Origin: Parabacteroides sp.
Lineage (GTDB): Bacteria; Bacteroidota; Bacteroidia; Bacteroidales; Tannerellaceae
Length of the DNA: 41,513 nucleotides
Assembly (NCBI GenBank): GCA_017937385.1
Contig: JAGBDR010000017.1
Coordinates: forward strand, 1-41,513
Reading direction: 5' to 3'
The first letter of the stretch is position 1. Every line of letters starts with the position of its first letter. The translations under genes were made by a program, and so were the position numbers. Positions 1-41,513 of the stretch are shown here, in pieces. Below the pieces are notes generated by a model. It was given only the letters and a program-made list of their open reading frames with translations, searched no databases and was not told the DNA's origin.

Positions 1-204
1 GTCAGAATTTCCGGCATTCCGATAACAAAAAGCCCCAGTTTTCCCATCCCTCGCCGTACTCGTTTAATCGATCGTTTCCAAATCCTGCTTTAAACAAGAA
101 AAACGTCAGATAAATCTTGTCCAGAATTTCATTCCAAATAGCAAAATACCCCAATTGGGGGTTATTGTCATTTTCTGATATGGTTGCATGTGGAAGATTA
201 CTCA

Positions 205-282
205 GAGGTAGAAAATCGATTTTTATGGGGTAGTAGTTTCGATTTGGACGAATGGGGTTTGAAGAGAATTGTACAATAAGGG
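205..282 (+). repeat. Dispersed intergenic element, copy 1
   Basis: Ungapped match to 22164-22241 (67 of 78 bases identical by eye, constant offset 21959). It contains two direct copies of G(A/G)GGTAG at 205-211 and 227-233, exactly 22 bp apart, followed by a conserved stretch starting TAGTTTCGATTTGGAC and a conserved ACAATAAGGG at 273-282. Half-sites two helical turns apart suggest a protein-binding site; this is inference. Copy 1 sits about 100 bp upstream of the likely sigma-gene promoter. Confidence 0.75.
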
Positions 283-385
283 GAGGACTTGTTTCATCCG
301 GAATGTGCTTTTGTTTGCACTTGCTTGTCGGCTCTGCAAGTGCTGATTTTGCTTCGAGATTCTTTTTTTATTAGATAAATAAAGT

Positions 386-393
386 TAATTTTG
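386..393 (+). promoter_or_regulatory. Probable -7 box for the ECF sigma/FecR operon
   Basis: TAATTTTG matches the Bacteroidetes -7 consensus TAnnTTTG and lies 29 nt before the sigma-factor ATG. No clean TTTG -33 box is present at the usual spacing; a T-rich run at 362-369 is in the right place. Confidence 0.45.
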
Positions 394-422
394 CGACACG
401 AAAAAATCTTACAATTTTTGTT

Positions 423-980
423 ATGCAGAATATATCAGAAGAAAATCTTTGGCTGTTATGTTTGGAAGGAGATAGGGAAGCCTTTAAGGAAATGTATTGC
501 CGCTTCTATTCTTTGCTTTATCATTATGGCCTGAAATTGGTATCTGATAAAGAATTGGTAAAAGATTGCATACAAGATATATTTGTAAAGATCATTCAGA
601 ATCATTCGACACTTTCTCCGACGCTGAACGTAAAAGGGTATTTAATTAGAACGTTACGGAATAAGATAATTGACATTATCGAGAAAGAAAGAGGAATGGA
701 TGACATAGAAAGGTATGGGGATAATTTTATCGCAGATGACTCATTTTGGGAGGAAGAAGACAAGAACCCTTGCTTTCGCTTTTTTATGCGTGCTTTTTCT
801 GAATTGTCTTCTCATCAACAAGAAATCATTTATCTTTATTATGTAAATGAGTTGAAGCATGAAGAAATAGCAGAGATATTAGGAATAAATTATCAATCAA
901 GTAAAAACTTGTTGTTCAGAAGTTTGTCTAAATTGAAGAAAATATATTTTTCAAAAAAGCATTTTTTTGAAAAAGAGTGA
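423..980 (+). CDS. RNA polymerase ECF-type sigma factor
   Basis: Encodes a 185-residue sigma-70 family protein of the ECF group that directs RNA polymerase to a small set of promoters. Region 2 covers roughly residues 8-75 (EAFKEMYCRFYSLLYHYG followed by the helix that binds core polymerase and the -10 element). Region 4 covers about 120-176 with the helix-turn-helix EEIAEILGINYQSSKNLLF. Length is typical of the family. The next gene, 15 nt downstream, is a FecR-type anti-sigma factor, and a SusC/SusD pair follows, so this is the usual Bacteroidetes arrangement in which substrate binding at the STN-containing SusC releases the sigma factor to activate the transport operon. In Bacteroides such sigma/anti-sigma loci often serve host glycans; the substrate here cannot be read from sequence. 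The ATG at 423 is the only sensible start. Confidence 0.93.
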   Translation: MQNISEENLWLLCLEGDREAFKEMYCRFYSLLYHYGLKLVSDKELVKDCIQDIFVKIIQNHSTLSPTLNVKGYLIRTLRNKIIDIIEKERGMDDIERYGDNFIADDSFWEEEDKNPCFRFFMRAFSELSSHQQEIIYLYYVNELKHEEIAEILGINYQSSKNLLFRSLSKLKKIYFSKKHFFEKE

Positions 981-995
981 GTACGAAATTCTTTT

Positions 996-2111
996 TTGTC
1001 CGTTATTGGGATAAAAAAGTTTGCAGTGAGTAGAAAACAGAACATACGGGATAAAGATTCTTTTTTCAAAGTCGGAAGAGATTTGTTGGAAAAAGTGCAT
1101 AAAGTTGAGGTTGTCAACAGCGAAGATGTACTTTTGTCTTGGAAAGAAGTAGAGAACCGGCTTGAAGGTAAACGTTTGCAAAAATTGCGAATCCGTTATG
1201 TCTTTTCAGCTGTGGCAGCATCGGTCGCTATCTTGTTGGCGGTGGGGATTCGTTTATGGCAATCAGGCAGGGAGGAATCTTCCCTGTCATTAAATTTGTT
1301 GGAACAGGATATTCCGGTTTTGCCGTCAGATGAGGTTATTTTGTTTGCCAGTAATGATCGCGTGCAACTGAAAGATGAATCTTCTGTGAAATACGGAAAA
1401 GACGGCCGGCCAGAATTGGATGATCAGGTTGTCAAGAGATTTACGGAACACAAAAAAGAGGAAGAGGCAGACGAGATCAACCAAATTGTCGTACCCAAAG
1501 GCCGAAAAGCGGATATAACTTTCTCGGACGGAACGAAAATGTATGTCAATGCCGGTTCCCGTGTGATTTATCCGGCTCTTTTTAAAGAAGACAAGCGCGA
1601 GATAGTTGTCGAAGGGGAAGTCTATTTGGATGTGAAAAAAGATCCTTCACGTCCTTTTATTGTTAAAACGAAAGATTTTGAGGTAAAAGTGCTTGGCACA
1701 CAGTTTAATATCTGTGCCTATAAAGAAGATGCGGCCTCTTCGGTTGTCTTGGTGGAAGGCAAAGTCGAAGTGGAAACCATGGATAAGAAAAAATCAGTTT
1801 TGGTTCCTAACCAATTGATTTCGATAGATGATAGCGGTTCGAATATTAATGAAGTGGATGTGTTCGAATATATTTGTTGGAAAGATAATATCATGTTATT
1901 GAATGGCAGGATGATAGGAGATGTCTTTGAAAGATTGTCACGGCATTATGGACGTCGGATCGTATGTGACAGTTTAGTCAGGAATATTCCGGTTTCGGGT
2001 AAATTGGATTTAAGGGAAAAATTGGAAGATGTGGTTAATATATTATGCCAGTCTTTATATTTAGCTTACAGTTTGGATGAGAATAAAAATATAGTCGTAT
2101 CAAAAAAATAG
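996..2111 (+). CDS. FecR-family anti-sigma factor
   Basis: Single-pass inner-membrane regulator that holds the neighbouring sigma factor inactive and receives the signal from the outer-membrane receptor. A short cytoplasmic N-terminus is followed by one membrane span at about residues 66-87 (YVFSAVAASVAILLAVGI), the FecR domain at about 163-258 (VVPKGRKADITFSDGT, then VEGEVYLDVKKD and VLGTQFNICAY), and a C-terminal DUF4974-like domain at about 295-370. The start is uncertain: the frame opens at TTG 996, but GTG 1026 (residue 11) is equally possible and there is no ATG near it. The N-terminal cytoplasmic part does not look like the usual DUF4880 helix bundle and may be diverged. Tight spacing to the sigma gene implies one transcript. 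Confidence 0.9.
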   Translation: MSVIGIKKFAVSRKQNIRDKDSFFKVGRDLLEKVHKVEVVNSEDVLLSWKEVENRLEGKRLQKLRIRYVFSAVAASVAILLAVGIRLWQSGREESSLSLNLLEQDIPVLPSDEVILFASNDRVQLKDESSVKYGKDGRPELDDQVVKRFTEHKKEEEADEINQIVVPKGRKADITFSDGTKMYVNAGSRVIYPALFKEDKREIVVEGEVYLDVKKDPSRPFIVKTKDFEVKVLGTQFNICAYKEDAASSVVLVEGKVEVETMDKKKSVLVPNQLISIDDSGSNINEVDVFEYICWKDNIMLLNGRMIGDVFERLSRHYGRRIVCDSLVRNIPVSGKLDLREKLEDVVNILCQSLYLAYSLDENKNIVVSKK

Positions 2112-2141
2112 AAGCCTATGTAAATTTTTTTAATTAAAAAA

Positions 2142-2172
2142 GAGTCGAACGATGGACCAGATCGTTCGACTC
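2142..2172 (+). terminator. Strong stem-loop between FecR and SusC genes
   Basis: Perfect 12-bp inverted repeat GAGTCGAACGAT (2142-2153) and ATCGTTCGACTC (2161-2172) with a 7-nt loop. It is preceded by an A/T-rich run but not followed by a T-run, so on the plus strand it is not a classical intrinsic terminator. It may stop regulator transcription, protect an mRNA end, or act in the SusC leader. Confidence 0.5.
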
Positions 2173-2225
2173 AAGAACATGTTTAATCTAAGTTTTATGT
2201 ATCAAAGAAAAAACGTTACAAATGT

Positions 2226-5200
2226 ATGAAAAAGAATGAAGAATTCAGTCGAAAATCGACCCCTTTTCTCAAAAGTGCTTGTTTAGCCTTATGTATGGTC
2301 GGTTTTGGAGGGTTTGCCGCTGATGCGGAGTCATCTTCCTATGCCGCCTGCACGATGTTGACGGTTCAAATGAATGGGAAAAGTATTAAAGATGTATTTT
2401 CTTACATCGAAAAAAACAGTGATTTTATATTTGTTTATCATGGATCGAACATCAATCTGAACCGGAAGGTGAATGTTGATGTGACGAATCGTAGTGTAGA
2501 AAACATTTTGCAGCAGATATTTGATGGAACAGATATCGAGTATCTTATCAACGACCGTCAGATTATCGTTCGTAAAAAGCAGGTGACGGAAAAGCCAATT
2601 CCTGTGATGCAACAAGAAAAGAAGATTTCCATCATGGGGAATGTGAAGGATGTGAACGGGGAACCGTTGATCGGGGTGAATATCGTGGTCAAAGGAACAA
2701 CTAAAGGAAACATTACAGATATGGATGGTAATTTTTCATTGGCGGATGTTCCTGTGAATGCTACAATTTCGATTTCATATATTGGCTATCAAACTCAAGA
2801 TGTACCGGCGAAGGAAGTCCTGAACATTGTTTTGAAGGAGGATAGCGAAACTTTGGACGAGGTGGTTGTGATTGGCTATGGCACTCAGAAAAAGGTGGAT
2901 TTATCTGGAGCGGTAGCAACTGTTTCGACGAAGGTGCTGGAAAATCGGCCCGTTTTGACAGTCGGACAAGCTTTGCAAGGTTCGGTCGCCAATATGACTG
3001 TTACAATCGGTAGTGGCCAGGCTACAGATTCCCCGTCCTTTAATATACGTGGTACGACTTCTATCAATGGTGGTGATCCGTTGATTGTTATTGATGGGGT
3101 CGTTTCTTCGGCGGAAGAGTTAAACCGGATGAATCCTTCCGATATCGGCAGTATTTCGGTGTTGAAAGATGCGGCTTCGGCTGCCATTTATGGTTCGCGA
3201 GCTGCGTTTGGTGTGATTTTGGTGACAACCAAAACTGCCGGACAAGAAAAACTGACGGTTAACTATAATAATAATTTTGCCATGCGCAAATTAAGTAGCA
3301 TGGCCGATGTCATAACTGATCCTTACAAAGCAGCGGTTGCCCGTAATGATTTTTATTATCCTTGGGGAGTTAACCATAATCAAGAGGAATTGGAATACGC
3401 AAAACGTGTTTCGGAAGATTCGAGTGTTTCCCCTTACTTTTTGAAACCGGATGGGACGTATGCTTATTTCGGTCAAACAGACTGGTTTGGAGAAGCGTAT
3501 AAAAATTTGGCGTTTTCTACCAATCACAATGTGGATGTTTCCGGAAAGACGGATCGTTTGAATTATTATTTTTCTGCAGGATATAATTATCAAGATGGTA
3601 TGGTCTCGCAGGGGACAGATAAATTCAATCGTTATAACCTTCGTTCCAAATTGGATTTCAAATTGGCCGATTGGTGGTCACTTGGCAATAATACCAGCTT
3701 GGTTGTGTCTGATTACGATGCTCCTTACTTTTTAGGTGATGATTATTATTGGGCTGTCAATCGCCGTAGTCCGTTAGTGCCGATATATAATCCTGATGGT
3801 TCTTATACGGAGGATGGGGCTGCTATTTTCGGACGCTTTGCCGAAGGTGGCCGTAAAAAAGAGAATAAAACCACATTCTCTACCCAATTCACGACAAAAA
3901 TTGATATTATTAAAGATGTTTTATTCTTAAACGGATCATTTGCGTATGTCGCGAATCGAAACAATAAGGACGGTGCGCAATTATCTGTACCTTACCGGAA
4001 AGGTCCGGAAACTCCTGTTTTATATCAGAATTCGGTTTCTTCTGCTTTTTTTGATAATACGGAAGCATCAACAGCTACGTTTGATGCGTATGTGACTTTT
4101 CATAAGGTTTTTAATGATCGACATGATTTTACGGCGATGGTCGGTTACAATCAGGAGAGTTGGCGTGAGTCATACGAATATGCACAACGTAAAGAGTTAA
4201 TTACCGATGGCTTGCCTACGCTGAATTTGGCGACAGGAGACATGAATGTGAGCCAGCGCATACGTGAATTGGCTTTTCGAAGTGTTTTTGGCCGTTTGAA
4301 TTATAGCATTAATAATCGGTATATCTTGGCTGTCAATGCCCGTTATGATGGAACATCCCGCTTCCCGACAGATTCTCGTTTTGTTTTTAATCCTTCTGGG
4401 TCGGCAGCATGGGTGATTTCGGAAGAAAACTTCTTTGAACCGTTGAGAAATGTGGTGGATTTCTTGAAGTTCCGTTTTTCTTATGGTAGTTTAGGCAATC
4501 AATATTTGAAGGATAATTATTATCCTTATTTGGCCACTATGAGTTCTGGAAAAACAAAAGTTATTTTGGATGGCAAACAACCTGTTTATGTATCTGCTCC
4601 GGGATTGGTAGCGGGTGATTTGACTTGGGAAACAGTAACGACTGCTGACTGGGGTATGGATGTTAACTTCTTTAATAATCGCTTGACTGCTACAGTGGAT
4701 GGATACATTCGCCGGACAAAGGATATGTTAAGGAGTGGAGCTCAATTGCCATTGGTGTTGGGTACGAGTGTACCATTGGAGAATGCTGCTGATTTGAAGA
4801 CGACAGGTTGGGATTTAACGATTAGTTGGCGTGATCGATTTAAATTGGCAGGTAAACCGTTTAACTATGGCGCCAGTTTTAATATAGGCGATAGTCGTTC
4901 TTGGATTACGAAATATGCGAATACTACAGGGAGTTTGACTGACCATTATGTAGGAAAAGAATGGGGAGAAATCTGGGGATTGGTGAATGACGGCTTTTTC
5001 ATTTCCGAAGATGACATTGCTAACAGCGCCAATCAAACAGAGGTTGATCCTTATCCGAATACACCTCCGATGGCTCCGGGTGATGTGAAGTATAAAGATT
5101 TGAATGATGACGGGAAGATCAACAAGGGTGCTTATACTTTGGATGATCATGGAGACTATACGATTATAGGGAATGACCGTGCTCGTTATGCGTTTGGATT

Positions 5201-5678
5201 TACTCTTAATGGAGATTGGAATGGATTTGATTTCAGTTTATTCTTACAAGGAATTATGAAAAAGGACTATTATCCGACAAGAGATCCGTATTTCTGGGGT
5301 ATGTATTTCGATCCATGGACGAATCTCACCTATGGTAACTATTATGATCATTGGACAGAAGAAAATCCCAATGGCTTTTTCCCACGTGTCAAATCGTACC
5401 AAGCATATGTCGCGAATAGGGGGTTGGCTGTTCCGCAGACACGTTATTTGCAAAATGCAGCGTATGCTCGTTTGAAGAATTTGACGATCGGTTATACTTT
5501 GCCGAAGGAATGGACGGGTAAAATGAATATCAGCCGGCTTCGTGTTTTCTTTTCTGGTGATAATTTGTGTGAGATTACAGGTCTTTACAAGTATTACAAG
5601 ATGGATCCGGAATGTTTGGGCGGGCAGATATATCCGTTGCAACGCTCTTATTCTTTCGGTTTGAATGTTACATTTTAG
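2226..5678 (+). CDS. SusC/RagA-family TonB-linked outer-membrane receptor with STN domain
   Basis: Outer-membrane beta-barrel that imports an oligomeric nutrient with the SusD lipoprotein encoded next door, powered by TonB. The 1150-residue product has an N-terminal export signal (hydrophobic stretch about residues 17-33), an STN signalling domain at about 42-116 (SIKDVFSYIEKNSDFIFVYH), a carboxypeptidase-regulatory-like beta domain at about 133-205 (GEPLIGVNIVVKGTTKG), a plug domain at about 215-335 beginning with the family hallmark LDEVVVIGYGTQKK, and the barrel ending in the terminal aromatic motif GLNVTF. The STN domain is what couples receptors to FecR anti-sigma proteins, so it fits the two upstream regulators. 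The barrel is intact with no frameshift. The substrate is not identifiable; no glycoside hydrolase or sulfatase accompanies it. Confidence 0.96.
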   Translation: MKKNEEFSRKSTPFLKSACLALCMVGFGGFAADAESSSYAACTMLTVQMNGKSIKDVFSYIEKNSDFIFVYHGSNINLNRKVNVDVTNRSVENILQQIFDGTDIEYLINDRQIIVRKKQVTEKPIPVMQQEKKISIMGNVKDVNGEPLIGVNIVVKGTTKGNITDMDGNFSLADVPVNATISISYIGYQTQDVPAKEVLNIVLKEDSETLDEVVVIGYGTQKKVDLSGAVATVSTKVLENRPVLTVGQALQGSVANMTVTIGSGQATDSPSFNIRGTTSINGGDPLIVIDGVVSSAEELNRMNPSDIGSISVLKDAASAAIYGSRAAFGVILVTTKTAGQEKLTVNYNNNFAMRKLSSMADVITDPYKAAVARNDFYYPWGVNHNQEELEYAKRVSEDSSVSPYFLKPDGTYAYFGQTDWFGEAYKNLAFSTNHNVDVSGKTDRLNYYFSAGYNYQDGMVSQGTDKFNRYNLRSKLDFKLADWWSLGNNTSLVVSDYDAPYFLGDDYYWAVNRRSPLVPIYNPDGSYTEDGAAIFGRFAEGGRKKENKTTFSTQFTTKIDIIKDVLFLNGSFAYVANRNNKDGAQLSVPYRKGPETPVLYQNSVSSAFFDNTEASTATFDAYVTFHKVFNDRHDFTAMVGYNQESWRESYEYAQRKELITDGLPTLNLATGDMNVSQRIRELAFRSVFGRLNYSINNRYILAVNARYDGTSRFPTDSRFVFNPSGSAAWVISEENFFEPLRNVVDFLKFRFSYGSLGNQYLKDNYYPYLATMSSGKTKVILDGKQPVYVSAPGLVAGDLTWETVTTADWGMDVNFFNNRLTATVDGYIRRTKDMLRSGAQLPLVLGTSVPLENAADLKTTGWDLTISWRDRFKLAGKPFNYGASFNIGDSRSWITKYANTTGSLTDHYVGKEWGEIWGLVNDGFFISEDDIANSANQTEVDPYPNTPPMAPGDVKYKDLNDDGKINKGAYTLDDHGDYTIIGNDRARYAFGFTLNGDWNGFDFSLFLQGIMKKDYYPTRDPYFWGMYFDPWTNLTYGNYYDHWTEENPNGFFPRVKSYQAYVANRGLAVPQTRYLQNAAYARLKNLTIGYTLPKEWTGKMNISRLRVFFSGDNLCEITGLYKYYKMDPECLGGQIYPLQRSYSFGLNVTF

Positions 5679-5699
5679 ATTTAATAAGACAGAAAAGTT

Positions 5700-7490
5700 A
5701 TGATAAAGAATAATATAAAAATATGGATATTGGGATGCATCGGGCTTTGGGTATTAAGCGGATGTAACGACTCTTTCTTGGAAAAATATCCGGAAACTTC
5801 AATTACGGAAGATGGCTTTTTCAATAATGTGAGTGATTTGGAAGCCTATACAAATGGCTTGTATGAAAATATTACGTCCAGTTATACGGATGCTCCTTCC
5901 GATAATATGATTTATACAGAGAGCCAGGATATTTACAGTATGATGCGCGGAGAAGTAAATCCGGATAATCAAAAAGTTTGGAATTGGGAAAAGATCCGGA
6001 ACGTTAATTTTATGTTGGCAAGAACTGGGAAAGTAGTAGGTGATGCTGCAGAGATTAATCATTATATAGGTTTGGCTCGTATGTTTCGTGCTAAATTGTA
6101 TTATGATAAAGTGTTGACTTATTCGGATGTTCCTTGGTATAGTCGTGATTTGCAAACAACGGATAAGGATTTGCTTTATAAGGCACAGGATTCTCGTTCG
6201 TTAGTTGTGGACTCAATCATGGCAGATTTGGATTTTGCCGTTAATCATATGAAAAATGGAACCAGTCGTACCCGTTGGTTTAAAAATGGAGCTTTGGCTA
6301 TGCAGGCTCGTATTGCCTTGGCTGAGGGTTGTTGGCGTAAATATCATTCGGAATTGAAACTGAATGATTCAGAACGTTTTTTGAGAGTGGTAGTAGAAGC
6401 CTGTCAAAAGATCATGGATTCGGGAATGTATGAGTTGATGACAGGTAAATCCGGTGAGATGGAAGCTTATGAGGCTTTGTTTTGTAGTCAGGATTTAAGT
6501 AATAATAAAGAAATGATTATCTATGAAGATTACGATAAGGCTTTGGGGCGTTATCATAATGCCGGAGGATCTTTGTTCGACTTCAATTCCAGTATGTCTC
6601 GTGATTTGATGGAGGACTATTTGGTGGTGGAAGATGGAAAGACGAAGCGTTTTCAAGATGTGCCGGATTATGCGACTAAAAAATTTACAGAGGTATTCGA
6701 GAACCGTGATCCCCGTATGCGGCAAACTTTTATGATACCGGGTTTTGTCCGGGCTGATAAAAAGGAGCCGTGTCGTCCAAAGTTGACGATGGGAGGGTAT
6801 CCGCAAGTGAAATTTTCTCCTCGTACAGTCGACCAAATAACGTGGAATAGCTCTTATACGGATTTACCTTTGATTCGTTATGCCGAAGTATTATTGATGT
6901 ATGCCGAAGCGAAAGCCGAATTAGGAGAGTTGACGCAGAATGATATTGATTTGACGATTAACTTGTTACGTGATCGTGTGGGAATGCCACGTGTTTCATT
7001 GGCCGATTGGTTGAGTGACATCGATCCTGTTCAGGCAAACCGTTATTCAAATGTGTCATCTTCACAAAAAGGAGCTGTATATGAAATACGCCGTGAACGC
7101 CGTATCGAATTGGCGTGTGAAGGTTTCCGTTATGGTGATTTGAGACGTTGGGGATGTGGAAAACTCCTTGCCAATGTGCCGGAAGGGGTTTATCTGGAGC
7201 CCGGTTATCTGGATGTGACGGGTGATGGATTGCCGGATTATGCTATTGTTGTTACAAAAGCAGATGCGGATGCCATTCCGCAGGCAGATAAAGATAAATA
7301 TAATTTGCAGGTTGAAATATTGGAAGGTAATACCTATTCGCTTACAGAAGGGAATAAGGGGCATATCCGTATGATTTCACAAGTAGGAAGCTGGAGTTTT
7401 GTTGATCCTAAATATTATTATACTCCGATTTCGACACAAGATTTGATTTATAATCCGAACTTGATTCAAAATGAATTTTGGGTTGAATGA
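5700..7490 (+). CDS. SusD/RagB-family nutrient-binding lipoprotein
   Basis: Surface lipoprotein that forms the lid on the SusC transporter and captures substrate. The 596-residue product begins with a lipoprotein signal ending at Cys22 (VLSGC), followed by the family N-terminus SFLEKYPETSITEDGFF and TPR-like helices (LARMFRAKLYYDKVLTYSDVPW is the conserved helical pair). The C-terminal part carries IRYAEVLLMYAEAKAELG and EIRRERRIELACEGFRYGDL, both diagnostic of SusD proteins. It starts 21 nt after the SusC stop codon and belongs to the same operon. Length is within the usual 500-650 range. No surface glycan-binding protein or enzyme follows; the next gene is an HU-like protein with its own promoter. 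Confidence 0.96.
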   Translation: MIKNNIKIWILGCIGLWVLSGCNDSFLEKYPETSITEDGFFNNVSDLEAYTNGLYENITSSYTDAPSDNMIYTESQDIYSMMRGEVNPDNQKVWNWEKIRNVNFMLARTGKVVGDAAEINHYIGLARMFRAKLYYDKVLTYSDVPWYSRDLQTTDKDLLYKAQDSRSLVVDSIMADLDFAVNHMKNGTSRTRWFKNGALAMQARIALAEGCWRKYHSELKLNDSERFLRVVVEACQKIMDSGMYELMTGKSGEMEAYEALFCSQDLSNNKEMIIYEDYDKALGRYHNAGGSLFDFNSSMSRDLMEDYLVVEDGKTKRFQDVPDYATKKFTEVFENRDPRMRQTFMIPGFVRADKKEPCRPKLTMGGYPQVKFSPRTVDQITWNSSYTDLPLIRYAEVLLMYAEAKAELGELTQNDIDLTINLLRDRVGMPRVSLADWLSDIDPVQANRYSNVSSSQKGAVYEIRRERRIELACEGFRYGDLRRWGCGKLLANVPEGVYLEPGYLDVTGDGLPDYAIVVTKADADAIPQADKDKYNLQVEILEGNTYSLTEGNKGHIRMISQVGSWSFVDPKYYYTPISTQDLIYNPNLIQNEFWVE

Positions 7491-7619
7491 TAGACTTTCT
7501 TGTTAAGAGATAAGCTATCGGATCGATCATATATCCGGATAACGCAGGTTTTCGCCTACACATCCCTACAAATACCGACCGATACCGACAAAAGGCGACT
7601 GGGCTGTTTTTGGGGGGAG

Positions 7620-7627
7620 TATCTTTG
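7620..7627 (+). promoter_or_regulatory. -7 promoter box for the HU-like gene
   Basis: TATCTTTG fits TAnnTTTG and lies about 58 nt upstream of the HU-like start at 7686. The -33 region (around 7597) shows no clear TTTG. Confidence 0.5.
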
Positions 7628-7685
7628 TGATGTTTTCGAAAACAAAGCATTTCAAGTTATTCACCAATTAAAAAAAGAAACAATT

Positions 7686-8135
7686 ATGTCAGTAAAGTAT
7701 CGTTTGGTAAAGAAGAAGAATTTGGGTAAGGATCAGGATGCCGTTCCTGAAAAGATGTATGCGCAGCCGGTTTATATGGAGCTGGTCAGTTTTGAGTCCC
7801 TTTTGGACGAGATTGTGGAGGCGGGTATTCCGACCAACCAGGTGAAAGGGGTGATTGACCGTATGAATTACTTGATCCGCAAGCATCTGGCGGCCGGCCG
7901 GCGTGTGCAGTTCGGCGAGTTCGGCAATTTCCGTTACGGGGTCGGTTCGTCCGGAAGCGCGACGGAGGAAGATTTCGGTCCGGATATGATCAGGACTCCG
8001 CGTATCGTGTTCAGCCCGGGTGCATTGCTCCGCAAGGCGAAACAGGATGCCAAGTTCGAACGGTTCGCTTTCGTCGTCAATGATTCCGGAACGACCGGCG
8101 GAGGCGGTGAAGAGGAACGGCCCGGAGAATTGTAG
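7686..8135 (+). CDS. HU-family (HU-HIG) DNA-binding protein
   Basis: A 149-residue member of the Bacteroidetes HU-HIG group, diverged relatives of the histone-like HU proteins that bind and bend DNA. The N-terminus SVKYRLVKKKNLGKD and the helical part (LLDEIVEAGIPTNQVKGVID) lead to the beta-arm region with AGRRVQFGEFGNFRYGVG and RTPRIVFSPGALLRKAK, which replace the HU arm. The C-terminal 20 residues are Gly/Glu-rich and probably disordered. I start the gene at ATG 7686; an in-frame extension back to 7500 has no family resemblance and contains the promoter. GC content is higher than in the preceding Sus genes. It is probably a single-gene unit ending at the hairpin near 8180. Confidence 0.88.
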   Translation: MSVKYRLVKKKNLGKDQDAVPEKMYAQPVYMELVSFESLLDEIVEAGIPTNQVKGVIDRMNYLIRKHLAAGRRVQFGEFGNFRYGVGSSGSATEEDFGPDMIRTPRIVFSPGALLRKAKQDAKFERFAFVVNDSGTTGGGGEEERPGEL

Positions 8136-8155
8136 GGGAAACATCATGCCGGAAT

Positions 8156-8201
8156 GAACAAAGAAGAGCGCAGGTCAGGAAAGAGGCTTGCGCTCTTTGT
8201 T
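8156..8201 (+). terminator. Terminator after the HU-like gene
   Basis: Inverted repeat AAGAGCGCA (8164-8172) and TGCGCTCTT (8189-8197), a 9-bp perfect stem extendable outward, with the T-rich TTTGTTTG after it. It lies 28 nt beyond the HU-like stop codon. Confidence 0.7.
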
Positions 8202-8349
8202 TGCAGGGGGAAAAGATAGGCCGTTTTTATGCTGGGTATTGCTTCTATTCAGATCTGTCGTGGTGCACAGATGTGCAGAGAAGATTGTCATTAACTATTA
8301 TTGGTTGAAAGGTTTTTGTGGTGGTATGGTTGGGCAGTGATTTTTGAAT

Positions 8350-8380
8350 TTTGAGGTTGTTGGGAAAAGTTCTATATTTG
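8350..8380 (+). promoter_or_regulatory. Consensus Bacteroidetes promoter for the DUF3791/DUF3990 operon
   Basis: TTTG at 8350-8353, 19-nt spacer, TATATTTG at 8373-8380. Both boxes match the consensus exactly. The first ATG of the operon (8385) begins only 5 nt after the -7 box, so the transcript from this promoter would be leaderless or nearly so, or translation begins at the in-frame ATG 8400. Confidence 0.75.
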
Positions 8381-8384
8381 TGTC

Positions 8385-8612
8385 ATGAATAAGAAGTTGA
8401 TGAATGATAAGGTAGAATATATTGTGATGTTTATTTCCGAGTTTTCCGAAAAACATCATCTTACCCGACGGCAAGCATATCGCTATTTGAAGGAATTTGG
8501 CGGTGTTGAAATGCTGGATAAATTTTACGATGTAATGCATACACAAAGTTTTGAAAGTATGGTTATGGATGTTACTGCTTTTTGCCATAGGAAAGGAGGA
8601 ACGTTACAATGA
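8385..8612 (+). CDS. DUF3791-family small protein
   Basis: A 75-residue protein resembling the DUF3791 family, whose function is not established. Visible features are a helical N-terminus (VEYIVMFISEFSEKHHLTRR), the conserved QAYRYLKEFGGVEML core and the YDVMHTQSFE segment before the C-terminal helix. It is the first gene of a three-gene operon and overlaps the next gene by four bases (ATGA). The start may be ATG 8385 or ATG 8400; the promoter ends at 8380, which favours the second or a leaderless message. Families like this are commonly found beside DUF3990 genes; an antitoxin or partner role is inference from that pairing. The coding sequence is AT-rich compared with the flanking HU and peptidase genes. 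Confidence 0.75.
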   Translation: MNKKLMNDKVEYIVMFISEFSEKHHLTRRQAYRYLKEFGGVEMLDKFYDVMHTQSFESMVMDVTAFCHRKGGTLQ

Positions 8613-9085
8613 AGCTTTATCATGGTACAGTATATGATATCAAGGAAATAGATTTGTCAAAGTCAAATTCGGCAAAAGATTTCGGTAAAGGTTTTTATCT
8701 TTCTCCTGATAAATCACAGGCTGAGCGATGGGCGATATTTAAATCTATACAATTAGGTGGAACTCCGAAAGTCTACGAATTTGAGTTTGACAAAAGCTTG
8801 CTTGAAAATAAAGAATTGTCTGTTAAGCAGTTTGATGAATATACGAAGGAATGGGCTGAGTTTATCTTTGCCAATCGAAAAAATTTGTCTGAAGATAACG
8901 TTCATGATTATGATGTCGTAATAGGTCCTATCGCGAATGATAAAGTAGGGGTGCAGATTCGAAATTATATGGAGGGTAATATTTCTTTTGAGGTCTTTGT
9001 TGAACGATTGAAATATATGAAAGGTATTACGTTTCAATATTTCTTTGGAACAGAAAAAGCGGTTAAACAATTGGTAAAAGTATGA
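8609..9085 (+). CDS. DUF3990-family protein, ADP-ribosyltransferase-like
   Basis: A 158-residue protein of the DUF3990 family, which resembles ADP-ribosyltransferase folds. The N-terminal KLYHGT places a His at residue 5, and FGKGFYLSPDKSQAERWA places a Tyr at residue 30; His and Tyr in these contexts match the NAD-binding motifs of the H-Y-[EDQ] transferase class. YDVVIGPIANDKVG at about residues 107-120 and the C-terminal ITFQYFFGTEKAVKQL are the other conserved blocks. A GGAGG sequence at 8594-8598 lies about 10 nt before the ATG, an unusually clear ribosome-binding site for this phylum. It overlaps both neighbours by ATGA, so all three are translationally coupled. A toxin-like role is plausible but unproven; the activity and target are unknown. 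Confidence 0.8.
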   Translation: MKLYHGTVYDIKEIDLSKSNSAKDFGKGFYLSPDKSQAERWAIFKSIQLGGTPKVYEFEFDKSLLENKELSVKQFDEYTKEWAEFIFANRKNLSEDNVHDYDVVIGPIANDKVGVQIRNYMEGNISFEVFVERLKYMKGITFQYFFGTEKAVKQLVKV

Positions 9086-9300
9086 GTGATTTTCAATATA
9101 TGGTAGAATGTTCTACGCGAGATGTGATAAGCCTGCTTATAGAACGCGATAGTATGCAGATGGATGAGGCTTTGGATAAGGTCTATAATTCGCGGACGTA
9201 TGAGAATCTTCAAAACGAAAATTCAGGTTTGTATATACAAAGTCCGGAATATGTGTATGAAGAATTGATGCATGAAATCCATAGCATAAAAGATGTGTGA
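9082..9300 (+). CDS. Small protein of unknown function, third gene of the DUF3791/DUF3990 operon
   Basis: A 72-residue, mostly helical acidic protein. Recognisable stretches are ISLLIERDSMQMDEALDKVY and the tail SGLYIQSPEYVYEELMHEI, which I associate with small proteins encoded next to DUF3990 genes, though I cannot name the family with certainty. It overlaps the DUF3990 stop codon (ATGA at 9082-9085), so it is almost certainly expressed with it. With a small protein on each side of a transferase-like protein, either one could be the neutralising partner. Confidence 0.65.
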   Translation: MSDFQYMVECSTRDVISLLIERDSMQMDEALDKVYNSRTYENLQNENSGLYIQSPEYVYEELMHEIHSIKDV

Positions 9301-9395
9301 TAAATGACAAGAAATTAGACATCCCGAGACGGATCGCCAGAGAACTGAATGTGGCCACATACCAGTGGCTCTATACAGCTATGACTCGTGCATGA
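9297..9395 (+). pseudogene. Possible coding relic downstream of the DUF3990 operon
   Basis: A frame from GTG 9297 to TGA 9393-9395 reads DIPRRIARELNVATYQWLY in its middle, which looks like a fragment of a real protein (an HTH-like or other helical segment) and has higher GC than the preceding operon. It is only 32 codons with no family I can name, so this may be a remnant of a gene lost when the AT-rich operon was inserted, or chance. The rest of the gap to 9498 shows only a weak imperfect palindrome near 9401-9440. Confidence 0.2.
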
Positions 9396-9498
9396 AACAC
9401 CTTGCACATTGTAAATGATTTTTATGTACAATAATAATTTAATGAAACATGGTTGCCTCTGGTTTTTGAATTCTGTTTAATCTTTCATTTTTTATCGC

Positions 9499-9506
9499 TA
9501 CCTTTG
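9499..9506 (+). promoter_or_regulatory. -7 promoter box for the M16 peptidase gene
   Basis: TACCTTTG matches TAnnTTTG and lies 25 nt before the ATG at 9532. The upstream T-rich TGTTTAA at 9474-9480 is a weak -33 candidate. Confidence 0.6.
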
Positions 9507-9531
9507 ACGCTAATATTACAAATCATGTAAC

Positions 9532-12423
9532 ATGACCGTGAAATTAAAAGTAGTGATGATGGTAGTAGCATGTTGTTCTTTTCAATCGCAGGCAGAAGAC
9601 TTGAACGCTCTTAAAGTAAAAGAATACAAACTGGATAACGGCTTGACCGTTTGGCTGAACGAAGACCACAGCCAGCCGAAAGTTTTCGGGGCCGTTGTCG
9701 TGAAAGCGGGGGCAAAGGATTGTCCGGACACGGGTATCGCCCACTATTTCGAACACATGATGTTCAAAGGAACGGACCGCATCGGGACGCTCGACTACGA
9801 GTCGGAGAAAGTCTTGCTGGATGCCATTGCCGGGAAGTACGACGAACTGGCGGCGACGGAAGATCCTGCCAGACGTGCCCGCTTGCAGAAAGAGATCAAC
9901 GAACTGAATATCCGCTCTTCCGAATATGTCATACCGAACGAGTTCAATCGGTTGATCAGCCGTTTCGGCGGTTCCGGACTGAACGCGGCAACCTCATACG
10001 ACGCGACGATCTATTTCAATACGTTTTCTCCGCAATATATGGCGCAATGGGCGGAAATCAATAGCGAACGTCTGATAAACCCTGTTTTCCGCCTTTTCCA
10101 AAGCGAACTGGAAACGGTTTATGAGGAGAAGAATATGTATGGCGACTTTATCGGCGGCCAGGTGAGGGACACCTTGTTGGCTCGCTATTTCGGTCCGCAT
10201 CCGTATGCCTACCCGATTATCGGCAGTACAAAGAACCTGAAGAATCCGCGGTTGACGGAGATGCGCAAATTTTTCGAAGACTATTACGTGGCATCCAATA
10301 TGGCATTGATCTTGAGTGGTGATTTCGACACGAAACAGGTTATGCCGATCCTGAAAAAGACCTTCTCACGTATTCGTCCGGGTCATGTCCCGCAAGCGGA
10401 GCGGGTGACGCTTCCGCCGTTCAACGGGCGGGAAAAGATGAAGGTGAAGTTTCCGATCCCCTTTGTGAAAGCGATGGGGTTGGGGTTCCGGGGTGTTCCG
10501 GCCAACCATGAGGACCAGGTCGCCCTGAATATCGCGGTCAATCTACTGAACAATGCCAACGGGACGGGCTATCTGGACAAACTGATGGTGGAGCATAGGC
10601 TGATGGGAGCCATTGCCATCAACGAGAGCCTGAATGAGGCGGGTATACTTGCGGTCGCCGTGATGCCGAAGTTGCTGATCCAGTCGTACGGCTCGGCGGA
10701 GAAGATGGTCTGGAACGAGATTGACCGGGTGAAAAACGGCGACTTCAGCGATGAAGTGTTCAACAGCCTGAAACTGGAACAGAAGCGGCAGTATGCTTCC
10801 GCTTTGGAGAATATTGATTCGCGTGCGTCGGTCCTGATGAACCTGTTTTCGCAAGGAAAGAGTTGGGACGACTATCTGGCCGAAGTGGCACGGATCGAGT
10901 CTATCACAAAAGAGGATGTCGTGCGTGTCGCCCGGAAATATTTCAGTAATAACTATCTGTGTGTCACCAAGAGTACGGGAAAATATCCGAAAGACAACCT
11001 GCCCAAACCGGCTTTTGCCCCAGTCGTTCCCCGTCATGCAGACGCTTCGTCTTCCTATGCCGAAGAGCTGGAGAAGATACCGGAACAGCCGGTGACGCCA
11101 CGTATCATCGACTTCGAGAAAGACGTGAAGATTTCGAAGTTGGCGCCTTTGGTGACGCTCTACACGACCCCTAATCCGTTGAACGATATTTTCACCTTTC
11201 ATATCTCTTATGGAATTGGTGCTTTGGAGCAACCGGAGTTGACACAACTCGTCAATTACCTGCAATTGCTGGGGACCGAGTCGTTGCCCTTTGAACAGTT
11301 TCGCAGTCGTTTGCAATCTATCGGAAGCACGCTTGCATTCGACGTGACTCCCGACGCTTTTGTCATGAAAGTGACCGGGTTCGACAATCATATCGATGAG
11401 ACGCTGGAGCTTGTGGGCGACTTTATCCGCCATGCAAAAGCGGATGACAAGAAACTTCGGCAGATTGTGGACGAAGCCAAAGTCACGGAGAAAGCCTTTT
11501 TCAAATCGGCTGACAATGTGGCGTCGGCTTTGCTGGAACGGGTGAAGTATGGCGACCAGTCCTGTTACCTGCGTAAGCTTTCGCTCTCACAGGTCAAAAA
11601 GTTGAAAGGCAAAGACCTACTGGCTGTCTATGATAAGGTACGAAACATACAATGCAATCTTCACTATTGCGGCACATTGCCAACCGAGAAAGTGGTCGGA
11701 GCAATTCGGCAGCATATTCCGTTGGAACGGACGACCGTAGCTTCCCATTCCCCTTATTACCGGGAACTGAAGCAATACGACCGGCCGACCGTCTTCTTCA
11801 TCGATATGCCGGATATGGCACAAAGTATCGTTTACAGTTATGTCAAGGGCGATCCGATAGACGACACGGCTTCCCGCCATGCCTCCCGGTTGTTCTCCGT
11901 CTATTTCGGGGGCGATATGTCATCACTGATGTTTCAGGAGATAAGGGAATTTCGCTCTTTTGCCTACCGGACAAGTGGCCGTTATCTGTTGCCCAGCCAT
12001 GCCCATAAGGGAACTGCCGGCTCTTTTACGGCCATGCTGTCTACCCAGAGCGACAAGACGCTGGATGCGTTGGGCGTACTGGATTCGTTGATCCGGAAGA
12101 TGCCGTTGAAGCCGGAGAGGGTAGAGGCGGTCAAGCAAACGCTGGTCAACCATACCAATAACAATTATCCGCCTTTCCGTAACCTTTCCGAGAAAGTGGC
12201 GAATATGCGGATGGAGGGTTTCGACCGCGACCCGTCGGAAGCATTCCTGCGGGATATTGCAACGATGGATATGCAGGACATCTCCCGTTTTTACCAAGAG
12301 CAGGTCAGCGGCCGTCCGGTCGTCTACGTGATAGCCGGAAACCGGAAACGCATCGATATGAAGAAGCTGGCCGAATATGGTACGATCATAAAAGTAAAAA
12401 AGAAAGAAATCTATAATAATTGA
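9532..12423 (+). CDS. M16-family zinc metallopeptidase, two-domain, exported
   Basis: A 963-residue insulinase/pitrilysin-type peptidase. A signal peptide (residues 1 to about 21, hydrophobic VVMMVVACCSFQSQA) directs it to the periplasm. The first M16 domain carries the inverted zinc motif H71-Y-F-E74-H75 in GIAHYFEHMMFKGT, and the ELETVYEEKN stretch at 192-201 is the likely position of the third metal ligand. A second, catalytically silent M16-like half starts near residue 540 and includes the usual RTSGRYLLPSHAHKGTAGS-type region near 825. Such proteins degrade peptides in a closed chamber. It is followed at once by a DUF4268 gene whose possible starts overlap or abut its stop codon, and further on by an M1 aminopeptidase lipoprotein; the two peptidases could act together on peptides in the envelope. 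The frame is intact. Confidence 0.93.
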   Translation: MTVKLKVVMMVVACCSFQSQAEDLNALKVKEYKLDNGLTVWLNEDHSQPKVFGAVVVKAGAKDCPDTGIAHYFEHMMFKGTDRIGTLDYESEKVLLDAIAGKYDELAATEDPARRARLQKEINELNIRSSEYVIPNEFNRLISRFGGSGLNAATSYDATIYFNTFSPQYMAQWAEINSERLINPVFRLFQSELETVYEEKNMYGDFIGGQVRDTLLARYFGPHPYAYPIIGSTKNLKNPRLTEMRKFFEDYYVASNMALILSGDFDTKQVMPILKKTFSRIRPGHVPQAERVTLPPFNGREKMKVKFPIPFVKAMGLGFRGVPANHEDQVALNIAVNLLNNANGTGYLDKLMVEHRLMGAIAINESLNEAGILAVAVMPKLLIQSYGSAEKMVWNEIDRVKNGDFSDEVFNSLKLEQKRQYASALENIDSRASVLMNLFSQGKSWDDYLAEVARIESITKEDVVRVARKYFSNNYLCVTKSTGKYPKDNLPKPAFAPVVPRHADASSSYAEELEKIPEQPVTPRIIDFEKDVKISKLAPLVTLYTTPNPLNDIFTFHISYGIGALEQPELTQLVNYLQLLGTESLPFEQFRSRLQSIGSTLAFDVTPDAFVMKVTGFDNHIDETLELVGDFIRHAKADDKKLRQIVDEAKVTEKAFFKSADNVASALLERVKYGDQSCYLRKLSLSQVKKLKGKDLLAVYDKVRNIQCNLHYCGTLPTEKVVGAIRQHIPLERTTVASHSPYYRELKQYDRPTVFFIDMPDMAQSIVYSYVKGDPIDDTASRHASRLFSVYFGGDMSSLMFQEIREFRSFAYRTSGRYLLPSHAHKGTAGSFTAMLSTQSDKTLDALGVLDSLIRKMPLKPERVEAVKQTLVNHTNNNYPPFRNLSEKVANMRMEGFDRDPSEAFLRDIATMDMQDISRFYQEQVSGRPVVYVIAGNRKRIDMKKLAEYGTIIKVKKKEIYNN

Positions 12424-12437
12424 CAATTGTAAAAAGC

Positions 12438-12893
12438 GTGTATAGTAAAGACGAACTTAAGAATCTGAAACTGGAATTTTGGGAAAGTTTCGCCGCATAT
12501 TGTGAAGTACAGCCGTATCTGAGAGGACGTAAGAAAACGTGGACTTTGTATGATACAAAAGTGAAAGGAGTCGAACTCAAATTCGACGCAACGAGGAATG
12601 GCGCGTTTGTCATTCTTGAAGTGAACCATCGAAATGAAGAGGCACGGCTGGAGATGTTCGAGCGCCTGACATGGTATAAGGATACGCTGGAAACAGATTT
12701 TCCGGAGGGATTGTCTTGGGATATCTGTTTCGTACGCGATACCGGAAAACAGGTTGCCCGCATTTACACCTCCAAATCCGGGATCGATTTTCACCACCGC
12801 CAGGATTGGGGTGAGTTTTTCTCTTTTATGGCAAGCCAGATGTATCTGTTGGAACGAAACTTCATGTCCATCGCGGAATATTTGAGGGAATGA
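12438..12893 (+). CDS. DUF4268 domain-containing protein
   Basis: A 151-residue protein matching the DUF4268 family, often linked to nuclease-like proteins but without established function. The frame is open from TTG 12420 (overlapping the M16 stop), but GTG 12438 gives the N-terminus YSKDELKNLKLEFWESF, which is how this family normally begins, so I choose it. Conserved parts are LRGRKKTWTLYDTKVKGVEL, the LEVNHRNEEARLEMFERL helix and the tail QDWGEFFSFMASQMYLLE. It is complete. It lies between a peptidase gene and a broken DUF1016 gene, both genes of this pair having restriction-like or nuclease-like relatives, which suggests a small acquired segment between M16 and M1. Confidence 0.8.
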   Translation: MYSKDELKNLKLEFWESFAAYCEVQPYLRGRKKTWTLYDTKVKGVELKFDATRNGAFVILEVNHRNEEARLEMFERLTWYKDTLETDFPEGLSWDICFVRDTGKQVARIYTSKSGIDFHHRQDWGEFFSFMASQMYLLERNFMSIAEYLRE

Positions 12894-12936
12894 GAAAGGA
12901 ATATTCAAAAAATTAATTAGAATGGGAGGACGAAAT

Positions 12937-13570
12937 ATGAATAAAGAATTGCCTGTAACAGACAATCCATATAGTTCATTGATAAACGATATAGGCAATA
13001 TCCTTGTTGAAGCGCGGGGTACAATATGTCGGGAAATCAATACTGTAATGGTTGATACTTATTGGAACATAGGCAAGTATATTGTTGAGTACGAACAAAA
13101 AGGAGAAGAAAGGGCTGAATATGGGAGCAATCTCTTGAATCGTCTTTCCAAAGATTTGACAAGATTATATGGAAAAGGATTTGGAAGAAGTAATTTGCTA
13201 TATATTCGAAAATTATATTTATACTTTCCAAAAAGCGGGACACTGTCCCACCTTTTGAATTGGAGCCAATACTATGAGATTCTTAAATTGGACAATGAAT
13301 TAGAACGCTCTTTTTATATAAAGGAATGCGAAAGGCAGCACTGGAGTGTGCGTGAACTCAAGCGTCAGATGAACAGTATGCTGTTTCACCGTATTGCACT
13401 AAGCAAAGATAAGGAGGGGGTGATGAAACTCAAATCAGTTGTTTATAAGCCGGTATCAACTATATCTACCGGACAGAGAACTGCTTGAAAACGAATTGTG
13501 GCGAATAATGAAGAAACAGGAACTTGAAAAAGAAGATGATTTTGCAAATTACAAATCACGCAATGATTAG
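12937..13570 (+). pseudogene. DUF1016 (YhcG-type nuclease family) gene with internal deletion
   Basis: The N-terminal half is a good DUF1016 N-domain: VDTYWNIGKYIVEYEQKG, YGKGFGRSNLLYIRKLYLYF and the SWSQYYEILK-like helix (here NWSQYYEILKLDNELERSFY). Where the PD-(D/E)XK nuclease domain should follow, the frame instead runs into out-of-family residues and stops at 13486-13488. In the +1 frame, 13427-13570 encodes QLFISRYQLYLPDRELLENE, which is the C-terminal tail of the same family, ending at TAG 13568-13570. So roughly the whole catalytic domain has been deleted and the remaining tail is out of frame. The likely start is ATG 12937, preceded by GGGAGGA; ATG 12922 is an alternative. The truncated N-domain product might still be made (ends 13488). 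Confidence 0.8.
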
Positions 13571-16097
13571 ACAACTCATATCAATCACCGCTATCGGTCT
13601 CTTGACAGCTTGTGGAAGTCCTGAGCCGGATGCCGTTTTGTTGCAACCGGGAGTCAGCCGGGAATTGGCACAATTTAGGAAAGAACATTTTGAGGGAGTG
13701 CGCTACCACCTCTTTTTCTCCATCCCGGAATCGCGCGAAAAGCCTGTTACGGGTAAGGCGGAAATCACGCTTGCCGTTCAGGAAAAACAACCGGTTATCA
13801 TCGATTTCCGGGGAGAATCGGAACAGGTCGCCTCGGTGTCGTTGAATGGCAGGGAGGTTCCTTATACGGTGGAAGACGAACATATTGTAATCGGTGCAAA
13901 AAAGGTGGCGGAGGGGGAAAACCGCGTCGCTATTAAATTTACGGCAAACGACCAGTCGCTGAACCGCCGGGACGAATTTCTCTACACGTTACTGGTGCCC
14001 GACCGGGCGCGTACGCTCTTCCCCTGTTTCGACCAGCCGGATATGAAATCGCTTTTCACCTTGTCACTGGAAGTGCCTTCTTCCTGGCAGGCGGTTGCCA
14101 ACGGGGCGATCGATCAGGTGGATTCGACCTCCATCGTCGGGCGCAGGCTGATTTCTTTCCGGGAGACGGAACCGCTCAGCACTTATCTCTTCTCCTTTGT
14201 GGCTGGTAAACTGACACGGGAAACCTATTCGCGTGGCGGACGGAACATTTCGATTTACCATCGCGAGACTGATCCGAAAAAAGTGGCACAGTGCCCTGAG
14301 ATCGCTTCCGAAGTGTTTGATGCGCTCGAATGGCAAGAGGAATATACCCGGATACCGTATCCTTTTGCCAAATATGACCTGATTATCCTGCCGGGATTCC
14401 AATATGGCGGAATGGAGCACACGGGAGCCACGCTGTATAACGACGGCCGGATGTTCCTGAACGAGCACCCGACCCTGAACGAACGCTTGGGGCGCAGTGC
14501 CCTGATTGCGCACGAGACCTCCCACATGTGGTTCGGCGACTTCGTGACGATGGAGTGGTTCAACGATGTCTGGACCAAAGAGGTCTTTGCCAATTATTAT
14601 GCCTCCCAGATGATCGAACCGCTGTTTCCGGAGGTGAACCATTCCCTGAACTTCATGCTCGACTATATCCCGGCAGCCTATTCCGAAGACCGTACCGCCG
14701 GCGCCAATCCGGTGAAACAGCAACTGGAGAATATGCGGGATGCCGGATTGATGTATGGCAATATCATCTATGACAAATCGCCGGTTATCCTGGAAATGTT
14801 AGTGAAGAAAATGGGGAAAGGGTCTTTCCAAAAAGGAATTCAGGAATACCTGAAAACGTATGCATACGGAAATGCGACCTGGGAAGGACTGATCGGTATC
14901 TTGGATAAGTATACGGATGACGACCTGGCGGCATGGAGCCAGGTCTGGGTAAATGAGAAAGGTATGCCGGAGATCGGTGGCACCATATCCGAAGATGGAA
15001 AATCATTGCTGGTTCGACAGGAAGATCCGTTGAATCGTGGGCTTTTATGGCAACAAGACTTGTCTTATCGGGTTGTCTATCCCAACGGTGGGATGGAGGA
15101 TTTGCACGTTTCGTTTGAAAAAGAGGCCCGTTTTTGTTCTAAGGGCTTGAAGCGGCAAGTAAGTGAAGGGGCATTCGTTGTTCCGAATACTGACGGCAGA
15201 GGGTACGGCTTCTTCCGACTGAATGAACAAGATGCAAAGGCTTGTTTGTCCTATCTTTCCGTCTGCAAGGATGAAGTGCTGAGAGGTTCCTTGTTGATCA
15301 CCCTATATGAGAATTTGTTGTACCGGACGATTCCGGCGGAACTCTATATGGAAGCCATGTCGGATTATCTGCCGACGGAAAACAATTCCCTCTTGTTCTC
15401 GGCAGTCCTCGGATATATCGGCGACTGCCAACGGCTGTATCCTACTGATCCGGAGAAATTGGAACAGATGCTCTGGCGAATCGTGACCACGGCGGAGCAA
15501 CCCCAGCGACGTTTGCAGGCGTTCCGCCAGTATCGTTCCATCGCCCGTTCTCCGGAAGCGGTCGGAAGGCTGTATGCACTCTGGAAAAACCAACAAGCGC
15601 CTGCCGGGTGTTCTTTGAGCGAAAATGATTACATCAGCTTGTCGTACACCTTAGCCATCCAATTGCCCGATAAAGCCGATGAAATTGTAGCGGTCCAGCA
15701 AGCCCGGATCACCAATCCGGACCGTAAGCGCCAATATGCGTTTATTTCGCCCTCTGTCTCTCCCCGGAAAGAAACGCGCGACAGCGTGTTTGCCTCCCTG
15801 CTTGTCGCCGAAAACCGCCGTATCGAACCCTGGGCTTCGGCTGCTCTGTCGAACTTGAACAGCCCGTTGCGTCAGAAGGAGGCGATCGGTTACATCCGTC
15901 CAGCCTTGGAAGTCTTGCAGGAAGTGCAGCGTACAGGGGATATCTTCTTCCCGCGTAGTTGGGTACGGGCTTTGCTGAGCGGACATACTTCACCGGAAGC
16001 CCGGAAAGAGGTAGACGACTTCTTTGCCGCCCATCCGGACTATCCGCCTTTGCTCTCGAATAAAATCCGCCAACAGGCAGATCATTTGTACCGATAA
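13563..16097 (+). CDS. M1-family aminopeptidase, lipoprotein
   Basis: An 844-residue zinc aminopeptidase that removes N-terminal residues from peptides. The start ATG 13563 gives a lipoprotein signal ending at Cys17 (IGLLTACGSPEP), so it is anchored to the envelope; a longer frame back to TTG 13524 would spoil this signal. The substrate-binding loop GGMEH (residues 282-286) replaces the common GAMEN and the zinc motif is H317-E-T-S-H321 with the third ligand E340 in NDVWTKEVFANYY, spaced as in family M1. The C-terminal helical domain is long but degenerate. The start codon overlaps the remnant tail of the DUF1016 gene, so transcription may run from upstream. It lies 4.0 kb from the start of the M16 gene's end, with two nuclease-related genes between, and is followed by the his leader. 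Confidence 0.93.
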   Translation: MIRQLISITAIGLLTACGSPEPDAVLLQPGVSRELAQFRKEHFEGVRYHLFFSIPESREKPVTGKAEITLAVQEKQPVIIDFRGESEQVASVSLNGREVPYTVEDEHIVIGAKKVAEGENRVAIKFTANDQSLNRRDEFLYTLLVPDRARTLFPCFDQPDMKSLFTLSLEVPSSWQAVANGAIDQVDSTSIVGRRLISFRETEPLSTYLFSFVAGKLTRETYSRGGRNISIYHRETDPKKVAQCPEIASEVFDALEWQEEYTRIPYPFAKYDLIILPGFQYGGMEHTGATLYNDGRMFLNEHPTLNERLGRSALIAHETSHMWFGDFVTMEWFNDVWTKEVFANYYASQMIEPLFPEVNHSLNFMLDYIPAAYSEDRTAGANPVKQQLENMRDAGLMYGNIIYDKSPVILEMLVKKMGKGSFQKGIQEYLKTYAYGNATWEGLIGILDKYTDDDLAAWSQVWVNEKGMPEIGGTISEDGKSLLVRQEDPLNRGLLWQQDLSYRVVYPNGGMEDLHVSFEKEARFCSKGLKRQVSEGAFVVPNTDGRGYGFFRLNEQDAKACLSYLSVCKDEVLRGSLLITLYENLLYRTIPAELYMEAMSDYLPTENNSLLFSAVLGYIGDCQRLYPTDPEKLEQMLWRIVTTAEQPQRRLQAFRQYRSIARSPEAVGRLYALWKNQQAPAGCSLSENDYISLSYTLAIQLPDKADEIVAVQQARITNPDRKRQYAFISPSVSPRKETRDSVFASLLVAENRRIEPWASAALSNLNSPLRQKEAIGYIRPALEVLQEVQRTGDIFFPRSWVRALLSGHTSPEARKEVDDFFAAHPDYPPLLSNKIRQQADHLYR

Positions 16098-16119
16098 ATA
16101 GAATATTTTGTCAGTTTTA

Positions 16120-16149
16120 CTTGCCAATTCAATTATTATTGTAACTTTG
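16120..16149 (+). promoter_or_regulatory. Promoter of the his leader and operon
   Basis: TAACTTTG at 16142-16149 fits TAnnTTTG exactly; CTTG at 16120-16123 is a near-consensus -33 box with an 18-nt spacer. Transcription would begin a few bases before the leader peptide ATG at 16170. Confidence 0.65.
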
Positions 16150-16169
16150 CAGCGTAAAAATAAAAACAA

Positions 16170-16244
16170 ATGAAATTTATCGCTCTACATTTTCACCATC
16201 ATCATCACAACGGGCAATCGTTCGGTGGGCTGTGTGGTATGTAG
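16170..16244 (+). CDS. Histidine leader peptide
   Basis: A 24-codon frame, ATG 16170 to TAG 16242-16244, whose translation reads M-K-F-I-A-L-H-F followed by five consecutive His codons (CAC CAT CAT CAT CAC, 16194-16208), six His of 24 residues. It lies between a consensus promoter and an intrinsic terminator, and the first structural gene behind is hisG. This is the classic arrangement of amino-acid attenuation: when charged His-tRNA is scarce, ribosomes stall at the His run and the terminator is not formed. The match of peptide composition to pathway makes the role nearly certain; the pairing alternative (antiterminator) is less clear. Best candidate is AACGGGCAA right after the His codons, which can pair with TTGCCGTT of the terminator 5' arm and loop with one bulge. 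Confidence 0.85.
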   Translation: MKFIALHFHHHHHNGQSFGGLCGM

Positions 16245-16263
16245 AAACATATATGACAAATGA

Positions 16264-16299
16264 AAAGAGGCTTGCCGTTTTGCGGTAAGCCTCTTTTTA
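16264..16299 (+). terminator. Attenuator terminator of the his operon
   Basis: Stem AAAGAGGCTTGCCG (16264-16277) and CGGTAAGCCTCTTT (16283-16296), 14 bp including one G-U pair, with a 5-nt loop and a following T5ATTT run. The G-U pair is compatible only with plus-strand RNA. It lies 20 nt after the leader peptide stop and 44 nt before hisG. Confidence 0.88.
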
Positions 16300-16307
16300 T
16301 TTGTATA

Positions 16308-16342
16308 AATCAGGAATCATAAATTACAAATCATAAATTATC
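16308..16342 (+). repeat. 7-nt-period repeat abutting the hisG start codon
   Basis: Five consecutive heptamers (AATCAGG, AATCATA, AATTACA, AATCATA, AATTATC) run directly into the hisG ATG at 16343. It shares its AATcAtA units with the inverted repeats in the other his spacers and behind glyA. Confidence 0.6.
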
Positions 16343-17194
16343 ATGCTACGAATCGCAGTACAATCAAAAGGTCGTCTTTACGATGAAACAATGCTTCTCT
16401 TGGAAGAAGCCGGTATCAAACTGAACAGGGGAAAACGTATTTTGCTGTTGTCGGCAAAAGGATTTCCGGTTGAAGTCCTGTTCCTGCGCGATGACGACAT
16501 CCCACAATCCGTTGCCAACGGCGTTGCCGACATCGGTATCGTAGGCGAAAACGAATACGTGGAAAAAGGGCAGGAAGCCAAATTGGTCAAACGTTTGGGA
16601 TTCAGCAAATGCCGCCTTTCACTCGCCATTCCGAAAGATGAAGAGTATCCGGGAGTGGAATGGTTTGCCGGAAAGACGATCGCCACTTCCTATCCGGGAA
16701 TCCTGAAAGCCTATTTGGCCGAAAAGGGAGTGGCGGCAGACCTGCACGTGATCAGCGGCTCTGTGGAAATTGCACCGGGTATCGGTCTGGCAGATGCGAT
16801 TTTCGATATCGTCAGCTCCGGTAGCACGTTGGTGAGCAATCAGCTGAAAGAGGTGGAAGTGATCATGCAAAGCGAGGCCCTGTTGATCGCTAACAACAAC
16901 CTGTCGGAGGAGAAACAGGCCATCCTGGACGAACTGTTGTTCCGCTTCGAGTCGATCCAGATGGCAGAGGGCAAGAAATATGTCTTGCTGAACGCTCCGA
17001 AAGACAAGATGAACGAAATCATAGAGGTCCTGCCGGGCATGAAAAGCCCGACCATCACACCGCTTGCCGACGGCAACTGGGTGTCTGTCCAGTCGGTCAT
17101 AGCCGAGAAACATTTCTGGGAAATCATCGGCAAACTGAAATCGTTGGGGGCAGAAGGCATTTTGGTGTTGCCGATTGAGAAAATGATTCTTTAA
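16343..17194 (+). CDS. hisG: ATP phosphoribosyltransferase (long form)
   Basis: Catalyses the first step of histidine synthesis, joining ATP and PRPP to form phosphoribosyl-ATP. The 283-residue length is that of the long form, with a C-terminal ACT-like regulatory domain (about residues 210-283, MNEIIEVLPGMKSPTITPLA), so feedback inhibition by histidine is expected and no HisZ partner is needed. The catalytic half begins LRIAVQSKGRLYDETMLLLE and contains the PRPP-binding loop in IFDIVSSGSTLVSNQL. First gene after the leader/attenuator; the spacer to hisD is 99 nt and filled by an inverted repeat, so some polarity is possible. Confidence 0.96.
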   Translation: MLRIAVQSKGRLYDETMLLLEEAGIKLNRGKRILLLSAKGFPVEVLFLRDDDIPQSVANGVADIGIVGENEYVEKGQEAKLVKRLGFSKCRLSLAIPKDEEYPGVEWFAGKTIATSYPGILKAYLAEKGVAADLHVISGSVEIAPGIGLADAIFDIVSSGSTLVSNQLKEVEVIMQSEALLIANNNLSEEKQAILDELLFRFESIQMAEGKKYVLLNAPKDKMNEIIEVLPGMKSPTITPLADGNWVSVQSVIAEKHFWEIIGKLKSLGAEGILVLPIEKMIL

Positions 17195-17195
17195 G

Positions 17196-17285
17196 CAATG
17201 GACAATTGACAATGGACAATTGACAATTCAATGTTGCCGTTGTCCTGAGTCTAATTGTCAATTGTTAATTATCAATTGTCAATTG
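17196..17285 (+). repeat. Inverted repeat of 7-nt units between hisG and hisD
   Basis: Left arm 17196-17228 and right arm 17253-17285 are about 33 nt each and complementary with a handful of mismatches; both are built of CAATTGA / TCAATTG-type heptamers. The loop is 24 nt. There is no T-run, so it may stabilise mRNA or modulate the downstream gene rather than terminate. Confidence 0.7.
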
Positions 17286-17293
17286 AAAAGAAT

Positions 17294-18583
17294 ATGGAAG
17301 TAATCAAATATCCGTCAAAAGAAGAGTGGGCCTCATTGGCCCAACGTCCGGCATTGGATGTCACGACCTTGTTCGACACGGTCCGTACGGTGCTGGAGGA
17401 AGTCCGGAAGGAGGGGGATGCCGCCGTAATCCGGTATGAAGAGAAGTTTGACAAAATAGACCCTGCCACATTCAAGGGGCTGCAGGTTTCCGAACAAGAA
17501 CTGGCGGAAGCGCGGGAGCTTGTATCTGAAGAACTGAAGCAAGCCATCCGCCAGGCAAAGAGAAACATAGAGATCTTCCACGCTTCACAGTGTTTTACGG
17601 GGAAGAAAGTAGAGACAACACCGGGGGTCACCTGTTGGCAGAAAGCGGTAGCGATAGAAAAGGTCGGCTTGTATATTCCGGGCGGGACAGCTCCGCTTTT
17701 CTCCACCGTCCTGATGTTGGCTGTCCCGGCACGTATTGCCGGCTGTAAGGAAATCGTGCTTTGTACACCTCCGGGCAGGGCAGGGAAAGTACACCCCGCC
17801 ATCCTTTTTGCCGCTGAAACAGCCGGAGTCAGCAAAATATTCAAGGCCGGAGGCATTCAGGCCATAGCGGCGATGGCGTATGGCACGGAATCGGTCCCGA
17901 AAGTCTATAAGATATTCGGTCCCGGTAATCAGTATGTGACAGCCGCCAAACAGTTGGTCAGCCTGAAAGAGGTGGCGATCGATATGCCTGCCGGTCCTTC
18001 CGAAGTGGAGGTGATCGCTGACGAATCGGCCAATCCCGCCTTTATCGCCGCCGACTTCCTTTCGCAAGCGGAACACGGAGCGGACAGCCAGGCCATGCTG
18101 GTAACGGCTTCCGAACGCATCGTCGAGCCGGTCATGCAAGCGATCCAAGAACAACTGGACCGCTTACCTCGCAAGGAAATCACGGAAAAATCATTGCGCC
18201 ACAGCCGCCTGATCGTACTGAAAGACCGGCAGGAGGTGATCGACTTCACCAATCTTTATGCTCCGGAGCATCTGATTATCCAAACGGCCGATTATGCAGA
18301 TATTGCCGGACAAATCGAAAATGCAGGCAGTGTCTTCATGGGACCCTATACGCCGGAAAGTGCGGGCGATTATGCCTCCGGTACGAACCATACGTTGCCG
18401 ACCAACGGATATGCAAGGGCTTACAGCGGGGTGAACCTGGACAGCTTTATCAAAAAGATCACGTTCCAGGAGATCACCGCCGATGGCATCAGGCAGTTGG
18501 GCAGCACGATTCAGACCATGGCGGCCAACGAACAGTTGGATGCCCACAAGAATGCAGTAACAATCAGATTGAACACGTTATGA
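17294..18583 (+). CDS. hisD: Histidinol dehydrogenase
   Basis: Performs the last two oxidations, histidinol to histidinal to histidine, with NAD and zinc. The 429-residue product has the family blocks [21 protein letters not shown] (near residue 120; cited in part), [30 protein letters not shown] and the C-terminal [10 protein letters not shown] and [13 protein letters not shown]. The start is ATG 17294, giving [13 protein letters not shown] longer frame back to 17255 would add 13 residues encoded entirely by the repeat arm and should not be used. The stop overlaps the hisC start (ATGA at 18580-18583), so the two are coupled. Confidence 0.96.
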
Positions 18584-19611
18584 AAGACTTGAAAGATTTA
18601 GTCAGACGCAATGTCTGGAACATGAAACCCTATTCGTCCGCCCGGGACGAGTTTCAGGGGAATGCCTCCGTTTTTCTGGATGCAAACGAGAATCCGTATA
18701 ATGGACCGTATAACCGTTATCCCGATCCTATGCAATGGGAACTGAAAGAGAAGATCGCGGCACTGAAAGGGGTAAAACGCGAGTCGATTTTCCTGGGAAA
18801 CGGGAGTGACGAAGCAATTGACCTGGTCATCCGCGCCTTTTGCGAACCAGGGGCGGATAACATTGTCAGCATCGACCCCTCTTACGGAATGTATGAAGTG
18901 GCGGCGAATGTCAATAACGTAGCGTTCCGGAAAGTCCGGCTGGACGACCGGTTCGACCTCGACACCGACCGTCTGTTGGAGGCGGCAGACGATGACACCA
19001 AGGTGATATTCCTCTGTTCGCCCAACAATCCGACGGGAAACAACCTGAGCCGCGACCGCCTTTATCAGGTATTGGATGCGTTTCAAGGGATTGTCGTGAT
19101 TGACGAGGCCTACGTCGATTTCTCCACCGAACCTTCTTTCTTGGGCGAACTGGAGAATTTCCCGAATCTGATGGTCCTGCAAACCATGTCAAAGGCTTGG
19201 GGAGCTGCCGGAATCCGCCTGGGCATGGCGTTCGCTTCTCCCGAAATCATTACGGTGCTCAACAAGATCAAATATCCGTACAATGTCAATCTGCTGACAC
19301 AGGAATATGCCTTGTCTCGCTTGAATGAAACGAGGAATAAGGAAATGCAGGTCGAAACAATCATCCATGAACGGGAACGCCTGCAAGAGGAATTGCCGAA
19401 AATAAATTGCGTACGGAAGATTTACCCGACCGATGCTAACTTCCTTCTGGTGGAAGTGACCGATGCCAATGCCATTTATGAGAAGTTGGTACAGCGAGGC
19501 ATCATCGTCCGTAACCGGACAAATGTGACCCTGTGTAACGGCTGCCTCCGCATCACGGTCGGCAAACCTGATGAGAATAAGAAGTTGATAATGGCGCTAA
19601 AAGAATTATGA
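18580..19611 (+). CDS. hisC: Histidinol-phosphate aminotransferase
   Basis: PLP-dependent transfer of the amino group from glutamate to imidazole-acetol phosphate. The 343-residue fold-type I protein shows the substrate region [17 protein letters not shown] (residues 34-50), [11 protein letters not shown] near 75, CSPNNPTGN (146-154), IDEAYVDF (174-181) and the PLP lysine K205 in [14 protein letters not shown]. Start ATG overlaps the hisD stop by four bases. The next gene, hisB, lies 58 nt on, behind a small inverted repeat. Confidence 0.96.
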
Positions 19612-19653
19612 ATTTTGAATTATGAATACCATGTCGATGCTAATTCATAATTC
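19603..19653 (+). repeat. 7-nt-period inverted repeat between hisC and hisB
   Basis: GAATTATGAATTTTGAATTA begins at 19603 inside the last codons of hisC and ends at 19627; ATTCATAATTC at 19643-19653 is an exact complement of its inner 11 nt (19617-19627), around a 15-nt loop. Units are again seven bases (GAATTTT, GAATTAT). Confidence 0.55.
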
Positions 19654-19669
19654 TCAATAACTTTCAAAA

Positions 19670-20797
19670 ATGAAAACAGCCTTATTTATAGACCGGGACG
19701 GGACGCTTGTCATTGAACCGCCCGTAGACTATCAGTTGGACAGTCTGGAGAAATTGGAGTTTTATCCGAAAGTTTTCCGGAACCTGTATTTTATCCGGAA
19801 TCAATTGGATTTCGAGTTTGTGATGGTGACGAACCAGGACGGTTTGGGAACGGATTCTTTTCCGGAAGATACTTTCTGGCCGGCCCACAACAAGATATTG
19901 AAGACTTTGGCGGGCGAGGGGATCCGTTTCGACGATATCCTGATCGACCGTTCTTTTCCGGAAGAAAACTCTCCGAACCGGAAACCCCGCACAGGGATGT
20001 TGGAGCGTTACCTGTCCGGCGAGTATGACTTGGCAAACAGCTATGTGATCGGCGACCGGCTGACGGATATGCAATTGGCCGTTAATTTAGGTGCCAAAGG
20101 GATATGGCTGCGTCCGGATGACGACGAGGCCCGGCGGTTGCTCATGGAGAATCCGGCGGTTGCTCCCGTCCTGATTACGGACGATTGGGACCGGATCGCG
20201 GAATATCTTTTTGCCGGAGAACGCCGGGCGACTGTCCGACGCACGACCAAGGAGACGGATATTCGGGTGGAAATGAACTTGGACGGACATGGGCGGACGG
20301 AGGTTTCCACTGGTCTCGGTTTCTTCGACCACATGCTCGACCAGATCGGCAAACATTCGGGTATCGATTTGACGATACAGGTAAGGGGCGATTTGGAAGT
20401 CGATGAACATCATACGATAGAAGATACGGCTATCGCGCTTGGAGAAGCGTTGTTAAAGGCTTTGGGCAACAAGAGAGGAATCGAACGCTACGGATATTGC
20501 CTGCCGATGGATGATTGTCTGTGCAGCGTGGCACTTGATTTCGGCGGACGTCCCTGGTTGGTCTGGGATGCGGAGTTCCGCCGCGAGAAAGTAGGGGATA
20601 TGCCGACCGAAATGTTCCTCCATTTCTTCAAAAGCCTGAGCGATGCCGCCCGCATGAACCTGAACATCAAGGCGGAAGGCACAAACGAGCACCATAAGAT
20701 CGAAGGAATCTTCAAAGCCTTGGCACGCTCCATCAAGATGGCCATCCGGCGCGACATTTACCGGTTTGAACTGCCAAGCACGAAAGGAACTTTATAA
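19670..20797 (+). CDS. hisB: Bifunctional histidinol-phosphatase / imidazoleglycerol-phosphate dehydratase
   Basis: Two activities in one 375-residue protein, steps 7 and 9 of the pathway. The N-terminal HAD phosphatase (about 1-165) has the nucleophile motif FIDRDGTL with D8 and D10, and the C-terminal motif [14 protein letters not shown]. The C-terminal dehydratase (about 180-375) has the paired metal motifs [10 protein letters not shown] and NEHHKIEG. In the phosphatase half, the segment before [12 protein letters not shown] reads FPEENSPN and lacks the cysteines that bind structural zinc in the Escherichia coli enzyme; this looks like a lineage variant, not damage. hisB ends the plus-strand his cluster; hisH, hisA, hisF and hisI are not in the window, so the pathway is split in this genome. 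Confidence 0.96.
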
Positions 20798-20864
20798 TTG
20801 ACAATTGACAATTGACAATTTCGACAAGCGGTATTTTTTAATTGTCAATTGTCAATTGTCCATT
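20796..20864. repeat. 7-nt-period inverted repeat between hisB and the GH43 gene
   Basis: Left arm of AATTGAC units (20796-20820) and right arm of AATTGTC units (20840-20864), complementary except for one base, with a 19-nt loop containing GGTATTTTTTA. It separates two convergent genes and is a reasonable bidirectional terminator. Confidence 0.7.
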
Positions 20865-20869
20865 GTCAA

Positions 20870-21982
20870 TTATTCCGCGGTTGGCCCTTCCACATAAAGC
20901 CGCCCGTTCTCGTCGATTCCCATCTTGTCGATAAAGACCACCCGTTCGCTTCCGGTTTTTTGGGTGTAGCCGTGGTAGACGCAATACATCTGTTTGCCGT
21001 CTTTTGACCAGGTCACGCTGTTGTGCCCCGTGCCGGTAACGATGCCCCCTTGCTCTATATTCTTTTGAAGTACCGGATTGTCGTCCGACTTGACAAACGG
21101 GCCAAGCGGGCTTTTGGCCGTTGCATAGCCGACCGCATAGTTCTTACCTTTATAATAGTTGGCCGAATACATCATATAGTAGGTATCTCCCTTTTTCAAC
21201 GTGTAAGGTCCTTCCGTCCAGCGGCGGTTGATTTCACCGGAAGTAACGGAGCGGCTTTCCCATTCGGATTGCGTGTCGTCCAGCTTGACAGGCGGACGGA
21301 GCAGCAGGACCGGTTCACCGATCACCGCCGTCAAATCGGGTTTAACCTCAATACCATAGATCCAGCTTTCCTCTATTTCATCGAACTTTCCCTCTTTCTT
21401 GGCCCGTTCGGAGATTTCGCTTTCCACCGGATGCTTGTAGCAACAACGGGAGAAGTACAGATAGGTCCGTCCGTCCTCGTCGTCGATCAGGTTCCCGTCG
21501 ATAACCGGATAGCCGGGGTCAAACAGCGGCTTGTCGGACAATTCCTGGAATGGCCCTGTCGGTTTGTCGGCAACAGCCACTCCGATACGGAAATTTTCCT
21601 GTTCACCGGTCGGGTTTTCTTTCCAGTCGGCACTATACAACATATAATATTTCCCATTACGTTCATACACTTCCGGCGCCCAGAAATTGGCGACTCCCCA
21701 TGAGCCCGGAATGTTTCCCCGGAACACCTGCCCTTCGGCTTTCCAGTTTTCCAAGTCGGGAGAGGAATACACGCTAAACCCGTCAACGGCACCTCCACCT
21801 GTTCCATACATATAGTATATGCCATCCGAAGCCAGCAACACATAAGGGTCGCCAAACTGTACGGGGAGGGGATTATGCACTTCCTGCACGTCGGAAGGAA
21901 GCGGTTTATGCGCTTTGTGCACACAAGAAGAAAAAGTAAATACTGCTGAAAGCAATACCACAAATCGTTTCATTTGTTTCAT
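20870..21982 (-). CDS. Family 43 glycoside hydrolase, lipoprotein
   Basis: A 370-residue five-bladed beta-propeller enzyme of the GH43 clan, usually acting on arabinose- or xylose-containing glycans. The lipoprotein signal ends at the Cys of TFSSCVHK (about residue 20). The three acidic catalytic residues lie in VQFGDPYVLL (general base Asp), PVIDGNLIDDEDG (pKa modulator Asp) and RRWTEGPYTL (general acid Glu). Other propeller motifs are FWAPEVYERNGKYYMLYSA and GTGHNSVTW. Start could be the first ATG (21982) or the ATG three codons on, giving MKRFVVLL. It stands alone on the minus strand, between the his operon and gyrA, without an associated SusC/D pair. Its exact substrate cannot be told from sequence. 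Confidence 0.92.
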   Translation of the reverse strand: MKQMKRFVVLLSAVFTFSSCVHKAHKPLPSDVQEVHNPLPVQFGDPYVLLASDGIYYMYGTGGGAVDGFSVYSSPDLENWKAEGQVFRGNIPGSWGVANFWAPEVYERNGKYYMLYSADWKENPTGEQENFRIGVAVADKPTGPFQELSDKPLFDPGYPVIDGNLIDDEDGRTYLYFSRCCYKHPVESEISERAKKEGKFDEIEESWIYGIEVKPDLTAVIGEPVLLLRPPVKLDDTQSEWESRSVTSGEINRRWTEGPYTLKKGDTYYMMYSANYYKGKNYAVGYATAKSPLGPFVKSDDNPVLQKNIEQGGIVTGTGHNSVTWSKDGKQMYCVYHGYTQKTGSERVVFIDKMGIDENGRLYVEGPTAE

Positions 21983-22023
21983 AGGAATGTCTACAACATA
22001 TTAATTACACATAATAAGAATGA

Positions 22024-22056
22024 CAAAAATACAAAATTTGGAATGATTCTTACAAT
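22024..22056 (-). promoter_or_regulatory. Probable promoter of the GH43 gene
   Basis: On the minus strand, TATTTTTG (22031-22024) matches TAnnTTTG, with ATTG (22056-22053) 21 nt upstream as a weak -33 box. The -7 box is 41 nt before the start codon. Confidence 0.45.
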
Positions 22057-22163
22057 ATCCCCCCCTTAAAAACGCATGATTTTGTATTTATCTGAAGAAT
22101 AGTCCGTTGTCAAAAATTGTGTTTCTTAAAAAATATTACCCGCAAGGGAAATTTGAATTAGAT

Positions 22164-22241
22164 GGGGTAGAAAATCAATTTTTATGGGGTAGTAGTTTCG
22201 ATTTGGACCAATGGCTTTTTTAGGAAAATGGACAATAAGGG
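22164..22241 (+). repeat. Dispersed intergenic element, copy 2
   Basis: Second copy of the element at 205-282, with GGGGTAG at 22164-22170 and 22186-22192, again 22 bp apart. It lies between the divergent GH43 and gyrA genes in a 494-nt gap. Apart from this element, the GH43 promoter and the gyrA promoter, I see no gene in 21983-22476; a 75-codon open frame over 22257-22484 overlaps the gyrA start and is not credible. Confidence 0.75.
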
Positions 22242-22397
22242 AGAGGAGGAGGTTGGATGGCTACAGAATCAGAAGACCATCCGGGTAAAGCAAACAATCC
22301 CCCCTTAAAGGCCTTCGTTTATGGAATGAGGCTTATAGGAAAGCGCCGGGAAAGGCGGATAACTTCTTGCGGTTTTAGAAAATTTCAAGCCAAAAAC

Positions 22398-22428
22398 TTT
22401 CGTGATACGCGGAAAAGCCGTACCTTAG
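22398..22428 (+). promoter_or_regulatory. Probable gyrA promoter
   Basis: TTTC at 22398-22401, 19-nt spacer, TACCTTAG at 22421-22428, one base off consensus in each box. It lies 48 nt before the gyrA ATG. Confidence 0.55.
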
Positions 22429-22476
22429 TGCACTTTTTGGAAAGTGAGATATTGAGTGTAATTAATATAAAACTAA

Positions 22477-24999
22477 ATGGTTGATCAAGACAGAATTATT
22501 AAGATTAACATCGAGGAGGAAATGAAATCGGCATACATTGACTATTCAATGTCTGTCATCGTTTCACGTGCCCTTCCGGATGTTAGGGATGGTTTTAAGC
22601 CGGTTCATCGCCGTATTTTGTTTGGAATGAATGAATTGGGTAATACATCCGACAAACCTTATAAAAAATCTGCGAGAATTGTTGGTGAAGTTTTAGGTAA
22701 ATATCACCCGCACGGTGACTCGTCCGTCTATTTCGCAATGGTCCGTATGGCACAGACCTGGTCTATGCGTTATACGCTGGTGGATGGACAAGGAAACTTC
22801 GGTTCGGTGGACGGTGACAGCCCGGCTGCCATGCGTTATACGGAAGCAAGGCTGAGCAAGCTGGCTGAAGAAATGCTTCGCGATATCGACAAAGATACGA
22901 TTGATTTCCAATTGAACTTCGACGATACGCTGAAAGAACCGACCGTATTGCCGACCCGTATCCCGAACCTGCTGGTAAACGGAGCTTCCGGTATTGCCGT
23001 CGGTATGGCGACCAATATGCCGACACATAACCTGAGCGAGGTGCTGGACGGCTGTATGGCCTACATCGATGCCCATGGAGAAATGGAGGTATCTGACTTG
23101 ATGCAATATATCAAAGCTCCGGATTTCCCGACAGGTGCGACTATCTACGGATATGACGGTGTGAAAGAAGCTTTTGAAACCGGTAAAGGACGCATCGTCC
23201 TGCGGGGTAAGGCCGAAATCGAAACAGAAAATAATCATGAAAAGATTATTATTTCCGAAATACCTTACGGTGTAAACAAGGCCGAGCTGATCAAGTACAT
23301 AGCCGATTTGGTGAATGAGAAGCGCATAGACGGCATATCGAACGTCAATGACGAATCGGACCGCCAGGGCATGAGAATCGTTGTCGATGTCAAAAGGGAT
23401 GCCAATTCGAACGTCGTGCTTAACAAGCTCTATAAGATGACGGCTTTGCAGTCTTCTTTCAGCGTCAACAACATCGCGCTGGTGAACGGACGCCCCAAAT
23501 TGCTGAATCTGAAAGATTTGATCAAGGCGTTTGTCGACCATCGGCATGAAGTCGTGATCCGTCGTACGAAATATGAACTGAAGAAAGCCGAAGAACGCGC
23601 CCATATCCTGGAGGGCCTGATCATCGCGTCCGACAATATCGATGAAGTCATCGCGATCATCAAATCGTCCAAAAGCCCGGTCGATGCCATTGAACGCTTG
23701 ATGGAACGTTTCTCCCTGTCGGAGATGCAGGCACGTGCCATCGTGGAAATGAGGCTTCGCCAGTTGACTGGACTGGAGCAGGACAAGCTTCGTGCAGAGT
23801 ATGATGAAATCGAAAAATTGATCGCCTATTTGAAAGAGATCCTGGAGAATGATGACCTGTGTATGAAAGTCATCAAAGATGAATTGCAGGAGATCAAGGA
23901 CAAGTATGGAGATGAACGCAAGACCGATATTGTCTATGCTTCCGAAGAACTCAATCCTGAAGATTTCTATGCCGATGATGAGATGATCATTACCATCTCG
24001 CACATGGGATATATCAAGCGTACGCCACTCAGTGAGTTCCGCGCTCAAGGACGGGGTGGAGTAGGGGCCAAAGGTTCGGAAACACGCGATGAAGACTTTG
24101 TGGAATATATCTACCCGGCTTCCATGCATGCTACTTTGCTGATTTTTACGGCAAAAGGAAAATGCTACTGGCTGAAAGTATTCGAAATCCCGGAAGGGGC
24201 GAAGAACTCGAAAGGCAGGGCGATCCAGAACTTGTTGAACATCGAACCGGACGACAAGGTCAATGCTTTTATCCGCGTAAAGAAACTGACGACGGATACC
24301 GAGTTCATCAATTCCCATTATCTGTTGTTCTGCACGAAGAAAGGGGTGATCAAGAAAACCTTGCTGGAAGCCTATTCCCGTCCTCGCCAGAATGGTGTCA
24401 ATGCCATCACGTTGCGTGAAGATGACGGCCTGATCGAAGTCTGTATGACAAATGGCGACAATGAGGTGCTGATTGCAAACCGAAACGGACGTGCCATCCG
24501 CTTCCATGAAAGTGCAGTGCGCGTTATGGGCCGTACGGCATCCGGAGTGAGAGGTATGACGTTGGATGAAGATTCGGACGATGAAGTCGTAGGAATGGTT
24601 TGTATCAAGGATAAAGAGCAAGAGACCGTATTGGTTGTTTCCGAACAAGGTTACGGTAAACGTTCCAATATCGAAGACTATCGCATTACGAACCGTGGCG
24701 GGAAAGGCGTCAAAACCATCAACATTACGGAAAAGACAGGTAAACTGGTGGCCGTCAAGAACGTTACGGAAGAAAATGATATCATGATCATTAACAAATC
24801 AGGTATCACGATTCGTATGAAAGTATCCGACCTGAATGTCATCGGACGTGCAACACAAGGAGTACGCCTGATCAATTTGGGAAAACGGAATGACGAGATC
24901 GCCTCTGTATGCAAAGTGTTGTCACAGACAGAGGTTTCCGAGGATGTCGAAAGCAATGAAAATGCAGGCGATGCCGAAGGAACAACAACAGAAGAATAA
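22477..24999 (+). CDS. gyrA: DNA gyrase subunit A
   Basis: Breakage-and-reunion subunit of DNA gyrase, which introduces negative supercoils. The 840-residue product has the N-terminal winged-helix region with the active-site Tyr121 in [10 protein letters not shown]. The quinolone-resistance region reads [18 protein letters not shown]; Ser82 (Escherichia coli Ser83) is the susceptible-type residue and Phe86 stands where E. coli has Asp87. I believe an aromatic residue there is normal for Bacteroidales, so resistance should not be inferred. The GyrA box in the C-terminal wrapping domain appears as [10 protein letters not shown] near residue 525. The tail is acidic. A TPR-protein gene starts 40 nt after the stop with no terminator between, so they may be cotranscribed. 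Confidence 0.97.
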
Positions 25000-25039
25000 A
25001 TTAAGTAAATAAAATATTAATCTCAAATCACTATCACAA

Positions 25040-26266
25040 ATGAAACGAGTATTATTGACAGTTGCACTATGTGTTGCAGCATCTGCCTCTTTCGCACAGA
25101 AAAAAGCTGTGAACGAGGCACAGAGTATTGTGAAAGGTACAAATCCCAACTTTGGAGAGGCAAGAACGTTGATTAAGGAAGCATTGGAAAATGCTGAAAC
25201 TAAAAACGACGCTAAAACTTGGTATGTAGCCGGTTATATCGAAGACCAGCAATTCAATGCCGAAAGAGCGAAACAGATCTTGGGACAGGCACCTAACGAA
25301 CCGGTTATGTATGAAGCTCTGTATGGTATTTTACCCTATTTCCTGAAAGCGTATGAATTGGATCAACAGCCGAACGAAAAGGGTAAGGTAAAACCCAAAT
25401 ATTCAAAAGATATCAAAAGCATACTGGGTGCAAACCATGTATACCTGTTCAACGGTGGCGCATATTATTTTGACAAACAGGAATATAAGAAAGCATACGA
25501 TTTCTTCAACCAGTATGTGGAAATATCGGAACTGCCCATGTTTGCAGGAACTCAGACGGCTGAAAAAGATTCTACATTCATGACGGTTCAGTTCTATGCA
25601 GCTGCCGCCGCTTCTTTGACAAAAGATTCCAAATTGGCCATCGCCGCTTTGGAACGCGCAAAGAACACGCCTTACCGTCAATATGATGTTTATCAGTATC
25701 TTTGCTACGAATACGGAGAAGCAAAAACAGCTCAAGACTCTGTCATGCTGGAAAAGACATTTGAAGAAGGTATGAAGATTTTCCCGGATTCAGCTTTCTT
25801 CTTGAACAACTTGATCAACACATACATTTATTCCAATAGAAATGAAAAAGCTTTGGAAATGTTGAATGTCGCAATCCAGAAAAATCCGAATGACGCTACT
25901 CTTTATAATGTAATGGGACACGTTTATGAAAATGGTGTGAAGAATATCACCGAAGCAGAAAAGTACTATCTGCTGGCTTTGGAAAAAGATCCGAATATGC
26001 CGGTTGTACTTTCCAACATTGGCCGTATCTATTACAACCAGGGCGTGAACAAATTGAGCGAAGCCAATATGATCAATGATAGCAAGAAATATCAGGAAGA
26101 ATTAGGTTTGGCAAAAGATTTGTTCAAAAAAGCACTTCCATATTACAAGAAAGCACATGAAGCAGAACCTGAAAAAATGGACAACATGATTGCTTTGAGA
26201 GGTATCTATTATAATCTGAACATGGGTCCGGAATTGGAAGCTATCGAAGCTGAAATGAATAAATAA
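25040..26266 (+). CDS. Exported tetratricopeptide-repeat protein
   Basis: A 408-residue protein with a clear cleavable signal (MKRVLLTVALCVAASASFAQ) that sends it to the periplasm or beyond. The body is made of TPR helical pairs, clearest at about residues 270-345 (ALEMLNVAIQKNPNDATLYN and AEKYYLLALEKDPNMPVVLS), a protein-protein interaction scaffold. No catalytic motif is seen. It follows gyrA by 40 nt and ends at a strong hairpin. A specific function cannot be assigned. Confidence 0.85.
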   Translation: MKRVLLTVALCVAASASFAQKKAVNEAQSIVKGTNPNFGEARTLIKEALENAETKNDAKTWYVAGYIEDQQFNAERAKQILGQAPNEPVMYEALYGILPYFLKAYELDQQPNEKGKVKPKYSKDIKSILGANHVYLFNGGAYYFDKQEYKKAYDFFNQYVEISELPMFAGTQTAEKDSTFMTVQFYAAAAASLTKDSKLAIAALERAKNTPYRQYDVYQYLCYEYGEAKTAQDSVMLEKTFEEGMKIFPDSAFFLNNLINTYIYSNRNEKALEMLNVAIQKNPNDATLYNVMGHVYENGVKNITEAEKYYLLALEKDPNMPVVLSNIGRIYYNQGVNKLSEANMINDSKKYQEELGLAKDLFKKALPYYKKAHEAEPEKMDNMIALRGIYYNLNMGPELEAIEAEMNK

Positions 26267-26304
26267 ACCATCAACAAGTTATTCCATTCACGGATTGATA
26301 AAGG

Positions 26305-26342
26305 AAGCTGTATCGTAATTTTTACGGTGCAGCTTTTCTTTT
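26305..26342 (+). terminator. Terminator after the gyrA-TPR unit
   Basis: AAGCTGTATCGTAA (26305-26318) pairs with TTACGGTGCAGCTT (26322-26335) including two U-G pairs valid only in plus-strand RNA, followed by TTCTTTTTG. Confidence 0.75.
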
Positions 26343-26468
26343 TGTAGTCGTAATGCTTGGAAAAATGGATATAAGATGCACGTTACAAAGAATAGAAATG
26401 CATTCGGAAAAACGAAAGCTCTTAATTATTATAATGACGATTATGTTTAATATGATTATTACAAATAT

Positions 26469-26515
26469 AAAAAAAGCGATGCGTCAACCGGCATTTACTG
26501 CCCTTGACGCACCGC
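26469..26515 (-). terminator. Terminator of the malate dehydrogenase gene
   Basis: In minus-strand RNA, GCGGTGCGTCAA (26515-26504) pairs with TTGACGCATCGC (26487-26476) with one G-U pair, then a run of seven U (26475-26469). The wobble pair and U-run fit only the minus strand. Confidence 0.85.
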
Positions 26516-26542
26516 CTCTTCTTTTTATCGGATATCTTTTCT

Positions 26543-27544
26543 TTATTCAATATTCGGATTCAATGCGTGCCATTCGGAGATCGGTGGCAAAACGCCCATG
26601 CCGATCACTTCGTCGCGCAAAGCGCACAAATGCTGGTAGCTCTTTTCCAAAGCTGCCTCTTCTTCCGGAGTTCCTTTGACCTCTTTCAATGTTACGCCAT
26701 CTTTCGTGATAGACGTTTCCCAGGCCATCATGATATGTTCGAACTTGCCATTGGAAACGTATGCACCTGCCGGCCAACGGAACGGATTGCCACCCATAGC
26801 CGCAGCGATCATCTCGATAGACACATAAGACGGGCTTTGGAAAGAAGAACGTCCGCGCAAAGCGATGATATTGGCACCACCTTTTGTCACCTTTGTCTGA
26901 ATCTCCGCCCATTGTTCTTTAGTCAAAGCATCAGTACCGATCATATCCGTCAACGGCTTGCCATTCACTTTCGCCGTTGAAGCATAAACGGCCATCTGCT
27001 CGCCATGGCCGCCGTATGTACGGCAATTCTCCACAACATCCATAGATACGCCGAAATGTTTAGCCAGCTCGCTACGCAGACGGGTCGAATCCAGCGCAGC
27101 CAAAGTCGTTACCTGCGACGGTTTCAGTCCTGAATACAACAGCGTGATCAGGCCGGTGATATCCGCCGGATTGAAAATAACCACGATATGCTTGACATCC
27201 GGACAATAGGCTTTTACATTCTTACCGAATTCTTCAGCAATAGCGGCATTCCCTTTCAACAGATCTTCACGAGTCATACCTGCCTTACGGGCAGCACCAC
27301 CGGAATTCACAATATATTTAGCATCTGTCAGCGCCTCTTTAATATCAGAAGTAAATGTGATATTGACGCCTTCAAAACCGCAATGGAACAATTCTTCTGC
27401 AACTCCTTCCAGACCCGGAGCATACGGGTCATACAAACAAATATTAGAAGTAAGTCCCATCATAATGGCTGTCTGGGCCATGTTTGAACCAATCATACCA
27501 GCTGCTCCTACAATCGTGAGCTTTTCGTTTGTCAATGTTTTCAT
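26543..27544 (-). CDS. mdh: Malate dehydrogenase
   Basis: NAD-dependent oxidation of malate to oxaloacetate (or the reverse in the reductive branch used by fermenting Bacteroidales). The 333-residue protein has the Rossmann motif VGAAGMIGSN near its N-terminus, the mobile-loop region GGAARKAGMTREDLL with the substrate-binding arginines, IFNPADITG, STRLRSELAKHFG and the catalytic-His motif TYGGHGEQM. ATG 27544 (MKTLTNEKLTIVG) is a better start than the TTG two codons upstream. Sequence type is the lactate/malate family form annotated as mdh in this order. It is monocistronic, with its own promoter and terminator. Confidence 0.88.
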   Translation of the reverse strand: MKTLTNEKLTIVGAAGMIGSNMAQTAIMMGLTSNICLYDPYAPGLEGVAEELFHCGFEGVNITFTSDIKEALTDAKYIVNSGGAARKAGMTREDLLKGNAAIAEEFGKNVKAYCPDVKHIVVIFNPADITGLITLLYSGLKPSQVTTLAALDSTRLRSELAKHFGVSMDVVENCRTYGGHGEQMAVYASTAKVNGKPLTDMIGTDALTKEQWAEIQTKVTKGGANIIALRGRSSFQSPSYVSIEMIAAAMGGNPFRWPAGAYVSNGKFEHIMMAWETSITKDGVTLKEVKGTPEEEAALEKSYQHLCALRDEVIGMGVLPPISEWHALNPNIE

Positions 27545-27627
27545 ATTCAATCTTGTTTTTAAATGAATTTCTTCTTATTAAACAATTCAAGGGACCATAA
27601 AGTTTTCCGATCCATCCTTATTTGCGG

Positions 27628-27659
27628 CAAAGATATGAAATTTGGAGATTCTTTGCCAA
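27628..27659 (-). promoter_or_regulatory. Promoter of mdh
   Basis: On the minus strand TATCTTTG (27635-27628) preceded by TTGG (27659-27656) at 20 nt. The divergent YgiQ promoter lies 45 bp away. Confidence 0.6.
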
Positions 27660-27680
27660 GCATTGATTCCTATTAATTCG

Positions 27681-27688
27681 TATCTTTG
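27681..27688 (+). promoter_or_regulatory. -7 box directly before the YgiQ-family gene
   Basis: TATCTTTG matches TAnnTTTG and ends 5 nt before the ATG at 27694. A TTTG at 27652-27655 is 25 nt upstream, longer than usual. If this is the real promoter the message is leaderless. Confidence 0.5.
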
Positions 27689-27693
27689 CCTGC

Positions 27694-29508
27694 ATGAAAA
27701 CATTCAGACCGGAGGCATGGTTGCCTACCACAAAGAAAGAAGTTGAAGCCCGCGGATGGGACTATATAGATGTGATACTTTTCAGTGGAGATGCCTATGT
27801 GGACCATCCTTCGTTTGGGGCTGCCGTTGTCGGACGGACACTCGAAGCGATGGGATTGCGCGTGGCTATCGTTCCGCAACCGGATTGGCATGGTGATTAC
27901 CGCGACTTCAAGAAGTTGGGAGCTCCCCGCCTTTTCTTCGGGGTTTCTGCCGGGGCGATGGATTCGATGATCAACCATTATACGGCCAATAAACGTCTGC
28001 GCAGCGATGATGCTTACACGCCGGACCGCCGTGCCGGTATGCGACCGGATTATCCCAGTATCGTATACACAAAGATACTGAAAGAGCTCTACCCGGATGT
28101 CCCCGTCGTGTTGGGAGGCATAGAGGCCTCTTTGCGCCGGGTCACGCATTACGATTACTGGCAGGACAAACTACTCCCCGGAATCCTGAAAGACAGCCCA
28201 GCGGATCTGTTGATATACGGCATGGGGGAACTTCCTTTGAAAGAGCTGGTCAAACGGTTACAGGCAGGTACTCCCTTTCAGGAAATCAAAGACATACGGC
28301 AAACGGTCTATCTGACCGATACGGTAGAACCGTTGCCCGACGACATTTTCCTTTTTTCCCATGAAGAATGCCTGCGCGACAAACTGAAACAGGCCAAGAA
28401 TTTCAGGCATATAGAAGAAGAGTCCAACAAGCAACAGGCCTCCCGCATCCTGCAAAAGGTAGGTAAACAGACAATCGTTGTCAATCCTCCTTTCCCACCG
28501 ATGACGGAAGAAGAGATAGATGCCTCGTTCGACCTGCCCTACACCCGGCTTCCCCACCCGAAGTACAAGGGGAAGACGATACCGGCTTTCGAGATGATCA
28601 AGTTCTCGGTAAACATCCACCGGGGATGTTTCGGAGGCTGTGCTTTCTGTACCATCTCGGCGCATCAGGGAAAGTTTATCGCCTCACGAAGCAAAGAGTC
28701 GATATTGAAAGAGGTCAAGCAGATCACGCAGATGCCAGACTTCAAAGGATATCTGAGCGATCTCGGCGGTCCTTCGGCCAATATGTACCGGATGAAAGGG
28801 AAAAATCCGGATATCTGTGCCCAGTGCAAGAAACCGTCCTGCATCTCTCCGGTTGTCTGCAAGAACCTGAATGCGGACCATACGCCATTGCTGGAGATAT
28901 ACAGGGAAGTGGACCGTATACCGGAAATCAAACGTTCGTTTATCGGCAGCGGCGTCCGCTACGACCTGCTCCTGCACCGGTATGCAGACGACAACCTGAA
29001 CAAGGCTGCCCATACTTATATGGAGGAACTGATCGCCCGCCATGTTTCCGGCCGTCTCAAAGTCGCGCCCGAACATACGGAAGACAATGTCCTGAAGATG
29101 ATGCGCAAGCCTTCATTCGAACTTTTCGGGCAATTCAAAAAAATATTCGACCGTGTAAACAAACAACATGGACTGAACCAGCAACTCATCCCCTACTTCA
29201 TATCCAGCCATCCCGGATGTACCGAAGCGGATATGGCAAACTTAGCGATACAGACCAAGAAACTGCATTTCCAACTCGAACAAGTACAGGATTTTACCCC
29301 TACTCCGATGACACTGGCTACGGAAATGTACTACACGGGGTATCACCCTTATACCTTGGAAAAGGTCTATACTGCCCACACGAAAGAACAAAAACTGGCG
29401 CAACGCCAGTTCTTTTTCTGGTATAAGCCGGAGTTCCGCCGCCAGATCACACAAGCCCTGCAAAGGATCGGAAAGAAAGACCTGATCCGGAAATTGTTTG
29501 GGAAGTAA
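27694..29508 (+). CDS. YgiQ-family radical SAM protein
   Basis: A 604-residue member of the UPF0313/YgiQ group. The radical-SAM cluster ligands are C312, C316 and C319 in HRGCFGGCAFCTISAHQG; the N-terminal UPF0313 region carries SGDAYVDHPSFG and LGGIEASLRRVTHYDYW, both hallmarks. A second Cys-rich stretch, CAQCKKPSCISPVVC (near residue 375), may hold another cluster. The C-terminal DUF3362-like part includes QDFTPTPMTLATEMYYTG. The substrate of YgiQ proteins is not known. Translation starts at ATG 27694, almost on top of the promoter. The next gene follows after 59 nt. Confidence 0.92.
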   Translation: MKTFRPEAWLPTTKKEVEARGWDYIDVILFSGDAYVDHPSFGAAVVGRTLEAMGLRVAIVPQPDWHGDYRDFKKLGAPRLFFGVSAGAMDSMINHYTANKRLRSDDAYTPDRRAGMRPDYPSIVYTKILKELYPDVPVVLGGIEASLRRVTHYDYWQDKLLPGILKDSPADLLIYGMGELPLKELVKRLQAGTPFQEIKDIRQTVYLTDTVEPLPDDIFLFSHEECLRDKLKQAKNFRHIEEESNKQQASRILQKVGKQTIVVNPPFPPMTEEEIDASFDLPYTRLPHPKYKGKTIPAFEMIKFSVNIHRGCFGGCAFCTISAHQGKFIASRSKESILKEVKQITQMPDFKGYLSDLGGPSANMYRMKGKNPDICAQCKKPSCISPVVCKNLNADHTPLLEIYREVDRIPEIKRSFIGSGVRYDLLLHRYADDNLNKAAHTYMEELIARHVSGRLKVAPEHTEDNVLKMMRKPSFELFGQFKKIFDRVNKQHGLNQQLIPYFISSHPGCTEADMANLAIQTKKLHFQLEQVQDFTPTPMTLATEMYYTGYHPYTLEKVYTAHTKEQKLAQRQFFFWYKPEFRRQITQALQRIGKKDLIRKLFGK

Positions 29509-29537
29509 TCCGGGTAGGCAGATAACCGATAAATTCA

Positions 29538-29545
29538 TATCTTCG
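29538..29545 (+). promoter_or_regulatory. Possible -7 box for the Gfo/Idh gene
   Basis: TATCTTCG is one base off TAnnTTTG and lies 22 nt before the ATG at 29568; no good -33 box is visible. Confidence 0.3.
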
Positions 29546-29567
29546 CGAAAACAAACTTTGTATAAAA

Positions 29568-30638
29568 ATGGAGAAGATCAAAACAGGATTGGCAGCCTTC
29601 GGCATGTCAGGGCAAATATTCCATGCCCCCTTTATCAGTACGAATCCGGCATTCAGCCTGACGGCAATCACGGAGCGCAGCAAGGAACTGTCGAAAGAAC
29701 GTTATCCTTCGGCCCGTATCGTGCGCAGCTTTGAGGAGCTCATCGCCTTGGATGAACTGGAGCTGGTCGTTGTCAATACGCCAGACAGTACACACTACGA
29801 GTATGCCCGGAAAGCGCTGGAAACCGGTAAGCATGTGATTGTCGAGAAACCTTTCACGACGACCGTAGAGCAAGGACAGGAACTGGTCGATCTTGCCCGC
29901 TCCAAAGGCTTGGCTATAAGCGTATATCAGAACAGGCGCTGGGATTCGGATTTCTTGACGGTCCGGGATATTCTGGACAAAGGGCTGTTAGGACGTCTTG
30001 TCGAATTCGAATCGACTTTCCCCCGCTACCGCAACTTTATCAAGCCGGGGACCTGGAAAGAAACCGGAGAGTCGGGCGGCGGCCTGACCTATAACTTAGG
30101 AGCTCACGTGATTGACCAGGCAATCCAGTTGTTCGGTGCGCCGGAGGCCGTTTTCGCCGACATCGACATCATTCGTACAGGTGGCAGGGTCGATGATTAT
30201 TTCGTAATCCACCTGCTCCGTCCGTCCAAGGCTCCCCATCTCAAAGTCACCCTGAAATCCAGCTACCTGATGTGCGAGCCAGAGCCCCGCTTCGTCCTGC
30301 ACGGTACGGATGGCTCATTCGTCAAATACGGCCTGGACCGTCAGGAAGCCGACCTGAACAACGGCCTGATTCCCGGTACACCGGGATGGGGTGTGGAAGA
30401 TGAAAGCATCTGGGGACTCCTCCACACGGAGAAAGAAGGCAACACCGTCTGCCGCAAATATCCCAGCCTTGCCGGAAATTACGCAGGCTTTTATGACAAC
30501 ATCTACCACCATCTCCGCCATGGCGAGCCGCTTCTGACAGATGCCGCAGGCGTATTGCCCGTCATCCGTTTGATCGAAGCAGCCTGGAAGAGTAGCAAGG
30601 AAAGAAAAGTGATAGAATTTGAAAACTGTAAGTATTAA
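29568..30638 (+). CDS. Gfo/Idh/MocA-family oxidoreductase
   Basis: A 356-residue NAD(P)-dependent sugar or polyol oxidoreductase. The N-terminal Rossmann domain has GLAAFGMSGQIFHAPF, the VVNTPDSTHYEYARKAL segment and the family signature VEKPFTTTVEQG (EKPF at residues 93-96). The C-terminal alpha/beta domain has SGGGLTYNLGAHVIDQAIQ, with the conserved catalytic-region His. It resembles the YdgJ-like branch. No substrate-specific neighbours help; it follows the YgiQ gene and ends at a strong bidirectional hairpin. Confidence 0.92.
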   Translation: MEKIKTGLAAFGMSGQIFHAPFISTNPAFSLTAITERSKELSKERYPSARIVRSFEELIALDELELVVVNTPDSTHYEYARKALETGKHVIVEKPFTTTVEQGQELVDLARSKGLAISVYQNRRWDSDFLTVRDILDKGLLGRLVEFESTFPRYRNFIKPGTWKETGESGGGLTYNLGAHVIDQAIQLFGAPEAVFADIDIIRTGGRVDDYFVIHLLRPSKAPHLKVTLKSSYLMCEPEPRFVLHGTDGSFVKYGLDRQEADLNNGLIPGTPGWGVEDESIWGLLHTEKEGNTVCRKYPSLAGNYAGFYDNIYHHLRHGEPLLTDAAGVLPVIRLIEAAWKSSKERKVIEFENCKY

Positions 30639-30670
30639 TAGAACTACACCTTATCGGCCTGTAACTTTTG

Positions 30671-30720
30671 AAAAAGCATCATTCAAATACCTTTCAAAGG
30701 ATGTTTGAATGATGCTTTTT
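30671..30720. terminator. Bidirectional terminator between the oxidoreductase and Hsp70 genes
   Basis: Perfect 17-bp inverted repeat, AAAAAGCATCATTCAAA (30671-30687) and TTTGAATGATGCTTTTT (30704-30720), 16-nt loop, with A/T-runs on both sides. It can stop transcription from both convergent units. Confidence 0.88.
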
Positions 30721-30746
30721 TATAATTACAAAAAGCAATAATTGTT

Positions 30747-32183
30747 TTATCGTCCTAACAATCCACCCGTATTACCTCTTTCTGCTTGTGGTAACATTTC
30801 AATAACATCAATAGTTACAGGTTGAAGGAGTTCAACTGTCGGACGATTATTTATAATCTGTATCGCTCTATTAATAAGTTGTCTGGCTTTAACTTTGTCT
30901 ATCCACTGGATATAATCAAATCGCTCATTCAAATCTTGAATAACAGCCATACATTGGAAAAGCATAGTCAAGTGTATAAACAATGAATGCATTTGTTCTA
31001 AGACTTCACGTCCTAAATCAACATTCTTACTTTGAATCACCTGATTCATTTGAGAATATAACTGATTTACAGTTTGACTCGATTTATCATTTCCCAATTT
31101 TTCATTTGCTCTTTTCAGCCGTTCATATTCATCTTTCAATTCTTTTTCCAAACGTTCCCATTCTGTACTATATTCCAAATGCTCTAGTTTGCGAAGAACT
31201 TCTTTTAAATGTTGCAAAACAGCTTTTTTCTCCGAACTATTTCTATTTTCAGACTTGACTATTTCCAAATCCTTTTGTAAAGATGATACCTCAAATCCGA
31301 ATTTCTCCATTTCAAACAGACGATTTTCAGCATTCCGTATTTCCTCAGATATAAAAGATTCAGCATCTGCCAATGATTGCTTCTTTGACGTATCCAAGAT
31401 TTTCGAGATGGTAATGTCCTGTAATGGGAAAAAGACTTCCATTGCCATCATTTCCGAATTGTCGGCCTTCAATGTAATATCCACATTACTTCCTGCTTGA
31501 ATTTGCATTGTTATATCCTTCCCTGTTATAACGACATCTGCCACATATTCATAAATCGATACAGAACGACCTTCACTATCTTCCTCTGCTTGATAGACTG
31601 GTATTCTTAACGTATCACTCTCTATTCCTGGGCGAAGGACATTCGTAGTCTTTAATCCGTTTCTAACCCCTACACCCGGCAATGGCTTATTTTTTTCCAG
31701 ACCTTGAAGTACAGAAAATACTTTTTTCTCTTTATGATCATCCCACGTAGCAATTCCGATATTATAAGGTAATGTCGCACTTCCAATTTTTGTTCCTTGA
31801 ATAATGACAAATTCATCCGGGAAACAAGATAATTGAGAACCTTGCTCATTGTATGCTAAAACTGAAAACACATTGGATTTTCCTTCTGCTAAAAGAGCTT
31901 CAACCACATCTCCCTTCGCATCAATCAATATACGACCACTGGACCAGGCCTTATCACCTCTCACTAATTCAATCCATATTTTATCTTGAGGATAATCCGA
32001 TTTATCCAAACGGATACTAACCCATTCTGATAATTCTACCGATGTTGCCTCATAACCCACTTCCAATGATACCGAACCTGAGGGCACTTCTATATTTCCT
32101 TTACTCTCGTTATCCAATGTAGAAGCATACAGTGCTGCACCTGTTGCTACCGCAGTCAATAGGGTCAATGCTGGTATCCACAT
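30747..32183 (-). CDS. Hsp70-like protein, C-terminal part (separated by a frameshift)
   Basis: This frame holds the second part of the Hsp70 gene begun at 33243. Its real homology starts with TAVATGAALYASTLDN, the end of the Hsp70 ATPase domain, not at the ATG 32183, whose first residues are the preceding codons read out of frame. Removing one base of the AA at 32158-32159 restores a single 831-residue protein. After the ATPase domain comes a beta-rich segment of roughly 130 residues (LSEWVSIRLDKSDYPQDK and onward) that ordinary DnaK does not have, then a DnaK-like substrate domain (LPYNIGIATWDD, then SDTLRIPVYQAEED, comparable to the VYQGE region), then a long charged helical lid (AENRLFEMEKFGFEVSSLQK) and a tail ending GNTGGLLGR. 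The gene ends just before the bidirectional terminator. Low GC like the rest of this block. Confidence 0.75.
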   Translation of the reverse strand: MWIPALTLLTAVATGAALYASTLDNESKGNIEVPSGSVSLEVGYEATSVELSEWVSIRLDKSDYPQDKIWIELVRGDKAWSSGRILIDAKGDVVEALLAEGKSNVFSVLAYNEQGSQLSCFPDEFVIIQGTKIGSATLPYNIGIATWDDHKEKKVFSVLQGLEKNKPLPGVGVRNGLKTTNVLRPGIESDTLRIPVYQAEEDSEGRSVSIYEYVADVVITGKDITMQIQAGSNVDITLKADNSEMMAMEVFFPLQDITISKILDTSKKQSLADAESFISEEIRNAENRLFEMEKFGFEVSSLQKDLEIVKSENRNSSEKKAVLQHLKEVLRKLEHLEYSTEWERLEKELKDEYERLKRANEKLGNDKSSQTVNQLYSQMNQVIQSKNVDLGREVLEQMHSLFIHLTMLFQCMAVIQDLNERFDYIQWIDKVKARQLINRAIQIINNRPTVELLQPVTIDVIEMLPQAERGNTGGLLGR

Positions 32184-33243
32184 TTTTTGTTATCTGCTCA
32201 ACCAACATCTGCCGAATTAAAGGAGAATGTGTAGGACCACCCACTAAAATCAACTTATCTAATTGAGAACCTGACAAATTATTCCGTTCCAAAAGTTCTT
32301 TACATATATTTACCGCCTTTTGGAACAAGGGACGCATGACATCAAATGCTTCAGACTGGGAAACCGTCAAATCCAATTCAATTTCTTCCCCATCTTCATC
32401 TTCTCCCAAATCTCCTAAATTAGAAATAATATCTTCTTTTTCTTTAAATGAAAGTTGGTTTTTCAACTCTTCCGCATACGTTTTCATCGCCTCACGCAAC
32501 ACCTCTTTTGTTCTTGCGTTCGCTAAAATTCCGTCTATCGCATAATTATCTCGAAGATAAGGAATAATGATACTATCCACAATTGCTTCATCTAAATTCT
32601 TGCCTCCTAAGTAATTATCTCCGGCAGTATCAAACACCTGCATAATTCCATCTTCCACCTTCAACAAGGCAGCATCAAATGTTCCACCACCAAAATCAAA
32701 TACCATCCAATAACCATCTTTCGATTGAGAAGAAAGGCCATAAGCCATAGATGCAGCAATAGGCTCTTGCAATAATTCACAATGATTGAACCCTGCCAAC
32801 TTTGCCGCATTCATCGTCGCAGTTTTTTGATTGACCGTAAACTTTGCAGGAACAGTAATCACTACAGAATTAAAATTTTCATCAGTAATAAAGGATTTCA
32901 AAGTTTTTAGCACTTCGGCCGACAATTCTTCCGAATTATAATCTCGCTCCATATTAGAACTCCGATAATACTTATCTGTTCCCATCGAACGCTTAAACTC
33001 AATATATGTATTCGAAACACCGGACTGCCAAGTTTTTGTTGCTCTACGTTTATCACTCTTCATATCATTATAGGCACTATCACCTACTTTGACAATCTTT
33101 CTTCTTGTGATTGACACACAGGAAGGAAGTGTATCTTTCAATGTATCAGTCTTTTTAAGAACCGGTTCACCCTTTTCCATTCTGCAAATAGCAGAGTTGG
33201 TTGTACCTAAATCTATTCCATAATCTATTTTCAAATGTGCCAT
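32110..33243 (-). CDS. Hsp70-like protein, ATPase domain (frame broken near its end)
   Basis: N-terminal 361 or so residues of an Hsp70 chaperone. The nucleotide-binding motifs are all present: phosphate-1 DYGIDLGTTNSAI (residues 7-19), VVITVPAKFTVNQK (127-140), LLQEPIAASMAYGL (157-170), phosphate-2 VFDFGGGTFDAALL (181-194) and adenosine LDKLILVGGPTHSPL (328-342). The frame then leaves the family at NVDTSIDP: the expected DPxTAVATGAA continues in the other frame, because of one extra base at 32158-32159, and translation stops at 32110. It is the third gene of the minus-strand operon, 14 nt after the GrpE-like gene. Either the gene is recently inactivated, or the base is a sequencing error, or frameshifting yields both forms. 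An isolated ATPase domain is unlikely to work as a chaperone alone. Confidence 0.88.
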   Translation of the reverse strand: MAHLKIDYGIDLGTTNSAICRMEKGEPVLKKTDTLKDTLPSCVSITRRKIVKVGDSAYNDMKSDKRRATKTWQSGVSNTYIEFKRSMGTDKYYRSSNMERDYNSEELSAEVLKTLKSFITDENFNSVVITVPAKFTVNQKTATMNAAKLAGFNHCELLQEPIAASMAYGLSSQSKDGYWMVFDFGGGTFDAALLKVEDGIMQVFDTAGDNYLGGKNLDEAIVDSIIIPYLRDNYAIDGILANARTKEVLREAMKTYAEELKNQLSFKEKEDIISNLGDLGEDEDGEEIELDLTVSQSEAFDVMRPLFQKAVNICKELLERNNLSGSQLDKLILVGGPTHSPLIRQMLVEQITKNVDTSIDPIDCGSNRCSTVCFYIG

Positions 33244-33257
33244 AATACTATATATTT

Positions 33258-34136
33258 TTAAATGTTCTGACTAACTGTTATTTGAGCAGCCTGTATCATT
33301 ACTCCGTTATAATTTATTTGCGGTTTTATGATACCGGTTATTGTTTGTTCCCCTTTTTTTAAACTCTCATCGGAAACAAAATTGGCAACTACTTTCATTC
33401 CCTCATTATAAGGCTTTCCCAACATATCTACCATTTCGTAACCATTCGCCAAAAAATTATTTTTGATACGTTCTACCGCTTTGCATAATTGCTTATGACC
33501 TTTCACGGATACATCCATTCGAGACAAATTCATTTCAATACGTATGATTTCATCTGCTACTTTCAATGCCAAAGAATGATCTTGCCCTTGAATAGAAGAT
33601 ACCGCTGATTGATTCATTTGTACGTTCATCTGCTTATCCAACAATTCTATCAGCTTGTTATCTAACTTAACAGATTCTACTTGTATTGAATCTTGTGCTT
33701 TCTTTATTCTATGAATGGCAGATGAATCTGACGAAATACGTCTATGTAACAGGAAATAGATTATCGCCAACAAGGATAGAGCCAAAACAAAGCCAATACC
33801 TCCGTAAATTGTTTTTGTCTTTATTTCTTCTGCCAAGACTTCTTTATTTTTATTTACGACAATACGAGTTTCATCAATATTAGAAACAATTAATTTTTCC
33901 TTAGCCTCTATCTGATTTTGTATTAAAACTGATAGATTTTTTATACTATCTGTTTCATGTGCCAAATATTGAAGTCGTTTTTCCATTTGGCGATCCACAG
34001 AACGCATAGAATTAATTCTTTTTTCTATACGAATAAGTGTTTGTTGGATATCTATCAATTCCAAACTATCTTTGTTCTCTCCATAAACTAAATTTGAGAT
34101 GAACAATAACACAATTAATAACTTGCAACATTTCAT
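33258..34136 (-). CDS. Membrane-anchored GrpE-like protein
   Basis: A 292-residue protein that I do not know as a named family. It has an N-terminal signal (CKLLIVLLFISNLVYG), a charged coiled-coil segment (about 25-105), one membrane span at about 109-131 (IYGGIGFVLALSLLAIIYFL) and a second helical region followed, at about 186-290, by a domain resembling the GrpE exchange factor: a helix (KQLCKAVERIKNNFLANGYE) then VDMLGKPYNEGMKVVANF and GIIKPQINYNGVMIQAAQI, which parallels GrpE's GEPFDP...GY...LRPA.V.V pattern. If the signal is cleaved, the coiled coil is periplasmic and the GrpE-like part cytosolic, next to the Hsp70 encoded 14 nt downstream. That makes a nucleotide-exchange role likely, but it is inference from resemblance and context. 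It starts 3 nt after the J-like gene. Confidence 0.7.
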   Translation of the reverse strand: MKCCKLLIVLLFISNLVYGENKDSLELIDIQQTLIRIEKRINSMRSVDRQMEKRLQYLAHETDSIKNLSVLIQNQIEAKEKLIVSNIDETRIVVNKNKEVLAEEIKTKTIYGGIGFVLALSLLAIIYFLLHRRISSDSSAIHRIKKAQDSIQVESVKLDNKLIELLDKQMNVQMNQSAVSSIQGQDHSLALKVADEIIRIEMNLSRMDVSVKGHKQLCKAVERIKNNFLANGYEMVDMLGKPYNEGMKVVANFVSDESLKKGEQTITGIIKPQINYNGVMIQAAQITVSQNI

Positions 34137-34139
34137 ACT

Positions 34140-35690
34140 TTAAGAATTTACTAGAATTACTATAATGATAAAAATTACTATTACAATAATACATCCCCAA
34201 TTAGTTGCGTCATCACTACTATTTGCAGAAGACTTATTGGGCTGACTAGATCTACTTACAGAATTAGATTGATAAGTATTTATTCCTAATTGATTACATA
34301 TATTTTTTAACGTATTCTTATTAGGTATATATCTATTTTGTTTGAAATCACCTTCCATGTCAAAAGTATCCATGATTTTTATCGTATTCCAAGCCTCTTG
34401 CAAAGTGTTTTTTAAAACAGGGAGCATTGATTGAATACGTAATCTTTTTTCATATGACCTTTCATAACCATAAGAACTTATATTCATTTTATCTTGAATA
34501 TCATTCACTTCTTCTATCACATTGTGCAAAGCATTTCCTACCACTTGTGTAGATAATTTCAAATAAAAAGAATGACTTATTCCAAGTTTTGTTTTTATAG
34601 ATTGAAGATAGGATTTCGTATTGTTTAATAAAGTCTTAGAATGACATATCTTATCTGGCAACGAACAAAACTTTCGTAATTCTTCTTTAATAGCCTTATC
34701 CTCTATAAGTACCTCCTTCGGTGGTAATTCATCTATCACTTTTTGAAGAATATCCACATTCTCTTTACATCTATCTTTTGCAGCTTTACCTACAACTATG
34801 CTCAAAGCATACTTTTGTAAAGGCATCGCTTTAATTGCTGCATCCGGTTCCTCTGATGCATTATAATAGTCGATTCCACATTGTAATATTTCAAGTCCCA
34901 ATTTGTCAGCTATTATCTGATAGTGTACATCCGATGACAAGACAAGAGCTTTCAAATTAGCCAATGCCATAGCTGTATTTTTCTTTAACGTATTTCCAGC
35001 CAAATATCGTTCCTTATGATTTTCTCTTTTAACGGCATGTACTTTTTCTACTTCTCTTGAAATAGAGGTAATCAAAGGCTGAACCAGCTTATCTTTTATA
35101 TATGTACTCCATTCCACATCTGTTGTGACACAGTTCAAGAATTGCTTGTGATCAATATCTTTCTCTTCAAAGAGAGTATCAATAAAAAGATGTACCAAGT
35201 CTAATGAAGTGAGTGAAATTTGAGTATCTAACAAATTCAAAATATTCTCTGCATATTTTTCATATAACGCTTTTGCATAAAAAAACGCTTTCTTCCAATC
35301 TCTTTGAATCAAAGAACAAACCAATATATTTTGCAATGAAGAGAATGAATCTTTTTTACCCCAAATAGCAACAGCCGAATCTATATCTCCTGCCTGTAAA
35401 TGATTAAAAGCAATCTTGTCTATAGGAGTTATATTCACAAACCAAAACAATATATATTTGATTTGTTCCTTGGCCAAACTAATTTGTGATTCCGCCTGTG
35501 AAATAGACTCTGTGTCTCGTTGCACAACCGGAAATAATGTATTCAAATCCAAAGGAAACTCCACTTGCTTGCCGACTTTCAGGAAAGCACTAATTCTTCC
35601 TTTATTCGATACAATTTCCTTTTTAGGAGAATTGGTATATACACCCAATATACGATAAGGATTATCTATTAAAATCGAAAGATTCGCCAT
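34140..35690 (-). CDS. J-domain-like protein with C-terminal membrane anchor
   Basis: First gene of the Hsp70 operon, 516 residues. The N-terminus IDNPYRILGVYTNSPKKEI (8-26) resembles helix I and the start of helix II of J domains (compare DYYEILGVS...). The following segment, ISAFLKVGKQVEFPLDL and AESQISLAKEQIKYILFWF (to about residue 84), reads like the rest of a J-like helical unit, but the HPD tripeptide that stimulates Hsp70 ATPase is absent. The middle is helical, with possible repeat-like helices (AGDIDSAVAIWGKKDSF; KKAFFYAKALYEKYAENIL). A Ser/Asn-rich linker leads to a C-terminal membrane anchor (CIIVIVIFIIIVILV, about 500-514). Topology suggests a cytosolic body tethered to the membrane. 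AT-rich, and three bases from the GrpE-like gene. The J-like call is inference; the anchor is clear. Confidence 0.65.
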   Translation of the reverse strand: MANLSILIDNPYRILGVYTNSPKKEIVSNKGRISAFLKVGKQVEFPLDLNTLFPVVQRDTESISQAESQISLAKEQIKYILFWFVNITPIDKIAFNHLQAGDIDSAVAIWGKKDSFSSLQNILVCSLIQRDWKKAFFYAKALYEKYAENILNLLDTQISLTSLDLVHLFIDTLFEEKDIDHKQFLNCVTTDVEWSTYIKDKLVQPLITSISREVEKVHAVKRENHKERYLAGNTLKKNTAMALANLKALVLSSDVHYQIIADKLGLEILQCGIDYYNASEEPDAAIKAMPLQKYALSIVVGKAAKDRCKENVDILQKVIDELPPKEVLIEDKAIKEELRKFCSLPDKICHSKTLLNNTKSYLQSIKTKLGISHSFYLKLSTQVVGNALHNVIEEVNDIQDKMNISSYGYERSYEKRLRIQSMLPVLKNTLQEAWNTIKIMDTFDMEGDFKQNRYIPNKNTLKNICNQLGINTYQSNSVSRSSQPNKSSANSSDDATNWGCIIVIVIFIIIVILVNS

Positions 35691-35756
35691 ATATAATCAA
35701 TATGTCTCTCCCGGCTCCTCAATAGACAATTTATTCATTCATAATAGCATATACAC

Positions 35757-36081
35757 AAAAAACGTGGAGCCAGTCCTGTTGCCCGTTCCACTGTTTGAAG
35801 GCCTTCGCATTGCCCGATTAGTCGAAACGAGCAACGCCGAAAGCCCCACGCCGATGTGAATATATAATCTACCCCTTATGCTTCAACCCCTTTTCTGGCA
35901 TCGAACCAATCAGAATAGTATATAATACACCCAAGGGGCATTCACCGTTGCTTTGTTCTTGACTAATCGTTTTTAGAAGTTGCGAAGTTCTCAAACAGTC
36001 AAAACCAAAGCGTTCAGTAAACGCCTTTATGTATATGTGTCCCTCCTAGCCTCTCTTGCCTGAATATCGGCGTGAGCGAGA
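35757..36081 (-). ncRNA. Probable structured RNA upstream of the Hsp70 operon
   Basis: On the minus strand, TATTTTTG (36094-36087) fits a -7 box, and about 325 nt later a short stem (GTGGA / TCCAC) is followed by six U (35762-35757). Between them, GGCTTTCGGCGTTGCTCG (35845-35828) pairs with CGGGCAATGCGAAGGCC (35816-35800) in an 18-bp helix with one bulged G and three G-U pairs; on the plus strand those would be A-C mismatches, so the helix belongs to minus-strand RNA. Further stems are TTGACT with AGTCAA, CCCCTT with AAGGGG and GCGTT with AACGC. A 21-codon frame (35876-35941, starting MPLGCIIYYSD) lies inside and may be chance. It could be a separate small RNA or a long leader of the operon starting at 35690. 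No known class is recognised. Confidence 0.5.
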
Positions 36082-36228
36082 CGAGACAAAAATATCACTT
36101 TTTTAGTTTATAAGCTATTGTTTTGCAATTTTTCTATCAAAATGAATCCGGTTCGCTTAGAAAACCGCTTTTACGAATCTTCTCGAAGTTCTGTATTCCA
36201 ACTTTTCTTTCTTTCCCACCCAACAATT

Positions 36229-36312
36229 CTATAATCAGTGCCACCGATTATAAAATCACAACCACTGATTATATAATTGCAGGCAGCGATTACATAATCA
36301 GTGGTTGCGATT
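36229..36312. repeat. Four tandem 21-bp units upstream of glyA
   Basis: Units at 36229-36249, 36250-36270, 36271-36291 and 36292-36312 each end GATT and share an ATAATC/ATAATT core followed by a variable six bases. Units 2 and 4 are inversely related: AATCACAACCACTGATTAT (36254-36272) pairs with ATAATCAGTGGTTGCGATT (36294-36312) with one mismatch. A 21-bp period equals two helical turns, suggesting stacked binding sites. 36313-36400 shows nothing else beyond an A8 run and a direct GATTTC triplet. Confidence 0.65.
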
Positions 36313-36407
36313 AAAAAAAATTATAAGCATATAAATATATTTGTATGTAGGGTACAGAAAGATTTCGATTTCGATTCCCATTTACCTCTCAGTATGATTT
36401 TTTGTCG

Positions 36408-36415
36408 TACATTTG
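36408..36415 (+). promoter_or_regulatory. -7 promoter box for glyA
   Basis: TACATTTG fits TAnnTTTG and lies 60 nt before the glyA ATG. A -33 box is not clear; TTTA at 36381-36384 is 23 nt upstream. Confidence 0.5.
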
Positions 36416-36475
36416 TACCATATTTCCGATAAAAAGGAGAGATGACATTATAGTATATAACCAATTTTACATAGA

Positions 36476-37756
36476 ATGAAAAGAGACAACATCATTTTCG
36501 ACATCATTGAGAAGGAACATCAGCGCCAGTTGAAAGGCATCGAACTGATTGCTTCTGAAAACTTTGTGAGCGAACAGGTTATGCAAGCCATGGGAAGTTG
36601 CCTGACCAACAAATACGCGGAAGGATATCCCGGCAAGCGTTATTATGGTGGCTGCGAAGTAGTAGACCAGAGCGAAACCATCGCTATCGAACGATTGAAA
36701 CAGATCTTCAACGCTGAATGGGCCAACGTACAGCCGCATTCAGGCGCACAAGCCAATGCTGCCGTATTCCTGGCAGTCCTGAATCCTGGCGATACATTCC
36801 TCGGCCTTAACTTGGCACACGGTGGCCACCTTTCCCACGGTTCTCCTGTAAACAGTTCCGGTATCTTATACCACGCTACAGAATATAATGTAAAAGAAGA
36901 TACCGGCCGTGTAGACTACGACCAGATGGAAGAAGTCGCTTTGCGCGAAAAGCCGAAATTGATCGTAGGTGGCGGTTCCGCTTATTCCCGTGAGTGGGAC
37001 TACAAACGGATGCGTGAGATAGCCGACAAGGTAGGTGCTATTTTGATGATCGATATGGCCCACCCTGCCGGTCTGATCGCTGCCGGATTGCTGAACAACC
37101 CGTTGGAATATGCGCATATCGTAACTTCCACCACCCACAAGACATTGCGGGGTCCGCGTGGCGGTATCATCCTGTTGGGTAAGGATTTCGAAAATCCTTG
37201 GGGCAAAAAGACTCCGAAGGGAGAAATCAAAAAAATGTCCCAATTGCTGGATTCCGCCGTATTCCCCGGCATTCAGGGTGGTCCGCTGGAACACGTGATT
37301 GCTGCCAAAGCCGTTGCTTTCGGCGAAGCGCTGGAACCGGAATATAAGACCTACCAGACGCAGGTAAAAGCAAATGCGGCTGCCATGGCAAAAGCATTCA
37401 TGGACAAAGGCTACAAAATCATCTCCGACGGTACGGACAACCACAGCATGTTGATCGACCTGCGCAAGAAATTCCCTGAACTGACCGGAAAGGTCGCAGA
37501 AAAAGCGCTTGTCGCCGCCGATATCACCGTAAACAAGAACATGGTGCCGTTTGACAGCCGTTCTGCTTTCCAGACTTCTGGTATCCGTGTCGGAACTCCG
37601 GCTATTACGACACGTGGTGCAAAAGAACCGTTGATGGGCGAAATTGTCGAACTGATCGATACCGTATTGGCTGCACCTGAATGCGACAAGACGATCACGG
37701 CTGTCCGCGAAAAGGTAAACAGCATCATGAAAGAATATCCGATCTTCGCTTGGTAA
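36476..37756 (+). CDS. glyA: Serine hydroxymethyltransferase
   Basis: PLP enzyme that interconverts serine and glycine and charges tetrahydrofolate with a one-carbon unit. The 426-residue product shows [19 protein letters not shown], the [15 protein letters not shown] segment, [17 protein letters not shown], the cofactor-binding [12 protein letters not shown] and the PLP lysine K222 in [14 protein letters not shown]. Length and motifs are those of the bacterial enzyme. The gene has its own promoter; the next gene begins 122 nt downstream behind a 27-bp inverted repeat. Confidence 0.97.
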
Positions 37757-37765
37757 TACTATGAG

Positions 37766-37830
37766 ATTTATGATTTTTGATTTATGATTTATACCCGTGA
37801 CGCATAAATCATAAATCAAAAATCATAAAT
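37766..37830. repeat. 27-bp perfect inverted repeat of 7-nt units behind glyA
   Basis: Arms 37766-37792 and 37804-37830 are exact complements, made of GATTTAT/GATTTTT heptamers and their complements, with an 11-nt loop. There is no U-run beyond the repeat itself, so it may protect or attenuate the glyA message rather than end it. Confidence 0.75.
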
Positions 37831-37878
37831 TGCCAATTGTAAGCCACAAAACAAAAATCAAAAACATACATCATAAAC

Positions 37879-40227
37879 ATGAAAACTCTTCTATCTTTTT
37901 GTGCAGGCGCAGCCCTTTGTTTTCTTGCGTCGTGCAGCGAAGGACCTACAAAACAGATGCCCTACAACCAGGGAATCAACGTAATTCCGACGCCAGTGAG
38001 CCTCGTTCAGAGCGAGGGCAGTTTTAAACTAAACAAAAACACCGCTTTCTCCGCCTCCACTCCGGAAGCGAAAACAATCGCCGAATATTTTGCCGCCCAA
38101 ATGAATCTTGCCACCGGCTATCAGATTAAAGTCAGTGACAAGGCTGCCTCAAACGGCATCGCACTGGCAATCGACGGAGCACTGGATGTGAACGACGAAG
38201 GTTACACGTTGGATGTCACTCCGCAAGGTGTGACGGTGAAAGCCAAGACCCCGCAAGGTCTGTTCTATGGGATGCAGACATTCATGCAATTGCTTCCCGC
38301 CGAAATCGAAAATCCGGCAGTCGTGAACGGTATTGCCTGGACAGCTCCTTGCGTGACGGTGAAAGACGAACCGCGTTTCGGATACCGCGGCGTCATGCTG
38401 GATCCTTGCCGTCATTTCATCCCGGTAGAGAACGTGAAGAAACATCTTGATGTGCTGGCTTTGTTCAAGATCAACCGTATGCACTGGCATCTGACAGACG
38501 ATCAGGGCTGGCGTATCGAAATCAAGAAATACCCGAAACTGACCGAAGTCGGCTCCAAGCGTATTGACGGTGAAGGGACCGAATATGGCGGTTTCTATAC
38601 ACAGAAGCAAATCAAGGAAATCGTAAAATATGCCGCAGACCGTTTCATCACGGTTGTTCCTGAAATCGAACTTCCGGGACACGAGTTGGCCGCCATCTCC
38701 GCCTATCCGGAATTGTCTTGCAAAGGCGAACCGACTACGCCGCGTATTATCTGGGGAGTAGAAGACATCGTGTTGTGTGCCGGAAAAGAAGAAACATTCG
38801 GGTTCCTGCAGGATGTTTTCGACGAGGTTGCTCCTCTTTTCCCTGGCGAATATATCCACATCGGTGGTGACGAATGTCCGAAATCAAGCTGGAAAGAATG
38901 TCCGCTCTGCCAGAAACGGATTCGCGAGGAAGGCTTGAAAGCCGACAAGAACCACACCGCCGAAGAAAAATTGCAGAGTTATTTCGTGCAGCGTATGGAG
39001 AAATACCTGTCTGACAAACATGGCAAAAGGATCATCGGATGGGATGAAATCCTCGAAGGCGGCCTTGCTCCTTCTGCAACGGTTATGTCCTGGCGTGGTG
39101 AAGAAGGCGGTATCGCGGCAGCAAATATGGGACACGAAGCGATCATGACTCCGGGAAGCGGTGGCATGTATATCGACCAATTCCAAGGCGATCCGAAGAT
39201 CGAACCGGTTTCCATCGGTGGATACGACCCGTTGTCAAGAGTATATGCCTACAATCCGACACCTGACACTTTGGTCGCTGCCGGAAAAGCGAATCTGATC
39301 AAAGGGGTACAGACGAATCTGTGGTCCGAATACATGTACAACACGGATCTGTTGGAATACCGCGCCTACCCGCGTGTGCTGGCATTGGCTGAAATCGGCT
39401 GGACTCCACTGGCCCGCAAGGATTATAAAGACTTCGAACGTCGTTTGGACAATGCCCTGGTTCGCCTGGACGCTCTGAACATCAACTACCATATCCCGCA
39501 GCCGGAACAACCGAACGGTTCATGTAATTTCGTTGCATTCACCGACAAAGCTTCTTTGGAATTCAAGACCACCCGTCCGGTCAAGATGGTTTATACAACT
39601 GACGGAACCGAACCGACTCCGGAATCAACGGTCTATTCCGCTCCGATCGAATTCACGGAATCCGGCGTGTTGAAGATTCGTTCCGTATTGCTTTCCGGAA
39701 AAATGAGTAAAACACGCACGATCACAGTCGAAAAGCAAGCCTTGGCTCCTGCCAAAGAGGTTGCCCAAACCACTCCGGGATTGGAAATGCAAGTGACTGA
39801 CGGTATGTTCCTGACTTCTTCCAAACTGGGAGATGTAAAAGAATGGAAGAAATCAGTTATCAAAGACTTGCGCGAAATTTCCAGCGTAGTAAAGACAAGT
39901 GAATCCATGCGTGGTGTCAAACAATATGCTGCCATCGCAACCGGCTATGTAAATATTCCGGAAGACGGCGTTTACTACATTTCTTCCGACAATGAAGAAG
40001 TATGGATCGACGGCAAATTGTTGGTGAACAACGGAGGTGAGGTAAAACGTTTCTCTCGTCACGACAGTTCGGCAGCATTGTCGAAAGGCCTGCACGAGAT
40101 CAAGGTCGTATTCTTAGGACATATCATCGGTGGCTGGCCCTCGAACTGGAACGACGGCAGCGTGAAGCTCCGTAAAGCCGACACCGACAAGTTTGTCAAG
40201 ATCACTCCAGAAATGCTGGTTCACTAA
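37879..40227 (+). CDS. GH20 beta-N-acetylhexosaminidase, lipoprotein with PA14-like domain
   Basis: Removes terminal N-acetylglucosamine or N-acetylgalactosamine from glycans such as mucin or glycoprotein chains. The 782-residue product has a lipoprotein signal ending at Cys19 (CFLASCSEG), a GH20b domain (about 35-155), the catalytic barrel (about 165-515) with HLTDDQGWRIEIKKYP and the Asp-Glu pair D331-E332 in YIHIGGDECPKSSW, and MSWRGEEGG and LWSEYMYN lining the site. At about 540-605 there is a CHB_HEX_C-like beta domain (TTDGTEPTPESTVYSAPIEF), and at about 630-775 a PA14-like carbohydrate-binding module (YYISSDNEEVWIDGKLLVNN). It stands alone after glyA and ends at a strong terminator. 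Confidence 0.94.
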   Translation: MKTLLSFCAGAALCFLASCSEGPTKQMPYNQGINVIPTPVSLVQSEGSFKLNKNTAFSASTPEAKTIAEYFAAQMNLATGYQIKVSDKAASNGIALAIDGALDVNDEGYTLDVTPQGVTVKAKTPQGLFYGMQTFMQLLPAEIENPAVVNGIAWTAPCVTVKDEPRFGYRGVMLDPCRHFIPVENVKKHLDVLALFKINRMHWHLTDDQGWRIEIKKYPKLTEVGSKRIDGEGTEYGGFYTQKQIKEIVKYAADRFITVVPEIELPGHELAAISAYPELSCKGEPTTPRIIWGVEDIVLCAGKEETFGFLQDVFDEVAPLFPGEYIHIGGDECPKSSWKECPLCQKRIREEGLKADKNHTAEEKLQSYFVQRMEKYLSDKHGKRIIGWDEILEGGLAPSATVMSWRGEEGGIAAANMGHEAIMTPGSGGMYIDQFQGDPKIEPVSIGGYDPLSRVYAYNPTPDTLVAAGKANLIKGVQTNLWSEYMYNTDLLEYRAYPRVLALAEIGWTPLARKDYKDFERRLDNALVRLDALNINYHIPQPEQPNGSCNFVAFTDKASLEFKTTRPVKMVYTTDGTEPTPESTVYSAPIEFTESGVLKIRSVLLSGKMSKTRTITVEKQALAPAKEVAQTTPGLEMQVTDGMFLTSSKLGDVKEWKKSVIKDLREISSVVKTSESMRGVKQYAAIATGYVNIPEDGVYYISSDNEEVWIDGKLLVNNGGEVKRFSRHDSSAALSKGLHEIKVVFLGHIIGGWPSNWNDGSVKLRKADTDKFVKITPEMLVH

Positions 40228-40257
40228 GGATATTCAATAAATCTCCTTAAAACAAAG

Positions 40258-40306
40258 ATGGCATATGCAGATGACAGTAAATAATCATCTCATATGCCAT
40301 TTTTCT
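40258..40306 (+). terminator. Terminator of the hexosaminidase gene
   Basis: ATGGCATATG plus AGATG (40258-40273, one base bulged) pairs with CATCT plus CATATGCCAT (40286-40300), followed by TTTTTC. The gap from here to 40376 holds no gene. Confidence 0.88.
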
Positions 40307-40376
40307 TGCAATATTTCTGAACTCTAATCCTACCTCTTATTCGGAACGTTTTTTAAAGTTGGCAGCTATTGCCCAA

Positions 40377-40424
40377 TAAAAAAGAGTTGAATATAATCGT
40401 ACTTGATTTATATCCAACTCTTTT
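40377..40424 (-). terminator. Terminator of tRNA-Pro
   Basis: AAAAGAGTTG (40380-40389) and CAACTCTTTT (40415-40424) form a 10-bp stem, extended by inner ATATAA and TTATAT. In minus-strand RNA it is followed by a U-run (complement of the A7 at 40377-40383), 9 nt after the tRNA 3' end. Confidence 0.8.
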
Positions 40425-40432
40425 ATCCTCTG

Positions 40433-40507
40433 TCGGGGTACCAGGATTCGAACCTGGGACCCCCTGCTCCCAAAGCAGGTGCGCTAACCGGACTGCGCTA
40501 CACCCCG
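40433..40507 (-). tRNA. tRNA-Pro (anticodon UGG)
   Basis: 75-nt cloverleaf on the minus strand from 40507 to 40433. Acceptor CGGGGTG pairs with TACCCCG, the anticodon arm is CCTGC-TTTGGGA-GCAGG with anticodon TGG, and the T arm is CCAGG-TTCGAAT-CCTGG. The discriminator base is A; CCA is not encoded. It has its own consensus promoter and terminator. Confidence 0.96.
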
Positions 40508-40538
40508 TTCTACAACCGCTTTATTTTCGATTGCGGTG

Positions 40539-40569
40539 CAAAGGTAAGTGTTTATTTTTAACTACCAAA
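40539..40569 (-). promoter_or_regulatory. Promoter of tRNA-Pro
   Basis: On the minus strand TTTG (40569-40566), 19-nt spacer, TACCTTTG (40546-40539): both boxes match the Bacteroidetes consensus exactly. Transcription would begin about 25 nt before the tRNA. Confidence 0.85.
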
Positions 40570-40624
40570 TATTTCATTACCCTTTATTCTTTTATTTATG
40601 TATATTAACATCAATTTTAGAGAT

Positions 40625-40687
40625 CATGAAACAGATCATTGCTAATGTCAGACGGCTGATCCGGACAAAGAAAAGGGGGATCGAATA
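40625..40687 (+). CDS. Possible 20-residue basic peptide
   Basis: ATG 40625 to TAA 40685-40687 encodes MKQIIANVRRLIRTKKRGIE, a positively charged amphipathic helix, directly before a strong hairpin. No good promoter lies in front. It may be chance; small basic peptides of this type are sometimes real in this phylum. Confidence 0.25.
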
Positions 40688-40695
40688 ATATAGAA

Positions 40696-40744
40696 AAGAA
40701 CGGTACTACCCTGAAGTTTAGGAGCTTCAAGAAGTACCGTTCTT
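40696..40744. terminator. Hairpin between the tRNA-Pro region and the DJ-1-like gene
   Basis: AAGAACGGTACT (40696-40707) and AGTACCGTTCTT (40733-40744), 12-bp perfect stem with an inner TGAAG/CTTCA helix. On the minus strand it is followed by the U-rich TTCTATATT, so it fits the end of the DJ-1-like gene. Confidence 0.75.
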
Positions 40745-40768
40745 CTTTGAGATAAGCCAACCGGTTTT

Positions 40769-41245
40769 CTATTTCAAAGCCTCAAGTACCTGCGGCATCA
40801 TTGTCCGGATATTATTTTCATCTTGGGCTGTGTAAATATTTCCATCAACTTCAGATTCGTGATCCGTCGCTTTTCCTTTTTGTATAGCCGGTTTTGCAAG
40901 CGGATGGACGGCAACCGTCTTCCCATTGATAACACCTGCCACGTCAAACAGCATGGCTCCGGCACAATGCCCGATCATGATTTTCCCCTTTTGTCCGAAT
41001 GCTGCAATGACAGCCATCAGATCTTGATTGTACGGCTCGTCGGTATGTTGGGCAAACTGAGGTACCGCATCTCCGCAAGAGAACACCATCGCATCAAAGT
41101 CATCTTCATGCCCTTTCAAATTGGCAATGACATCGTCAACGACCAAAGCGATACCGGAGTTTGTACGAATCTCCTTCGAATTGTTGACGGCAAACACTCG
41201 ATAAGAAATACCATTTTCAAAAAATGCTTCCAAATATTGGAACAA
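40769..41245 (-). pseudogene. DJ-1/PfpI-family protein, 5'-truncated
   Basis: The 158-codon frame matches the DJ-1/PfpI superfamily (possible peptidase or glyoxalase-like roles). The nucleophile elbow is intact, IGHCAGAMLFDVAG, and the HPLAKPAIQKGKATDHESE tail is typical. The N-terminus is missing: family members begin with about 15-20 more residues forming the first beta strand, but here only A-G-L-F-Q-Y-L is preserved before an in-frame TGA at 41254-41252. No ATG is near the break; TTG 41245 is the only available start. I read it as a gene whose 5' end was replaced by unrelated DNA; it may be non-functional. Confidence 0.7.
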
Positions 41246-41513
41246 CCCGGCTCATCTGCAAATTTCCGTGGCACGAAAAGCCTTCCTTAACCAAAGATGG
41301 ACAAAGCCTGTATAGTGATTATCCTATAAAAAGACCTACATATCCATTCAGAAGTATGTTATGCAACATGAAAGAGTAAATAACAATGAAAAAATTTTGT
41401 CAGATGGAATTAAAAGCATTCCTTTACAGCGAAGATAGTTGTGGAGGCTTATAGGTGCATCTACATGCCCTCCACCCTTGACTGTGAAAAGCCAAGCCTT
41501 AACTAAAAAACAA
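41246..41513. other. Non-coding end of the window
   Basis: No gene is seen. GTGGAGG (41441-41447) and CCTCCAC (41469-41475) form a hairpin, and an imperfect direct repeat, GAAAAGCC then CCTTAAC, occurs near 41275-41291 and 41488-41504. These may mark the edges of a small inserted piece that truncated the DJ-1-like gene. Confidence 0.35.

Follow-up and report, generated by a model that had tools for sequence, protein, structure and literature searches.

Genes and Features at the Locus

The window, a stretch of 41,513 nucleotides from Parabacteroides sp. (contig JAGBDR010000017.1), contains three minus-strand genes encoding a J-like protein, a GrpE-like protein, and an Hsp70. Gaps of 3 and 14 nt separate them, confirming the tight packing described in a first-pass annotation of this DNA. 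The AT-richness reported there relative to both flanks is likewise upheld, with a GC content of 0.30–0.39 in 1-kb bins from 31 to 36 kb versus 0.47–0.52 at 28–31 kb and 0.48–0.51 at 37–40 kb. By sequence comparison, the chaperone gene set is a 5.8-kb insertion between a Gfo/Idh oxidoreductase gene and glyA. Seven genomes of the same genus (L209–L215) lack the unit at the glyA site; in two of these (L209 and L211), homologues of window positions 30611 and 36396 lie only 43 nt apart, and in another (L210) a different, short insert occupies the same site. The host carries its own DnaK, DnaJ, and GrpE genes on other contigs, so the inserted set is a dedicated one, separate from the main DnaK set as had been proposed. 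The features of the insert are as follows.

30612..36395, no strand assigned: inserted unit, about 5.78 kb, between the Gfo/Idh oxidoreductase gene and glyA
36221..36318, no strand assigned: four repeats with 21-nt spacing, strong hairpins near the outer insert edge (−46 kcal/mol, z −8.2)
35746..36051, minus: structured RNA leader preceding the J-like gene (repeated element; alignment A7 and consensus fold)
35753..35856, minus: leader 3′ domain, with a terminator-like helix and T-run at its end (covariance model R1)
34140..35690, minus: J-like protein, 516 aa, with an N-terminal J-like domain lacking HPD, an alpha-solenoid, and a C-terminal tail anchor
33258..34136, minus: membrane GrpE-like protein, 292 aa, with a signal segment, coiled coil, one span, and GrpE domain
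32110..33243, minus: Hsp70 ATPase-domain ORF, 377 aa, last residues off frame (PF00012, E 2.4e-61)
30747..32183, minus: second Hsp70 piece, comprising the end of the ATPase domain, beta region, and helical C-terminus, first residues off frame
30666..30725, minus: terminator-like hairpin 3′ of the Hsp70 gene (inverted repeat with 29-nt arms; the fold of 30660–30735 has −26.6 kcal/mol, z −6.8)

J-like and GrpE-like Proteins

Both proteins upstream of the Hsp70 had been assigned domains and membrane segments, which were located as follows.

35436..35690, minus: J-like domain, residues 1–85 (hhalign to canonical J domains)
34149..34205, minus: membrane span predicted at the C-terminus of the J-like protein, residues 496–514 (hydropathy)
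33747..33803, minus: membrane span predicted within the GrpE-like protein, residues 112–130 (hydropathy)
33261..33581, minus: GrpE-like domain, residues 186–292 (AlphaFold model, Foldseek)

For the J-like protein, the claimed J-like N-terminus with a C-terminal anchor stood in both parts. By profile, the first 85 residues form a relative of the J domain: hhalign aligned the family to canonical J domains (a small comparison set of 16 sequences) with 89% probability and an E-value of 2.3e-6, against at most 1.4% for eight column shuffles used as controls. The modeled helices (11–14, 23–38, 60–71, and 73–80) follow the J order. The anchor corresponds to the predicted span at 496–514, and hydropathy gives a clear C-terminal span in 55 of 88 J-like proteins. 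What departs from a standard J protein is the missing HPD tripeptide, found in 0/72 J-like domains versus 16/16 canonical controls, which were themselves picked by HPD; the count omits 16 of the 88 J-like ORFs, those with no start motif within the first 60 residues. An invariant Asp48 (45 J-like sequences) is placed by the profile alignment at the position of the HPD aspartate. Pfam DnaJ (PF00226) was absent from the families of the window protein and from the 25 most frequent of the 92 Pfam families matched by 45 members. The whole-chain model had no PDB match at E ≤0.001, returning weak solenoid matches only, and no J structure appeared among the best 50 Foldseek rows. A PDB sequence search with the family profile retrieved mostly coiled coils and repeats.

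The GrpE-like assignment is borne out chiefly by structure prediction, with weaker support from sequence. The AlphaFold model of the domain comprises two helices and six strands, and Foldseek ranks 1–13 are all GrpE or GrpEL1 entries (best E 2.8e-5), with low TM-scores of 0.31–0.46 by target that probably come from a different placement of the long helices in the model. PF01025 matches 17 of 69 members at E up to 1 (best 7.4e-7) and four of ten isolated C-termini, all four below the cut-off; the window protein, including its own isolated C-terminus, has no PF01025 match. Compared with GrpE, a sequence profile of the C-terminal domain reached 2.1% probability, with a score above all eight shuffles, and the full-length alignment reached 0.8% over only 14 columns. 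As with the J-like profile, PDB sequence searching returned mostly coiled coils and repeats.

The N-terminal signal and single span that had been described for this protein, alongside its coiled coil, agree with its N-terminal hydrophobic segment and the predicted span at 112–130. Such an internal span is predicted in 73/73 members of 280 aa or more and, alongside the tail spans of the J-like proteins, sustains the proposed membrane association. In 70 of the 73, the C-terminal side of the span is the more positively charged (positive-inside), and the GrpE domain is accordingly predicted to be tethered at the cytoplasmic side of the membrane, with the coiled coil outside.

An Hsp70 with a Broken Frame

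The Hsp70 had been credited with all ATPase motifs. Its ATPase domain is clear, as the PF00012 match indicates, but the gene does not occupy one reading frame. The ATPase-domain ORF matches the Hsp70 ORFs of six full-gene loci at E 1e-133 or better, and the second piece matches the C-terminal part of the same single ORFs at E 4e-76 or better in all six. The frames of the two pieces differ, with the switch near 32,150–32,165. The Hsp70 is a single ORF of 832–846 aa in each of the six loci with a full gene in the initial comparison, and the window gene therefore carries a frameshift, which may be real or an error in an assembly of 128 contigs. Among relatives, 74 of 80 ORFs labeled Hsp70 exceed 800 aa in one frame, on which ground a programmed frameshift was rejected; each of the remaining six is the last ORF listed in its own locus.

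At the family level, the Hsp70 profile matches DnaK at 100% over the ATPase domain. The beta region matches the DnaK substrate domain colinearly but at shuffle level, and the interdomain linker is only partly kept. Where DnaK has the residue that receives the HPD aspartate, 72/74 partner Hsp70s have Glu, versus Arg in 18/18 DnaK sequences. Since the J-like domains lack HPD and this J-contact arginine is replaced, a textbook J cycle is unlikely for this Hsp70. A normal J cycle was set aside for want of HPD, and the earlier proposal of a self-contained, normally cycling Hsp70 system becomes doubtful.

A Structured RNA Leader

The gene set is probably under the control of a new terminator-type RNA leader. 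Matches to the leader element occur in 19 of 59 genomes searched, the window's own included, and the R1 covariance model scores 110 bits against the window, which is one of its training rows. The 3′ domain precedes the J gene in 19/80 relative loci, and 17 of its 26 pairs have changes on both sides, a count that keeps one antisense match (L096) and two identical rows (L080 and L085). The leader also precedes a type III restriction pair, a kinase/VWA operon, and a PP2C/kinase operon. An Rfam scan of the region gave sub-threshold microRNA models only, taken as chance, and a literature search covering mostly titles and abstract openings yielded no description of the leader.

The Complete Module in Relatives

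Gene neighborhoods were compared in the best 80 of 147 confirmed loci, ranked by similarity of the GrpE-like protein. The order in relatives is J-like, GrpE-like, Hsp70, kinase-AAA+ fusion, and TerB-like. As had been expected of the triad, its genes stay together, with the J gene upstream of the GrpE-like gene in 71/76 loci and the Hsp70 downstream in 78/80. Together with the J homology and the GrpE fold, this runs counter to both outcomes that the first-pass annotation had named as refuting its reading. The kinase-AAA+ fusion comes next in 52/57 loci, followed by the TerB-like gene in 43/52 (the TerB gene is in fact present in L055, counted as a miss owing to a second kinase match downstream). 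Because these two genes normally follow, the triad is not the whole system; that candidate was rejected, and with it the notion of a self-contained triad. Neither gene is present in the window copy.

In 22 of 52 loci, optional genes separate the Hsp70 from the AAA+ fusion; the products inspected include a bacterial SH3 protein and others bearing signal or membrane segments. In an alignment of the 64 fusion ORFs longer than 480 aa (out of 71), the Walker A lysine is kept in 64/64, the Walker B Asp and Glu in 61 and 64, and the arginine fingers in 61 and 64, while the catalytic aspartate of the kinase part is present in only 15. TerB-like proteins from three scanned relatives gave PF05099 E-values of 0.008–0.059, below the cut-off, and one relative's protein is annotated as TerB family in its record.

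The spread is patchy: 6/391 other Bacteroidota genomes carry a match, one of the six (G119) being doubtful and probably spurious, as it spans profile positions 22–172 only. A further match (G076), also probably spurious, is retained in the tallies. In one relative (L017), an in-frame stop breaks the J gene, and the AAA+ gene too is split.

Defense Context

On plasmid pHALHY02, the immediate neighbors of the full operon are BREX brxL, pglZ, and an McrBC-like gene; a SIR2-family gene lies farther upstream. PADLOC models from 166 families matched in the flanks (a sample of 118 out of 419 ORFs with at least 200 aa, some optional operon genes included) versus 18 in the control (103 of 232 ORFs from 20 regions of five genomes). 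The flank matches listed include type I and II restriction-modification proteins. Many models match one same protein and 25 of the 166 families are listed, so defense-matched flank proteins are not countable. The most frequent model, mad3, matched 3/118 flanking versus 3/103 control proteins. Run on the operon itself, PADLOC gave nothing, or E 0.014 and worse, for the J-like, GrpE-like, Hsp70, and TerB-like proteins; the AAA+ fusion matched many kinase and AAA models through its generic domain only. No toxic effector domain was recognized among the scanned proteins. Searches for relatives of the GrpE-like protein found no phage record and no viral contig, and a phage-borne system was rejected on this basis.

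Comparison with Known Hsp70 Systems

The module shares its Hsp70 ATPase fold and GrpE fold with the host DnaK-DnaJ-GrpE set, but the host genes are separate and elsewhere in the genome, and host DnaJ bears HPD. Pam16/Tim16-type proteins offer a precedent: they have a J-like fold, lack a functional HPD, and accompany a membrane Hsp70 system, and the J-like protein here resembles them in these respects. Pam16/Tim16 is part of the mitochondrial import motor and pairs with the HPD-bearing Pam18; no HPD-bearing J gene was noticed in the operons of the present module.

Among bacterial systems, the divergent, dedicated Hsp70 HscC of E. coli is encoded near tail-anchored J proteins (DjlB/DjlC) and spread sporadically; by the published account, DjlC stimulates the HscC ATPase, and GrpE probably does not interact with HscC (PMC8215388). 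The present module likewise combines a dedicated Hsp70 with a tail-anchored J protein. Unlike HscC/DjlC, it has a membrane GrpE as a core gene and a J-like protein without HPD. Hsp70-GrpE-DnaJ sets were placed by Kaur et al. (2020) in predicted conflict systems with accessory membrane-associated neighborhoods (PMC7159879). The GAP1-N2 GTPase conflict systems resemble the module in keeping Hsp70, GrpE, and DnaJ-type genes together, although their Hsp70 theme is GTPase- and FNIII-centered and mainly found in Actinobacteria and Firmicutes (PMC7159879). The module adds a motor, formed by the kinase-AAA+ fusion with the TerB-like protein, and occurs mostly in Bacteroidota; none of the Pfam matches of the scanned operon proteins is to a GTPase. 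In Myxococcus xanthus, GrpE2-DnaK2 (MXAN_6672 and MXAN_6671) is a two-gene operon with one transcript, similar in that a second Hsp70 has its own GrpE; it has no J gene beside it, and the available text mentions no membrane span, AAA+, or TerB protein (PMC11019930). Within the literature searched, mostly titles and abstract openings, no description was found of the module, a membrane GrpE, or an HPD-less bacterial J-like protein.

Interpretation

We consider the chances evenly balanced that the window holds a truncated, frameshifted copy of a horizontally spread module whose complete form is an Hsp70 and AAA+ machine at the inner face of the membrane. The window copy is probably incomplete and impaired, and it may be inactive. 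Slightly below an even prospect is the related view that it is a decaying remnant with no current role and that the working system exists in relatives only. The broken Hsp70 frame and the missing AAA+ and TerB genes speak for decay, as do the interrupted genes of L017; on the other side, the J-like gene, the GrpE-like gene, and the two Hsp70 pieces otherwise have open frames, a terminator-like hairpin follows, and the frameshift may have arisen in sequencing or assembly.

For the complete module, an envelope-stress or anti-invader response is the most likely role. Dedicated antiphage or antiplasmid defense, in which the machine would detect an invader's effect at the membrane and act on an invader protein or on the cell, is possible but rather unlikely. 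It draws on the patchy, inserted, AT-rich character of the module and the other short insert at its site in L210, on the BREX and McrBC-like neighbors on pHALHY02, on the leader common to restriction and kinase operons, on the excess of PADLOC families in the flanks, and on the Hsp70-GrpE-DnaJ sets reported in predicted conflict systems (PMC7159879). Against it weigh the multiple PADLOC models per protein, the equal mad3 counts, the generic basis of the AAA+ fusion matches, and the lack of phage or viral-contig relatives and of a recognized toxic effector domain. An ordinary specialized chaperone set for membrane or exported proteins, cycling normally under J stimulation, is improbable. The tail-anchored J protein with its dedicated Hsp70 is the HscC/DjlC arrangement, and a membrane-facing GrpE domain suits local cycling; the absence of HPD and the Glu at the J-contact position oppose normal stimulation, a GrpE interaction is described as improbable for HscC (PMC8215388), and a housekeeping set would be less patchy.

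Under the favored reading of a membrane-bound Hsp70 and AAA+ machine, the leader would keep expression low for as long as termination persists. A change would be sensed by the coiled coil outside the membrane or by an optional envelope partner, and the GrpE domain could relay the signal by controlling how the tethered Hsp70 exchanges nucleotide. The J-like protein might recruit clients or hold the Hsp70 without HPD-triggered hydrolysis, and the AAA+ fusion would then extract or unfold the client. Quite tentatively, the module may represent an undescribed class: a mobile trans-envelope conflict machine in which an outer coiled coil drives a membrane exchange factor gating a dedicated Hsp70, with an HPD-less J-like adaptor and a matched change in the Hsp70 contact, a pseudokinase-AAA+ motor, and a new terminator-type leader common to a restriction system and other Bacteroidales accessory operons.

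If correct, Hsp70 nucleotide exchange would be controllable from across a membrane, and a J-type adaptor could dispense with HPD by virtue of a matching change in its Hsp70; trans-membrane exchange and an HPD-less adaptor would then bear directly on the gating of Hsp70 cycles. The family would constitute a natural experiment in which the two partners in a central Hsp70 contact have changed in concert in dozens of species, and the leader would offer a way into the regulation of recently gained accessory genes in Bacteroidales.

The Window Locus and Its Hsp70 Frame

The description that best fits the window locus is that of a mobile Hsp70/AAA+ module, membrane-tethered and present as an incomplete copy, whose J contact is rewired and which has an RNA leader. 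The locus lies in an assembly of 3.73 Mb in 128 contigs and comprises the following features:

36221-36318: four 21-nt-spaced repeats that form very strong hairpins, close to the insert edge
35746-36051, minus strand: structured RNA leader
35690-34140, minus strand: J-like gene
34136-33258, minus strand: GrpE-like gene
from 33243 down, minus strand: Hsp70 gene, with a frame switch near 32,150-32,165
30666-30725: strong terminator-like hairpin, 3′ of the Hsp70 gene

The first-pass annotation had proposed a self-contained, membrane-tethered Hsp70 cycle encoded by one operon of J-like, GrpE-like, and Hsp70 genes. What it observed is largely right, including the tight packing (gaps of 3 and 14 nt), the AT-richness of the stretch, and the Hsp70 identity of the third gene; its interpretation holds only in part, and the third gene is not a single reading frame, its ATPase part and the remainder lying in different frames. 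Six loci of the first group of relatives hold the full gene, in each case as one uninterrupted ORF (832-846 aa). Of the 80 ORFs labelled Hsp70 in the larger relative set, 74 are longer than 800 aa, and each of the six shorter ones is the last ORF listed in its locus. Relatives thus carry the gene intact, whereas that of the window is either frameshifted or misassembled.

Module Architecture in Relatives

A GrpE-like profile retrieved 147 relatives from a species-level genome collection, and the best 80 of these 147 loci were analyzed. The usual gene order is J-like, GrpE-like, Hsp70, optional genes, a kinase-AAA+ fusion, and a TerB-like gene. With contig ends allowed for in counting neighbors of the GrpE-like gene, the J-like gene was found in 71/76 loci, Hsp70 in 78/80, the fusion in 52/57, and the TerB-like gene in 43/52 (44 after correction of an artefact at locus L055). 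Extra genes precede the fusion in 22 of the 52 loci that carry it; this optional slot encodes, among others, a bacterial SH3 protein as well as several proteins with signal or membrane segments. At L099, the slot behind the first Hsp70 gene holds a second Hsp70-like gene (13292-15748), a possible in-operon duplication.

Three of the five J misses (L034, L074, and L079) have intervening extra genes, L031 showed no J gene in the stretch covered, and L084 is a solitary GrpE-like gene that also lacks Hsp70. At the other Hsp70 miss, L072, the GrpE-like frame is split, and Hsp70 comes behind its second piece. Among the fusion misses, Hsp70 is immediately followed by the TerB-like gene at L043; the remaining four come from a subtype whose GrpE-like protein is short (171 aa). 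This subtype was seen at L063-L065, L069, L077, and L078; several J-like genes stand in tandem at L064, L065, and L077, and the fusion is absent from L064, L065, L069, and L077.

The fusion protein carries Pfam protein-kinase and AAA domains. All 64 sequences compared retain the Walker A Lys; the Walker B Asp is conserved in 61 and the Glu in 64, and the arginine fingers, at two positions, in 61 and 64. Only 15/64 have the kinase catalytic Asp, its place being taken mostly by Glu (30), Gly, Ala, or Asn. Conservation is higher for the ATP-binding Lys (56/64) and the DFG Asp (49/64). By the catalytic-Asp criterion, the kinase part is mostly a pseudokinase. The small last protein of the operon is TerB-like but below the Pfam cut-off, with a TerB family annotation on that of one relative.

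A GrpE-like Protein with a Predicted Membrane Span

The predicted structure of the GrpE-like protein (pLDDT 87.5, pTM 0.51) ends in a C-terminal domain of two helices and six strands. Foldseek ranks 1-13 for this model are all chains of GrpE or GrpEL1 entries (best E 2.8e-5), at low TM-scores that probably reflect the dominance of long helices. Pfam GrpE matches 17/69 members; of ten isolated C-terminal domains four match, below cut-off, and that of the window itself gave no Pfam GrpE match. Compared with a profile of 25 host-type GrpE sequences that include two fragments, the C-terminal domain matches weakly (2.1%), colinear over 93 columns and with a score above eight shuffles, and the full-length alignment reaches 0.8% over 14 columns.

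An internal membrane span is predicted in all 73 members of at least 280 aa, window included, and in 8/9 shorter ORFs. In 70/73 of the former, the C-terminal side of the span carries more positive charge, so the GrpE domain is predicted to lie inside the cell. The N-terminus is hydrophobic in 36/73 at the same cut-off; in 49/73, an AQ among residues 1-75 is compatible with signal cleavage.

A Rewired J-Hsp70 Contact

In a profile comparison, the first ~90 residues of the J-like protein align with canonical J domains at 89% (E 2.3e-6), and eight column shuffles reached no more than 1.4%. The predicted structure (pLDDT 91, pTM 0.77) runs from a short helix I through helix II, a loop, and helices III and IV to a helical array and then a C-terminal helix, which falls at the predicted span; 55/88 J-like proteins have a C-terminal span. 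A whole-chain fold search returned no J structure among the 50 matches listed.

HPD occurs in none of 72 J-like domains, where an invariant Asp stands close to its position. On the Hsp70 side, the positions corresponding to Arg167 and Asn170 of DnaK (E. coli numbering, transferred via the flanking motif) are Glu in 72/74 and Gln in 74/74, against Arg and Asn in 18/18 host-type DnaK each. Two reports on DnaK-DnaJ (PMC8215388; PMC13012618) describe the HPD His touching linker Leu391 and the Asp touching Arg167 and Gln378. The linker position aligned to Leu391 is also altered in most module Hsp70s. The J-Hsp70 contact has thus changed on both sides, a finding that weighs against textbook J triggering though not against binding. 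Of all pairs of distances, those of the J-like protein and Hsp70 are the best correlated (Spearman 0.72, no tree control).

A Candidate RNA Family Upstream of the Operon

The leader, of ~300 nt, is a multicopy structured element (genome loci L240-L259), with matches in 19/59 genomes, own included, and up to six per genome, some matches being two halves of a single copy. For the 3′ domain, a covariance model was trained on 21 copies from the window's genus (window included); it detects the domain in 29/38 genomes of the genus and, across the phylum (296 genomes, stricter filters), only in the own genome. This domain occurs in 19/80 operon loci, 67 loci having a J gene with >350 nt of upstream sequence, and in each of the 19 it precedes J in the orientation of the operon; an extra antisense match in L096 was taken as spurious, and two matches, L086 and L092, are weak. 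In 17 cases it lies 33-104 nt from the J motif; the other two have spacings of 280 and 309 nt.

In the operon-locus set, in which the window is the only training row, the alignment is fitted to the model, and the antisense L096 match is included, pair cells are kept at 96.4% against at most 53.1% in slid versions, and 17/26 pairs change on both sides against 4.2 in shuffles. The genus copies alone show such changes in only 3/46 predicted pairs. With a T-run at the end of its outer helix, the leader is most naturally read as a terminator-type attenuator.

Other copies precede a type III restriction pair, a kinase with VWA, PP2C with a kinase, a UvrD-like helicase, and GrpE with Hsp70; genes outside these classes also follow some copies. 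Apparent type III mod/res pairs follow the leader at L247, L249, L250, and L256 (Pfam-tested in L249 only), and at L258 (1935-4762) a different GrpE-Hsp70 gene pair of the same genus likewise lies behind a copy. An Rfam search of the leader region gave no credible match, and this terminator-ending leader before accessory operons is a candidate for a new RNA family.

Distribution, Insertion, and Genomic Neighbors

The J-like protein has matches in 9/98 genomes, own included, one of which (G076) has no operon around the match. The module appears rare and patchy in Bacteroidota, since GrpE-like profile matches were found in at least 7 of 392 genomes of an even draw, own included, a lower bound with five candidates scored per genome; one match (G119) is confined to profile positions 22-172.

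The operon lies in a unit (30612-36395) between a Gfo/Idh oxidoreductase gene and glyA. The oxidoreductase was found at cut-off in 12/37 genomes, own included. In seven others of the genus (L209-L215) it adjoins glyA without the unit, the matched ends being separated by only 43 nt in L209 and L211 and by 5,784 nt in the window. No glyA match turned up in the stretch covered of the four genomes that are more distant. The gap at L210 holds a short insert that by eye resembles a relBE-type pair. The window's 21-nt-spaced repeats may be a site of insertion or control.

No AAA+ fusion was found in the window genome, where two matches to the fusion query cover the AAA part only or the kinase part only, on other contigs. 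A tree built from 74 Hsp70 ATPase domains places eight sequences closest to that of the window, at low local support (0.4 and 0.73), and all eight come from fusion-bearing loci, which suggests that the fusion was lost or that the module was only partly transferred.

A complete operon resides on plasmid pHALHY02 of Haliscomenobacter hydrossis (L187, NC_015512.1 275-21144), adjoining BREX brxL/pglZ and a McrBC-like gene, with a SIR2-family gene further upstream. PADLOC matched 166 models across 118 flanking proteins against 18 across 103 control proteins; these figures count models, many of which match one protein, with 25 flank models listed, and the commonest model matched three proteins each in flanks and control. 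The Hsp70/AAA+ module may have a role in defence.
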